NCBI RefSeq assembly: GCF_040183065.1
Contig: NC_091120.1
Location: 175,650,488-175,714,487 of the forward strand
Length of the DNA: 64,000 nt
Source: Periplaneta americana
Lineage: Eukaryota; Arthropoda; Insecta; Blattodea; Blattidae
Direction: 5' to 3'
Shown: positions 1 through 64,000 of the stretch, one piece after another
How positions within the stretch are numbered: position 1 is the stretch's first letter
Layout of the letters: the number at the start of each line of letters is the position of its first letter
Program-made: the position numbers and the translations under genes
The notes under the pieces: model-generated
Seen by the model: only the letters and a program-made list of their open reading frames with translations
Told to the model about the DNA's origin: nothing
Database searches by the model: none

Positions 1-792
1 AAAATCTAACACGAGAAAGACATATAATACTATTCCTAAAGGCATTTATTACATTTCACCATAATTCATTTTCTATATTTAATAAGTTATGTAATATACA
101 TCAATGGTTCTCAAAGTAGGTCACTTTTATATGTTCCTTTGACATGTGATTGTCTCCATTTTTCTCTAAATAGATATTATAATGTATTATGATACAGTAG
201 AAATCCTTTCTTTTTACTCTTGATGTAGATTACGTCTTTCCTGCATCGAGTATGGTCAAATGTTGTGGGAACCATAGTGAAACAAAAACAATGGCAGAAT
301 CTCACTGCATTCTGTAACGACTATGAGTCACAGCTGAGTGCTAATGATATTACTAGTTAGACTATGAACCACTGTAACTTGTGTGACCATGCCTAATGAT
401 ACCACTTCTCCTCGCTTAAGGCACGAGAGTTAAAATTAGCCATGCCATGTGGCCTCTCTCAGTAATATCTCGGCATCGAGATCAGATACAGATCTGTGTG
501 ACCACTCGTTTGGTTTGTAATCGCAAGCTGTGCAATATTAAGGAAAGATATTTGTCTTGGTTTATGAAACATCACAAAAAATAGTCTGAAATCAGATTGC
601 CATAGATTTGGCCTAATGATTGTAGCCTTTGAAATTGTTTGTGCTGAATAAGGGATTAAAAAGTGATTTCCTTAAGAGGAATTAAATGATACATCATTAC
701 TTTTACTTTTTGTTGCTGTTTAGTCGAAGTGTTATTACCCCCTGCAACAAAATGACTACTTAGGTATAAACAATTTTTTATTTTACTTTTGG
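1..792. other. Intergenic, no gene seen
   Basis: AT-rich sequence without a convincing ORF or splice-bounded exon. Positions about 230-310 resemble 45990-46070 (shared words such as CTTTCCCTGCATTGAGTATG-like text and GTGAAACAA), so part of it is a dispersed repeat of unknown class. It lies on the 3' side of the minus-strand odorant receptor gene, and the missing receptor exons were looked for here without success. Confidence 0.5.
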
Positions 793-801
793 AGATGAAG
801 G

Positions 802-1065
802 GGGCGGCCAGGTAGCTCAGTTCGTAGAGTAGCTGGCTATGGACTGGAAGGTCCAGTGTTTGATCCCGAGTGGTGACGGGATTTTTCTCATTGCCAAACT
901 TTGAGAATGGCCCCGAGGTTCACTCAGCCTTCTATAAAATTGAGTACTGGGTCTTTCCTGGGGGTAAAAGGCAGTCAGAGCATGGTGCCAACCACACCAC
1001 CTCATTCCAGTGCCAAGGTCACGGAAAGCGTGGGGCTCTACTTCCATGCCCCCCCCCCCAGTGCC

Positions 1066-1092
<27 letters not shown>
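802..1092 (+). mobile_element. tRNA-derived SINE with poly-T end
   Basis: The first 80 bases look like a degenerate tRNA gene: a box A-like GGTAGCTCAGTTCGTAGAG at 811 and a box B-like TGTTTGATCCC near 858-868. A unique body follows, then a C-run (about 1050) and a T-run (about 1067-1091). The flanks AGATGAAGG (793-801) and AGATGGAGG (1093-1101) may be an imperfect target duplication. It is not a functional tRNA because no cloverleaf closes. Long phenylalanine-rich ORFs here are artefacts of the T-run. Confidence 0.7.
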
Positions 1093-1096
<4 letters not shown>

Positions 1097-1101
1097 GGAG
1101 G

Positions 1102-1880
1102 AATATCTTGTATGCAATCCGAAAAGCGCAAGTACAGCTTTCTATTTGCACACAGTAAATTATGTCATCTCTCTTTGTCTATTAATTATGATTGAAGTGA
1201 ATTGTAAACAGCAATTTAATTGTCACGAAATGAGGGAAATGAGAAATTTGTCATTTGTTTTTTTCATGATATTGTTCCTTGCCTAAGATCATATAATAAA
1301 TGCGTTATAAATACAATGTTTAAAAAAGTCTTTCCTACAGAAGTAAATTATTTATATAATTGTACCTCAAATTGGAAACTTCAAATAAAAAATAATAGAG
1401 CTTAAAGATGAGACATGAATTGCTCTTTAAAATTAATGTAATCCTGTCATTACGAAAACTTAGTAAAATTAAATACTCTTTCATTAAAGCTTTTTTTTTT
1501 TTCTATAGCCAGAGTCGTGAATGTACTCTCAGAATCTGTGTTCACTTTTTACTAATGATGATTTGCCAGGTACAACCATGTATGATCGATCTTATATAAA
1601 GATAGTTATTTTGGAACATAGAAAACATATGCATTATAACAAGATTGTGTTCAAACCGAAGGAGCTTATACAGGTGTGGAAATATAACAATTTTCGAATA
1701 GGAACCTGTAGTCTCCAAAGTAATCCTTAGTCAGTACAAGATTGTATTGTCAGGATCTACAATGCTGTTGTAATCGTACTTTACACCCTACCTCGTGCCA
1801 CCACATTTGAATGGGGAGATTTACATTGCAGAGTGTTAGTAAATATGCCACTTATCATGCGTCAGCAGATGTGGATTTAA
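1102..1880. other. No gene; upstream edge of mariner relic
   Basis: AT-rich sequence. The last 100 bases may be the decayed middle part of the mariner-like transposase that becomes recognisable at 1881. No exon was recognised. Confidence 0.4.
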
Positions 1881-2240
1881 CAGGACGGAGCACCAGCACA
1901 CTTTACTCTTGCTGTACAAGACTTGTAAATCTCGAATATCCTAGGTGTTGGATCGAAAGAGAAGGTTCAATTGAATGGCCAGCCTGATCCCCTGATTTTA
2001 TGCCTCTTGGTTACTTCTTTCGGAAATATATCAAAAGCTCGTTTACGAAACTTCAATGGAAGACTCAGAAACACTTTTAGTGAGGATACTTGCAGCATCT
2101 GATGTGGTTCGGAAATGCCTGGAGTGTTTGAGAGAGTGCACCAGAGTTTCCTTCAATGATGCAATGCCTGCACTGAATGTGGTGGCCGACTATTTGAACA
2201 AATTTTGGTGTAATATAAAATTGATTTTTAAGTTCTTGTA
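1881..2240 (+). pseudogene. Mariner-like transposase relic (C-terminal half)
   Basis: Plus-strand reading gives QDGAPAHF at 1881-1904, the hallmark of the second catalytic aspartate in this mariner clade. After a frame change comes PRCWIEREGSIEWPA, an in-frame stop, then SPDFMPLGYFF, which corresponds to the usual WPARSPDLTPLDFFLWGY block carrying the third catalytic aspartate. The tail (2056-2240) matches the helical C-terminal region. Frameshifts and stops mean it is dead. Related relics lie at 34390-34735 (minus), 49140-49580 (plus) and 54960-55262 (plus). No TIRs were found around it. Confidence 0.8.
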
Positions 2241-2471
2241 ATCTTTGACTACTTAAATTTTTGCACAAATTAGGTACTATTACTTATTGGGATGTTGTCC
2301 ATCATGTAATTCCTGACATTCACAGGCTTATACTGACTCAGGATTACTTCCTAGCCCATGAGTTCCTATTGTAAGAACTTGTATTCCAACCCTTTTGTAA
2401 CCTCTCTCAGTTTCAGCACAACCTTTTGTTTCACTTTGTATGCTAAAATGTGTCTGCCTATAATTTGACAG

Positions 2472-3446
2472 AATAATGGTTTACGAATTAAAACAGAAAA
2501 TCAATATCCCGAATTTAAAAGAAAACTTACAAATTAAACCAAACCCTTTAACTCTATTAAATATAGAACATAATCTAAATTTAACTGAAATCAGAAGTAC
2601 TAAAATAATGAAACAATTGTCTTTAGAGACAATTAATATTAAGTACCCTCCACAAAACTGGCTTCATTTATACACCGACGGATCCTTGATCTCCAGAGAA
2701 CAAGGTGCCGGTGCAGGTGTTATGTGTTGTCTCTTCTCACTTTATAGATCTCTTGGATATGGAACAACAAGTTTTGATGGAGAAATCGTTGCAATAAGTG
2801 AAAGTCTCAGGAATCTTCTATGCCACATCAATAAATTTAAGAATGCAGTTAAATTGTCAGACTCCAAAGCAGCTATTCTATCAATAGTCTCTAAACACAC
2901 ACCTTCCTCTCAAACAGCAGAAATAACTAAAATGCTCTCTCAATTAATATCACTCAATAAAAAAATTGTATTCCAATGGATACCATCCCACTGTGGAATC
3001 CTGGGAAACGAAAATGCGGATGCTTCAACAAAGAAGGGCAGCACAGCTACTTACAGACCTGTTACTAAATCTATGTATAACTCTGTGAAAAGATTTATTA
3101 AATCTACATACTTAGACTTCAACAAACAAAATTTGATAACACAATCCCAAGGGAAAAAATGGAACTCTCTGCATCATAATTCACAGTTAATTCCCGATTT
3201 ACCACGAAAATCGTCTGTAGCTGCATTTAGATTGGCAACAGACCATGACTGTTTGGCCAAACACCTGCATAGAATTGGAATATATCAGTCCCCTAACTGC
3301 CCATTGTGCAATTCAAACCAAGAAATGGATTCGGAACATCTCAAAATCTGTGCTTCAGTGGCTGACCATGATAATATCTTTGAAAAATATTGGAGTGCAA
3401 GAGGTCAAATGATTTTATTGTCAAACGCCTGGCATTAGAAAACAAC
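2472..3446 (+). mobile_element. I-group-like non-LTR retrotransposon, copy 1 (5' truncated)
   Basis: This is the 3' end of an RNase H-bearing LINE. It is flanked by the direct repeat AATTTGACAG (2462-2471 and 3447-3456), a target-site duplication, so truncation happened at insertion. The stop codon runs directly into a short AAAACAACAA tail. It sits in the odorant receptor gene just beyond exon 2, in antisense to it. Copies 2, 3 and 4 are at 23561, 30024 and 55310. Confidence 0.85.
2476..3438 (+). CDS. RNase H and zinc-knuckle end of LINE ORF2 (fragment)
   Basis: The 320-residue open frame is the C-terminal part of a LINE ORF2. The RNase H catalytic set is visible: YTDGS, DGEIVAI, SDSKAA and NENADA, giving D-E-D-D. 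A CPLC...SEHLKIC motif (C-x2-C-x9-H-x3-C) lies near the end. Compared with copy 2 at 23575-24702, a small deletion shortens the linker before RNase H (LTEIRSTKIMKQ), and LAKKG has become STKKG. The first methionine is just a codon inside the truncated ORF, so there is no real start and probably no expression as a protein. RNase H is typical of the I, LOA, Ingi and Outcast groups, so an I-group assignment is likely but not proven. Confidence 0.8.
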   Translation: MVYELKQKINIPNLKENLQIKPNPLTLLNIEHNLNLTEIRSTKIMKQLSLETINIKYPPQNWLHLYTDGSLISREQGAGAGVMCCLFSLYRSLGYGTTSFDGEIVAISESLRNLLCHINKFKNAVKLSDSKAAILSIVSKHTPSSQTAEITKMLSQLISLNKKIVFQWIPSHCGILGNENADASTKKGSTATYRPVTKSMYNSVKRFIKSTYLDFNKQNLITQSQGKKWNSLHHNSQLIPDLPRKSSVAAFRLATDHDCLAKHLHRIGIYQSPNCPLCNSNQEMDSEHLKICASVADHDNIFEKYWSARGQMILLSNAWH

Positions 3447-3483
3447 AATTTGACAGTAAACAAAACTATATATGGGCACATAC

Positions 3484-3583
3484 CATCGACATCGCAAAGA
3501 CGTTGAGACACAGGAATACTACATAAACACTGATCTGGAACAGCATAAAGGGGCTGGCCAGGGATTCAAGGTCCTCAGTGAAC
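3484..3583 (-). CDS. Odorant receptor, exon 2 (TM5 region)
   Basis: A 100-bp exon on the minus strand. The acceptor is a T-rich tract ending TACTCAG just above 3583, and the donor is GTATGT at 3483-3478. Exon 1 ends two bases into a codon (CA) and this exon supplies the G, after which 33 codons stay open: QFTEDLESLASPFMLFQISV followed by a hydrophobic stretch ending AMSM. This is the canonical insect receptor path from the HQ-x-LL motif at the end of the second intracellular loop into TM5 (pattern LExLxSPxMLxQ). The phase match, both splice sites and family pattern agree. The next exon (TM6, TM7) would lie below 3478 and was not found in the window. A LINE copy (2472-3446) sits 38 bases beyond the donor side. 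Confidence 0.85.
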
Positions 3584-3686
3584 CTGAGTACACAAGAAAC
3601 AATAACAAGAATCCAGGTTGCCAGGCAATGATAGGAAACAAAAGATTTGAAACAAATGAATGAGATGTATTTCACAATTATTGAAT

Positions 3687-4940
3687 CACAGTCTAGTATA
3701 TACAGTCACGAAGCTTGAGTTGTTGAGGGTACTAGGAACAATAGACTGTGCCGTTAGGGGAGAATGGGTACAGTAAGACAGGGAGAACAGTGAGACATAT
3801 TTTATTAGATGGTAAATTTTGATGTTGAGATGTTGGTAACAGTGGAGTTGTATGTTGCATGAGTAAAGTAACAGTATTTTCATACTCAATTTGATTCTAA
3901 TTATAAAGGTGAGTGATGAAAAAATAATTCGTAATTTTTCACTCTAGAAGTAAAATTTTGGCTTGTGTTTAATGAAGGTTATATTGGATATACAAATGAG
4001 ATATAAATAAGAATGTTTTGTTACCTAATACTATGGTATTTGAGATTATGTTTGGCAAAGTTTCGTCTTTCTTGTTTTAATTTTGAAGTGATGCCGTCAT
4101 TTTTAAATGAACTATGCGTAAAGGGAACAGTGAGACATGCCATTGAAGGGTACACTGAGACGTCTCACTGTTCCCATGTACCAATGATTTGCAAAAACAA
4201 ACTGTAATTATATTACATTTACCAATAACTAACATTAAAAATGAACATACTAGTAACTAATTTAGGAACTGTAGCTTAAAATAATGGATACATTACGTTT
4301 TAATGGTTTCATAAATAAACAATTATTCACAAAATTTAAGAAGATGTTAAAAAATAATAAAGAATTACATTAAATTCTTATAATTATAAGCTTTGTTGTC
4401 ACCAAAAATTCATTTCATTTTTTCACAAAAGTTTGAAATGTCATGGAAAATTCACTTTTCCAAATGTTCCAGATATTTCAATGGTTTCGAAGTCAGAGAT
4501 CAAAATGATTCTAAATAAGCCTACAGAACATGGCATGATAAAGAGACAGCAAGCTTTCCTTTCTTTTGAAATAAATGTAAATCATTTCAATGTCCGTTAA
4601 TAGACACTGTGGTGTCTCACTGTACCCTCCTGAATGGGAACAGTGAGACATTTGCATTTTTTTGACAAACACTTATTGTATATTATGTTCTTTATATATT
4701 AACATTTTTTGTTTGTGTATTATTATACTCCATGTTTTAATGTCTATTTCTATTGCACTTGATTTTAAAAATACTTGAATTATCACTTGCATACATATGT
4801 CTTAATATTTTGTGTCTCACTGTACCCACTACTAATTTGCATTGTCTGTGATGAGGCAATAGTAACGATCGTAGTGGTTAGCAACTATCTGTGGATCCAT
4901 ATTCCCTACGTATTGAGCTTCGTGACTGTATATACTATAG
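3687..4940. mobile_element. MITE (TIR CACAGTCTAGTATATACAGT) split by a later insertion
   Basis: The left terminal repeat at 3687-3715 and the inverted copy ending near 4940 match the ends of an intact 175-bp MITE at 17020-17196, read in reverse complement. The arms 3687-3751 and 4829-4940 together equal that MITE; the sequence between them is a separate insertion. It lies in intron 1 of the odorant receptor. Confidence 0.8.
3766..4827. mobile_element. 1.06-kb inserted element with GGGTACAGTRAGACA ends
   Basis: Begins GGGTACAGTAAGACA (3766-3780) and ends TGTCTCACTGTACCC (4813-4827), an inverted repeat matching at 14 of 15 bases. The same word recurs inside at 4119-4137, 4148-4175 (a short palindrome around GAGACGTCTC) and 4611-4650. 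It interrupts the MITE at 3687-4940. No transposase was recognised, so it is non-autonomous and its superfamily is unknown. Confidence 0.7.
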
Positions 4941-5480
4941 GTATCCTACAAACAAAACTCAGCTCAGACTCCTCGCACCGCACATGCTATACCCCTCTTA
5001 CCTCCCTGCAGTAGGTGGGTTCTTTAATAAGCGGCTACTGGTATAGCTGTAATGGCTATGGTTGCGGACATGTGCACCCAAAGAGCAGCTGTAACAATAA
5101 CCAATTAAGTGAATATAACATTACAAGATGTCAACGTCATCTCTTTCTAAGTCACAATCGGTATCTATCTTCACTGGAACTGTCCTCATATTTAAATTTT
5201 AAATATTTAAATTAAATTAAATTAATATGTAATATAAAACGCTATGTGACTCCCTGACTCTGTAACAATAATACGTCTTCAGTTCAGCACAAGAAGATAA
5301 TACGTGCGCATGCGTATAATGTCGGGGGTGTGATTGGAGACGGGGAGCATGCTGGGAAAGGGAGCATACATCATCTGCGCGAGACAGTCACGCCCACTGG
5401 TTTCTGCGCACTGAGTTTTGTTTGTTGGATGCCTATAGACTGTGATTGAACGCTCTTTCAAATGCATGTTTTAAAATATA

Positions 5481-5610
5481 AGGGTGCCATTTGAAAACCT
5501 AAAATGCAATTAACACTGGTTTTAAACTTCCCCCTCAATATCTAAATTGACTTGTTTTTATATTGAATTAAATTGAAATAAATAGTTATTAGACTGAGAA
5601 GTGTTGAAAT
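5481..5610. repeat. Intron segment duplicated at about 31148-31300
   Basis: The words AAAATGCAATTAACACTGGT and TTTTAAACTTCC followed by TTGAAATGA occur in the same order at 31194-31300. Together with 3597-3657 (matching 31061-31117) this suggests that odorant receptor intron 1 and the 31-kb site share an ancestral segment. Confidence 0.6.
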
Positions 5611-5617
5611 GATAGTC

Positions 5618-5882
5618 CTATATCGTCGCTGTGCCTACAAAATGTGCCATGTGTTTTTTAAAAGATTTTGCAGAACAAAGAAGAAAACACTGCCACTTTT
5701 AATTTCCTTGATTTTCAAAGCTTTTTTCGGCATAATTTAAACCAATACAAGAAAAATGATGAAATTATACCGAAAGTAACTTTGAAATTCAATGGAATTA
5801 AAAGTGGCTGTACTTTTTTCTTTGTCTTGCAAAATCTTTTTAAAAACCCGTGGTGGATTTTGGAGACACAGCGACGATATGT
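5618..5882. repeat. Foldback element with arms of about 125 bp
   Basis: The left arm (5618 to about 5745) starts CTATATCGTCGCTGTG and the right arm (about 5757 to 5881) ends CACAGCGACGATAT. They are reverse complements over their whole length with scattered mismatches and a loop of about 10-15 bases. The ORFs crossing it (5668-5997 and overlapping frames) are products of the palindrome, not genes. It lies in intron 1 of the odorant receptor. Confidence 0.85.
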
Positions 5883-6839
5883 GGAAAACGTTGTTCACTT
5901 ATTGGAGCTTGATTGCTGGAGTGCTTTCAGTCTCATGCTGGATATTGTCTTCCAATTCCATCTATTTATGGGCTTCTGTTTCATATACTTTGTCTGAAAC
6001 CACTCCACAAGTACAAGTTTTACAGTGTTAGATCGGGAGATCAAGGGGGCTGGCTACATGTTATCAGTAATCACTCTATCAAGATTATCTGTGCGTTTCG
6101 AACTGGCAGCTCAAGGTCAAGCAATGGACTGCATTTACCATGTAAGCTTACCCCAATCCTGGACCATTCTCTCTACTAAAGTGAGCTGGAACAGCCGGAA
6201 TTACCAGTGCTTCAGTTCACAGTTTTCAGTTCAGTGACTTGTGCGTGGTTTGTACTTTTGTACTTGACCTTGATCTGCCACACAGTATGCCGTTTTCCCA
6301 ATCTAGGTGGACAAAAATCAAATTTCGATAAAAATCAAATTTTGACTTGTTTAATTAGGCATGGGTGAATATGAATTCATGTTCTTTAACTTTTGGAGAA
6401 TGTTGTGAGGAATAGCTTTTACTGTTTTATCAGCGGCAAGGTACATTTAGAAGGGTATGACCAATGAGTTCTTCCTAACACTTCTCGCTCCTGTTTAGTC
6501 GTAGACAGAGAGGCTTACTATGTGGGTGATAAAGAGCCAGTTAGTGATTCATTGTTTTATGAGACATGGAATCTGTTCAGATAGGAAGGTTCTTACTAAT
6601 GTAACTTGAGTTTCAAGTTTGTAAAGTATTTTTCTTCATACAGTAGAATTTTAAATATTACAGTTGAAAAATTTATTTTTTTTTTTAAATTCTCCAAATA
6701 TAATGTGAGTTTTAGTATATCCAGTCATGTCCAGTTACAACAATTTTTTTACCATTTAATACAGCGTCATGTAGAATGTTGAAGCTTATTTTAAAATTTG
6801 CGCGTTTTCGCATTTATCAGTAATTAATTTTTTTTTTCG
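5883..6839. other. Intron of odorant receptor, nothing recognised
   Basis: AT-rich, with a few short open frames of no recognisable family. A patch just before the foldback (5290-5420) is richer in CpG and carries a TGCGCATGCG palindrome-like stretch; its meaning is unknown. Confidence 0.4.
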
Positions 6840-7067
6840 GTGGTGGGGTATACTGTAACGCGGCGGCAACTGTTTCATGTTTGGCTTAACAGCAGAACAG
6901 AATCATGGAATGAGGAAGTTTTTAATCACTGTGTGAGTGTTTTAGACCTGCAAAATTATTCACATGACATCAAACAACAGGTTAAAAATACATTGAACAC
7001 ATTTTTATCTAATTTTAATAAACTTGCCGTGGATCAGAATGCAAATCTAGTAGCTGGACAAAGTTAA
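6840..7067 (+). CDS. Unrecognised 75-residue open frame
   Basis: An open frame that reads like ordinary coding sequence (mixed composition, VTRRQLFHVWLNSRTESWNE near the start, then an amphipathic helix-like stretch KQQVKNTLNTFLSNFNKL). I do not recognise the family. It is antisense to the odorant receptor and inside its intron, directly followed by a tandem repeat, so a transposon fragment is the most likely source. No Kozak context, promoter or splice evidence supports expression. Confidence 0.3.
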   Translation: MVGYTVTRRQLFHVWLNSRTESWNEEVFNHCVSVLDLQNYSHDIKQQVKNTLNTFLSNFNKLAVDQNANLVAGQS

Positions 7068-7070
7068 TAA

Positions 7071-7520
7071 CTTTTCTCCTAAGGTATATAATATATTTTT
7101 ATGAAACTTCGTACAATTAGGCCTACAGGTAGATACAGATGCAATTATTGTTCGTACACAAAAAATATATGCTGCCTGTAACTATTATACAAAGTTTCAT
7201 AAAATTTTGTTAAGTAGGACAGAAGTTAATTTTATGTAAATGCAACCACTATAAAAAAATAGTTCCTCTCATGGATCAGTAAATATAGTTTGTACACAAA
7301 AAAATATATGCTATCTATAATTTCCGTACAATGTTTCATAAAAATCACTTAGATAGGAGAGAAGTTACTAATTTTGTCTAAAACCACCCCCTATAAAGGG
7401 GTAGTTCCTCTTACACAAACGTAATCTGAGTTTGTACACAAAAAAATGTGCTACCTGTAAGGTCTGTACGAAGTTTCATAACAATCCGTTAGAATGCAAA
7501 GAAGTTATTAATTTTGTCCA
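7071..7520. repeat. Degenerate tandem repeat, period about 140 bp
   Basis: Three units begin with GTTYGTACACAAAAAA at 7150, 7288 and 7430. Each continues through ATGCT..CTGTAA, a TTTCATAA word, AGGA.AGAAGTTA and a TAGTTCCTCT word. The spacing is 138 and 142 bases. A partial inverted piece (ATGAAACTTCGTAC near 7100) precedes them. It is intronic to the odorant receptor. Confidence 0.75.
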
Positions 7521-7783
7521 GCTAGATTTGCGTTTTTGCACACTTTGTGCCAGTTCGAAATGCACAGATAATAGAGACTGCACTTACTGTGGTTTTGAAA
7601 TTGAGAGTTTTTTTCAGTTCTGTAAGTACAATAAAATAATATTAATAACAAAATAAGATTGAACAATTTCCATTACCTTGTATATTGAGTGCTTGTTTTC
7701 GAAGTATTTAAATTACACTTTTTGTCATCCTTCAGCATGTGATACAGAAGTAGTATACTTGCCATATTGTTTATTGTACTTAC

Positions 7784-8667
7784 TGTAGCAATTCTTGATG
7801 TTTCTTCACAAATTCCGACAATATTTGTATAAGTTCAGAATCTATATTATCTTCTCTGTCTTCTATTTTTACTTGCTCTTTGTCATCTGCATCTTCTAAA
7901 CTCTGTAGCATATCAGATATTTCATCTGTTGTTGAAATTCTCTTAATTTTTTCTTGCTCCTTTTGTTTTTTCCTCTTCAGTGCATCTTCTTTAACATTCA
8001 GAATCATAAGTTGAAGGAAACGAAACTGAGATGTTGTTTTCATAATTAAAGACACAAAAAAGTCGCAGTTAACAGTTCCATTTAAGCATATGGTCATCAT
8101 ACTTATTGAAAGTAACAAATGAGCTACCCAGTAGCCGGGTGACTCAGAGACATCAAATGGAAAGCTAGCCTGGTATGGTAGAGACATCGACTCTGTACCA
8201 TTGGAGGAAGTTAAGAGAGGTTTAGCTGCGTAGGAAAATCCAGTTAAACAAGCAGGTCCCATAAATATCATGGTGATAAATTTACTAGACCTCATAGTTT
8301 CCTTAAATATGATTTTATATTCCTCTGGAAAATGTGTGGGCACAATGAAGATGTTGTCCACAGACTTAATAAGTAGCTCAAATTTGTCGATCATGGTAGG
8401 AATATATATCATACCGAAGATTGTGTTGTAGTGGGAAGCAATGATGATAATGTTGTCGAAAGGATCTGGGAGATGCCCCCATTCTAGATACATGTGATAT
8501 AAAACTGCTGTCAGAGTGGTTATTTTGATGCCCAGCATGAAGTAAAAGACTAGTTTATAGATTACTCTTTTCCAGAGAGCAGTATTCTCCTCTGGAGGCC
8601 ACAAACCGAGCATTCTCTGGATTTTTAGCTGTTCATACATGTAGACCTCAGATGGGACGATGTCCAT
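7784..8667 (-). CDS. Odorant receptor, exon 1 (N-terminus to second intracellular loop)
   Basis: The exon encodes about 294 residues of an insect 7TM odorant receptor, a ligand-binding subunit that works with Orco in the dendrite membrane of olfactory neurons. Start: MDIVPSEVYMYEQLKIQ, a typical cytoplasmic N-terminus. Hydrophobic segments fall at about residues 34-60 (TM1), 72-92 (TM2), 129-150 (TM3) and 178-209 (TM4). LPYQASFPFDVSESPGYW (163-180) is the conserved second extracellular loop motif. Glycosylation-type NGT sits at 156 and 196. After TM4 comes a long, highly charged loop (residues 225-275, Lys- then Asp/Glu-rich), then LIQILSEFVKKHQELL, the conserved end of intracellular loop 2. 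The donor GTAAGT at 7783-7778 follows CTACA. The frame reaches a stop only by reading into the intron, and exon 2 at 3583-3484 continues it in phase. A 2.7-kb transposon begins 450 bases upstream of the ATG. Confidence 0.9.
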
Positions 8668-9116
8668 ACTTGTAAAATTGCCTGATTATAAAGAAATTTC
8701 GAAATGTGTGATTTGAAAAATAAGGTGGAATACAAGAATGTGTGAATGCTGTAATAGTAGAGAACTTGATCCACAATTTGTTCAGAATATCTGAGAAAAA
8801 CCTAGTAGTAATGATATTGTGATCGGTAAACAAAAGCACTGCCACGAGTTCACAGAAATATGCGGGACTTTCCGTAAGATTTCTGTATATGAAAAGCTAT
8901 GTCGTGTGTTATTAATGCAGATATTGATTTGACTTCTTTCGATGATGAGCCATGACATATATGTAGATAACATATTGTTAGTATTACAGTACCTAATGTT
9001 ATAGTTGCTTGCGTAATTTTCTCCAGTAACTTTTTTTTGTGTCCCATATTCGAGGGTTTCACATATCAGGAAACATTCATACTTTAAAATGCTATCTTTC
9101 ATGCAGCTAGTGTATA
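8668..9116. promoter_or_regulatory. Presumed 5' flank of the odorant receptor gene
   Basis: The 450 bases between the receptor ATG and the terminal repeat of the transposon at 9117. They would contain the 5' leader and promoter if the gene has no upstream non-coding exon. No TATA box or other element can be assigned with confidence. Confidence 0.3.
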
Positions 9117-9247
9117 CAGGGTGATTCACGAGGATTTACCGTCCTTTACAGAGCTTATTTCCGAAGACATTCTGAGCAAAAAATGTCATATAAACATAGG
9201 TCCTATTCTCAATATTTATAGAGTTAAGTTTCGTTACTGGAACGCAT

Positions 9248-10430
9248 GATTCGACAGATAATGGAGAAAAAATGGGAGTATAAGGGTACAGTACATCAGT
9301 TATTCATAGACTTCAAAAAGGCATATGACTTGGTTAAGAGGGAAGTATTATATGATATTCTTATTGAATTTGGTATTCCCAAGAAACTAGTTCGATTAAT
9401 TAAAATGTGTCTCAGTGAAACATACAGCAGAGTCTGTATAGGTCAGTTTCTATCTGATGCTTTTCCAATTCACTGCGGCCTAAAGCAGGGAGATGCACTA
9501 TCACCTTTACTTTTTAACTTCGCTTTAGAATATGCCATTAGGAAAGTTTAGGATAACAGGCAGGGTTTGGAATTGAATGGGTTACATCAGCTTCTTGTCT
9601 ATGCGGATGACGTGAATATGTTAGGAGAAAATACACAAATGATTAGGGAAAACACGGAAATTTTACTTGAAGCAAGTAAAGCGATCAGTTTGGAAGTAAA
9701 TCCCGAAAAGACAAAGTATATGATTATGTCTCGTGACCAGAATATTATACGAAATGGAAATATAAAAATTGGAGATTTATCCTTCGAAGAGGTGGAAAAA
9801 TTCAGATATCTTGGAGCAACAGTAACAAATATAAATGACACTCGGGAGGAAATTAAACGCAGAATAAATATGGGAAATGCGTGTTATTATTCAGTTGAGA
9901 AGCTCTTATCATCCAGTCTGCTGTCCAAAAATCTGAAAGTTAGAATTTATAAAACAGTTATATTATCGGTTCTTCTGTATGGTTGTGAAACTTGGACTCT
10001 CACTCTGAGAGAGGAACATAGGTTAAGGGTGTTTCAGAATAAGGTGCTTAGGAAAATATCTGGGGCTAAGCGGGATGAAGTTACAGGAGAATGGAGAAAG
10101 TTACACAACGCAGAACTGCACGCATTGTATTCTTCACCTGACATAATTAGGAACATTAAATCCAGACGTTTGAGATGGGCAGGGCATGTAGCATGTATGG
10201 GCGAATCCAGAAATGCATATAGAGTGTTAGTTGGGAGACGAGGGAAAAGATCTTTAGGGAGGCTGAGACGTAGATGGGAAGATAACATTAAAATGGATTT
10301 GAGGGAGGTGGGATATGATGATAGAGACTGGATTAATCTTGCATAGGATAGGGACCGATGGCGGGCTTATGTGAGGGCGGCAATGAACCTTCGGGTTCCT
10401 GAAAAGCCATTTGTAAGTAAGTAAGTAAGT
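9248..10430 (+). pseudogene. RTE-like retrotransposon RT fragment with AAGT tail
   Basis: The frames 9246-9551 and 9567-10346 are one reverse transcriptase interrupted by a TAG near 9549 and another near 10344. RT motifs: FIDFKKAYD (motif A), [21 protein letters not shown] (motif C), and downstream YGCETWTL and RRLRWAGHV, the C-terminal block typical of RTE-like arthropod elements. The endonuclease and the front of RT are missing (5' truncation). The 3' end is GTAAGTAAGTAAGT. Candidate target duplication: TACTGGAACGCAT (9235-9247) and TACTGAAACCCAT (10430-10442), 2 mismatches. It sits inside the long-TIR element 9117-11784. Confidence 0.85.
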
Positions 10431-10680
10431 ACTGAAACCCATTGCTGTGCATCAGCGTGCAGTCAGAAGCCAGCACGAGCACTAGGGAAATCAAAGATAG
10501 CCATATGTAATTACATATAGCGACGAGTGCCGTTCACAAGCATACGGCCAAGTGTACTCAAGCGGACGGCGACATTTTTTAAAATGTGTTGTGAACTCTC
10601 CAAGACTATAAATCAGGATGGAACTAAGGAGTTCATAGCACATTTTTAGCGTCATAATACTTGCCAATTAAGGAAATGAT

Positions 10681-10768
10681 AGGAGAAAAGTTTTCTGGGC
10701 TATGAGGCCGTGGTCTGTTGGTTGTGTGACCAAACGTTTCGGCCTCATAGCCCGGAAAGCTTTTCTCC
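10681..10768. repeat. Hairpin with GGCTATGAGGCCG arms
   Basis: The arm AGGAGAAAAGTTTTCTGGGC (from 10681) and its inverted partner ending CTTTTCTCCT (10768) pair over about 30 bases around a loop with CCGTGGTCTGTTGG. The following text CCGGCTGTGAAAGCCTACA is nearly repeated at 46363-46383, so this is a module of a dispersed family. Confidence 0.75.
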
Positions 10769-10904
10769 TGTTGATGCCGGCTGTGAAAGCCTACACTCTA
10801 ATATAAGGAAATGATACTTCTGAATGGTTCATTCTCTATTTTTATTATTCTTTTATCTTCAAAGGAAAGAAAAAAGGTATTTTACAAACAACTTTAAGTT
10901 ACAT

Positions 10905-11002
10905 AATTGATTGAATGGCGATCTTACTCGTGTTAATTATGTAAGCATGTGTGGCTCCATGCTTACATAATTAACACGAGTAAGATCGCCATTCAATCAA
11001 TT
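10905..11002. repeat. Perfect 45-bp palindrome arms, 8-base loop
   Basis: The left arm 10905-10949 and right arm 10958-11002 are exact reverse complements by eye; the loop is TGTGGCTC. The lack of any mismatch contrasts with the decay of neighbouring repeats. It lies about 135 bases after the CCGGCTGTGAAAGCCT module, as does a similar hairpin at 46386-46519. Confidence 0.9.
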
Positions 11003-11784
11003 ATTTATATTCAAGTGTTAAAAGTAGTGTACGAAAGATTCAACTTTAAATTAGTGTAACTCTGGGAACAACTGGATAATACCCACGGCAGAGCAATGTC
11101 GATAGTCGACGTTACTCGCTGGCCACTAGTCACCGGGCCGTACCGAGCCGTGCCAAACAAAACACAATCGAAATGGTGGTAGTAAAATTCGCGACTATAT
11201 TCTTAAATAATTCACTGCATTAGTCAAGTGCAAGACTTCTGGCTTCTGTTGCATTCAAACAATTATAAAATACGATAATTTGGTCCAGGGAGCATCCGTT
11301 TTTGATGCAAAGATAATTTTTTTGGCTTTTTTCTTAAATAAAATTACGAAATGGCGTTCCTGTGCTTAACATTTAATAAAAAACGAAATATAGCAAAACT
11401 GTTTTGTCCCGAGACTCTCATCTAAGTCACGTAATAAGTCACGTAATCTACTTCAATATATTTGCGCAAATATACCTTGTAGCTAACAGTGGTGCTATCT
11501 CTCAGTAATGTTCAGAACGAAGGAGATAGAGAGAGAAAATAAACAAATTTCTCCCTCCAACGACGCCACACACCAACGTCGTGTTCTCATGTTGGCGAGA
11601 TTGTGTATTTACTTAAATTTGGTGCTAAACGTAACGGCATGGTTCAAAGATACCGTGGGAATTCTACAGTTTAGCGTAACTCTGAAAATATTGAGAATAG
11701 AACTATGTTTATATGACATTTTTGCTCAAAATGTCTTCAGAAATTAGCTCCGTAAAGGACGGTAAATCCTCGTGAATCACCCTG

Positions 11785-12329
11785 TATAAATATTGAGACA
11801 GTCATGACCTGTTATCACTTCAAAATGCTGTGCTCAGGTTTCGTAATTGCGTAAGTTCTCATACTTCTCAATTTAGTTATGGAGAACTCTGTCGTCATGT
11901 ATTTTATGTTAATACATACCCTATTTCGGTCCACCTGTGTGTATTGCCAGCTTTCTCACTGTGAAAATTCATCTCAATACTACACCAATTAGCCACCTCC
12001 TCCATTATGTCCACATTGCTCTGCATCAATTATTCAACTTGTTTGGATTACGTGAATGTGGCGGAATGTAGAAATTATTAATTCATACTATAAACTTCCG
12101 AACTTAACGTGAATATTGCATGCTAAATGGTACTTCGTAATAAGTTTCACAAAATGAGTCAATGTCTCAATTAATTATTTCATAATCGAAATTTATTTCT
12201 GAGAAATGTAAATTTGTTCCATATAGAAGCACACGAAAATAAATGTAAATGTCAAATGTTGTTTACACATAGTAATTATAACGAAAGAAACTTAATGCAA
12301 GGTAGCTGATTTGTTTTGTATGTTTAAAT
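11785..12329. other. No gene recognised
   Basis: AT-rich spacer between the CAGGGTG element and the AGGGGTGTGATTTT element. Confidence 0.4.
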
Positions 12330-12339
12330 AGTTAATTAT

Positions 12340-13745
12340 AGGGGTGTGATTTTTTAGTATTAACGAAATACGCGAAATGTGCTAAAATAGTAATATGCGT
12401 TACAAGAGCGGTATGTTGACGTTTTCATGTTCGAGGAAAAGATTGAAAAAGCGAAACGTAGTTGAGCTTTTTTAATTTCCGAGAACATGAAAACAAACAT
12501 ACCGCTCGTGTATCGTACATTATTTTGTGCGAAGATCGTTTATTGCATACCTGAAAGACAAATTTCTAATTAGTTGCAATGAAATCTCCATGTTGGTTTC
12601 TGTTTAATGACGGCAACTTCGGAAAACCAAAATATCTTTTTTCAACATTGTTGCTATAAAATGTTTTCTGTGTTTACTATACTCCAGCAGGCCGTGATAT
12701 ACGTCTTTCTTCCCCCCCCCCCCCAGTCTATAAATGCGAACTTAAAACAAACGGTAAGGTTATGTAATGATTTATTTTTCATTTTAATATTTTAACAATA
12801 TTATTTATATAACATATTGCAGTAATAACATCGGCATCTGGAATCTTGTTGATTTTTTCACGGCTTCCTTAATGTTACTTGTATCAGGAATGCAATAAGT
12901 TTCGTGGAGTAGTAGACTTTACTTAATTTTTGCAAATATTTAAAAACAATAATTAACATTGCAATTTAGCCTAAAGCAGTAAAATGAATGTCCCGCTTAA
13001 GCGATAAGAAGAGGGAAATTGTTATGTGTGTTACGTTGGGAATACTGAATGTGGTATTTCACACTTACCGCGTATTGGTTCTGAGCGGAAAGCAAGCAAA
13101 TACGCACGATCTCGCACAAATGTAATGTTATGCGTGGAAAATGCAAATCTCTTAATGAAAGTCCAAAATTAAGTGAAATATATCTGCGAATTTTCGCGAA
13201 ATTGATATAAATTCACGAAATTACTTCATAATCACGATATTTTCAACAAAGAAACAGGTTTTATGGAGAATTTGCACGAAAAATGACTCTTTCTTCTGAA
13301 ATAAACCGTGAAAATGTTATTCGTTATAAAATATACATGAACATTTCTATATATTTGATCATTCAGCATTACTTGCGTATGACATCTGGCAACAATGTAC
13401 GCATAGTTTCAGGGACTACATCCAGGATACAGCACAAGCAGGCAACAGTTATTTCTCTTTCCCGCAACAACTGTCTTCATGCGATCAAGAAGGCAGTGTT
13501 GTCACTCCCTCACAATCGAATGAAATTAAATTTTGAATTTAATTAATGATGCAAACAATTTTCTGTTAGTTTTAAAAGGACTGTTTCAATAGTAATTTAA
13601 AAAATATTGTTTTATTATTTTTTAAGTTTCTTCAGGGTGTGAAATATGCGCAAAATTTCCTTTTTTTTTTACGAAATATTTACCGAAATTAAACCATTTA
13701 ATCACCGAAATCAGGGTCAAATAATCACCATAAAATCACACCCCT
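12340..13745. mobile_element. Element with AGGGGTGTGATTTT ends and 10-bp duplication
   Basis: Starts AGGGGTGTGATTTT (12340) and ends AAAATCACACCCCT (13745). The flanks AGTTAATTAT (12330-12339) and AGTTATTTAT (13746-13755) match at 9 of 10 bases. A 9-10 bp duplication fits Mutator-like elements, but no transposase is recognisable, so the class is tentative. The repeat at 12391-13108 is nested in it. Confidence 0.65.
12391..13108 (+). mobile_element. Dispersed repeat, copy A (inverted copy B at 47950-48660)
   Basis: About 720 bases starting GTAATATGCGTTACAAGAGC and ending near GATCTCGCACAAA; the reverse complement occurs at 47950-48660. The first 105 bases (12405-12508) are a foldback with arms AGCGGTATGTT..TTTTCATGTTC. 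No coding capacity was seen (the 62-aa frame at 12607 includes a C-run). Class unknown. Confidence 0.75.
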
Positions 13746-14103
13746 AGTTATTTATTATAGACAACAAGTGAGTAAAAGTGTGAAAATATAATATACAAAC
13801 ACAGTTGTTAATAGAACGAATTTCTGCTGATTGTGTCAGAGAGTTAAAATTTTTTTAGATGTGAACTAGACTCGTTCTGTAGACACGTTTTACGATCGCG
13901 AGTTGTCGCAAATTTTGCTCGGTTTTTTCCTGTTTTTTTTTTTTGCGAATCTGGCAATTTTTTGCATTAAATACGACTTCTTTTTACGAATATCACTGTA
14001 TCGTACATTCATTGCTCACGAAATTTCATTATTTTATTTTCGACAATGAAACAGTCAAAATAAGTACGAAGTTAATGAATTTGTCTGTCTTGTTTTATCA
14101 ATT

Positions 14104-14337
14104 GAGGCAGTTAGAAGCAAAGGGGTGTAAGTGACATTTCTAAAAAAAAAAAAACTATCCAGGGTAAAGTAAAGCATTTAAAATTGCAGTGGTAAAGGGC
14201 TATATCTTTTAACCGTACCACACAGTAATATTTAAAATTAAAACTTCACGGAATTTACGAAAGCTTAGTAACTTTTAATCACATTTTCTCGAAAATAACT
14301 TAAGTGCACTTACACCCCTTTGCTTCTGACCGCCTCA
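14104..14337. mobile_element. 234-bp MITE
   Basis: The ends GAGGCAGTTAGAAGCAAAGG (14104) and, inverted, CCTTTGCTTCTGACCGCCTC (14337) form TIRs of about 30 bases that continue into GGTGTAAGTG. It abuts the RT relic that starts at 14338. Confidence 0.75.
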
Positions 14338-14904
14338 ATTATCATGTGGAAAGCATGGCTAAATTCAGCTTGTTTTGCTATTAGATCTATGCAAAAGATA
14401 GTAAATATCAATACCTTAAAAACAATATACTTTGCATACTTCCACTCGGTAATGAGTTTTGGAATAATATTCTGGGGAAATTCCACAGATAGTAGCAATA
14501 TATTTCTATTACAAAAAAGAGTAATTAGAATAATAGTAGGTGCCAAATCTAGGGAATCGTGTAGGACTATTTAAAAAAAACTACAAATAATGCCCATGGT
14601 TTGTCAGTATATCTTTTCATTAATAATCTTCCTCATATGTAATCGTGAAAACTTTGTAACTAATTCAACAGTTCTTAGCATAAATACACGTCAAAAAAAT
14701 GACTTTCATACGCCATCAGCAATTCTATCATGCTATCAAAAAGGAGTGCGTTATATGGCAGTAAAAATTTTTAATAGCCTCGCTATCGATATACAAAATG
14801 AAACTCAAAACATAAAATTATTTAGGGCCAAATTAAAGAAGTACCTAATTTCTCACGCCTTCTATTCTGTAGGTGAATTCATGACATTCAATAACACTTC
14901 ATGA
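14338..14904 (+). pseudogene. Non-LTR reverse transcriptase C-terminal relic
   Basis: Two frames (to 14574 and 14590-14904) form one degraded C-terminal region: a block like AYFHSVMSFGIIFWGNST, then LLQKRVIRIIVGAKSRESCR, a stop, and later INTRQKNDFHTPSA..FQKGVRYMAVKIFNSL. This is the thumb and C-terminal region of the Jockey/CR1-like arthropod RT type. RT catalytic motifs are absent. Confidence 0.7.
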
Positions 14905-15005
14905 AATTGATACTAAAACTTTGTGTTGTATTAGTAGACTATATTGTAAATCTCGTCTGTGTATATTTCATCTAGACTGTGACTATAAATTAAGATTTTA
15001 TAATA

Positions 15006-15990
15006 GTACTAGCCATACCCGTGCGCTCCGCTGCACCTGTTAGAAATAAATATAATGTAATTACATAATTAAAATAGGACGTTTGATCCAGGGAACAACT
15101 TTTACAACAGAGCAAGATAATCTGCTTCGCTCATTACCCAATTTTTTTGCGTTGCATTTATTGCATATATATTTTATGTATTTTAACACGATTCAATTGA
15201 GCATAGTTAAAATTTGATTTATAAAATAATGGATTGCTAAGCTAACGTACTATTACTGCATACTAAATCAATACACTCTCGTTGTTCGTTAATTCTCTGA
15301 GATTAAAATGAGTGTACATAAATATTATTTTAAGAAATACAGAAACCGAATGTACAAAATACAGTAGCCTATCAAATTTTCTGTGCATAAGAAGCTATTT
15401 TAATCTTATCTGTCCCCGATTTACTCAGACGTTACTGTAATAACATTATAGCATTATGTCCATCTAGAGAAACTACACTTTCCAATGGTGAAATAATAAT
15501 TAATTATACAAATCGGTTAATTTAGCTTCTGATATTACTTCATACAAACACAGAAACATTCTCTGTAGGCTATGTTTAATAGCTTTCGATTGTTGTTGTC
15601 CAAGGCCCCTTATAGACAAAGTCATTTGTTCTTAATTCATTACTCTGTCTTAGATGGCGTTATTTTAATTTTAAAACTCATTTATCTCATTAAACATCAG
15701 TCCGATCAAAATTTTGTAAAGAAAAAAATTATCGGAAATAATGTTTAAAGAAACTTTTGTTATGTAACATTTTTCACAAAAATCAATAATAAGCGAGATA
15801 TTTCGATTTATTAATTCAGGCCCCCTTATAACCTCCCTTTTAAATAAAGTATTTTGAATGCCATATAGCCTAAAATCTAAGTTACAACAAACTTAATTTA
15901 TATTCCAATTTTCATATAAATCGGTTCAGCCATTATTGGGTGAAAAGGTAACAAACATACAAACAAAAATTTCAAAAATGCGATTTTCGG
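15006..15990. repeat. Dispersed repeat starting TACTAGCCATACCCGTGCGC
   Basis: The start near 15006 (ACCCGTGCGCTCCGCTGCAC) and the end text CGGTTCAGCCATTATTGGGT..AACAAACATACAAAC are a style common in arthropod dispersed repeats. The phrase TTTGATCCAGGGA near 15090 is echoed at 11280. No coding sequence was found. Class not determined. Confidence 0.5.
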
Positions 15991-17019
15991 TTTCAGGGTG
16001 GTTAATTATATATGTTAGGACCAATTATTTTTGGAAAATCGAAAATTACCAGAAAAATTTCAGCTACAGATTTATTATTAGTATAGATTAAGTTTTTTTT
16101 CCATATTCTAGCTGTAAGCATGTATGAATACCATGGAATGTTAATAAATACAATACAATTTAATGGCTGTTGAGATGTGAAAAATGAAAATCTGTGTGTC
16201 GCACATGCGCAGTACTTAGTTTCGTTAGACACTAACACAATTAGAAGATATTCATGTGACACTTTTCTACAGCTAGTGTGTCACCAGTCATATTAATACT
16301 GGGGAAGCCTGTAGGGGAATGGATGTTTTTTAATCAGCTTTTTAAAAGTGATTTCCATGCTCAAATTCAAACTTTTTCTTCACGATTGACATATTTAAAT
16401 AACGCCTTTTTTTAACAAATTATCAGTACAGTAGTTTTAGTACCGACTCTGATGAATTTTATTCACCATTTTATGGTGCCCCTACTTATTAATGCTCATA
16501 TGAAAAATCATTTCCAAATGACAACAAGTCATGTGTGATTGGTAGAATATCTACTTATAATATTTGTACCACAAATTCACGAAATAATTTACCATCATTG
16601 CATTCAAATCATATCATATCGTTAATAAGATCATTTATACAAGCCATTCTTTTTTTTTTATCAACACGGTAATTCTGATACGAATACAACTTGTAAATTG
16701 TACACCCCTGTCAATTGATTTATTTAGCATCAGAAAATGATGGGTTCACTTATGCTTAATATCAAATGATAATTTGCAGTCAGAAGTTAACGTAGCACAC
16801 AACTTGACAAATTAATACTTAAATAGTGAATCCTACATTTGAACCACACCAATTTGGCATGTGTTTGTTAATGATGCAGTTTCTGCAGATTGTTCGGTGA
16901 CTGTGTTCGTAAATAATGTGGATACTCCACAGATTGTCTTGTATCAGTTTTATCATGTAACCATTGCTTTCATTCATCATCCCTTCGCATTCTTATTTCT
17001 TGTATTAATACTAATAGCA
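15991..17019. other. No gene recognised
   Basis: AT-rich. The segment 16235-16283 (ACAATTAGAAGATATT...CTAGTGTGT) is repeated at 20901-20945, a short dispersed repeat of unknown kind. Confidence 0.4.
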
Positions 17020-17196
17020 CAGTCTAGTATATACAGTCACGAAACTGAATATGTAGTAAATATGCATCCATAGATAGTTGCTAACCACTAGGTTCGCTAA
17101 TATCGCCTCATTACAGACAATGCGAAATAGTACCTGCACAGTCTTTTGTTCCTCGTACCCTCACAACTCAAGCTTCGTGACTGTATATACTAGACT
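17020..17196. mobile_element. Intact 175-bp MITE (same family as 3687-4940)
   Basis: Terminal repeats GCACAGTCTAGTATATACAG and its inverse, about 27 bases, bordered by TA, suggesting a Tc1/mariner-type MITE. It supplies the uninterrupted form that shows where the 3.7-kb copy was split. A (TAA)n run begins at its right edge. Confidence 0.85.
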
Positions 17197-17200
17197 GTGC

Positions 17201-17234
<34 letters not shown>

Positions 17235-17235
17235 T

Positions 17236-17990
17236 TTATTAATTTATTTACAAAATGACAATGTATTTCGTATATACAGTTTTCTGTGCCATGTGCCAAG
17301 TTTTATGTCTTCTCCACTTGTCCCTATCCATCCAGTCCAATTCTTCCAATCCTCTCTTTTTTCTCCATGGTGGACACCATGCCAACATCTTTCTGGGTAA
17401 CCTTTTCTCTTGCATTCTTCTTACATGCCCACATCAATTCAGTTACTTATACCTCTCATATTTCTTTAATAATTTTGACAATCTTTATCTGGATATTCTG
17501 GTTACTTTCAATTGAAGCGTCGGCTGGAACAACGTTGTAAGTTACAAAATTTTCATTCTGCGTGTTTCCGTGTAATAATGTTGTATGTCATGCTACTTTG
17601 CTATACTCCTTGGCTTGCAACTGTCCATCAATGCATTACGTGAAATTTGTCCACTCAAAAGTTTGCTACCCTCATAAGAACAACGTTGTACGCATACACA
17701 TTTTTGCAGCTCCTGTAAATTTTACCAAATGTAACTTATAACGTTGTTCCAGCCGACACTTCAATTCTTGCACAATTTCTTTGTATGGTTGGAAATCTGA
17801 CCAGTTTTATCTTCATTTTCTTTGTCGCATCTCAGAGAATTCCAATCTGGATATAAAAAAAATACAGTCAATGTCTTCTTCAGTTTCGAAACCAAATAAA
17901 CCTTTAAAATTAGCAAAAAAAAAGTCAGGGCTGTTTTCGCTGATACAACTGCAGTGTTTTTGCATAGAATATGTCAGAGGGATTTGCTAA
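17236..17990 (-). pseudogene. Degraded LINE 3' end with (TAA)n tail, split by a MITE
   Basis: The minus-strand reading of 17236-17510 gives a weak RTE/CR1-type C-terminal block (WACKKNARERLPRKML..LDWMDRDKW). The (TAA)n run at 17197-17235 is in the position of its tail. The text resumes after the MITE at 17513-17764. Identification rests on a short, frameshifted match. Confidence 0.4.
17513..17764. mobile_element. 252-bp MITE with 34-bp TIRs
   Basis: The left end TGAAGCGTCGGCTGGAACAA and the inverse at the right end (TTGTTCCAGCCGACACTTCA) match over 34 bases with two differences. TTCAATT occurs at both borders (17507-17513 and 17760-17766), overlapping the TIRs, so the exact target duplication is ambiguous. 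Confidence 0.8.
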
Positions 17991-18301
17991 GATAGAATGA
18001 GACTACAGTGTTCATTTACAATATTTAATTTTTCGTTGACGAACTTTACATTGACTAAGATAGTCTATGTATGAGAAGTAAGAAATAAAAGGCATACAAT
18101 TAATATTGAGATTTATGATTTCATACATACTTCTCTAAACTTTAGAAATTGGTATTATTCTAGCAGAACTAGTAATTTTATTCTAAATCGAATGACATCA
18201 AAACAGAGGCTGTGCAATGTGTTGTTCCCAAGTTATGGCCATTTACTGGTGTGTGACACTTTTTTCCCTCTACACTGTTGCTACCTCCACCACTCCTGTA
18301 G

Positions 18302-18532
18302 TCACCCTGAGTGGCACAGTTAGTATAGCGCTGGTCTTCTGTGCCCGAGATTGCGGGTTCGATCCCGGCCTAGGTTGATAACATTTAAGTGTGCTTAAAT
18401 GCGACAGGCTCATATCACTAGATTTAGTGGCATGTAAAAGAACTCCCCTGGGACAAAATTCCGGCACACCGGCAATGCTGATATAACCTTGGCAGTTGCG
18501 AGCATCGTTAAATAAACCATAATTTCTAATTT
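18302..18532 (+). mobile_element. tRNA-derived SINE with perfect 12-bp target duplication
   Basis: tRNA-like head with box B GGGTTCGATCCC at about 18354; the tail contains GCATCGTTAAATAAACC. Flanked by CCACTCCTGTAG at 18290-18301 and 18533-18544. Its head differs from the other SINEs here, but the 3' CGTTAAATAA motif is shared. Confidence 0.85.
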
Positions 18533-18544
18533 CCACTCCTGTAG

Positions 18545-19663
18545 CAATGACTCATCACTCAGATCACGCATGTCAGAAACATTCGTACCTATACTCTAGA
18601 GTGCAATTTGGTTTATTTGGATATCTCTGTTCTCTCACACTATGGGCATGGATGAATATATAATACAATGCGAAACTTACTGAGTTTCCCATAACACATA
18701 CTAGAGGTGCTGTTGTAGAAATTGATCTTGCTGCCACCTGTTGGGGGGGGGGGGCGTTATTACATCTAGCAACGCACTACGTAGCGAAAAGAGTAACTAA
18801 TTACTCCATGCATTTAGCAGCGCACCTGGTGACGAAAATGTTAAACTGTGCAGAAAGTATTCCCTCCCTCCCTCATCGATATTCAAAACTAACCCAATTT
18901 AAAATAAAACATTTACATTTTTTTTTCTCACAGCATCTTCTACTGAAAATTCTTACCGGAGCCAACAGGAAGATAAAAGAGACGATTTTACACTACCCAA
19001 TTAAAATATAACCAGACAGAGACAGAAAATAAAGCAAAAGATTAGATAATTGGGATTGTATTTTTTGGGTATTTATTGTACAGCGCAATGGAAAAGTCTG
19101 CAAGAACTACTTAGATAGCTCAATTTATTATATTACTATTACTTTACAATACATTCAACAACACTATTTTTACAACGTCCATAAACATCACTGTTTAACA
19201 TACACTGCTTATACACACGTAGTATCACTTTATGTTTACTTATTAGCAAGTTTCTGTCTGCCATCTTGTCTCCTCGAACAATATCTTGAATGGATAAATA
19301 GAGAACTCTGGGCAATGTACCCAGCACGTAGTTCTAATGTTCACCACCTACGACATTGGGCGCTGATCATCTTATTTCAGCCCCCCACTGCCAGATGGTG
19401 CTGACCGCAGTTTCGCATCCTATTATATATTTATCCATGCTGTGAGTTTCTAATCTCTCTAATTTTGTGACACAATGTGAGTGAACTTGGCTCCTTATAC
19501 ACAGTGTAAACAAAGATGTATTCTCCTTCAGAGAAATCATAATTATTGCTTATCTTGATCATATTACGTTCCTGTTCAACAAATAATTTATTTTTGTTAT
19601 TCTCTTTATTCTTAGAATTTATGTACAGAAAATGCTTGAATTGGTAATTTATTTTATTTGAAG
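18545..19663. other. Intron or flank upstream of the ArgRS exon
   Basis: Contains a G-run (18741-18752) and weak ORFs only. Earlier ArgRS exons (HIGH-like motif, catalytic core, the segment before [10 protein letters not shown]) were sought upstream of 19664 and not found. Confidence 0.4.
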
Positions 19664-19986
19664 GTTTGAGGCGAGCATTGGAGAAGCTGAACGAGAAGGA
19701 GAGAGAGAAGGTGCTGACTCCTGAAGAGCTGAAAGCAGCCCAGGAATCTGTAGCATATGGCTGCATTAAATACGCTGACCTGTCACACAACCGTGTGCAT
19801 GAGTACGTGTTCTCATTTGACAAGATGCTGGAAGACAAAGGCAACACAGCAGTGTATCTGCTTTATGCCTTCACCCGTATTAGGTCCATCGCTCGGACTG
19901 CAGCTGTGACTCCAGAGCAGCTTCGTGAAGCAGCTGCCAAAATGCCGATCTCACTCGATCACGAGAAAGAATGGAAGCTTGGGAAG
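19664..19986 (+). CDS. RARS1: Arginyl-tRNA synthetase, third-last coding exon
   Basis: Cytoplasmic arginyl-tRNA synthetase charges tRNA-Arg with arginine, in animals within the multi-synthetase complex. The acceptor TTTGAAG lies just before 19664; the first two bases (GT) finish a glycine codon, giving [20 protein letters not shown]. Then come [36 protein letters not shown] and [11 protein letters not shown], the block linking the catalytic core to the DALR anticodon-binding domain. It ends [10 protein letters not shown] at the donor GTATAT (19987). Residues match the animal enzyme closely from memory of the family. It is 323 bp, phase 0 at the 3' end. It is GC-richer than its surroundings. 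The frame reading on to 20028 is intron. Confidence 0.95.
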
Positions 19987-20102
19987 GTATATGTCACCAT
20001 GCTGTTTATTATTTTCGTTAGTACTTAGGAAATATCAATACTTATTGTGCTCATAGAGAAAGATGTAACTTCTGACGTTTCTAGTAAAGCACATCGAATG
20101 TA

Positions 20103-20596
20103 TAGCTGGCGCCAGCATTTTGGGCATGTGTTCTAGATATATAGAGCCCAGTTTGTGAGCATGTTTTTTTTTTTTTTAGTTGGTTATTTAACGACGCTGT
20201 ATCAATTACTAGGTTATTTAGCGTCGATGAGATTGGTGATAGCGAGATGATATTTGGCGAGATGAGGCCGAGGATTCGCCTTGGATTGCCTTGCATTCAC
20301 ATTACGATTGGGGAAAACCTCGGAAAAAACCCAACCAGGTAATCAGCCCAAGCGGGGATCGAACCCGCGCCCGAACGCAACTTCAGATCGGCAGGCAAGC
20401 GCCTTAACCGACTGAGCCACGCCGGTGGCTGTGAGCATATTGATAGTGAAGCTGAGAATGGTATCACTTCATATACACGTCACATCAGCCATTTGCCAAA
20501 CACAGTTGTCAGTCATACTGACTGCGGCAAATGTAAACACTCTCACTTAATGTTCCCATTACTTATTTCACACGCCAAAAACGGTGACGCGGACTG
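20103..20596. mobile_element. TA-flanked MITE (GCTGGCGCCAG ends), carrying a SINE
   Basis: The left end TAGCTGGCGCCAGCATTTTG and right end CACACGCCAAAAACGGTGAC..GGACTG are inverted-repeat-like and TA-bordered. A second copy is at 60855-62101. A SINE (20165-20429) is inserted here. The junction TAGATATATAGAGCCCAG (about 20134-20151) is the empty site of the element that interrupts the other copy. Located in an ArgRS intron. Confidence 0.8.
20165..20429 (-). mobile_element. tRNA-derived SINE, minus orientation
   Basis: Read on the minus strand: tRNA-like head (GGCGTGGCTCAGTCGGTTAA, box B GGGTTCGATCCCC), body ATTACCTGGTTGGGTTTTTT, tail GCGTCGTTAAATAACCAACT then a run of A. The flanks TGTGAGCATGTT (20154) and TGTGAGCATATT (20430) form the target duplication. 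Same family as 21901-22149. Confidence 0.9.
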
Positions 20597-21009
20597 TAAC
20601 TGCCAAATTATGATGTTGCGGCTAAACAGCATTCCTCCTTCTGTCATCCCAATTAGCTGGAGGGCAGGCGAGTGGATTGACAGGCAAATAAATGTTGAAG
20701 GAAAGCTAGGGAATATATCTATGTGACTACATAGTGTTCATTTTGTGTTTGGACCAAAATGGCAAGTGACATATTCACTTCCCATTGGCTGAGAGATTTG
20801 GGAGTTCAAAAGGTACATTATGCGATAATTGAATGACTACATCAGGCATGCTCACAAGCAAATGGTGAGGGAAGTATCTGGTGCTCCCAACCCCTCTCAT
20901 ACAATTAGAAGATATTAATGTGACAATTTTCTACATCTAGTGTGTAACCCAGTTGTTCCCAACCTTTTTTGACTGACGACAAACGCCCACGATACCGCAA
21001 CACACTTAT

Positions 21010-21053
<44 letters not shown>

Positions 21054-21540
21054 CACCACTTCTTTTCTTCTGGAGAAAAAAGTGGTCGAATTCTGGTGTA
21101 GAATATTTTATAGCGGACGGGGAGATGGTGTGTCAAAATTTTCAAAATTAGTCCTGAACTGTGTGAAAATTATTACACTTCTGCTCTAATTTCAGGATCA
21201 AAAGAGGTTACTGTTCACTGCACGGGAATTTTGTCGTTTTTAACCTCCTTTTCGTCCAACTAAGATTTCCAAGATCTAAGTGGAATTCAAAGAAGAATTA
21301 TATTAAAAACATAGTTATTCACACAGATATTGGTTCTGTGATGAAAAATGCGGAATTGAAAGTAACCACTTACTACTTGAACTTGGCGGAACTTTGGCTA
21401 TAGGTTTAACATACACAATTTTTCTTTCAAACTCAAACAGATGGTATCCCATTTAGATAACAATGTAAGCCTATATAACGAAAATTAACTGTTTTTTTTT
21501 TTCTCGTAATCAAGTTTCAAATTATATACGTTAAATCTGT

Positions 21541-22255
21541 TTACAAAATAAATAAATCTTCCTGACACTCACTGGAACATAGACGCCACTTTTTCATATT
21601 TATAAGTTTGTTGAGGTTAGGTTCATATGCTAGTAAGGAAAGACTGAGAAGACAAACAAGATGAAAGTCTGAGAGCAGTGTACGTGTATCATTTTTAATG
21701 TGGTTCACTTGAGAAAAGGCTTGTTCGCAGATATAGGTTGTACCAAAAACTGACAACACTTGCGCTGCAAAGTAACGTAACTTCGGAAATGTGATATTTG
21801 GCAAAGACTTATACAATTCCCATCCTTCCCTACCGAAACAAATTAAAGAGTAATTTCTGTAACTCAGATAATTCGTTTTGCAAATCGTAAGGAGCTTCGG
21901 CCACCGGCGTAGCTCAGTCGGTTAAGGTGCTTGCCTGCCGGTCTGAAGTTGCGTTCGAGCGCGGGTTCGATCCCCGCTTGGGCTGATTACCTGGTTGGGT
22001 TTTTTCCGAGGTTTTCCACAACCATAAGGTGAATTCCAGGTAATCTATGGCCAATCCTCGGCCTCATCTCACCAAATACCATCTCACTATCACCAATATC
22101 ATCACCATATCATTGATATAGCGTCGTTAAATAACCGACTAAAATAAAAAAGGAGCTTCGGACACTTGGAACTTGAAAGGATTACAAAAAAGGTGCAATT
22201 CTGAAAACTGTTTTTCAAAAGAGTGAAGCCATTCCGAATTCCCGAGATATCATCC
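21541..22255 (-). pseudogene. hAT transposase C-terminal relic interrupted by a SINE
   Basis: Minus-strand reading from 22255: FEKQFQNCTFF..NPFKF, then after the SINE YDLQNELSELQKLLFNLF, a frame break, and LYKSLPNITFPKLRYFAAQV and FGTTYICEQAFSQVNHIKND. This is the dimerisation region of GTF2IRD2/ZBED5-like hAT transposases. Stops and shifts make it non-functional. A sister relic is at 32073-32348. Confidence 0.85.
21901..22149 (+). mobile_element. tRNA-derived SINE with 12-bp target duplication
   Basis: Head GGCGTAGCTCAGTCGGTTAA and GGGTTCGATCCCC, tail GCGTCGTTAAATAACCGACT then AAAATAAAAA. Flanked by AAGGAGCTTCGG at 21889-21900 and 22150-22161, so it landed inside the hAT transposase pseudogene. 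Confidence 0.92.
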
Positions 22256-22659
22256 ATAACCTTTAACTAATCCGTAAATCCTTCTTAATACCTATATTGT
22301 CTTTAAAATACCAACAGTTTTTGTTTGTAGGAATCCTTGAGTATCCATGTTTACATACATATAGATAACTACATATTTTCTTATTGAATAATGGTCTCAG
22401 TTTAGAATTCATAGATATTAATTTGGTTGGTTGTTAAAAGCTCAATATTAGTGTAGAATTCATTACCCATGTTATATATCGTAATTGGACCCTCTGTAAA
22501 GGAACAAGTATATTTACAGAACTCTAAGTCGTATAACTTCATGTATACCAACTCCTGTATGTTCTGCAAAGCTCTCTTAGAATCTAGATGTTCCTATACC
22601 CTTGATGTAATGGTTGATTGATTTATTTGTAAAATAAAGAAGCCGTTTTATGTTGTCAG

Positions 22660-22801
22660 GTGCTGCTTCGTTTCCCAGAAGTCCTCATGAAAATCAAGAA
22701 GGATCTGTGTCTGCATCACCTTTGTGACTATGTCTATGAGATCGCCACTACATTCTCAGAATTCTACGACAACTGCTACTGTGTTGAAAAAGACTCAACA
22801 G
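22660..22801 (+). CDS. RARS1: Arginyl-tRNA synthetase, second-last coding exon
   Basis: The acceptor TGTTGTCAG ends at 22659. Frame: [20 protein letters not shown], then [20 protein letters not shown] and CVEKDSTG, the helices of the DALR anticodon-binding domain. The last base (22801, G) starts a glycine codon finished in the next exon. The donor is GTAAAG at 22802. The exon is 142 bp. It directly continues ...WKLGK of the previous exon, as in animal ArgRS. It follows a 2.67-kb intron full of repeats and is followed by one of 4.99 kb. Confidence 0.95.
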
Positions 22802-22983
22802 GTAAAGTAGAGCTATTGTCTATACAAAACTAGAAAGATATTGATAGTTCTCTCTCTCATACGTGGGAAGGAAGTGACATTGTGAAGTTGTACGGTAGTG
22901 CAATGCGGCTGATTGCACCGCCTGCCTGCTGTGTCGGAACTGAGCAGTTGACACGAACTCGTCAATTTGTATCATACAGTACT

Positions 22984-23002
22984 CTGTGACTAGACAAATA
23001 CA

Positions 23003-23088
<86 letters not shown>

Positions 23089-23150
23089 TAGCTATTATTA
23101 TTATTATTATTATTATAAGAATAATATTATTATAAAAATAATAAAAGAGT
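22984..23150. repeat. (TAA)n microsatellite with inverted (TTA)n
   Basis: A long TAA run from about 23008 to 23085, then TTATTATTATT in the opposite sense, so it can fold back. Intronic. Confidence 0.95.
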
Positions 23151-23152
23151 GA

Positions 23153-23416
23153 ATGAATGTGAATATGGTTCAGTCTGCAAACGATATATGTAGTGCAAAA
23201 CCAGAATCAATATTTCATGCTATAAATTTCGAGTTATTAAGGAAAGATACACATTTTAACTCCATGGACTACCTTCATCAGCTAATAATGTTTTGTGGAG
23301 AAGAGTCAGGCCTACATAAATCTGAGTGTAATAATGTGACGAACAGTACAGAAAATAATGGGGCGTGTGGTTTATCTGAGCCAGGTGTAGCAGATGTTAG
23401 TAATAATGACGCGTAA
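23153..23416 (+). CDS. Unrecognised 87-residue open frame in ArgRS intron
   Basis: A polar protein with several Cys and Asn (SANDICSAKPES, MDYLHQLIMFCGEESG). No family is recognised and no domain is visible. It ends 130 bases before a LINE insertion. It could be a fragment of the element into which the LINE inserted, or chance. There is no splice or promoter support. Confidence 0.25.
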   Translation: MNVNMVQSANDICSAKPESIFHAINFELLRKDTHFNSMDYLHQLIMFCGEESGLHKSECNNVTNSTENNGACGLSEPGVADVSNNDA

Positions 23417-23560
23417 TCAATTAGGTCTATTTCATTTTATCCCGATGACTTACAAGGGCAAAAGATGATAGTGATTCTATTTCTGGTGATCCTACAAGGT
23501 GCATAGTAAATTAATCCCATTGATATCAAATCACTAACTGAAGTTAACATTACTCAAAAT

Positions 23561-24713
23561 CTCCAATAGATTCTATGAGATTCCTCACTAATATTAACAG
23601 CATCAAAATGACAATAGAAGAAAAAGCACTGATTCAATATGAAAAACTTATTAGATTACCAGGAAACAATTGGCATTCATACAGTCCTCTCTGTAGATTG
23701 AAAACTCAAAAAAGTTTCATATCCATTGTTCAAGAATTAAAACAGAAAATCAATATCCCGAATTTAAAAGAAAACCTACAAATTAAACCAAACCCTTTAA
23801 CTCTATTAAATATGGAATATAATCTAAATTTAACAGAAGAAATACTGAAATCAGAAGTAAACACTGAAATACTAAAACAATTGTCTTTAGAGACAATTAA
23901 TATTAGGTACCCTCCACAAAACTGGCTTCATTTATACACCGACGGATCCTTGATCTCCAGAGAACAAGGTGCCGGTGCAGGTGTTACATGCTGTCTCTTC
24001 TCACTTTATAGATCTCTTGGGTATGGAACAACAAGTTTTGATGGAGAAATCATTGCAATAAGTGAAAGTCTCAGGAATCTTCTATGCCACATCAGTAAAT
24101 TTAGGAATGCAGTTATATTGTCAGACTCCAAAGCAGCTATTCTATCAATAGTCTCTAAACACACACCTTCATCTCAAACAGCAGAAATAACTAAAATGCT
24201 CTCTCAATTAATATCACTCAATAAAAGAATTGTATTCCAATGGATACCATCCCATTGTGGAATCCTGGGAAACGAGAATGCGGATGCTTTAGCAAAGAAG
24301 GGCAGCACTGCTACTTACAGACCTGTTACTAAATCTACGTATTACTCTGTGAAAAGATATATTAAATCTACATACTTAGACTTCAACAAACAAAATTTGA
24401 TAACACAATCCCAAGGGAAAAAATGGAACTCTCTGCATCAAAATCCACACTTAATTCCCGATTTACCACGAAAATCGTCTGTAGTTGCATTTAGATTGGC
24501 AACAGGCCATGATTATTTGGCCAAACACCTGCATAGAATTGGAATATATCAGTCCCCTAACTGTCCATTGTGCAACTCAAACCAAGAAATGGATTCGGAA
24601 CACCTCAAAATCTGTGCTTCAGTGGCTGGTCATGATAATATCTTTGAAAAATATTGGAGTGCAAGAGGTCAAATGACTTTATTGTCAAATGCCTGGCATT
24701 AGAAAACAACAAC
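23561..24713 (+). mobile_element. I-group-like LINE, copy 2 (longest, 5' truncated)
   Basis: A perfect 15-bp target duplication AACATTACTCAAAAT lies at 23546-23560 and 24714-24728. The stop codon is followed directly by AAAACAACAACAAC. Inserted in the last ArgRS intron in the same orientation as the gene. Confidence 0.92.
23575..24702 (+). CDS. LINE ORF2 C-terminus: RNase H plus CCHC (open)
   Basis: A 375-residue uninterrupted frame, the best-preserved copy in the window. Residues 1-110 are the linker after reverse transcriptase. RNase H runs from about 115 to 245 with D123 (YTDGS), E158 (DGEII), D184 (SDSKAA), H227 (SHCG) and D237 (NENADA). The zinc motif is C330-x2-C333-x9-H343-x3-C347. 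The last residues SNAWH lie immediately before the tail. The annotated start is only the first methionine of a truncated ORF. An open frame and near-identity to copies 1 and 3 suggest fairly recent activity. RNase H with no 3' UTR points to an I-group element rather than Jockey. Confidence 0.85.
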   Translation: MRFLTNINSIKMTIEEKALIQYEKLIRLPGNNWHSYSPLCRLKTQKSFISIVQELKQKINIPNLKENLQIKPNPLTLLNMEYNLNLTEEILKSEVNTEILKQLSLETINIRYPPQNWLHLYTDGSLISREQGAGAGVTCCLFSLYRSLGYGTTSFDGEIIAISESLRNLLCHISKFRNAVILSDSKAAILSIVSKHTPSSQTAEITKMLSQLISLNKRIVFQWIPSHCGILGNENADALAKKGSTATYRPVTKSTYYSVKRYIKSTYLDFNKQNLITQSQGKKWNSLHQNPHLIPDLPRKSSVVAFRLATGHDYLAKHLHRIGIYQSPNCPLCNSNQEMDSEHLKICASVAGHDNIFEKYWSARGQMTLLSNAWH

Positions 24714-24728
24714 AACATTACTCAAAAT

Positions 24729-25271
24729 ATGGACAGTGATTTTAAAAATTCACACAGGCAATATATTGAATTTCCGAGGTATACTTAAGTAAAAGCTTGT
24801 TTTACATAGCTTTTTTGCCATATGAGATAGTGTTATTTGAGCATTAGTAGTTACTTTTTTCTGTTTTGTCGCCATTCTAATGATGCATAAACAGCTCTTA
24901 AAAAAAAAACTTAGAAACAGGATCTACACAACTTGTGACAACAAAGCAAACAAAGCAACCACTCTGTGAAAGAATGCAAAGCAAGACCATACAGAACAAT
25001 AAAGAACATCACTGCTGTGTAGCACTGCATAAGGCCTACTATCGATAGAGATGCACTATCGAATATGCCAGTAGTAATCTCATCGAGTCCATATTTTTGT
25101 CTTCATTATGACAAAATTCACTTGAAAAGTATACCTTTAAGGTGGAATTTTCCTTAAACCGAGTTTCCTTAAAAGCGGGAATTAATTACATTATTTTTAT
25201 GGTAATTTGGCTGGGACTTAACAGAGAATTCCTTAGAAACAGAAATGTTAAAACGAGGTTTTATTACATAC
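24729..25271. other. ArgRS intron, nothing recognised
   Basis: AT-rich spacer between the LINE and the Tigger-like element. Confidence 0.4.
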
Positions 25272-25444
25272 AGTAGACCCTCGATTTAATGGACTTCGGA
25301 TTTAACGGACTTATTTTAAAATCTCTATTTCTAGATTATTTTAGGCAGTTTCCATCTTTAGTAATAAAGAAACAGCATGCAGTTGGAAAGCAACTGAAGT
25401 TTGATGCTTTCTTCATTCAGCCTACTAGTTCACAGCAACCTTCT

Positions 25445-26535
25445 TACTTACTTATTGACTTTTAAGGAACCCGGAGGTTCATTGCTGCTCTCATATAAGC
25501 CCACCATTGGTCCCTATCCTGAGCAAGATAATCCAGTCTTTATCATCACTCACACCTCCCTCAAATCCATTTTAATATTATCTTCCCATCTACGTCTCGG
25601 CGTCCCCAAAGGTCCTTTTCCCTCCGGCCTCACACCTAACACTATATGCATTTCTGGATTCGCCCATACATGCTACATGCCCTACCCATCTCAGACGTCT
25701 GGATTTAATGTTCCTAATTATGTCAGCTGAAGAATACAATGCATGCAGTTTTATGTTATGTAACTTTCTCCATTCTCCTGTAACTTCATTCCTCTTAACC
25801 CCATATATTTTCGTAAGAACCTTATCCTCACACACCCTTAATCTCTGTTCCCCTCTCAAAGTGAGAGTCCAAGTTTCCCAACCATAAAGAACAACCGGTA
25901 ATATAACTGTTTTATAAATTCGAACTTTCAGATTTTTTGACAGCAGACTGGATGATAAAAGCTTCTCAACCGAATAATAACAGGCATTTCCCATATTTAT
26001 TCTGTGTTTAATTTCCTCCTGAGTATCATTTATATTTATTACTGTTGCTCCCAGGTATTTGAATTTTTCCACTTCTTCAAAGGATAAATTTCCAATTTTT
26101 ATATTTCCATTTCGTACAATATTCTCGTCACGAAACATAATCATATACTTAGTCTTTTCGGGATTTACTTCCAAACCTATCTCTTTACTTGCTTCAAATA
26201 AAATTCCCGTGTTTTCCCTAATCGTTTGTGGATTTTCTCCTAACATATTCACGTCATCCACATAGACAAGTAGCTGATGTAACCCGTTCAATTCCAAACC
26301 CTCTCTGTTATCCTGGACTTTCCTAATAGCATACTCTAGAGCAAAGTTAAAAAGTAAAGGTGATAGTGCATCTCCTTGCTTTAGCCCACAGTGAATTGGA
26401 AACGCATCTGACAGAAACTGACCTATACGGACTCTGCTGTACGTTTCACTCAGACACATTTTAATTAATTGAACTAGTTTGTTGGTAATACCAAATTCAA
26501 TAAGAATGTTATATAAAACTTCTCCCTTAACCGAG
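25445..26535 (-). pseudogene. RTE-like RT fragment, minus strand
   Basis: The perfect target duplication TCACAGCAACCTTCT (25430-25444 and 26536-26550) marks a 5'-truncated insertion. Minus-strand RT text: [37 protein letters not shown] (alanine of the usual YADD changed to valine), [17 protein letters not shown]. The frame is open from 26594 to 25590 but its first 18 residues are host sequence, and the C-terminal end is frameshifted. The tail is (AAGT)n at the low-coordinate end. Confidence 0.9.
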
Positions 26536-26761
26536 TCACAGCAACCTTCTACCAGTAAATAAGTGCTTGCATATTCTTTTGTACTATTAGTCACTAACAG
26601 AAAGGAGTTTTTTTTTGTTACTAAAATGGTCTGTAAAATGTTTTTTTATTGCTATACTGTATTTATAATCGGACCCTAATACTATATAGTGTTTCTTTTT
26701 AAAATAGTAATACATTGTACTGTACTGTAGTGTTAAAATTTCAGTGTTGTATTATAAAATA

Positions 26762-27675
26762 GCAAGGAGATGCACTATCACCTTTATTTTTTAACTTTGC
26801 TCTAGAGTATGCCATTAGGAAAGTCCAGGATAACAGAGAGGGTTTGGAATTGAACGTGTTACATCAGCTACTTGTCTATGCGGATGACGTGAATATGTTA
26901 GGAGAAAATCCACAAATGATTAGGGAAAACACGTGAATTTTACTGGAAGCAAGTAAAGAGATAGGTTTGGAAGTAAATCCTGAAAAGACAAAGTATATGA
27001 TTATGTCTCGTGACCAGAATATTGTACGAAATGGAAATATAAAAATTGGAAATTTATCTTTTGAAGAGGTGGAGAAGTTCAAATATCTGGGAGCAACAGT
27101 AACAAATATAAATGATACTCGGGAGGAAATTAAACACAGAATAAATATGGGAAATGCCTGTTATTATTCGGTTGAGAAACCTTTATCATCCAGTCTGCTG
27201 TCAAAAAATCTGAAAGTTCGAATTTATAAAACAGTTATATTACCGGTTGTTCTGTATGGTTGTGAAACTTGGAGAGGAACAGAGACTACGGGTGTTTGAG
27301 AATAAGATTCTTAGGAAATTGGTGCTAAGAGGGATGAAGTTACAGGAGAATGGAGAAAGTTACACAACACAGAACTGCACGTATTGTATTCTTCACCTGG
27401 CATAATTAGGAGCATTAAATCCAGACGTTTGAGATGGGCAGGGCATGTAGCACGTATGAGCGAATCCAGAAATGCATATAGAGTGTTAGTTGGGAGGTCG
27501 GAGGGAAAAAGACCTTTAGGGAGGCCGAGACGTAGATGGGAAGATAATATTAAAATGGATTTGAGGGAGGTGGGATATGATGATAGAGAATGGATTAATT
27601 TTGCTCAGGATAGGGACCAATGGCAGGCTTATGTGAGGGCGGCAATGAACCTCTGGGTTCCTTAAAAGCCAGTAA
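26762..27675 (+). pseudogene. RTE-like RT fragment, plus strand
   Basis: Starts inside the GDALSPL motif and ends AAAAGCCAGTAAG. The repeat GTATTATAAAATA at 26749-26761 and 27676-27688 is the target duplication. YADDVNML is present, but a TGA (26935) and a frameshift after YGCETW break it. The C-terminal block [20 protein letters not shown] is intact. It is the second RTE in the same Tigger, in opposite orientation to the first. Confidence 0.9.
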
Positions 27676-27795
27676 GTATTATAAAATATTATCCTTTAAA
27701 AATTCGCGATTTAACGGACATCCCTTAGCCCCTATTAGTCCGTTAAATCGAGGGTCTACTGTAAATATCTTGTGATTTTTTTTTTTTTATTTCAG

Positions 27796-27905
27796 GTGAA
27801 ATTAAGAAAGTGCACATGGACCGACTACTCCTTTGTGAAGCTACAGCCTTGATTCTAGAGCGTAGTTTTCACATCCTGGGCTTGAAGCCAGTGTCTCGTA
27901 TGTGA
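27796..27905 (+). CDS. RARS1: Arginyl-tRNA synthetase, last coding exon and stop
   Basis: A T-rich acceptor ending TTTCAG (27795). The frame continues [36 protein letters not shown], then TGA (27903-27905). The C-terminal LGLKPVxRM is the highly conserved end of class I ArgRS, where the final helix lies against the tRNA anticodon stem. Exons 19664, 22660 and 27796 together give about 190 C-terminal residues, as expected for animal ArgRS. The 3' UTR begins at 27906. No AATAAA occurs before the hAT element at 28225; candidates inside or past it (28285, 29657) are uncertain. Confidence 0.95.
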
Positions 27906-28216
27906 GGCACAATACTCACAACACACTTCACTGCCTGCAACAGGGTTCGAACATGTCGATATTATCTGACATCTCAACCAGAAGGTATGAATGTAACCAC
28001 TTGCTCAAAGTGCCAAAATGCTGGTTTTGTTTCTCTTATAATTCCAATATGAGAATATTAATATGCAGGCAAGATTGAACCATTTATAATGTTGCTGAAT
28101 GCTATTCTAGCAGCTGTATGCTTCTTCACAAGTTAACAGTAACTGATTTGCCGTCTAAAATACCAAATGAAATCACTTAAAACAATTTCGATTAATTAGA
28201 TAATAAGTGGGAATAC
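27906..28216 (+). other. Presumed ArgRS 3' UTR
   Basis: Follows the stop codon without any other feature. No canonical AATAAA was seen within it, so the transcript end is undetermined. Confidence 0.45.
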
Positions 28217-28224
28217 AATCTATC

Positions 28225-29067
28225 AGTGGCGCAGCATCAATGTAAGCTAAAAAGCTTAGCTTCCCCAGTTAATAATAATTTCATAATAAACCTGCAGTTT
28301 ATGGACAAAATTATTTATTAATTTTAATAGAATTTATATTTACATGTTAAATATTGTGATGCGGCAGCTCAGGATGATTTGTGATGCAGCAGTAAACAAG
28401 AAGCCTGCACACACCAGCTTCCAAGCAGACTGGTTTCTTCTGTGTAGTCCACCCCGCAGGTTTTCCATCCCTTTCTAACTAAACTACCCTAGTTGCAAGG
28501 CTCGCAAGAAGTTAGCTTTAACATTTAAAATAAGTAGTTTCTGAGTTATCGCTTTTCGTCAGTTGTGTTCAGTTGAAGTGTTAGTGTGCATTGTGGCTGA
28601 TATAATAAATAGTGAGCGAAATAACAGTTCCTGACACCAATTTACTTGAATTTTTTATGACAATTGTATTATCAAGACTGACTTACGAAAAAAAGTGTGA
28701 TTTAGAAAAGAAATGACCGACTCCCTTGCTGTCAATGAAGGACACAACCAAAAGACAGACGCATACTTACGTAATGATACTAATATTGTGATTTCTCTAA
28801 GTATGACAGGGAGTGAGCTAATGTTATACGTATACGTGTCTATTTGTTAAGAGATATGTGTAAACAGTGAAATCGTATTTTACTGCGTACCATTTGAGGT
28901 CATGCCTTATTGGTGTAACTTACGATGTTCCAACCAATCTTCGACTGCTGGCTTGACATTGACTACTATTTATTTTAAGACTGTATTTTTGTAATACGTT
29001 TTCTCATATTGCATGAAAGACAACTTGAGTTAGCTTCCCCTGCTCAAAATTTCATGCTATGCCACTG
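28225..29067. mobile_element. Non-autonomous hAT element, perfect 8-bp duplication
   Basis: The ends CAGTGGCGCAGCATCAA and, inverted, CAGTGGCATAGCATGAA. The target duplication CAATCTAT is at 28217-28224 and 29068-29075. 843 bp, with no transposase recognised. It lies just past the ArgRS stop, possibly inside its 3' UTR. Confidence 0.92.
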
Positions 29068-29097
29068 CAATCTATGTGACATTTGTGAATTTTATGC

Positions 29098-29350
29098 TGA
29101 CAGATGGGCCATCCTGTTGACCTGAGAGCAATTTCCCATCCTCAGACGAGTACCTGATAAGCCTGAGCCCTGCCTGGAGCCCCATACCATTCCTTCATTA
29201 GCATCAGAAACCCGTACTGGAAGTACCCGAGAAATATCCTCTGTAATGTCTGATTTATGCACCACAAATTCCATCACGACCTGGCAGGGGATCAAACCCG
29301 AGCCACTTGGATATGAGATCAGTGTACTAGCTGTGAGCCTCTTAGATGTG
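29098..29350 (-). mobile_element. tRNA-derived SINE, third head type, minus orientation
   Basis: On the minus strand the head has GGGTTTGATCCCCTGCCAGG (box B) following an ATCTCATATCCAAGTGGC anticodon-arm-like stretch. The body runs to CCCATCTGTCAGC. ORFs on both strands across it are by-products. The target duplication was not identified. Confidence 0.65.
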
Positions 29351-30023
29351 GTGAGGATTGTTAAACTGAATAACTGGAGTGGAATTTCCATGCCAGTCCC
29401 AAGTTTAGATTTAGATGAATCTGAATGGAATTTTAAGTAGACAAAGATGTTTAGGGCAGATTTTCTCGGAGCAGTCCACTTTACACTGTTATTATGTAAT
29501 GTATATTCCTCACTACGGAGACTGAGATTCGAAACTTGGCCACATGTGATATTTCTAATAGACATAGATGTTCTGAAGAAATTTTTCATCTAGTTTTTTT
29601 TTCTGTTACTGTTACTTCAACTGTTGCTCCATTCTCGTTATGAAGTTCTCTATTACTTAAATAAACCCTGCACTGATTGTTGTTATTGTCATTTTGTTGT
29701 AGGATAAAACACTGTTTATTTTTGGTAATTTCCAAATTAAATGTTCAAAATGTGCTCCATTTTGGCTAGACAATAATACAGCCTATTTCAGAACTCCTCT
29801 ACATAGCATTGCCATAGTATCAAAACCATACATAAATAACGTAAATCCAAACTTCGGCTCTTATTATCCTATATTCTGATTAAAATTTCTGAAGAATACG
29901 TTTGTAATGCATATCATAATATTCATTAATATTAGTCTGTGTTTCTAACCTGAAATAACTTGTAATCAACGTAGTTTTATTTTCTTCAGCTCTTGTTGGC
30001 TGTTGTTGGCTTGTTGGCTGCCA
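29351..30023. other. No gene recognised
   Basis: AT-rich. The boundary with the LINE at about 30024 is marked by a short TTGTTGGCTG near-repeat. Confidence 0.4.
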
Positions 30024-31050
30024 AACCAGGAAACAATTGGCATTCATACAGTCCTCTCTGTAGATTAAAAACTCAAGAAAGTTTCATATCCATGGTTCAA
30101 GAATTAAAATAGAAAATTAACATCCCGAATTTAAAAGAAAACTTACAAATTAAACCAAACCCTTTAACTCTATTAAATATAGAGTATACTCTAAATTTAA
30201 CAGAAGAAATACTGAAATCAGAAGTAAACACTGAAATAATGAAACAGTTGTCTTTAGAGACAATTAGTATTAGGTACCCTCCACAAAACTGGCTTCATTT
30301 ATACACTGACGGATCCTTGATCTCTAGAGAACAAGGTGCAGGTGCTGTCTCTTCTCACTTTATAGATCTCTTGGATATGGAACAACAAGTTTTGATGGTG
30401 AAATCATTGCAATAAGTGAATGTCTCAGGAATCTTCTATGCCACATCAATAAATTTAGGAATGCAGTTATATTGTCAGACTCCAAAGCAGCTATTCTATC
30501 AATCGTCTCTAAACACACACCTTCATCTCAAACAGCAGAAATAACTAAAATGCTCTCTCAATTAATAATACTCAATAAAAGAATTGTATTCCAATGGATA
30601 CCATCCCATTGTGGAATCCTGGGAAATGAGAATGTGGATGCTTTAGCAAAGAAGGGCAGCACTGCTACTTACAGACCTGTTACTAAATCTACGTATTACT
30701 CTGCGAAAAGATTTAGTAAATCTACATACTTAGACTTCAACAAACACAATTTGATAACACAATCTTAAGGGAAAAAATGGAACTCTCTGCATCATAATCC
30801 ACAGTTGATTCCCATTTACCACGCAAATCGTCTGTAGCTGCATTTAGATTGGCACCAGGCCATGATTGTTTGGCCAAGCACCTGCATATAATTGGAATGT
30901 ATCAGTCCCCTAACTACCCATTGTGCAACTCAAACCAAGAAATGGTTTCGGAACACCTCAAAATCTGTGCTTCAGTGGCTAACCATGACAATATCTTTGA
31001 AAAATATTGGAGTGCAAGAGGTCAAATGCCTGGCATTAGAAAACAACAAC
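30024..31050 (+). pseudogene. I-group-like LINE, copy 3 (broken)
   Basis: Co-linear with copy 2 from the PGNNWHSYSPL codons to the tail. Breaks: TAG at about 30109, a deletion removing part of the GAGAGV glycine stretch (about 30340), TAA at about 30766, a one-base loss near 30812, and a deletion shortening the very end (GQMPGIR for GQMTLLSNAWH). RNase H residues SDSKAA and NENVDA are still readable in 30472-30768. The tail is AAAACAACAACAACA. No clear target duplication was found. Confidence 0.9.
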
Positions 31051-31060
31051 AACATTTTCA

Positions 31061-31300
31061 ATAACAACAATTCAGATTGCCAGGTGATGATAGAAAACAA
31101 AAGACATGAAACAATTTAATACTATTTCTGATTTAACTATAGGGATACCATTTGAAATTTCAAAGGAGGTGGGGATGGTGAAGGGGATAAAACATAAAAT
31201 GCAATTAACACTGGTTTTAAACTTCCCTGTCAATATTTAAATTGATGTGTTTTTTTGTTTAAGTTAAATTTAATTGAAATAAATTGCGAAATTTTGAAAT
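31061..31300. repeat. Segment paralogous to odorant receptor intron 1
   Basis: 31061-31117 (GATTGCCAGGTGATGATAG..AAACAAAAGA) resembles 3597-3657, and 31194-31300 resembles 5500-5610, in the same order. In the receptor intron the two halves are separated by the MITE complex and other sequence. No receptor exon accompanies it here. Confidence 0.55.
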
Positions 31301-31820
31301 GAAAGCCTGGTAAATGCAACATTTTTTGTCATCAATAATTTTACAATTTATGTAGATTTTAATACATGGCTGCATTCGTTTGTTGACAGAATGGAATTTT
31401 CCATAGGAAAAAAAAAAAAAAAAGAAATTATGAAAATATTTCTTAAAATTCGTTATTATCAACGTTTCGCAAATAAAACGACAAATGTTGCTGGAATTCG
31501 TTAAAAAAATTAATGATATTTTTTCGCGTTTTTCGCTATTCAAAATATATTTTATGAGGTTATGAGAAAGAGTATAGAGAAATGATGAAAAATGCTAGCA
31601 AAATGACAGCAATTCGCGTTATTGTGTCTCGCAAATTTCATGGTTCTCTACCTATATGTCATCTTTCCATCTTCTTTTGAGCTGACTTGTGCTCCCTTTT
31701 GCAATTGGGAACCTAGTTCTTGCTATTTTTACAATTCTTCCAGACTTCATAATTTAAACTATGTAGGCCTATATAGAGAGACCCATGTATGATTTGAGAG
31801 TGCATATGGATGCTATAGGT

Positions 31821-32432
31821 CAGCCGTGGCGAAAATGTGATCGTGCGCCGAGCCACTGTGTAACCTGCAACGTGCATAGCAACTATGGAGGGAGGCGAAC
31901 ACCTGAAGGGGAAGTGAAGCAATGGTCTGACTTATTAAGGGATTTTCATTTTCCTTACGTCAAGCACTTAAATATAATTTCATACAGTACAAGGCTACAA
32001 ACTAATGTTTAGTACGTGTAATGAAGAAAGAAATGAATAAGAAAACGTAGGACACATTATCACAACCTAAAATTAACTGTCTGCAGAATGTCTCTGCGAC
32101 AGAGTTTCAAAATCAGGAATTATGTCACTTACTGCCAGTCGTAGTTGATCACGAAGGTATTTGTCTGTTAGTCGTGATCTAAATTTGGTTTTTACTATTT
32201 TCATTGTTGAAAATAATTTTTCACAAACGTAAGTTGTAGCGAACATGGCTTCAACAGAGCAAGTGAAAGAACGAAGCTTCGGATATTTATTTTTTGGCAA
32301 AGATTTGAAAAGTTCAACATTTGTCAAGTTCTTACATCTAGCTTTCATTTAACATCACATTGTAAATCTGTGAGTTTAAATTGAAGAGCTAACCGCATTA
32401 TTCGTACATCTGCTGAAAAAGGATCGACGTAC

Positions 32433-32502
<70 letters not shown>

Positions 32503-32852
32503 AACTTTCTAATCTTTCGTAAGTGATAAAGTATAATGCCGTTTTATGTTATATGACCGTTTTCCTCGTAATACTTGTGAACAAATAATACATTTAATAT
32601 TCGCATCATATTGGCAGTAAAAAAATGCGTCCTCCCATTCTACTTGAAACTTTCGTTTTTGTAGAGGTACATGGTTTCGAGAGAGACATTGCGATGATAT
32701 GCCACTCGCAGATCAGAGACAAGTACAAATGGAACGGAGTTTGACTCCGGTGAGTAAGATGGTGGGGGTTGGAGGTGGTAGAAAGCAAGAGAAATGCACA
32801 GCTAACATTGCGAGCCACAATGTGCTTGTGAGTCACATTTTCGCCACGGCTG
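31821..32852 (-). mobile_element. hAT element with perfect 8-bp duplication
   Basis: The ends CAGCCGTGGCGAAAATGTGA are identical and inverted over 20 bases. The target duplication CTATAGGT is at 31813-31820 and 32853-32860. It contains a transposase remnant on the minus strand and a (TAA)n run (about 32431-32495). Confidence 0.95.
32073..32348 (-). pseudogene. hAT transposase C-terminal fragment
   Basis: 91 open residues: LTNVELFKSLPKNKYPKLRS, then a CSVEAMFATTYVCEKLFSTM core, and RSRLTDKYLRDQLRLAVSDI. It matches the C-terminal hAT dimerisation region of GTF2IRD2-like transposases. The N-terminal BED finger and catalytic core are missing; the host element is only 1,032 bp. It cannot transpose alone. 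Confidence 0.88.
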
Positions 32853-32860
32853 CTATAGGT

Positions 32861-33567
32861 TATCGGCACTTACATCACATCCTCTCACATAAACTGAGTC
32901 ACCCATGTGGCGAACAGTGCGTAACTGCGCTGTAGTGTTTGTCATTCTAGTGCAGTAATTCTTTACACTATTGGGAAGAGAATTTTCTAGTGGAAATTTG
33001 TTAGAAAAATAAAAATGTTCTAAAACATGTTTAAGTGCATTCTTAAGTTTTGTCGCAAATATCCTAAGTCTCTCGCTCTCCAATTATGCTTAATTAATTA
33101 TTTATTTAACATTACATAAAACTTCATTCCATTCACCTGCATTAATTCAATCTTAAATAATGAAATATTTAATCATTACTAAGTTTGAATTCTCATATTG
33201 CAAGACTTCGTTATTTATTTAACACATTGCGTTAAGCTTCATTCCGTTCATCACCATTCCTTCTTATTCTAATTGAAACCGTCTTAGGAAGCGAAAAATA
33301 AAGAATTTTATTGAGAACATACTGAGTGTGAATGTGGTGAGCTCTTGGCATTGCAGAACTTGGAGATGAAAGTAAAAACTGTTTCATCTCTAGGGCATGC
33401 AGTCATGAAAGCTTTTATTGATCTTGCCTTTTATTAATGTTCCAAGGATGTCAGTCAGTAGAGTAAGTAAAGAAGTGGGGAAATTTTTTCTTTTAAGTCT
33501 CGTTCTTTTGTGTATATTGTTGTTTGTTTACAGATTGCCTTTAAATATTTAATTTTGAGTTTAAATT
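32861..33567. other. No gene recognised
   Basis: AT-rich. Short ORFs without family resemblance. Confidence 0.4.
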
Positions 33568-34211
33568 CAGAGGTGCCAACTATTGCGGATTTCCCCCCCC
33601 CGCCCCTCCCCCTTGCTATTACGGTCAAAATGAAATTATTACGAAAAAGCAAAATTATTACAGCAAATACATAGGTCCTGTATTTAAAGAAAATTCCATT
33701 CGATATAAATTTCTTAAGCACGAAGATGTAGATATTTTACATAGAAAAAAATGTCTCATATTCGTCTCTTGAATATTCCCAAATTTGTTTAATGAAAGTG
33801 AACATGACGACTTGAAGAGGGGTTTGCAGCTTACCAATGTGATACTTCTCCTGAATGCATTATAAATGAATTTAGAATAGATACAAACAGGGTCAAAATT
33901 GCAGATTTCAGAAATGAAAGTTGTGTTTGCAGTACTAAGTGTGCTTCACAGTGACCCTCCTACGAAATGTCTCCAATGTTATGAGAAAAATCCATACAGA
34001 ATAAGCCTACATTAAATACATTGACACAGAAATCACTTCTGATCCAAAAAATCAATGATGTTACCATGTTTCAAGCAGAAATTTGCAGAAAAGCAGCTGC
34101 TAGGTGCAAAACATGCCACAAAGCATTTTTTTTATAGAAGTGGGGAGGAGGAGGCATGCACACACTCACTAAGGGATTACCGATAACTCACTTGAAAGGT
34201 TGGCACCTCTG
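33568..34211. mobile_element. Probable hAT element (CAGAGGTGCCAAC ends)
   Basis: CAGAGGTGCCAAC at 33568-33580 and its inverse GTTGGCACCTCTG at 34199-34211. The flanks GTTTAAAT and GTTTATAT match at 7 of 8 bases but are offset by one base on the left, so the duplication is less secure. A C-run occurs at 33590-33610. No clear transposase. Confidence 0.7.
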
Positions 34212-34215
34212 GTTT

Positions 34216-34919
34216 ATATTTGACAAACCTTGGGAGCATGTTCCTCACACCAAAACATGAAAAAAGTTCATATAAACATATGTCCGAAAATCCTTAGTTT
34301 TTTAGTTGTTAATGAAACATCTGTTAGATATTGTCAGGTTGGTAGCAAGTGTTACAACTTTAATCAATTCAGAAACTCAGAACAAATGTTCAAAATGTTC
34401 TCTTCTTGCTTCCACACATACATGCACCCTTTCAAATATTCCCACACGGTGTCAAACGGTTTTGCAGACTTCCATGACACGTTGATGAAGTGTCCCTGCA
34501 TTAGGAACGCCTGCTGCATAAACCAATTGTTTTAGATGACCTCACAGATAAAAATCCACAGGATTGAGGTCAGGGGAACATGCAGGCCATGGAATTGGTC
34601 CTCCCCTACCTATCCATCTGTCATGGTAGATATCAGCCAGTGCATGTCGAACAATGTGGCTAAAATGTGCTGGAGTCCCATCATGCATAAACCACATGTT
34701 TCTTCTTATTTGCAAAGGCACATCCTGTTTCTGAATTGATTAAAGTTGCAACACTTGCTACCAAGCTGAAAATATCTAACAGATGTTTCATTATGTTCTT
34801 TCGTTAATAACTAAAAAACTAACGATTTCTGGACATATGTTGATATGAACTTTTTTTCTTCTTTTGTTGTGAGAAATATGCCTCCAAGATTTGTCAAAGT
34901 ATTTCTGAAACACCCTGTA
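34216..34919 (-). mobile_element. Mariner-type element with long TIRs
   Basis: The right end finishes CACCCTG/TA (about 34919), and for about 165 bases inwards is the inverse of 34216-34380. The left terminal 20 bases are missing, apparently at the junction with the neighbouring hAT element. It carries a minus-strand transposase relic. Confidence 0.82.
34390..34735 (-). pseudogene. Mariner-like transposase relic (catalytic part)
   Basis: Minus strand: MWFMHDGTPAHFSHIVRHAL, then DRWIGRGGPIPWPACSPDLN, PVDFYL, one TGA stop, GHLKQLVYAAGVPNAGTLHQ and RVMEVCKTV. HDG and SPD carry the second and third catalytic aspartates with the usual spacing. The N-terminal HTH is absent. This is the cleanest of the mariner catalytic relics and links the CAGGGTG-type ends to a transposase clade. 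Confidence 0.9.
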
Positions 34920-35246
34920 TTTATAACTGGTACAGATGCTAATTTCAAATATGATTTAAAGGAAATACTTCCACATATTGTGAGAAAAGTAAACAGGTGT
35001 TACCAGTAATGCCTTTCAAAGAAAGAAATAATATAAAGACAAATATAAAAATTCCTTTTATGTCACAGTACTGAATGTCTGGACGAAAGGTATCCAAAAG
35101 CACAAACGCAAAGAGAATCACTCAAATTTTTATCTATATCTCACTCAAGAACATGCATCAGGTGGTTACCTTGGCAAAATAATGTTTTTGTTGTTAAGTA
35201 ATGCTGAGTTCTTGGCAGTAAAGCCATTAACTGTCTTTATTTCCAG

Positions 35247-35249
<3 letters not shown>
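34920..35249. other. No gene recognised
   Basis: AT-rich spacer leading to a (TAA)n run at 35250-35284. Confidence 0.4.
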
Positions 35250-35287
<38 letters not shown>

Positions 35288-36597
35288 TTTATTTTAGCTG
35301 GCAGAGTTAAGGCTGTAAGGCCGTCTCTTCCACTCAACAAAAAGTGTATATACATATGCATGAACTTACAAAGAATTCAACAATTTGATTTAGATGAGAG
35401 TTACATGTATACAAGAGTTATTTACAAATTAAACAACAAAATACTATGAACTATTAATTAAACACTGAAATAAACTGTGTAGCAGAATTAAACTAAAATA
35501 CATAGAATGTTAATATATTTCAAATAATATTAGATAATAGAAAGAGATTATTATGAGACAATTAAAATACAGCACAATCAGGATGATGTCTAAAGAAAAA
35601 AGTAACAATGTAGTCAGTGATATTTTAAATCAGTATGATTGGAGTGAAATGCTAATAAGGTTATCTTTTAAGCTGTTCTTAAAGGTGTTTGTTGTCTTGC
35701 AGCCCCTAATACTTTGTGACAAGGCATTCCATTGATGCGAGGTGGATATTGTAAAAGATTATGAATAACAAGATGTTCTATGAAGAGGTATACTTAGCGT
35801 GCCACAGATAAGTGATCTGGTATTTACGTCGTGGTTAGAGTACAGATAAGAGAAACGAGACGAAAGGTAATTTGGTGTTGAAGTGTGCAGAATTCGAAAG
35901 AGTAAAGACAAAGTGTGTAAAGTTCTACGTTCTTTAAGTCGGAGCCACGAGAGACTTGCGAAGGACGGTGATATGTGATCATATCGTCGGATGTTGCACA
36001 CGTATCTGGCACACATATTCTGAGCTCGCTGTAACTTGACTGACAGTTCAGAACTTAGGTCACTTAACAAAACGTCACAATAATCGAAGTGCGGCATTAC
36101 TAGGGTTTGTACTAGGGTAAGTTTTAGTTGCTGGGGCAAGAAGTTTCTCAAGCGACTCAAACAGTGAATGGAGGAACAGATTTTTTTTTTATCTTTCTTT
36201 AACTTGAAAATTCCAACTTAGATTATTATCAAAAAAGAAGCCAAGATTTTTTACGACAGATGAATAAGGGATTAGCGTGTTGTTAAGGGTAACAACTGAA
36301 AGATTACTGTTATTAAGGGAGTTAACTAAACGCTTACGTCCAATAATTATAGCTTGAGTCTTACTTGGATTAAGTGCGAGTCCGAAATTGGCCGCCCAAG
36401 TGGAGACAGTGGCTAGGTCACAATTTAACTTGTCAATCGATTCATTGATCGTATTGGGTCTGGAATGTATGTAAAGTTGTAGGTCGTCGGCATAGAGGTG
36501 ATATCGGCAATACTGGAAGTTCTTTGATACGTCATTAATGTAGATAGAGAAAAGTAGTGGTCCTAATATGGAGCCCTGCGGCACTCCCGTCTTTGTG
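35250..36597 (-). pseudogene. CR1/Jockey-like LINE, RT part, minus strand
   Basis: The frame 36584-36189 has [28 protein letters not shown] (RT catalytic motif C) and NPSKTQAI. The frame 36160-35759 continues LRNFLPQQLKLTLVQTLVMP, HFDYCDVLL and LQRAQNMCARYV. A frameshift in the T-run at 36181-36190 separates them. The 3' UTR reads through GACGGCCTTACAGCC to a (TTA)n tail (plus-strand TAA run 35250-35284). It is 5' truncated at about 36597, losing endonuclease and early RT motifs. Confidence 0.85.
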
Positions 36598-37825
36598 CAT
36601 CTCCATTAGGAGAGTGATATAGCAAAAAATTATAACCGTTTTAATGTAGGTACCATATTTTTATATTATGATGGGTGTGTGACCGAAACTTTTTGGAGGA
36701 CCACACCTGCCATTGGTTAGCGGAGCCATATGACGTAGCCGGGAGGATTAGCCAACAACTCCACTGATCTTATCTCCTCTTCACCACTTAGGGGACGTTT
36801 GTGCATGCTGAACTGGCATTTTCTTCATATTTGACCGCTGTAACTTGGTCTCGAGAGCCGTATTTGTTAAAAACAAGTTGCACCACGGGAAAGTGAGAAA
36901 GGAGTTTGAGTAGAAGGGGTTATGGAATGCACTTCACTACCCCTTGAAAGCTAAGTCTATTAACAGCTGTTCATTGTCATTTTAGAATGCAATATGGACA
37001 TAAACTTCGAACATAGGAGAACATCTGGCTCTGAGACAAGTAGCTGAGGACTGCAGACATCTGTTTTCATATTTTGAGTACCTTTGGATACTTTTTGTCT
37101 CGACACCCCATATATAATGTTGTGTATTTTCAGTAACCCAGTAAACGTGTTAAATAAAGAAATTATAGTGAATAGAAATAATTTTATTGAAACCAATATG
37201 TTTCCACATATTGTTGGAAACATGTCTTGGATATTATTTTCTAAAAGTAATGTCCACCAGGCTTTTCAATGCATTGTGTCAATCATTGCAGAAGTCTTCC
37301 ATTAAAAAGATGGAGACTGATGTCATTATTCTCAAGAATGCTTGCTTTGAAGTGAAAAACTCTTTCTTTCAAGTAGGAGCAGTAAGGTCTGGGGTTCCAG
37401 ATGGCCAAGGTGTATCCCCGAAACGAGAAATTACTCATTCTGAAAATAATACTCACAGTGTGTCCATACTCAGATATGCAGTATGGCGCCATCTTGTTAG
37501 AACCAACATTTTGCAACTTTTGCGAGAAAGTTGTAAACTGCAGACATAATATCGGGCAGAAGAAGTAGGACTTTGCACTGTAGCGACTTGCACACAATAT
37601 TCCCAGGAGTTCTGGCAGTTTTGAGTGTGGATGCTGTTTGTTTACAACTAATCCAGTTTGTTGCCATAGTTATATCCATTAATGTATCATTTTGCATGAA
37701 GAAGTTCATCCCTGACCATGTCCATCACCAAACTCTCTTCTAAAAGTACGCTGAACATCAGCAGATTGCTGGTTCTTGTTAAACACTCAATGCAAAATAT
37801 ATGCTATTGAATTGGCTGCCTAACC
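36598..37825. other. No gene recognised
   Basis: Moderate GC in places (36670-36850, 37370-37600) but only short frames. A minus-strand frame at 37283-37597 and its complement may be transposon-derived; no family is recognised. Confidence 0.4.
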
Positions 37826-37908
37826 TTACTTACTTATGACTTTTAAGGAACCTGGAGGTTCATTGCCGCTCTCACACAAGCCCACCATCGATCCCTATCC
37901 TGAGCAAG
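37826..37908 (-). mobile_element. 83-bp RTE 3' end, heavily 5' truncated
   Basis: Reverse complement of the RTE terminus (GCAATGAACCTCCAGGTTCC..AAGTAAG). The duplication GCTGCCTAACC (37815-37825) and GCTACCTAACC (37909-37919) differs by one base, showing it is a genuine short insertion. Confidence 0.88.
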
Positions 37909-37919
37909 GCTACCTAACC

Positions 37920-40180
37920 ATTGCTACAAAATTCCAACATCAGCAATCAAGTTCCTCAACAACTTAAAATTGGGTCACTGAAAATGCGCCACCTTGTATA
38001 ATATGAAATCACAAAAGAATTCCTTTTTTTTCCATTTACTGATCATGTTTGACGTCTGAATATTTATTTATAAAATTTAAACTTCTTTTCTGACATTGAT
38101 GTATTCAGTTTATTTTAACAGAAGAAGAAAAAATGTAACATGTGAACTGCATAAATTTGAACTCAATTGATTTTATGGATTTTCATGAAACTTGTAACAT
38201 TCAAGTAAATAACTGTATATGTCATATACAGAGCTTTTCACGTACGAGTTGGCCAGTCATGTGGCAGATCTGGCTTTGGCAGCCAGAGCTCTTACTCCCG
38301 GGCAGTGGGATAAAATATTTACCCAACTGAAACCACTAACTTTGTTATGATTCTCACAATTACCTAAAGTTGCTGTAATGTGTACTTGTCTTGAGGCATT
38401 ATTAACACAAAATCTAAACCACTTGTAACACATAAGCATTAAATTAATCACTTCCAAAGTCGACACAGGCTTTGGTAAGACTGAGGAACGAAGAAAAGTA
38501 AGCCAAGGTCGTGGAGTTACAAGTCAGATCACCACTCTGCTGTGGCACGTCGACCACCCAACCGGTCAACTTGTATGTGAAAGGCACTGTATTTTCATGA
38601 AAGTACTGTAGATGATGTGGACTAACAATGTATGAAATACAGCAATTCTTACAGGATACTAGTACTCAAAAGTCATTCTGAATAAAACTTTACTTGGCAT
38701 TCTTCACTTTCGCCTGTGGGTATTATCAGCTGATGAGAAAGGTTGCTATAGTAAAAATAAAACCAGAAATAAGAACAAAACTAAACAAAAAATATTTTAT
38801 AAATGAACAGAATATTATTAATAAGATTCGGAAGATCAATTTTGAGTTTTCATCTCTGTGTTATTCCTGGAAGTAGCTCCAGATGTTAGAGATATTAATC
38901 TCAACACAGTTGAAAACTCAGAATTCTTCTAAAGACAAGCAGCATGAAAGGCAAAAACCTTATGGAAAAAAAGAGTTAAAGTATATTAAGGACACATTTG
39001 TGATAATAAGTATGCCAAGAAAGACAGCAGTTGCTGTATTCAGAATGTAGTTAGGTTATAATTGTCTAGTTGGATACCTGTCTGATCAGAAGTGCATGAT
39101 GTATACAGAGAAACAGATAGAAGTACAAAGGCCTTGTATGTCGGTAGTAATAACATATTGTAGTTGTAAGTTAGAGAAGAAAATAACACAAATCAGTTAA
39201 TCCTTAGTGTAGTTTTACAACTAACAAACCAGCCAATGATATGTTATTATTAAAAAGATTCGTACTCATCTGTTACTGCATCATGTTCTGTAACCTATAA
39301 ATTTTCACTGTTTATAATGAAAATGTCACTGTTTAAAAGCACTAGACCAGACGTTAAGTTTTACCTGTAGTTGCAGATGGATCTAACATTATTTTAAAAC
39401 TAGATGAAATTAAATGAATTCTTATAACTTACTTTTGACACAGAAGTGGTAGGCATTTTATCATATATAAAAAGTGGGAAATAAATTTTTATTTAAAAAT
39501 GTACTTTTACATTAACCCACTTCGAAATGAGAATTGATTGACATCCTGGTATTATTTTCTCAATATCTAGTAGAAACATGGACTAATTTTGTTATTTATT
39601 AACTATACTGGCACAAAATGGTATTAATGCCACGAGCTAACTGCTGACATTTGTTTGTTAACATAGTGTCTTTATTTCTGATAGTCATAAGCAGCAAGTG
39701 GTAAACAGGTGAGAATTCATTAAATTCTTCTGTTTAAAACAGATTCTTGTGATTGTATCCTGAATATATGATCTTTATTTGGTTAGAGGTGTACGTAACC
39801 TATATGCTGAAGCTGTGATTTGTCTACAGGAAAGTGTTGACTTTCCAAAAGCTAAATGTCATCCTAATGGGCCAACAAATAAATTATATTTATGCATATT
39901 TATCCTCCTTGTGTATTTCATGAACCACCTACAGGCCATTTGTTATCTCATTAAACCAAATGCTTATAGTAAGAACCTTTTGGTGGGAGTAAGTGAGCTA
40001 GCTACAAGAGGAAGCATAGCAAGGGAGGAAAGCTTTCCAGTGTACTTTTTTCTTCGCCTCGTGCGCAGGTAGGTTTCACGAGTAACAAATGGCCTATAAT
40101 AATCCTCTCCTTAGCTTCGTCAGTCACAGGATAATTGGTTTGTTGTACAGTTTTGTTACACTACAAGGTTTGTTTGGAAA
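37920..40180. other. No gene recognised
   Basis: AT-rich. 38230-38300 (minus) and 38540-38600 (plus) share an inverted CAACTYGTAYGTGAAA phrase, perhaps ends of one small repeat. The 97-aa frame at 39779 has no recognisable family. Confidence 0.4.
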
Positions 40181-40728
40181 ATTCGTGGTGTGATAAATAG
40201 ATGGCATTGAAATCGTATCAACAATGCCGCCATTGTTAAGGACTATTTTATATCAGTTCAAGCACGAAAAATCATAATTTTCTGTAGACTACATTTCCTG
40301 AAATTTTGAAGTTATAGTTGCGACGCTGTTATTCCCGGCGTGACTCCTTCTCTTTGCTTACATCTTAAAAAGTGAAGGCTCTATAAAGTCTAGGTAGGTA
40401 GTATCATTCGCCATTTTTGTTCTTTCGTTGCCGAGCTACCATACGAGGAATCTATTTACCACACCGTTAAACATTATCATGTCGTAGCTCCTATGATAAT
40501 ATATCAAACGCACTGTAATTCAGCAAATAATTGAGCAGCAAATAACGTCTTCATGTGCTTTCTGCAAACGCCAACGAAAGAGCCAAAATGGCGGGCGATT
40601 ATATTAAATATTTATCGAGCCTTAAGAAATGAATAACATCTTCGTCAGCGAATCACAAGACGCACAACGCGATTGGCTGCTGGAAATTAGAGCGACGGGA
40701 CTATAGTGTGCCACACAGATTGGCAAAA
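40181..40728. repeat. Uncharacterised repeat with inverted motifs
   Basis: GTGGTGTGATAAATAGATGG (40188) and ATCTATTTACCACACC (about 40450), and CGCCATTTTTGTTCTTTCGT (about 40410) and ACGAAAGAGCCAAAATGGCG (about 40574), are inverted pairs. It leads directly into the mariner HTH frame at 40729. Confidence 0.5.
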
Positions 40729-40836
40729 ATGGAAAATATCGAGCTTCATGCTGTAATTAAATATTTCGTAAAAAAGGGAACGAGTCCAACAGAAATTAAA
40801 GCATACAAAGATGCTACTCTGGGGGAATCTGCGTAA
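40729..40836 (+). pseudogene. Mariner N-terminal HTH fragment (35 codons)
   Basis: MENIELHAVIKYFVKKGTSP, then TEIKAYKDATLGESA and TAA. This is the start of the mariner (SETMAR-like) HTH_48 DNA-binding domain, with the typical AVIKYF..G.SP.EI pattern and GESA. The ATG is in place and no stop occurs before residue 36, after which the sequence becomes A-rich. Only the first of the two HTH motifs remains. It is a different mariner lineage from the CAGGGTG-type relics in this window. Confidence 0.75.
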
Positions 40837-41428
40837 CTTAAAAAAAAATAAATAAATAAAAGGCTTGAACAAATGAAGATCACTGCAGCCAATAGATGCC
40901 TGATACATAGTGAGTTACCTCTATGGTTGTAGTGGTGTTGGTGATGGTTTCGGCTTTATGGTGATAATGGCAATCATTTTGTTTGTAGTTATATTAGTGA
41001 TACTGGTGGTTGATGGTCATTATAGTTGTGGTAGTATTGTTGGTACTTGTACCATAGTAACAGTATGGTCATAGTGGCATTGGCAAATTGTGTCCTTAGA
41101 ATTCTCTTGTGATCAGTTCAAAATAAGAGGGAAGGAGAAATAAGTAGATATCAAGTCTTATTGTATTTATTTATTCATTTCTTTTATTGAGATTTCTTAA
41201 AGAGACTCAATATTATTTCATTTGATGGCAGAGTACAATGCAATGTTGTTTACAGTGTTCGAGTTACAATACTACTCTCATCTCCATGTCTTTATTTTAA
41301 TCTAACCCTGCTTTAAATTCATTGGCACCTGTTGTAAGATAATCGTAATAATTATTTCGTAACAACCTCTTTGGAACATTACCTTCGCCTTCCCCCATTC
41401 CCATAGAAATTCTCAAAATAAATTGTTA

Positions 41429-41717
41429 CAGTGGAATCCCTCGTATTCAGCAACAATGGGATAAAGTCAGAGGCAGTTAATTCGATTATAGGTTATTTGG
41501 AGACATATTGGTACACTCATGCAGAGATGCCATCATGCAACTGCTGCTTCTTTGTTTTGGTTGTCTGCACATCGATAATATTGCCATCTAGCGGAGATAT
41601 TTCAATTTGTAACTTACTGATTCTCCTTCGTATTTTCGTTTTTCTTATTCTTATTCAAAAGTACTGTTGTTTTGGAATTGTCTGTTATTTGGGTGCCAGA
41701 TACCAGGGATTCCACTG
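41429..41717. mobile_element. 289-bp Tigger-like MITE
   Basis: Starts CAGTGGAATCCCTCGTATTC and ends TACCAGGGATTCCACTG, inverted, bordered by TA on both sides (41427-41428, 41718-41719). The ORF 41431-41853 across it is a by-product. Confidence 0.88.
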
Positions 41718-41719
41718 TA

Positions 41720-42904
41720 ATTTAAAGTCTCCCAAGTTTCTTTTTATTAATTTGTTACATTATTGTGGATTGACATTACCATTATCAGTCATTAAAAATC
41801 TGCTGTTTAGCAGGAAGATACGAAGCTATATACTTATAAGCCATCGAATTTAAAGCTTGAAAATTGTCACATACATAATTACATATATAGGCAAATAGAG
41901 TAAACAATTCTCTAATGATTCCTATCTGAATCATAATAATTCCAAAACTTCTATTCATGAGGACATTACGAAAGTAACTGAGTGGAGATTTTATTACAGC
42001 CTGTGTTGTCATATTTCACTACAGAATTCCCTATCTCGCCACTCTGGTTCATAAGATCCAACATACTATAACATATTAAATAACCATTTATTTAGTATAG
42101 GCTACTCTCACTAAATTTAAGGTCTATTCTGCTATTGTATATTATGCATAACTGAAACTTAACCCAGTCTCTTTGCTATTGATGGGATGAAAAAAACTGT
42201 TACTGGGTATGAGAGTATGCTACAGAATTTTACTTTACTTTCTTACAGTAATAGTGATTTGGCCCCGCTTCTTTAGAGGTTATTGAACAAACATTTCGAG
42301 ATCATCTTGTCGAATTATTTACAAGAAGAATACTTCTGCAGCTTTCTTGAAATTGTATGATGCAAAAAGTCATCTTAAGACACCGAGTTAAGTTACGAAA
42401 CTTCAGTGATATAATAAATTTGGAACAAATTCTATTAAATTTATGGTTTAACTTTTTTAAAGTCAATTCAGTTCTATTCGAATTCCAGGTTTGTGATGGC
42501 TGGAGTGATTCGAACAGATTGATATAAATACTTTATACCCTGCTATTTTTCATGTGTTTATTTTTCCATTATATCCATGTCATTGTCTCTGGATTACATA
42601 GTGAGTGGTTCACCTTGTATTAGAAATGCAATTCTTGTATTATCAATTATCAGTATTGCTTGAATATGGAATTTAATGTTGTTTCATTATTTTGAAGAGA
42701 GCATCTGAAATAGTTAAAAAAATATATGTTGATATATTTTATCAGCATATTGTGGTTCAATATACAGAGTGTTTTCTTATGCCATGTTCTGCTGTGTTCA
42801 GATATTACCCAATAGGGCAACAGTACGTCATTACTGCAGGGCAGAATGCTGAATGAAATCATGGCATGTTTAATTATTGATTCTCCAGTACAAGATAAAA
42901 TAGC
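41720..42904. other. No gene recognised
   Basis: AT-rich spacer with no repeat or exon I can name. Confidence 0.4.
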
Positions 42905-43155
42905 CCACACCTGTGGAGTAACGGTTTGCACGTCTGATCACAAAATCAGGTGGCTTGGGTTCGAATTCCGGTTGGGGCAATTTACCTGGTTCAGGTTTTT
43001 TCTGGGTTTATCTCTCAACTCATTATGAGCAAATGCTGGGTAACTATTGGTGCTGGACCCCGGACTCATTTCACCGGTATTATCACCTTAATTTCATTCA
43101 GATGCTAAATAACGTGAGATGTTGATACAGCGTCGTAAAATAACCCACAAAAGAA
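42905..43155 (+). mobile_element. tRNA-derived SINE, second head type
   Basis: Head CTGTGGAGTAACGGTTTGCA with box B GGGTTCGAATTCC; body TTTACCTGGTTCAGGTTTTT; tail ACAGCGTCGTAAAATAACCC. The central TTACCTGGTT..GGTTTTTTC and 3' parts resemble the SINE at 21901, but the tRNA head is different. No clear target duplication. Confidence 0.8.
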
Positions 43156-44652
43156 GATCAATTAATTTCTTATATTGCATTTTTCAACGTTTTTGAACTA
43201 ATAGGTAATTTTTATATTTTTCGGCATTTGTTGGTCATTTTAAATACTTTGAAGAACTTTTAGATCATTTGGAATGCATTTCACTTTCTTCTTTACCTAT
43301 AGGTGTGTTAAATCTTTTTCTAAGCAAATAGGTCAGTAGTAATTACCTACTGAATAAGTGAATAACAGTGAAGTTTGAGTTTTATAGTTTGGAACAGACT
43401 CTAAAGTCCATCCCTCATTCCACTGAAGGCTTCACTTCACACAACAGAAGTAATATAAAATGCTTGACAACAGCTTAGTTTAAGTGAGGGCTTTGAATAC
43501 TATTGTTCTTTTGTCAGTACAAGGATGTCTTTAGAATTTGTTTGGAAGAGGGGAAACTTTCACTGTGTCCTGGACAGGACGTGTCCCCAACATGGTTCGG
43601 AAGGGATATCTACTGTAGTAGACAGTATTTTTAACACAAAGATTGCAAGAATGCATGCTGCACCCACAATTTGTTTTGTCATTCACACTCCCCCCATTTG
43701 GAAGATCTGGTAACAAAAGTGAAGAACGGAAAGAGGAGGAGATGGAGAATGAAGGCACTGACATGGACCACCACCGATTGAAACACATTGTAAACTCTCA
43801 TTAAAATCTATATTTTTCACTTAAAACCTTCATTTTTTGCATGCCTTTTTCCTTTATCTTAACCAAATTCCAGGAAGTTGCCTCCTCTCCGAGAATTTGC
43901 AGGGCAGTCACTGAAACAAGGTGACTAATTTTTAAGATGTTGTGATGCGCGTACTTTGAATAATATTTAAATGTCATTTTCTTTTAATTTAATGTCATTT
44001 TTCCATTAGTTTAAGGACATTTTAATCATCATTTTAAGTAGATTTTTAGGTCATCAACATCCGCCCCGTACTTTCATAATGTGCGCCTGTGTTGTTTCTG
44101 TCAGTATGATTTACTAAGTACAATTTTTATGTTGAAATTTTTGTTTTTCAAGATTAAGGCTCGTGTTATATTGTCCAAACGTCTGTATTGACGAAACTCT
44201 GCTGTGCATCATGTTTCTTTTAATGTCAAAACACTGATTTTGTTGGAGGTAGCAATGAATGTAAGTTTATTTTATAGATAATTTACATGTTTACGCCTGT
44301 GAGTGGTTGTGTAGACAGGGCCCAGTGCATTGCCTTGCCAGGGGGCTTATAATGCTGTTAAGAAAGCCCTGAATATTCCATTCATTTTTTTCATATTTAG
44401 AATAGTTGTCCAATTCTTAGGACTGAAGTTTTTTTTTAGGTAATTATGTCGCACTTGATCTGGATTTTGATCTGTCCCTAGTTGATATTGGAGTCCATTT
44501 GTACATTTTTAAACTAATTTCTCCTTTGTCATTCCACTATGCCCAAACTGTCTTAATTTTAGGGCTTGTACTGAAGAATCAATTATTTACCGATACTGTA
44601 CTGTTAACCTTTTCATCAGCAAAGGTACATCATTGTTGAACAGGATTTGGCA
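43156..44652. other. No confident gene
   Basis: A moderately GC-rich stretch 43680-43925 contains a possible acceptor (ATTCCAG, 43873) followed by a short frame LPPLREFAGQSLKQGD and stop. There is no partner exon and no family, so it is not annotated as a gene. Confidence 0.35.
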
Positions 44653-45140
44653 CAGTGGTGTAGGCAGGAGAGTAGGTTCACCATCTGAAGCTACCTCCCC
44701 CTCCTCCGCATTTTTTTCAAGAACCATTTTCAAACTTAAATTAGATTTAAAGCATGAAGAAACAATCCACCAAATCCACCATAGACGTTGAGAGTGACCC
44801 AATATTAATTTAGAATAACAAATCCTTTATATTGCTGTTGATATTTGTTTAAATTGATCTTTTTTTTTTTTTTTTCAAAGAAATTATGAAGCATTCTCAA
44901 CACAACTAGAATTATTAAGTCATTTATTTGGGGTCAGCATCTTTTGATTCACTCTGCAATGACAGATAATGTATTTTGCTTTATAACAATTTTTTGTGAG
45001 TCTAAATTGATTTTAAATTTCATAGTAATTTAACAGCAATTGTCTTTTAAATATGTTGCGTGTAAATTGTAGGGAAATTTTCCAAGTGATGTTCCCAAAA
45101 CTTGCCCCCCAACAATCTTAAATTCCTGGCTACGCCACTG
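44653..45140. mobile_element. 488-bp non-autonomous hAT element
   Basis: Ends CAGTGGTGTAGGCAGGAG and, inverted, CAGTGGCGTAGCCAGGAATT. The duplication ATTTGGCA (44645-44652) and ATTTGACA (45141-45148) differs by one base. Confidence 0.88.
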
Positions 45141-45148
45141 ATTTGACA

Positions 45149-45989
45149 GGATTGGAATATTGCATAAAAACATTCTATATTAATATTACATAACCATTCT
45201 AGTATATCAAGGTCAAAAGTACAGAAGTGTAAGAAATAGGAAATGTTCAGCTTCAAAGGATTAGATCACATTAATATGGCTCTTAAGGTGAGTCCAAATG
45301 AAAATCTGCTTTCTATATGAGTGAAATAATTATTGTTCATTTTTTCATATAAAGTATGGACCTCATAACTGCAATAAGTTTACAAAATATGTAATGATAG
45401 AACGTGGAATTTTTGTCTTTCATTATATAATTGGAAATGAACATGATTGAAGTAGAAACAGTTGTTATTCCCTTGAAAACTTTTGGCACGTGACTACAGA
45501 CATACTTTACTGCAGATATACCTAATCCTGAAATGAACAAACGATAGTTCATAAGCCCAAGAAATAAGTAGTGGCTATTCCTGCATTGGTACTATTAGGA
45601 ATAAATAATGCATCAAACCGGTATCTTCATTGTGTGATCACTGGAAGTTTATTGTTAAAGGGAAGAGTTGTGGAATGTGAGGTTATATATTCTTAATGTT
45701 TTGTTTTATATGGCAAGGATTTCATTTTTAATTTGTTGGGTGCTGCATCACAATGACTTGGAAGCTCTGATTTTGAAGCATTGCAAAAATATCTGTCTTT
45801 TATCTTAGAATGGGAGAGATTTCAGTGTTCATTATTGGGTGAATTCTTTGTCACTAGCCTATTGTAACCTGCATGCTAGCTGAGACAGCTTGTATTACCG
45901 CAAACTTCCGGTAATGAGTAACAATTCAAGCTTTAAGAAACCATTTCATACTGATGTATGCTTTAAAGCATTAAACACGGTGTGGGACT
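45149..45989. other. No gene recognised
   Basis: AT-rich spacer. Confidence 0.4.
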
Positions 45990-46385
45990 TTTTGACATAG
46001 ACATCTTTCCCTGCATTGAGTATGGGCACCTGTTCTAAGATCTGTGGTGAAACAAGAAAATGACAGAATTTCAAACGCTTACTATAACAGTAACAATTGG
46101 ACACTACAATAGCCAATCAAAACACCAAAGCCACCGGTGCAGACTATGGCGACAACGACAAGCCACAACCCTCAAGCTTCCCACACCTTAAATATTGTCA
46201 TGCTACCAGTCTCAGTACCAGTCCTTGATACACACAGCAGATCTCTCCACTCATGTGTACCACACCACTGAAGATGGCTACCGGAGTAGTGGATGAAACG
46301 CTTAGTTTCATCACCAACAGACCACGGCCCTCTAGTCCAGATAATACAAATGCTAATGACACCGGCCGTGAAAGCCTGCATTCTA
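45990..46385. repeat. Dispersed repeat with CCGGCCGTGAAAGCCT module
   Basis: The 5' part resembles 230-310; the 3' part (ACCAACAGACCACGGCC..CCGGCCGTGAAAGCCTGCAT) shares words with 10700-10800. GATGAAACGCTTAGTTTCATC (46292-46312) is a short palindrome. The class is unknown. Confidence 0.6.
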
Positions 46386-46519
46386 AGACATAAAACTATT
46401 ATTTATACATGCTATCTATTTGAATCATTAAAAAGCACAATACTACATTCTTACTGATTATTGTGCTTTTCATTGGTCCAAATAGATAGAATGTATAAAT
46501 AATAAATAGTTTTATGTCT
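46386..46519. repeat. Hairpin with about 57-61 bp arms
   Basis: The left arm 46386-46442 begins AGACATAAAACTATT; the right arm 46459-46519 ends with its inverse. There is one 4-base indel and a few mismatches, with a 16-base loop. It follows the GTGAAAGCCT module, as does the palindrome at 10905. Confidence 0.85.
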
Positions 46520-47949
46520 CTTTTGAAAATTTTGGAAAAATCTTATACGTAGTATTAGATCTAGGCCATCGTTGGAAGTGATTTTAGTGAATTTCTGAGT
46601 TAGACACGATGACTGAAGAAGAAATTATGTCCTGGCCTCCTTGTTACAAAATATACGACAATGATTAAAATAGCTTTATGATGACATCAGAGTTAATTTA
46701 TTAGGCTGTGATCGGAAATGAGAATGGCAAAGTAAAAATTCTCCAACTTTCACGTTCCCGTTCCTGGGCTTCTCATTAATTGTAAAGGCTCACATTTAAA
46801 TAAATATATATATATTTTAACAATTTTTCCGATCTTCTTCTCATTGTCGTTTCCGTTCCAGCTTTATTGTGGACCAGACCGTACCAAAGAAGTATGTTGA
46901 CCAAGAAAAAACTAATGTAGCATTTTATTGCAAGTAATTTCTGGTTTCATACTAACCTTTGAAGAAAGTGATTATCTTTATGTCAGGCTCAGTTAAATGT
47001 TTCTGGTAACAGTAATAATTATTTTTAAATAAATAAAATTTTTCTCGACACATTTTTCAACATAAAATGAAAAAAAAAATGGGTATGTATTTTAGCATTA
47101 TTTACCTTACGTAAAATTTTCAATAAAAGATGATAATTGTATAAGTTAGAAAGCTCAGTAGCTGGTCCCTTTAAACATGAACATGAGAAACTGTGAAGTG
47201 ATTGCAAAGAAGTTGTGGACTACATAATAAAAATATTGGGTTGGAAGTGATTTGAAATAAGTTTTAGCTGCTTTTTTTTATCTGGCGCGTTAATTGGTGG
47301 GCAGAAGGGTAAGTACTACCCATTGAAGCCTACTCTGGCATTGTCCCTGCCAACATGTTTGGTAAAACAAGTAACTATCAACTCTCGGAAATTTGTGTTA
47401 GTTTCTCGAGTGTGTCCCCATACAAGAATAAAGACATTTTTCTAAGTCGTCAGTTTCATAACATCTCAGTGCTCTCAGCTGCTATTATTGAAATTCTAAA
47501 AGAAATTGAAGTCTATTTATGAAAAACAGCTGAAGGAATTCGGCATATTTGTAAAAATGACTGTGAAAGATGAATGATTTTCAAAGTGAAATTCCAAGGC
47601 CTTCTCACTTGTAGATTGAATAGCTCAGAAATAACTTGCGTGCAAATATACAAACCTGCCATCTACAATTCGTATTAATATGATACGATATTATAGTGAT
47701 AGTGCCGTTTTCCATTCTAAGACAATTATTTAAATTTAAATCTTTTTCTTTGCTTGGGAAAAAATCAAAGTCAGAGCTATCCAGAGCCAATCAAGCTGAT
47801 GACTAAATCCTTGACATGTTTCAACTATACATCTGTAGGCCTTTACCACTAACAGCGAGAAGAGATACTCTCTGAAAGTCGTTTAACTATTTAAGTCCAT
47901 TGCCTGCTCAGCTATACTGGTAGACTCTGATGTCACATTGATGATGTAC
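46520..47949. other. No gene recognised
   Basis: AT-rich, short ORFs only. Confidence 0.4.
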
Positions 47950-48660
47950 AATATTTTGTGCGAGATCGTGCGTATTTGCTCGGTTTCCGCACAAAACCAA
48001 TCCACGGAAAGTCTGAAATTCCACATTCAGTATTCCCAACCTAACACACATAACAATTTCCCTCTTCTTACTGCTTAAGTGACATATTGATTTTACTGCT
48101 TTAGGCTTTTAACATATTATTTTTAGAGACGTTCAATATATTAATAATTATGAATTGGAAACTTACCACTGCAATTTCAGCTAAATTGCACTGTTAATTA
48201 TTGTTTTTAAATATTTGCAAAAATTAAGTAAACTCTACAACTCCACTAAAGTTACTGCATTCGTGATGCAAGTAACATTAAGGAAGCCGTGAAAAAATCA
48301 ACAAGATTCCAGACTCCTCATAGACTGAGGGAAAAAAAAGACAGACGTATATCACGGCCTGCTGGAGTATAGTAAACACAGAAAACATTTTAAAGCAACA
48401 ATGTTGAAGATAGATATTTTTGTTTTGCAAATTTGCCGTCATTGAACAGAAACCAAGAAGGAGATTTCATTGCAACTAATTAGAAATTCCTCTTTCAGGT
48501 ATGTAATAAACGATCTTCGCACAAAATAATGTACGATACACGAGTGGTATGTTTTCTTTCAATTCTCGGAAATTAAAAAAGCTCAACTACGTTTCGCTTT
48601 TTCAAACTTTTCCTCGAACATGAAAACTTCAACATACCGCTCTTGTAACGCATATTACTA
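47950..48660 (-). mobile_element. Dispersed repeat, copy B (inverse of 12391-13108)
   Basis: Reads as the reverse complement of copy A throughout, including TTTTGTGCGAGATCGTGCGT at one end and the AGCGGTATGTT foldback (48541-48645) at the other. This copy is not inside the AGGGGTGTGATTTT element, which confirms copy A as a separate nested unit. Confidence 0.8.
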
Positions 48661-49139
48661 TATTGGAGTCTGCAGTTTTATAGTGTCCAAAACTTGTGTC
48701 AGAGTGCTGTTCATTTTTCAATCTCTGAATATCTCTTTTACCTCGTTGGTTATGTTAGCTGAGCACAGCATTATAACACAGATTATAAAGTAACTGAGAC
48801 CTAAATAGATAGTTTGACTTTCAGGATTTACATTGATTTTTTGTTTTTTATAGAGATTACCATTTTCACCATTCTTTTCTGTTGCTAAAATAACTCTGAT
48901 TCTGGTGTGTGGTATAAAATATTCATACATAACCATTTAGAGCCCAGATTTATACCTGAAATAATTATTGCAATATGGTTGCAATCACAATAATATACCG
49001 GTACTGATTATTTACCATAAATATATAATAATCACAAACAATAAGATCGATATCATGCCAATGAATTTACTTTATTATCTATTGTTTCAATTTGTAATAA
49101 AAATCCCCATTTCGTCTTAGAAATGTGCGTGATATTTCA
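48661..49139. other. No confident gene; possible receptor-like exon
   Basis: A minus-strand stretch 48793-48742 reads SYFIICVIMLCSANITNE between a TCTCAG acceptor and a GTAAAA donor. It vaguely resembles the TM6 end of an odorant receptor but is too short to call. Confidence 0.25.
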
Positions 49140-49580
49140 AAAGTTAATATTTGGTGTGGTGCACAATCACAATGTTAGGCCATTTTTCTTTGCTGAGCAT
49201 GACATAGGTGACATATATGCTGGAGAACATGCCCCACAGATAGAAGCAAGATGACGCTCCATTTCAGTGAAGTTATTACGTTCGAAATTTCCTGAATGAC
49301 ACATTCCCCAAACATCGGATAGGAAGTGATGGTCCAATTTCTTGGCCCCCACAATCCCCGGACATTACTTCATTAGATTTCTTCTTGTGGGGGTATGTGA
49401 AAGACACAGTTTACACTACAAAAATTAACAAGATAATGGATTTAAAACAGTGCATAAGAGATGCCATAGACTTCGCCACAGCAGACATGCTGAATGCTAT
49501 AAAGTTTGAAATTAGCTATAGATTATACATTCTTCATGCCACCAAAAGGCGCTCGTGCAGATGCACTGTACTGAACTGAA
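49140..49580 (+). pseudogene. Mariner-like transposase relic
   Basis: Plus strand, several frames: VNIWCGAQSQ, later FSEVITFEIS-type text, GSDGPISWPPQ and SPDITSLDFFLWGYVKDTVY, then TTKINKIMDLKQCIRDAIDF and ATADMLNAIK. The second-aspartate block (QDGAPAHF type) is decayed, while the SPD block is well kept. It is from the same broad clade as the relics at 1881 and 34390 but a different sequence, so not a recent duplicate. Confidence 0.85.
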
Positions 49581-52500
49581 AACATCGCGAGTTTCACTAT
49601 CATTTTCACGCATAGCAATGATTTTATATACATTTTCCTTTTAACTGTGTCTGTTTAAAGTGTTAAGAGTATCATGGTAGACACAGTATATAATTTTTAC
49701 GAACATACCAGAATGTTTTATGCAACTTGCATTTTTCATGTAACTCTGGGCTCTACTAATCACAGTTTGAAGTAAAATGATAAGAATATCACGTTAACAT
49801 CGATTCAATTAATTTAAGTTGATTTTATAAACGAACTGAATTCGAAAACCAGTGAAATATCATACATTTCTCTATGTTCAGATTTGTAATATTTTTGTTC
49901 TGATATTGAGTAACTGTTGAATTCCACTTCCTCATTCATGAACAGTTTATGATTTTTTGTTTTGCGAGATATAAAGTATACAGACAGAAATTTGTTGTTC
50001 AGAAGTCTGCATGGACTGATGAAACATACTCTTTCTCTTCCTTTTTCCCAAAAAAATTCTCTGTTATAAATATTAGTTAATTTAAGTTGCAAAAGGAAAA
50101 AGAACAGTAGATGTTTCCAGCAATTACAAAATTACATCACTTACAGATTGTATAAATGAATACGAAATTGAAAGAAAACAATCATGTGTTGCACATAAAC
50201 TTATAAAGGACATAATCTAACCTAAGCTAACCTAAGATATGTTGAAAAGAAGAAGAAGAGTTGAAGGAAAATTGCAACATATACCAGACTATATGAAAAA
50301 GTTTATCCTTGGCCTCTGTGTTCCCCGGACATTACTCACATTCATTCATTAAAAATTTCACATCTCTGTGTTGCTGAATAGCACAAAGTTCATGCACTAA
50401 AATATCTATATGCAACAAAATATTACAGTTAATCCTATATATAGTGTAGTTTGTAAAAATTCAATTTTCATTTAGCCGACTATTGTGTGTAACCTGGAAA
50501 TCGTAATATATTAAGAGTTCTACAGGTGAAACAATCATTTTACATTTTGCAGAACTACTTGATTTGATATTATTTAAGTACTGGAACAGTACCAGTAACA
50601 TGTTTGTAATTCTATCACTGTTGCAGGTTGCAGATAAGAAAAAAGTTATTTGAATTGAAACAGTATTACGACCTCATACATAACATGATGTTTAAAAAGT
50701 TACGGTACAAGATGATTGTATACGAATGTTAAGTTACATTGTTGGCAGATAGTTTTCACTAGTGAGGTAGTTGTTGCTAAAAATAATTGTTACTGAAGTT
50801 CTGATGTAAAATGTACTTTTGTATTTTATGGAAGTATTGTGATGTTGCAAAAATCGATTTCGAAATTCTCATGAAAATAGCTTCATCTTCAGCATCGATA
50901 ACAAAAAAGTTATTTTGGGAATGTCATCTGTCTATGTGTTTACAGTGATTTCTCTTAAATTCCTGGACAGATTTTGTTAACATTCATTATGTACACCATT
51001 TACAACATGATAAAAGAAAAGAACCAGAGCTGCCCATAAGAATTGTGATTTCCCTCTTGCCAATATATTTTTTAACCACTGTTGAAATATTATGATTTAA
51101 ACACAGTACTACGACAACAAGCTAAGAAATTTTATTACAATGTTCCCATAATAGGAAATAATCCTTCAATAGTTACCTACTTCTTAAAACTTGTTGAGAA
51201 CATAATTGCTATTCCAATAATATGCGATTTTACAAAATTATTCTTCTTTCATGCAAAGAAAAGTTTTGTGAATATTTTCTGTTTTCTCTCCCAAAAAATA
51301 TATAAAAATTGGACTGGGTCCCCTGGCGCTTACACACCCGCTCTAGTGGTATCTGTACCCCCTCCCTCTCTAGGGGTGGCCCTAATTGAACTGCTACGGA
51401 ATGCCTACACACATATAATGAGAAAGTATGTAGGCTATCATCTTCATTGACAATCAGTTTTTCTAGTTATTTAATGATTCATTTGCCATTTTGTCTCAAA
51501 TCCTTTGGTTAGTTCTTGCAAAATATCGTCAATAATGAACATACTGGTATCATTTTCAATCAGGAATTTTACGCCATTTTGTCGAATGAAACTTTTAAAC
51601 AAAATGGAGGTAAATGATTACATGATATAACTTTCCTGTATGTATCACGTGTCTACATTACTTTTTTCTGGTCGTGCATAGGATTTATATGCTTTGTAAT
51701 AAATAAGACAAAATGAAAGGTAAACGAACATTCTAAATTTTAAACTTTCAACGAGGTAGCAGATTAAAAACTTGAGACTATTAGAAATTTATGAATGATA
51801 TTCTTGAAACGTTCCTAGCCCTGGGTTCCAGAATTATATTATTGATTTAATATATAAGGATATATTACTTAATACCGTCACTTATTACATATCTTTCATT
51901 TTACGTTGTAAAGTTAAAAGTGTAAATGATCATACAAATGTATTTTATGGACTCTTTCATAATTTAAAACCCTTTCTTTATGCGTTTCCGATTATTGTTG
52001 CTAGATTACAGTATATGTGCAGAGAGATCCATCATGTCATGAAAATTCAGAGCATTTACAATACCCAAATGGTGCTAGAACTAAACATTCTTTCTAAAAT
52101 ATTATCAGACACTCCTGTTTGAAAATGTTCTGATTTATGCATATTCGTGTGTGTAGTTTCGGGTTCAAACAATCCATGCAGACCTCACCAACGGATTAAT
52201 ATCTTACTGGTAATCTCATATTTGTATTAGCTACTTTAAAGACATACATTTGGATTTGATAATAGAAATATCATAAAAGACTTGGACAGCAAAGTATTTC
52301 TCTAGATTTCTCTGTTTTTTTCTCTCCATTTTCTCATTGGAAGACTTAAAAAAATTTGCTCTAACATATACAGTACCAAACACAATATGTGTTCAGTTGA
52401 GAATTAAAAAGTAAAAGCTAAAGCTTGGGAATATAACACCATCTGGAAGATAAGGATATATCTCTTATTATTCACAAGAAACGTAACTTAGACCTTTGTA

Positions 52501-53067
52501 CAGGAGAACATTAGGAATATAATGTGACTATAATACAGTTGTTTATGTGTATATGTATATATAACATTTAAGGTTTTATAATTCTCTTTCTACACTATTC
52601 ACAGGTTGCCTGGAAATGATGACCATAATTTCATTACTTACAAGTTTAAATCTATATAACAGTTTATTAATAAAAATAATAATTATAACAGAAGCTGTGT
52701 GACAACCACATAAACATTATAATCTCTTGTTTAATATTGTGGAAGCGTATTGGAAGTCCACAATCTCGTCATCGTTTCTAGGTACACAAATAGGTCATAA
52801 TTAATTACATCACATAATTCTTTAACTCTTTGGTCAGTAGATTGTAAAGAAGTAGATTTAGTAGAATCTCTTCTATGTTACCAGCAGCCCAGTTGCACCA
52901 TCAGTCATTTCCTGAAAACAAGGAAAAATTGTTCACGTTTTATTGTACAGAAATACACTGATTATCAGGGTTTCAGATGGTTGGTATGGCTTTACAAACG
53001 AAAGGGACTGTGTATTTCCTACATGTAATGAAAAAAAAGCTCTGAAAGTTTCGTATCATGTGCTTGC
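49581..53067. other. No gene recognised
   Basis: About 3.5 kb of AT-rich DNA. The one GC-rich island (51310-51390, CCCCTGGCGCTTACACACCC) sits in a frame on both strands without recognisable content. No inserted element with clear ends was found. Confidence 0.4.
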
Positions 53068-53248
53068 AGTCATAGGCGGAGAGAGAATCGTTTCCTTGGG
53101 GGGGGGGGGGGGAAGCAAAACCATAGAATCCCCATATAATGGGGTTATGGGGGAGATCATTTACCTCCTCCTCCCATTATAGCTTGAACGTGGTACAGTA
53201 CATCATATCGGAATATGATCATTTAATAATAGTACATTATGCAACGAG

Positions 53249-53344
53249 CCTATAATGGTAGTAATTAAGACGCGAGTATGTTTATGAAACGAGCGCAAGC
53301 AAGTTTCATAATTTTCATACGAGCGTCTTAATTACCATTATAGG
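53249..53344. repeat. Two-level hairpin
   Basis: Outer arms CCTATAATGGTAGTAATTAA and TTAATTACCATTATAGG; inner arms GTATGTTTATGAAAC and GTTTCATAATTTTCATAC around GAGCGCAAGC. A MITE-like foldback. Confidence 0.75.
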
Positions 53345-53528
53345 CAAGTTTCATACGACTTTTTATGCTCGACCATATTTCTAACCTGAAATTATTCATA
53401 AGTATTCATGTTATTCTTATCTGACTGGGGAGCGGAATTGACCTTGTGCAAGGGTTAAGATACAAATTATATTTACTGTAAATGTTATTTTAAGTGACCA
53501 TGCTTAATTTAATTTAGGATGCTCCTTG

Positions 53529-53540
53529 TTATTATTATTA

Positions 53541-53579
<39 letters not shown>

Positions 53580-53599
53580 TACTACTACTATTACTAGCC

Positions 53600-53636
<37 letters not shown>

Positions 53637-53637
53637 G
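53529..53637. repeat. (TTA)n microsatellite
   Basis: TTA/ATT repeats broken by a short TACTACTACTA stretch. Confidence 0.95.
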
Positions 53638-54959
53638 TTTTTTATTAGTTGTGTTTATTATTAATTGTCATTATTGAGTGTAATTAGTTACCACTGCCAC
53701 CGGGTATATACCCATTTGCGGTGTGAATAAATACATACACATATATATCTCGTAAATTGTGAGATGTGCGCAGACGCGAAAGTATTGATTTTTTCCTAGA
53801 AACAAATGTCAATGACCTTGATATAATCTAGAGAGTAAAATAAAAATTAATGTTGATATAACCTTAAAATTGATTTAGACATTGAAAAACGAGATGACAA
53901 ATTGAATTTATTTGAATATTATTTACAATTAATGCTAATTATTATAGTAACAGAACATAACCTTCTGCGACAGTATTGGATTTCCAGCCTCCGTGACGTT
54001 TCGCTAGTTGTCTTTCGATTGCATATCCGAGAATAATCGATACTTGCGCTTTCATATTGTTACAATGGTGTTTTCTGATTGGTGGAACACCTGAACTTTA
54101 ATGAATAGGTGTACTTTAATGAGGTCCATTAAAGGGCTGCTACCAGGTGTATAATTACTATATTTCGGCATGGTCGAGCATAAAGGTATTTTTAGAGGGC
54201 ATGTTTCTTACAGTGTTACATCCATATCTGCAATGTTTCGGACCGAATTGTATAGGACTTGAACTGTAAATCTACTACAAATTATAATAGGGTATAATTT
54301 AAAACAATCCCTCTCGTCTTCTCTCTCGTACAGAATAGTTCAATAGTTTATATTATATGTCTAAGAACAATATGTGTAGACAAGGCCATATAAGCCAAGA
54401 ACAATAATTACAAAGAGACTGCACTATCAAAAAAATTCGTCAACGCAAATACTGTACATCAATAAAACTACGTAGCAGTGCTAACAGAAACTTTTTTATA
54501 TTAAGCTTTCCTGAAGATATCATATGAAATGTAAACTCTTATTATTTTATCTAATCTCGTCTTTAAGTTTACACATTATACTAGGATCACTTTTCTTTTT
54601 TCTGCATTATTCTGCAGTATGTTATTCATATTTCTCCAAATGGTGGCCTGAACACCTGCAGACTTCTAACACATGAGTACAGGCTGTTACAAAAGAAACA
54701 TTACAGTGCTTCCATTCTTATACATTCAGAAATTTAAAATAAATGTTATAGTCTAGACACATGATCTGAAGACATTAATTCGTCAATTTAAGCACAGAAA
54801 CTTAATCATAAACAAAAGCAAAAAAGATCTTTTGAATTCAGTGTTTTCTAACGTTTATAAAATAAGAGTTCGGACAAGTTTGAGGGGGCAGTGCCCTCCC
54901 ATACCCCCTCCCCCATAACTCCACCTATGCTCACAGTGTTTCTCATCTTTGTTGCATCA

Positions 54960-55262
54960 CATTTACAAAATGGCGTATCTTTTTTCTGTGTTGCAATTTG
55001 CGAACTGCGGTTCTGTAGTTTCTGTACAGTGAACTTTCTGATGGCAATTTAGAATTTGATTCTCTTTCCGATAACAACATTCCGATTCTATAGACAGCTT
55101 GAAATGACTGGATGCATCTGTAAAAGAAAGAGTTCAGGACGTCCACATGTGCCAAAAAAAGAGTCAAGAACATCAGAGCAGCTTTCGTACTTTGTCCAGG
55201 GTCTCCTGATCGCATACCATTTGTGCCTAAGAGTTTTTGTGGATTTATACGTCCTTAGTCAA
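54960..55262 (+). pseudogene. Mariner-like transposase N-terminal HTH relic
   Basis: Plus strand, shifting frames: AYLFSVLQFANCGSVVSVQ, SDNNI, FRFYRQLEMTGCICKRKSSG, RPHVP, then KNIRAAFVLCPGSP. This is the double-HTH N-terminal half of the same clade as the catalytic relics at 1881 and 34390 (pattern RWYRQFEETGCLCKGKSSGR, then VRxAFxRSPxKS). An antisense 90-aa frame here is an artefact. The host sequence resumes at 55263 and is then cut by the LINE derivative. Confidence 0.8.
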
Positions 55263-55309
55263 TAAGAAGAAGAAGCAACATTTAGGAATCTTTCAACAGT
55301 CTCATAAAA

Positions 55310-56055
55310 GGCTGCAAAAGGGTATCTGTCGGATACAGGGGGGAGAGCCATTAATCCTTCCCATTGAAGGCTTTAAGGAACCAACCTGGACAAATACCCA
55401 ATGTCCCATCCCTACCTTCCCGTGGTGCAGCTGTTAGCAAGCATAATTTTACAAGCTGAACTAAAGGGAGGGGCTACTCATCAATTAGCACTGGTCAGCT
55501 TGATGAGTTAATGACCGAATTTGGTATAATTTTCCTCTATTCAATACCTAATTCCCTCTTTACCTTTTCCTATCCAGTCCTCTGACTGAACTCTTACTTT
55601 CTTCGACCCTGACGGCATTAGAGCATTCGAGGCCTAGGGGTTCATTTCCCTTTCCTTCCTCCTCTTTCTACTTTTCTGTTCCTAGTGCTGACCTGCTATG
55701 ACACTAAAATCGTCCTCCAGTGGCTTAAGGAGGGAAAGCTGGTGATCAACAAGATCTCCCAGCTAGGTCTAGTAGACTCGTCGACCAACAGCAGGTGTGG
55801 TCCTCCAGACATTCTGGGGGTTGTGTGTGAATGAAGTAGCCACCAAAACGTTAAAATATGGTGTTCACTTAAATCGGCTACAACTTGCCATTTTCATCTT
55901 ACAATGGAATGCTGGCGGTATAACACAAGAAATGGATTCGGAACACCTCAAAATCTGTGCTTCAGTGGCTGACCATGATAATATCTTTGAAAAATATTGG
56001 AGTGCAAGAGGTCAAATGACTTTATTGTCAAACGCCTGGCATTAGAAAACAACAA
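55310..56055 (+). mobile_element. I-group-like LINE derivative: both ends kept, middle deleted
   Basis: The target duplication CAACAGTCTCATAAAA occurs at 55294-55309 and 56056-56071 (11 bases unambiguous, the rest could be the CAA tail). Between them 5' sequence of about 610 bp runs into LQWNAGGITQ, the expected start of an AP-endonuclease, fused at about 55924 to EMDSEHLKIC, the zinc motif near the ORF2 C-terminus, then TAG and AAAACAACAACAACA. About the whole of ORF2 between is missing. It shows where the parent family begins and that no long ORF1 precedes the endonuclease. Confidence 0.85.
55797..56045 (+). CDS. 82-residue fused ORF of the LINE derivative
   Basis: An in-frame fusion: residues 1-35 come from sequence before the endonuclease, FILQWNAGGITQ from the endonuclease start, and EMDSEHLKICAS onward from the C-terminus. 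The fusion point shares CAAG with the normal EMDSEH context, so a microhomology deletion or template jump is likely. It has no catalytic residues of EN, RT or RNase H and only half of the CCHC motif (H-x3-C). Whether it is translated is unknown. Confidence 0.6.
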   Translation: MVLQTFWGLCVNEVATKTLKYGVHLNRLQLAIFILQWNAGGITQEMDSEHLKICASVADHDNIFEKYWSARGQMTLLSNAWH

Positions 56056-56071
56056 CAACAGTCTCATAAAA

Positions 56072-56424
56072 TTAAACCGTTCGACTGTATTTTTTAAAAC
56101 TACAGTATGTTTTCAAATGTTCTTTTTATTTTGAGAAACTGTTAAGGAGAAAGAGTGGAATCTCCCTTTGTCATTACCTAATGCTTTCTTCTTCAGTCCT
56201 ATGATGACAGGACCAATCCCAATCGAGCAAGCACCATCTCCTTTCTGAGACGAGTCATCTCCCAAAACACATCATGCACTGAAACATGAAGAAGAAATTA
56301 TTTACGTACTGTATATGTCGACATCATATATAGGATCAAGAATATAAACGACTTAGATGAAAATGGAGCTTTATATGGAAATAACTATGTCATTCTTAAG
56401 ACATTATAAAAGTTGAATCGTAAG
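56072..56424. other. No gene recognised
   Basis: Spacer between the LINE derivative and the foldback. Confidence 0.4.
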
Positions 56425-56960
56425 TAATGTCATTAATTTCAGGGGTTATTCTTTGAGATACTTCAAACAAAAAAGTTCCATACAATTTTGCTCGTTTTTG
56501 CTTCCTTTTCGAAAAAAAAAAATGTTATATATGAACCATTACATAGCACGTTTTAGGAAAGCCAATATGCTCAGTCAATTTAAGAGAGCAGTGTATTATG
56601 ATAATAAATGATTGAAAGAATTTTAGTTTTGTTTTTCAAATGTGCAGAAATTTCATCCGAACAAATGTAACATTTAAAATTCCTTTTCAGAACAAAAAGT
56701 TACATTTGATCAAATCAAAGTTCTGCACATTTAAAGGACAAAACTAAAATTCTTACAATTATTTGTTACCATAATACACTGCTCTCTTAAATTGACTGTG
56801 AGCATATTGGAAATTAAATCAATGGCTTTTCCAAAACATGTTATGGCATTTTTCATAAAAAACAAATTATCTCAAAAAGGAGGCAAAAAGAAACAAAATT
56901 GGATTAAACCTTTTTTGTTTGAAATATCTCAAAGAATAACCCCTGAAATTAATGATATTA
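56425..56960. repeat. Foldback element, arms of about 230-250 bp
   Basis: The outer ends TAATGTCATTAATTTCAGGG and, inverted, TAATATCATTAATTTCAGGG. The match continues inwards through TTATTCTTTGAGATA, CAATATGCTCAGTCAATTTA and AGAGAGCAGTGTATTATG to GTGCAGAA near the centre, with indels. The ORF 56792-57040 on the right arm is an artefact. Confidence 0.9.
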
Positions 56961-58138
56961 TCTACAGTCTAGCCTGTATAGTAGCAATGAAGCTGAAACT
57001 GCCTCTCAGATTGTGTGACTGCAAATATTCGCACATCTAAGATGCCATTCATATGAATTTTTTTTCAACATTGAGCAACTTAATCACAAGCCTCCCTAAA
57101 AGAACATAAAACCTCTTTAAGAGTTAGGACTAACAAATCTCCATCATCATCTCATCTCATTACAGGTGCATGACATAAAATGTCAAGTACCCGCCGTTAA
57201 AAAAAAAAAAAAAAAAAAAAAACTTTCATCCATTACACAGTAAATTTTGAACTTAACTGATTTTTCATCTAAAATTTCGGCTGCATACATTATTAGTTCC
57301 TTATATTGACCTACCTGAACTTTTAACTAAGCCCCTTTCGATGTAGCGTAGGTAGTTGAGGAAATCACATACTGCAATTATCTGGAAACAAATTAATTCG
57401 ATTCGATTTAGTTTCATATGTACCGTACTTCATTTTTCATTAACACTCTGGCCTAAGCTTGATGACCTGTACTGCATACTGAAATACAGGATTAATGCAG
57501 GAAATCGTTAATACTTGAGTTAAATATGTGATGTCAATATTTTGACTTCATGGAAAATGAAGATAGATCCCCCCTCCCCCCATAAAAAACAACTGCAAAA
57601 GAAAGAAAATATTTTATAATCATATGACTAAAGTCGTGTTGTTATGGTGATATTTATTTTCAATTTCGCACAAAATTAAAATATAATGTTATTCCGAAGT
57701 AAATTCCCAGTTTCAAATGGCCATAAGTCCAAAGTTCGGAACTTGGAGACTTGTGTCTTTGCATGTAGCTAACCGACCGGACTTCAATATCAACAAACTC
57801 CCACTTCCAGCACCTGACAAGGTCTGGTAGAAAAGTGGTTTCTGGCTAGAACAACATATTGATAGTACTATGGTAGGTTGAAATACCGGTATGTAATTTC
57901 ATAGGAACCAAACTGATAATATGTATAGAAAATAAAGCCATTTCAAACAGGAAACTTCATTTAGAATAATCTTATACATTGTTTTTATAAGTTTGTGACA
58001 TAGAATATAGTTCTACAAAATTAGCAAACAAAAACTTTCAGACATTATTTAAATTAGTACAAAAGTTGAAAAACTGTCGAATATGCCATGAGCAGTGCAA
58101 ACATGGGTGATATTTATAGCAGTATTACTTTCTCTTCT
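56961..58138. other. No gene; poly-A run at 57198-57222
   Basis: The A-run could be the tail of a decayed retroposon, but no body was recognised upstream. Confidence 0.4.
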
Positions 58139-58603
58139 TACTTACAAACTTACAAATGGCTTGTAAGGAACCTGGAAGTTCATAACCCACCACCGGTCTC
58201 TATTCTGAGCAAGATTAATCCAGTCCCTAGTATCATATCCCATCTCCCTCAAATCCATTTTAATATTATCCTTCTATCTACGTCTTTCTCCCCTCAGGTC
58301 TTCTAACACTACATACATTTCTGGATTTACTTATACTTGCTACATGTCCTGCCCATCTGAAAGTCTGGATTTAATGTTGCTAATTATGTCAGGTGAATAA
58401 TATAATCCGTGCAGTTCTGAGTTGTGTAACTTTCTCCATTCTCTTGTAACTTCATCCCTCTTAGCCCCAAATATTTTCCTAAGAACCTTCTTCTCGAACA
58501 CCCTTAACTTTTATTCCTCTCTCAAAGTGAGAGTCCAAGTTTCACAATCATTCAGAACCGGTAATATAAATGTTTTATAAATTCTAACTTTCAGCTTTTT
58601 TAA
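58139..58603 (-). pseudogene. RTE-like 3' fragment, badly decayed
   Basis: Reverse complement of the RTE C-terminal region, including text for [13 protein letters not shown]-like (58560-58511), the NIKSRRLRW-like region and the GTTCC..AAGTAAG end at 58139. It has more substitutions and indels than the copies at 9248 or 26762, so it is older. Confidence 0.85.
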
Positions 58604-58870
58604 ACTTTGCTGTGTTCGTGCCAAAGAATCAGTCCTATTCTGAGGCTTATATTGGGGTTTCACAACAAGCTCTTTTTTACGGTGATGGATTGTTAGACCT
58701 TCTCCCAATCCCCAAGCTGGAGGACAACCCCTTATCGGCTGTCCATGACTGCTTATTCAATATATTCGCAGCTACCCTCCATATCTGGAGGCAGACTCCT
58801 CTATCTGCAGCCTGAGGATGTGCCATGCTATGGTGATAGGGACCCACAATACATGGGATTTGCACTTTAC
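58604..58870. repeat. GC-rich dispersed segment
   Basis: A stretch with ACCCCTTATCGGCTGTCCAT and ATCTGGAGGCAGACTCCTCT, richer in GC than its neighbours and without an intact frame. I believe it is repetitive in this lineage, but no second copy is in the window. Confidence 0.35.
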
Positions 58871-59470
58871 TATTAACATATTCTTGGCTAGAGGTATTGC
58901 TTAGAGAGTTTTGGTTTTGTATATCAGTAAGACATTGAGAAAAGATCTTCATATTTTATCTGGATTGAAACAATTGAATGTTAGTATAGCAGAGGACTGT
59001 TATTCATAACACGTGTACTATGAATACAAAACGATTGTTTGTCAATAACCTTGAAGATGTAACTTACGTATTCTACATACAGTATTGTCTCAATATAACG
59101 GACTTCAGTTTAGTGTACTTTTCCAGTTTTACGTACATATTTTAAATCCCTCACTAAAATCCCGTACATTATAATGTAAAGAAATTTCATTTTTATGTTA
59201 TCGGTACTTATGATCATAGTACGATAATTTTTGAAGTTGATATATATTTTTTTAACTTCCCCAACTTTCATATATTGTTAGTTGCAGAATTTATGTATCA
59301 TATGTAGGCCTATCTCTTTTTTATTATTATTTCAAACATGATGGCTGGGAACTTATTATTATATGTAAAGTATAGCATCTTGCCAGCAATTATGATCTAT
59401 GTTTCTAGTAGGAATAGTAGTAGTTTCAAGTTTTGAGTGAACCACTTAAACAGTTTGTAGAAGATAAACT
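58871..59470. other. No gene; lone Tigger-like end
   Basis: CAGTATTGTCTCAATATAAC at 59081 resembles a pogo/Tigger left end (ACGGACTTCAGTTTAG follows) but no right partner was found. Confidence 0.35.
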
Positions 59471-59472
59471 AC

Positions 59473-60220
59473 AGTAAAACCCCGATAAGACGCTGTTCAA
59501 GGGACCACGTGTAAATGAAATGAAATGAAACCGCGTGTTAACCGGGACCGCATATTAGGCAGGTTTACTAATTTTGACTTATATACATTATTATTCTATT
59601 ATGTAATTACTGTACTTTATGTCAAAGATATTTACAATATGTACTGAACTTAAATCTTTCGAAAAAGGTCATTCATAGTTGTTTGCCGTGTGCGTGTTCT
59701 TCAAGCCCTCATATTTAGCACACTTCACTTTCCTGTGCTTACATCCTCCCAACATCGCGGCTGCAGTGCTCAAGTCGCGATTTTTTATTATCGTTCTTAT
59801 TGTCGATGATGGGAATGCTAATGAATCAGAGAGTTGTTTCTGATTAAGAGTACTGTTTTCATCGTACTTTCGTTGTTTGAGAGGCTTTAAGCGCGCAGGT
59901 AAAGAGTCGAATAAGAGAGCGTAACAAGAGGGTGGGGTATTGTACAGTATGAAGGTTTAAGTGCGCAGATGAAGGGTCGAATACCAGTACTTTTCAGGTT
60001 AATGGCACCAGTGAGTTCAATGACCAAGATGTTTCATTGCTGTTACAGTACATTGCTGAAAATTACATCGAAAATATTCCACAAAAACAGCGTATTATGC
60101 AGGACTTGGGTGCAACAAATGGGATATTTTATAAAGGCGTTATATATGAAATGTGCAGTGACCGGACAAAAAAAAACGTATTACACGGGATAGCGTAATA
60201 AGAGGACGCGTGTTATCGAG
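59473..60220. mobile_element. Tigger-like element
   Basis: The left end CAGTAAAACCCCGATAAGAC, preceded by TA, and the right end GTGTTATCGAGATTTTACT (inverse) match in the CAGTAAAAYCYCGATAA part. No transposase was recognised. The right border lacks a clear TA. Confidence 0.65.
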
Positions 60221-60599
60221 ATTTTACTCCATTAGAAAAACAAACCAAATTAAAGTTAAGAACTTCTTAAAATGTGTACAATGTGTATAATTGTTGTAGA
60301 TATTTACATCTTTTTTAACCTAAGTAATTTTTTTGTGTTGTAATTTTGAAACTGAGCAATATGTACATTATTTATACTTGTGTATAGGCGCAGAGGATTT
60401 CTTTAATTTGTTGAATCTTACATGGATTGTAAACACAGCTGCAGTATGCAAGATATGTTGTGGAAAAGCTGCACTATCTAATGTTATCGTACATTTCAAA
60501 ATAAAGTATAAATATTATTATTTTCTGATGTACGTAATACTGAGATTTCACTGTAGCAAGTATATCTCCGACATTTCCCCGCCATTTTTTTGTACTCAC

Positions 60600-60699
60600 C
60601 CTGTTCCTGCAGATCTGTGAGATGCAGTGCCACGGCTCCTGGTCACCCAGCCTCATGCGGTAGTGGCACTGACGTGGAGCCTCCAGCAGGGCACATTTT
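60600..60699 (-). CDS. Candidate coding exon of an unknown gene
   Basis: A 100-bp stretch of about 60% GC in a 33% GC background. On the minus strand a TGTTTTCCGTAACAG acceptor precedes it (above 60699) and AACAGG/GTGAGT is a strong donor (60599). The open phase reads KCALLEAPRQCHYRMRLGDQ then EPWHCISQICRNR: four cysteines spaced C-x8-C-x13-C-x4-C, suggesting an extracellular disulphide-bonded module. I do not recognise the family. No neighbouring exon was found within the window. The rest of the 88-aa frame around it is intron. A chance combination of both splice sites with this composition is possible but unlikely. Confidence 0.5.
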
Positions 60700-60854
60700 C
60701 TGTTACGGAAAACATTGATTACCATATGGCAAGTGCACATAGTACATACAGGATGCCTAACTTAAGTCGTTTATTTTATGCTTAGGCAGCTGAAATAACA
60801 GTCAAGACATGTCGGAGGTATTTAATGGTCTCGTAGGCGGAATTAGGGGTGGTA

Positions 60855-62101
60855 CAGCTGGCGCCAGTGTTTTTGGCGTGTGTCCTAGATATATACAGTC
60901 GAGCCGTTCTTATTTCCGGCAGCAAATCACACGACAGCTTCTGGTCAGCTGACACGCTGCTTCACTGGTAGTGGTTGTCGTCAAGGTTATGCAGACGACA
61001 TACCACTTCCCGCTCACGGTGGATGTTACTGCGTTGTCAAGTCTACCCTTGTACTCTTAACGAAGTTTTAGCACATGTCTAGTCTTAAACATCGAACGAA
61101 AAATTATTTCCTACGATAAATAATTAGAAATATATGAATACATATTATTATATATTATTGTTATTGTTGATCCTAGCATCCCAGGACACAGAAGACTTAC
61201 CTTGTTGTGCTATAATTGGTTTTTCCGACCATTTGAAGTAACGATTTTCGTAAATACAGAAACAATATTAGAAATTACTAAAATGGGAGAAAACTGTAAA
61301 ATATAATAAATAAACATTTTTTATGTGAATGAATAACTAAAACCACACAACCTGTAAATTAAGTAAAATATGTTAGTATTAAAAATTTTGTCATGATAAG
61401 TCATTGCTACATAAAAAAATTACACGAAGAACCTTGCCTAACGGTATTGTTCAATTTAGAGCTGCTACGCCTAGATCGCTACAGTCATTGTTAGTACCTG
61501 CCGCCGCCATAGTTCTCAGTTTATTTTCTTCTTTGCCGGATTGTCCGTACTTCTCTGTCGTAATTTGAGAAACCGTGAACTTGTTCACATCACAAGCATC
61601 AGCTGTTCATTGCACCACTTGCATTAAAGGCAATAAACTACTCTTATTTTAAGTTCATTTTCGAAATAATCTCTAACGCTAAGAATCATTTCTCTGCTTT
61701 GCGAATTGATGGTCTTCCGACTCCTCCGCGGCATTGTGATGCTGAAAACTCAGCGATAACACAGCACCAACAACAATACCGACTGATTGTTCGACAACCA
61801 GCTATTAGAACTGCGTCCGTTCACTATTGGCTTGACAGAGATTTAGCAACACCGCTATTGCCTATCTTCTTCGCGCCAAAAGTCGAGAAGGCGTGGCCAC
61901 GCCGGAAATAAGAACGGCTCGACTGTAGTGCCCAGTTTGTGAGCATGTTGCTAGTGCAGCTGAGAATGGTACCACTTCATATACACGTCACATCAGCCAT
62001 TTGCCAAACACAGTAGTCAGACTGACTGTGACAAATGTAAAACACTCGCACTTAACGTTCCCATTACTTATTTCACACGCCAAAAACGGTGACGCGGACT
62101 G
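60855..62101. mobile_element. TA-flanked MITE, second copy, split by an insertion
   Basis: CAGCTGGCGCCAGTGTTTTT at 60855 and CACACGCCAAAAACGGTGAC..GGACTG ending 62101 match the copy at 20103-20596. The insertion 60896-61925 divides it. Confidence 0.85.
60896..61925. mobile_element. 1,030-bp element with perfect 25-bp TIRs
   Basis: TIRs at 60896-60920 and 61901-61925 (start CAGTCGAGCCGTTCTTATTT) are exact inverses. TA borders (60894-60895, 61926-61927) and a single TA in the sister empty site at about 20141 prove the insertion. No transposase was recognised. CAG ends, TA duplication and length fit a pogo/Tigger or mariner derivative. Confidence 0.92.
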
Positions 62102-62103
62102 TA

Positions 62104-62246
62104 TAACATTCACTGACATCATCACGTGAATGTTACGAATTTTAGTCTTCGTATGAAAAATTTATGTTAAACACATGCTGTCAATTTGTTTTGTTAATTA
62201 TTTATTTTCTTTCCTCCTTCTAACGTTTATTCCAGGTTTGGATGTT

Positions 62247-62309
<63 letters not shown>

Positions 62310-62325
62310 TCAATAATACTAATAC

Positions 62326-62371
<46 letters not shown>

Positions 62372-62497
62372 TTATTTTTAGTAGGCTACATTAGTCATAT
62401 TTTCTTAATTCTTATGTATTGCAACGCAGTTTAGAGATATACATTAAATTTATTTTGGGGGTACACTAGCAAAAAAGATTGAATACCACTTGTCTAA
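62104..62497. repeat. Spacer with long (TAA)n microsatellite
   Basis: A TAA run at 62249-62370, nearly uninterrupted. The poly-isoleucine frame across it is an artefact. Confidence 0.9.
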
Positions 62498-62619
62498 AGG
62501 TGCGTACACACTTAGCGAACGAACAACGAACGAATGATGAAGCGAAATTTCGTTGTTCGTTCGCTATTTGAAGCAACGTACAAATCATCAGCAAATGGTC
62601 AGAAAACATTCACGTTCGC

Positions 62620-63115
62620 TGATTATCCGCAATAATGACAGACGAAAATATAGTTATAGCAAGTGCAGCCGTTGTTATTATAGGCAGTTAACAAAAAGAA
62701 AGTTAAAAAACAAAAGGCGATGGTGGCAGACGCCACTCTACGAAAGTCGCAATCAATATAGAGGCAGTGACTTGCTTCATGATTAACGTCGAATGGAATC
62801 GGGACAGTTTCACAACTTCTGTCGCATTTCAGAAACATACTTCGAAATATAACTGTGCAAAATAGGGTCAAAAATTTCCAAGAAAGACACAAGCTGACGA
62901 GAAGCAATACCTATTCAGGAAAGGCTAGCATTAACACTTCGATATCTTGCTACAGGAGATTCGTATACAAGTTTCATGTATTTATTCAAAGTGTCGAAAC
63001 AGTTGATTACCAGGATTGTTCCAGAAGTATGTACAGCTATAATTGAGAAACTGGAAGATTTTATTAAGGTACAACTGCAAGACAGGAGAAAGTTTCAATA
63101 TACGGATACCTCACT
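62620..63115 (+). pseudogene. Harbinger transposase, N-terminal half
   Basis: Pieces in order: KRRWWQTPLYESRNQYRGSD (62711-62770), a frame change, RMESGQFHNFCRISETYFEI, a stop, REAIPIQERLALTLRYLATG, DSYTSFMYLFKVSKQ, LITRIVPEVCTAIIEKLEDF. This is the helix-turn-helix region of PIF/Harbinger (HARBI1-like) nucleases. The DDE catalytic part, normally 250 residues further, is deleted, so it is inactive. Confidence 0.88.
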
Positions 63116-63255
63116 GACAATAATTATCTTAAAATGCTAAAAAGAGAGATTTGTCTGTGTTTGTCGAATGCGCATCATGTTTACGAAAAGGCACTTTTCA
63201 GTGCCAATAATTTATTTTGTGTGCACAAGGTTGGAGCTTTGTTTTTTTCGGGTGT

Positions 63256-63642
63256 CAATTAATTGTCCAAAAGGAACGACATATGTTTATACGCGAACCA
63301 AGTTGACTCGTACACTACATCAATACCCATTCCAGATCTTTTTGTGGACTTCTGTATTTCCCTCCGGAATGATGTCAGTAGGGACTAAGTTTTCTTTTTG
63401 GCTTCTGCTCCCTACAATAAACAAAACATATGTATCCACTGAAAATAAATAAACAAAAGTAATTTTCAAATTTTGCACGTGTTTGACTCGCTTACTTTAC
63501 AGCTGAACATCTTTCCAATAGCTTCCCAAACATCATGTTCTCTTACTTTATTGTGGTAAGTAGGATGCTTGGGATTCCATAAAGTTTCCTGCTCCCTATA
63601 TGCATTAATAAGATTTATAACAGCGTCTTCCGTCCAAGCGAC
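63256..63642 (-). pseudogene. Harbinger accessory protein (MADF domain), two exons
   Basis: Exon 1 (63642-63496): AWTEDAVINLINAYREQETL, then WNPKHPTYHNKVREHDVWEA and IGKMFSCK, the first part of a MADF DNA-binding domain; donor GTAAGC at 63495. The intron is 84 bp, 63495-63412, acceptor TTGTAG. Exon 2 (63411 to about 63256): GAEAKKKT, a stop, LLTSFRREIQKSTKRSGMGI, VVYESTWFAYKHMSFLLDN, the rest of MADF. The in-frame stop in exon 2 indicates decay. In Harbinger elements this partner binds the TIRs and helps nuclear import of the transposase. Confidence 0.82.
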
Positions 63643-63775
63643 GGATCACTTCCGAAGGCAAACGAAACGATCGTTTTGCCTTTGCTGCTACGTACACACG
63701 TTCCAATTTCAATCAGCGAATGCATTCGTTTGTCGTTCGTTCGTTGTTCGTTCGCTAAGTGTGTACGCACCTTAA

Positions 63776-64000
63776 GACATACGAGATTGATAACAACCCG
63801 CATTGAATTTGACGATGTCGACGTAGTTTGCTTCTTGGAACATCTTATACTTAATTCTTCTCTCGCTATCTTTCACTTTTGCTGTTACGAGATTCAGGTA
63901 TTCAAACCGTGAATGGTTACCAATGGTAGAATTCGAGCTTTTATAGCTACTCCTGTGGAACATTTCGACTCATATACCGTAAAGTGGGGTGACTTTGAAC
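63776..64000. other. No gene; start of another repeat at the window edge
   Basis: The last bases CGTAAAGTGGGGTGACTTTG look like the beginning of a dispersed repeat cut by the window. This is a guess from style alone. Confidence 0.3.

Follow-up and report, generated by a model that had tools for sequence, protein, structure and literature searches.

Within a 64-kb window of the Periplaneta americana genome (C4:175650488-175714487; "the window" denotes this whole stretch throughout) lies a 746-bp element with two precise ends, starting with GGCTGCAAAA at 55310 and finishing with ATTAGAAAACAACAA at 56055. It is flanked on the plus strand by an exact 16-bp repeat, CAACAGTCTCATAAAA, at 55294..55309 (left target-site duplication) and again at 56056..56071 (right target-site duplication). 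Because the CAA at the start of CAACAGTCTCATAAAA runs into and merges with the (CAA)n tail of the element, the duplication length of 11-16 bp given in the first-pass annotation is a fair one. From 5' to 3', all on the plus strand, the element is composed of the complete 5' leader (5'UTR) of a parent LINE, from its first base to about -12 relative to the parental ATG (55310..55896); the segment ATCTTACAATGGAATGCTGGCGGTATAACA, a piece of the start of the parental open reading frame (ORF) from about +97 to +124, which reads ILQWNAGGIT and matches the ORF start in the loci L091 and L080 (55897..55925); and the last 130 nt of the LINE, with the C-terminal zinc motif, the stop codon and the CAA tail (55926..56055).

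The leader and the 3' end both match the parent, in agreement with the earlier description of an internally deleted LINE copy that keeps both parental ends. That description envisaged a single in-frame joint; the element contains two, at about 55896/55897 and 55925/55926, and the parental sequence between about -12 and +97, with the start codon and the hairpin at the start of the ORF, is gone. The frame ILQWNAGGITQ-EMDSEHLKIC does stay open through the joint to the LINE stop codon, as had been noted, but this is incidental, because the start codon and the stable hairpin behind it have been lost, and no translation from the parent's start codon would be possible.

The same 3' end (about 55922-56055) is found in three 5'-truncated copies of the parent LINE elsewhere in the window (at 3316-3448, 24580-24727 and 30933-31064), all on the plus strand and without a leader: 2476..3448, which retains RNase H and the 3' end; 23658..24727, the source of the LINE query used below; and 30025..31064, which is also internally damaged. 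A second LINE, of RTE-like appearance, has copies at 9228-10425, 25440-26645, 26761-27678 and 58137-58601, with a Pfam match to RVT_1 in 25590-26645, and an odorant receptor exon (7tm_6; Pfam, 4.5e-10) lies on the minus strand at 7780-8685. No tRNA was detected in the 64-kb window by ARAGORN (bacterial code), and no Rfam match to a tRNA-, 7SL- or 5S-derived head was obtained in 55200-56150; Rfam matches to miRNAs in the window and at other loci lay far below the gathering scores and were ignored. Judged by its sequence, the element is not a SINE, and its head is the leader of a LINE. A reading of the extension CACTCCAATAT as an inverted LINE piece was dropped when comparison showed parental sequence.

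The parent LINE and its leader

The parent is represented by one contiguous locus of ~4.24 kb (4243 from the aligned start), formed by L091 and the adjacent L147, which joins leader, endonuclease, reverse-transcriptase/RNase H region and 3' end. Its leader aligns from base 1, where it reads GGCTGAAAAAGGG with one base changed; a CAA tail stands at the end of the locus, and ATGAACTTAC occurs close to both ends. The ORF starts with ATGAGTACC (MSTIKVKLSGG...NILQWNAGGITSAKKTE), 600 nt from the 5' end. The locus is not intact, having a frame stop at codon 375 and lacking a stretch of ~80 bp. Domain matches (Pfam), which come from pieces of different copies, comprise an Exo_endo_phos-type endonuclease in L091 (1.1e-13), RVT_1 in L069 (3.3e-31) and RNase H in the two 5'-truncated LINE copies of the window that were tested. 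No ORF1 was found in the leader of the window copy, in which the longest stop-free stretch is 70 codons, consistent with the earlier view that there is no room for a normal one. By these features, the parent is a single-ORF LINE of the APE type with endonuclease, reverse transcriptase, RNase H and zinc motif, and without ORF1.

An ORF-start query, for which the best 40 of 1573 candidates were scored and all 39 others fetched, yielded 39 endonuclease-bearing copies (L108-L146). The leader runs uninterrupted into the ORF in every one, about 60 nt of it being visible in each, and seven of the copies, with point changes in the text anchors, were read by eye. Along with the contiguous ~4.2-kb locus, these copies confirm the proposal that the 5' sequence is joined to a full-length parent, and the leader is the LINE's own 5'UTR. 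The 5' end of the parent was thus correctly revealed by the short element; its distance from the endonuclease, given as about 610 bp, requires correction to ~600 nt up to the ATG and ~700 nt up to LQWN.

By our own reading, the spot where the joints of the short copies lie, about -10 to -18 before the ATG, also divides the 39 endonuclease-bearing copies into four discrete allele classes: ATTTAACTCC and a one-base variant (15/39), ATTTTTCACTCC (12/39), ATTTAACC(A/G)CTCC and one relative (9/39), and ATTTTCACTCC and a one-base variant (3/39). The ~100 nt visible around this spot bear mostly scattered point changes. Behind the start codon, at about +5 to +81 (L091:577-677), a hairpin is predicted at -29.6 kcal/mol (z -3.42; reached by 2 of 200 shuffles); the wider 171-nt fold around the joint region is not unusual (z -0.74).

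At its 5' end, the element probably carries an HDV-like self-cleaving ribozyme of the drz-agam-1 type (55310..55472, plus strand), as suggested by a match to this Rfam family and by a P1-P2-P3 core. The match, at 55395-55472, reaches 26.7 bits, below the gathering score of 37 (E 0.0059 in 951 bases and E 0.4 in the whole window), and drz-agam-1 recurs in 11 of 20 other loci at 25.1-27.7 bits, the other nine being unlisted at E 0.5. In the candidate core, the first P1 strand is GGCTGC, the first six bases of the element (55310-55315), and pairs with GCAGCT directly after P3 (55427-55432); P2 would lie near 55409-55413/55465-55469, P3 at 55414-55416/55424-55426 and the candidate catalytic C at 55461. 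P1 is separated from P2 by an insert of ~80 nt that is predicted to be able to fold on itself, and P1.1 is weak in our own reading of the candidate. A descriptor of the P1-P2-P3 layout, written after the layout had been seen, fits 513 of 364,617 shuffles (0.14%). P1 pairing is possible in 32 of the 33 copies that have both strands; one P1 base is changed in the full-length copy L091, and the substitution C122T, which weakens a P1 pair, is present in all six of L021, L028, L035, L036, L037 and L042. With a ribozyme beginning at base 1, the precision of the 5' ends would be explained, as it is for R2 according to the accessible part of the report on that element (PMC3414825). Where the first-pass annotation placed a probable promoter, the 5' end has rather the look of an HDV-type ribozyme. 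Pol III termination at a T-run was also considered and set aside; the leader has other T4 runs.

Short copies and the sites at which they are joined

The genome searched comprises 3,231,669,367 bases in 91 contigs, and in each search the best 40 of 1573-2770 candidates were scored. With the 746-bp element as the query, the best 40 of 2300 first-look candidates, with 44 matches, were scored; every one of the 40 spans nearly the whole element, with identities of 92-95% for the 39 besides the window copy, which exceeds chance and supports the earlier view that there are many copies. The alignment begins at base 1 in 32 of the 39 fetched copies, and the 40 copies depart from their majority sequence by 0.8-4.2% (median, 1.9%); by this measure, the short copies are a young multi-copy family. 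Target-site duplications were tested in 52 copies, namely the window copy, 35 of the 39 copies and 16 of 20 leader loci, leaving out four copies that start beyond base 3 as well as L072, L076, L080 and L091. An exact repeat of at least 7 bp flanks 42 of the 52, the commonest lengths being 13 and 14 bp (10 copies each), and the flanking repeat is shorter than 7 bp in 10; five of the 52 are embedded in AT-rich repeats, which makes the test hardly informative for them. The target duplications, the precise ends and the tail together indicate that LINE machinery moved the short copies.

Some loci contain more than one unit. L013 holds two short copies head to head, about 50 bp apart, and L033 holds two in tandem, about 155 bp apart. 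In L072 (C16:188543600-188547000), three tandem units of leader plus a ~32-nt tail have one joint. The spacer ACATTTTTATATCC stands behind both the first and the second unit, and a LINE 3' end lies ahead of the array, which looks like tandem duplication of one insertion. At L084 and L072, the inserted copies retain no more than about 22-35 nt of the LINE 3' end, a length that would set a limit to the 3' signal needed by the enzyme.

In most copies recovered with the 746-bp query, the aligned sequence is the same up to ACAACTTGCC and again from about AAATGG, and variable in between. This sample of 40 contains 29 distinct joints, with 37 of the leader ends at -19 to -1. Because the 746-bp query favours copies built like the window copy, a leader-only search was run with the first 581 nt, for which the best 40 of 1949 candidates were scored, at 42 places; four of these belong to the first sample (the window copy, L009, L010 and L017), and the other 38 amount to 36 loci, all fetched, with the tandem units of L072 counted once. 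In 30 of the 36 loci, the last leader base lies between -18 and -5, counted from the parental ATG; in this search, copies with a leader ending further upstream would rank lower. In L083, the leader ends at +9; in L088, L100 and L080, the leader side extends to +92, +85 and +120, respectively, before the tail; and L076 and L091 continue into the ORF. The tails, measured in 34 of the 36 loci, begin about 22-411 nt from the 3' end, and the 36 loci contain 35 distinct joints, only L087 and L102 sharing one. A query with the 3' kilobase of the LINE (20 loci) contributed three further short copies, with leader ends at -16, -15 and -10 and tails of 1027, 1601 and 1695 nt, and one already counted (L027, inside L060); no partial leader was found by BLAST in these 20 loci. 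Some tail starts in the tally are shortened by point changes (L084, 22, elsewhere 28 or 31; L089, 82 vs 111). Where a short copy fitted several allele classes equally well, the tally placed it in class D, and the allele counts of short copies, being unreliable, were not used.

Among the 30 hotspot joints of the leader query, nine have an overlap of 1-3 nt, eight are blunt, six have 1-3 extra nt and seven have at least 7 extra nt; in the last group, L086 and L093 contain a piece of the ORF start, and in some others, for example, L089 and L084, the extra nt may stem from point changes in the tail. The overlap at these joints is at most 3 nt, with no long microhomology, and no common bases at the LINE side were seen by eye. 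Double joints are present in the window copy, L086 and L093. On the leader side, 6 of 79 copies (the window copy, L080, L086, L088, L093 and L100) land just past the ORF-start hairpin, at about +85 to +124, a suggestive placement.

Besides L087/L102, joints are shared within the pairs L010/L018, L014/L033, L020/L039, L034/L041 and L045/L047 and within a group of seven copies like L009, where the overlap is 5 nt. Shared joints also fit propagation in trans or duplication, and some copies may have propagated in trans to a limited extent. The copies L021, L028, L035, L036, L037 and L042 have one joint and common substitutions, several of them lie in TA-rich sequence, and L035 and L037 have an identical left flank; these six probably owe some of their spread to another repeat that carried them along.

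Origin of the short copies

In our view, the short copies are likely to be largely independent products of template jumping, in which the reverse transcriptase, engaged in target-primed reverse transcription, landed on a hotspot at the leader/ORF boundary. In keeping with this, one side of the joint is mostly pinned while the other wanders, a few extra nt are often present, the overlap in the hotspot joints of the leader query does not exceed 3 nt, and double joints occur. Under this scheme, the element would be cut from a longer transcript at its first base, probably by the HDV-like ribozyme; the LINE enzyme would begin target-primed reverse transcription at the 3' end of the RNA, halt early or meet a break in the RNA, and jump to a second RNA piece ending at the leader/ORF boundary, which would then be copied to its first base. 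The reason for landing at this site is the least certain point. Our best guess is that the structured leader makes the favored acceptor, either because protein holds it or because it is what remains after decay or cleavage immediately before the ORF-start hairpin; as candidate causes of the pinned landing we see a leader RNA that is free, one that is bound by protein, and a tendency to avoid the hairpin. The R2 reverse transcriptase jumps between separate templates and requires nontemplated addition, and the texture of the joints here agrees with that behavior as set out in the available part of the report (PMC8857657). A more tentative, and in our view doubtful, extension is that a break immediately ahead of the start codon routinely separates the leader from the rest of the LINE RNA and sets free a ribozyme-capped leader that serves as a dedicated acceptor. 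Each time the enzyme dropped off early, it would jump to this leader and furnish the truncated copy with a complete 5' end, so that the element would re-cap its own failures; if true, the four parental allele classes would be old joints inherited by full-length lineages.

The first-pass annotation favored one deleted master with a fixed junction, spreading in trans as a LINE counterpart of a MITE. The abundance of copies with both ends and target duplications is compatible with such a master, as are the six pairs that each share a joint and the seven copies with the joint CATTTAACTGCCC, six of them with common substitutions. As a family defined by the junction of the window copy, however, it is refuted in the copies sampled, in which 35/36 and 29/40 joints are distinct and the window joint is absent from the other 78 tallied copies (once in 79). 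Even the CATTTAACTGCCC group is probably in part the outcome of duplication at the DNA level, as two of its seven copies have an identical left flank, and we hold a fixed-junction master to be unlikely as the general explanation. What recurs, to judge from the sequences, is a process and a landing site, not a junction. Shortening of full-length copies after insertion, through end joining of broken DNA as proposed for Hebe, would leave intact ends around an internal loss, and some overlaps do reach 3-5 nt. It is quite unlikely, given that, of the two break points in a 4.2-kb element, one would lie mostly within about 14 nt and the other is widely variable, that the copies are only 0.8-4.2% from the consensus, and that overlaps in the hotspot joints of the leader query do not exceed 3 nt vs 5-14 bp in Hebe, as far as the accessible text on the latter goes (PMC2861651).

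It is also very unlikely that the enzyme copied an RNA that had already been made short, whether by imprecise cleavage and ligation or by splicing at loose sites: one side of the joint is nearly fixed, as such a process would have it, but splicing gives exact joints, and here both sides vary and extra bases occur. The fixed 5' part and variable LINE tail further recall the anatomy of MINE chimeras, in the accessible part of their description (PMC2104539), and could suggest a leader of foreign origin that became attached to the LINE by chance, like WEIRD in those chimeras. This MINE-like reading was rejected as most improbable, since the leader precedes the ORF without interruption in 39/39 endonuclease-bearing copies. 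Variation of full-length copies at the same spot prompted the further notion that every insertion, even a full-length one, unites a leader RNA with a separate body RNA afresh. In that strong form it was rejected, as only four recurrent allele classes are found among the 39, which points to inheritance of the joint in full-length copies. Template jumping by the LINE enzyme onto the leader/ORF boundary remains our preferred reading.

Known systems and significance

In trypanosomes, ingi and L1Tc are LINEs accompanied by short partners, RIME and NARTc, respectively, with which they have common 5' and 3' ends; ingi and L1Tc follow a single-ORF EN-RT-RNase H plan, and RIME is a defined partner with a constant junction. 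The parent LINE described here is ingi-like in its domain plan, a likeness of domains only. The Pr77 region of L1Tc contains an HDV-like ribozyme, according to the available part of its report (PMC4035085).

Short Internally Deleted Elements (SIDEs) are represented by R2 SIDEs and R2/R1 hybrids in Drosophila (PMC3414825) and by Persaeus/Zenon in Lepidoptera (PMC6740152). In the accessible parts of these accounts, SIDEs resemble the elements here in joining LINE 5' and 3' ends without an ORF and in being carried by LINE machinery; the hybrids at R1 sites have a 14-bp TSD, and the 5' end of R2 SIDEs is an HDV-like ribozyme (PMC3414825), which is probable in our case. SIDEs are there portrayed as families of common structure, whereas in the cockroach sample the joint is different in nearly every copy, and its leader side is for the most part confined to a short stretch immediately ahead of the start codon. 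Propagation as a lineage of its own, with an inherited junction, does not hold as a rule here (35/36 joints distinct), although some joint-sharing groups exist.

The MINE chimeras of Magnaporthe, which combine WEIRD with the MGL LINE and are explained by template switching (PMC2104539), share with the elements here a constant full-length 5' part, a 5'-truncated LINE part of variable length, a TSD and the rare multiple joint, as presented in the part of that report available to us; the same part gives a GCC-A/U rule for the chimeras. Their 5' part is described as an unrelated RNA (PMC2104539), whereas here it is the LINE's own leader. Hebe of the rotifer Adineta vaga likewise keeps its 5' ends while the ORF is damaged by internal deletion; its deletions of 12-200 bp, with 5-14 bp of microhomology, are attributed to DNA end joining in the accessible portion of the source (PMC2861651). 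The literature searched, mostly papers available without subscription, contained no report of a LINE that forms its short copies by separate jumps to the boundary between its own leader and ORF.

Non-autonomous partners of LINEs are usually pictured as heirs of one lucky deletion; the copies sampled here look like many separate products of one reaction. The genome would thus hold a natural record of reverse-transcriptase jumps, each copy showing from where the enzyme jumped, where it landed and which bases were added. With large numbers of such copies, one could ask what a LINE enzyme jumps to, and why, at a landing site that is tied both to the start codon and to a leader in which a ribozyme is probable.
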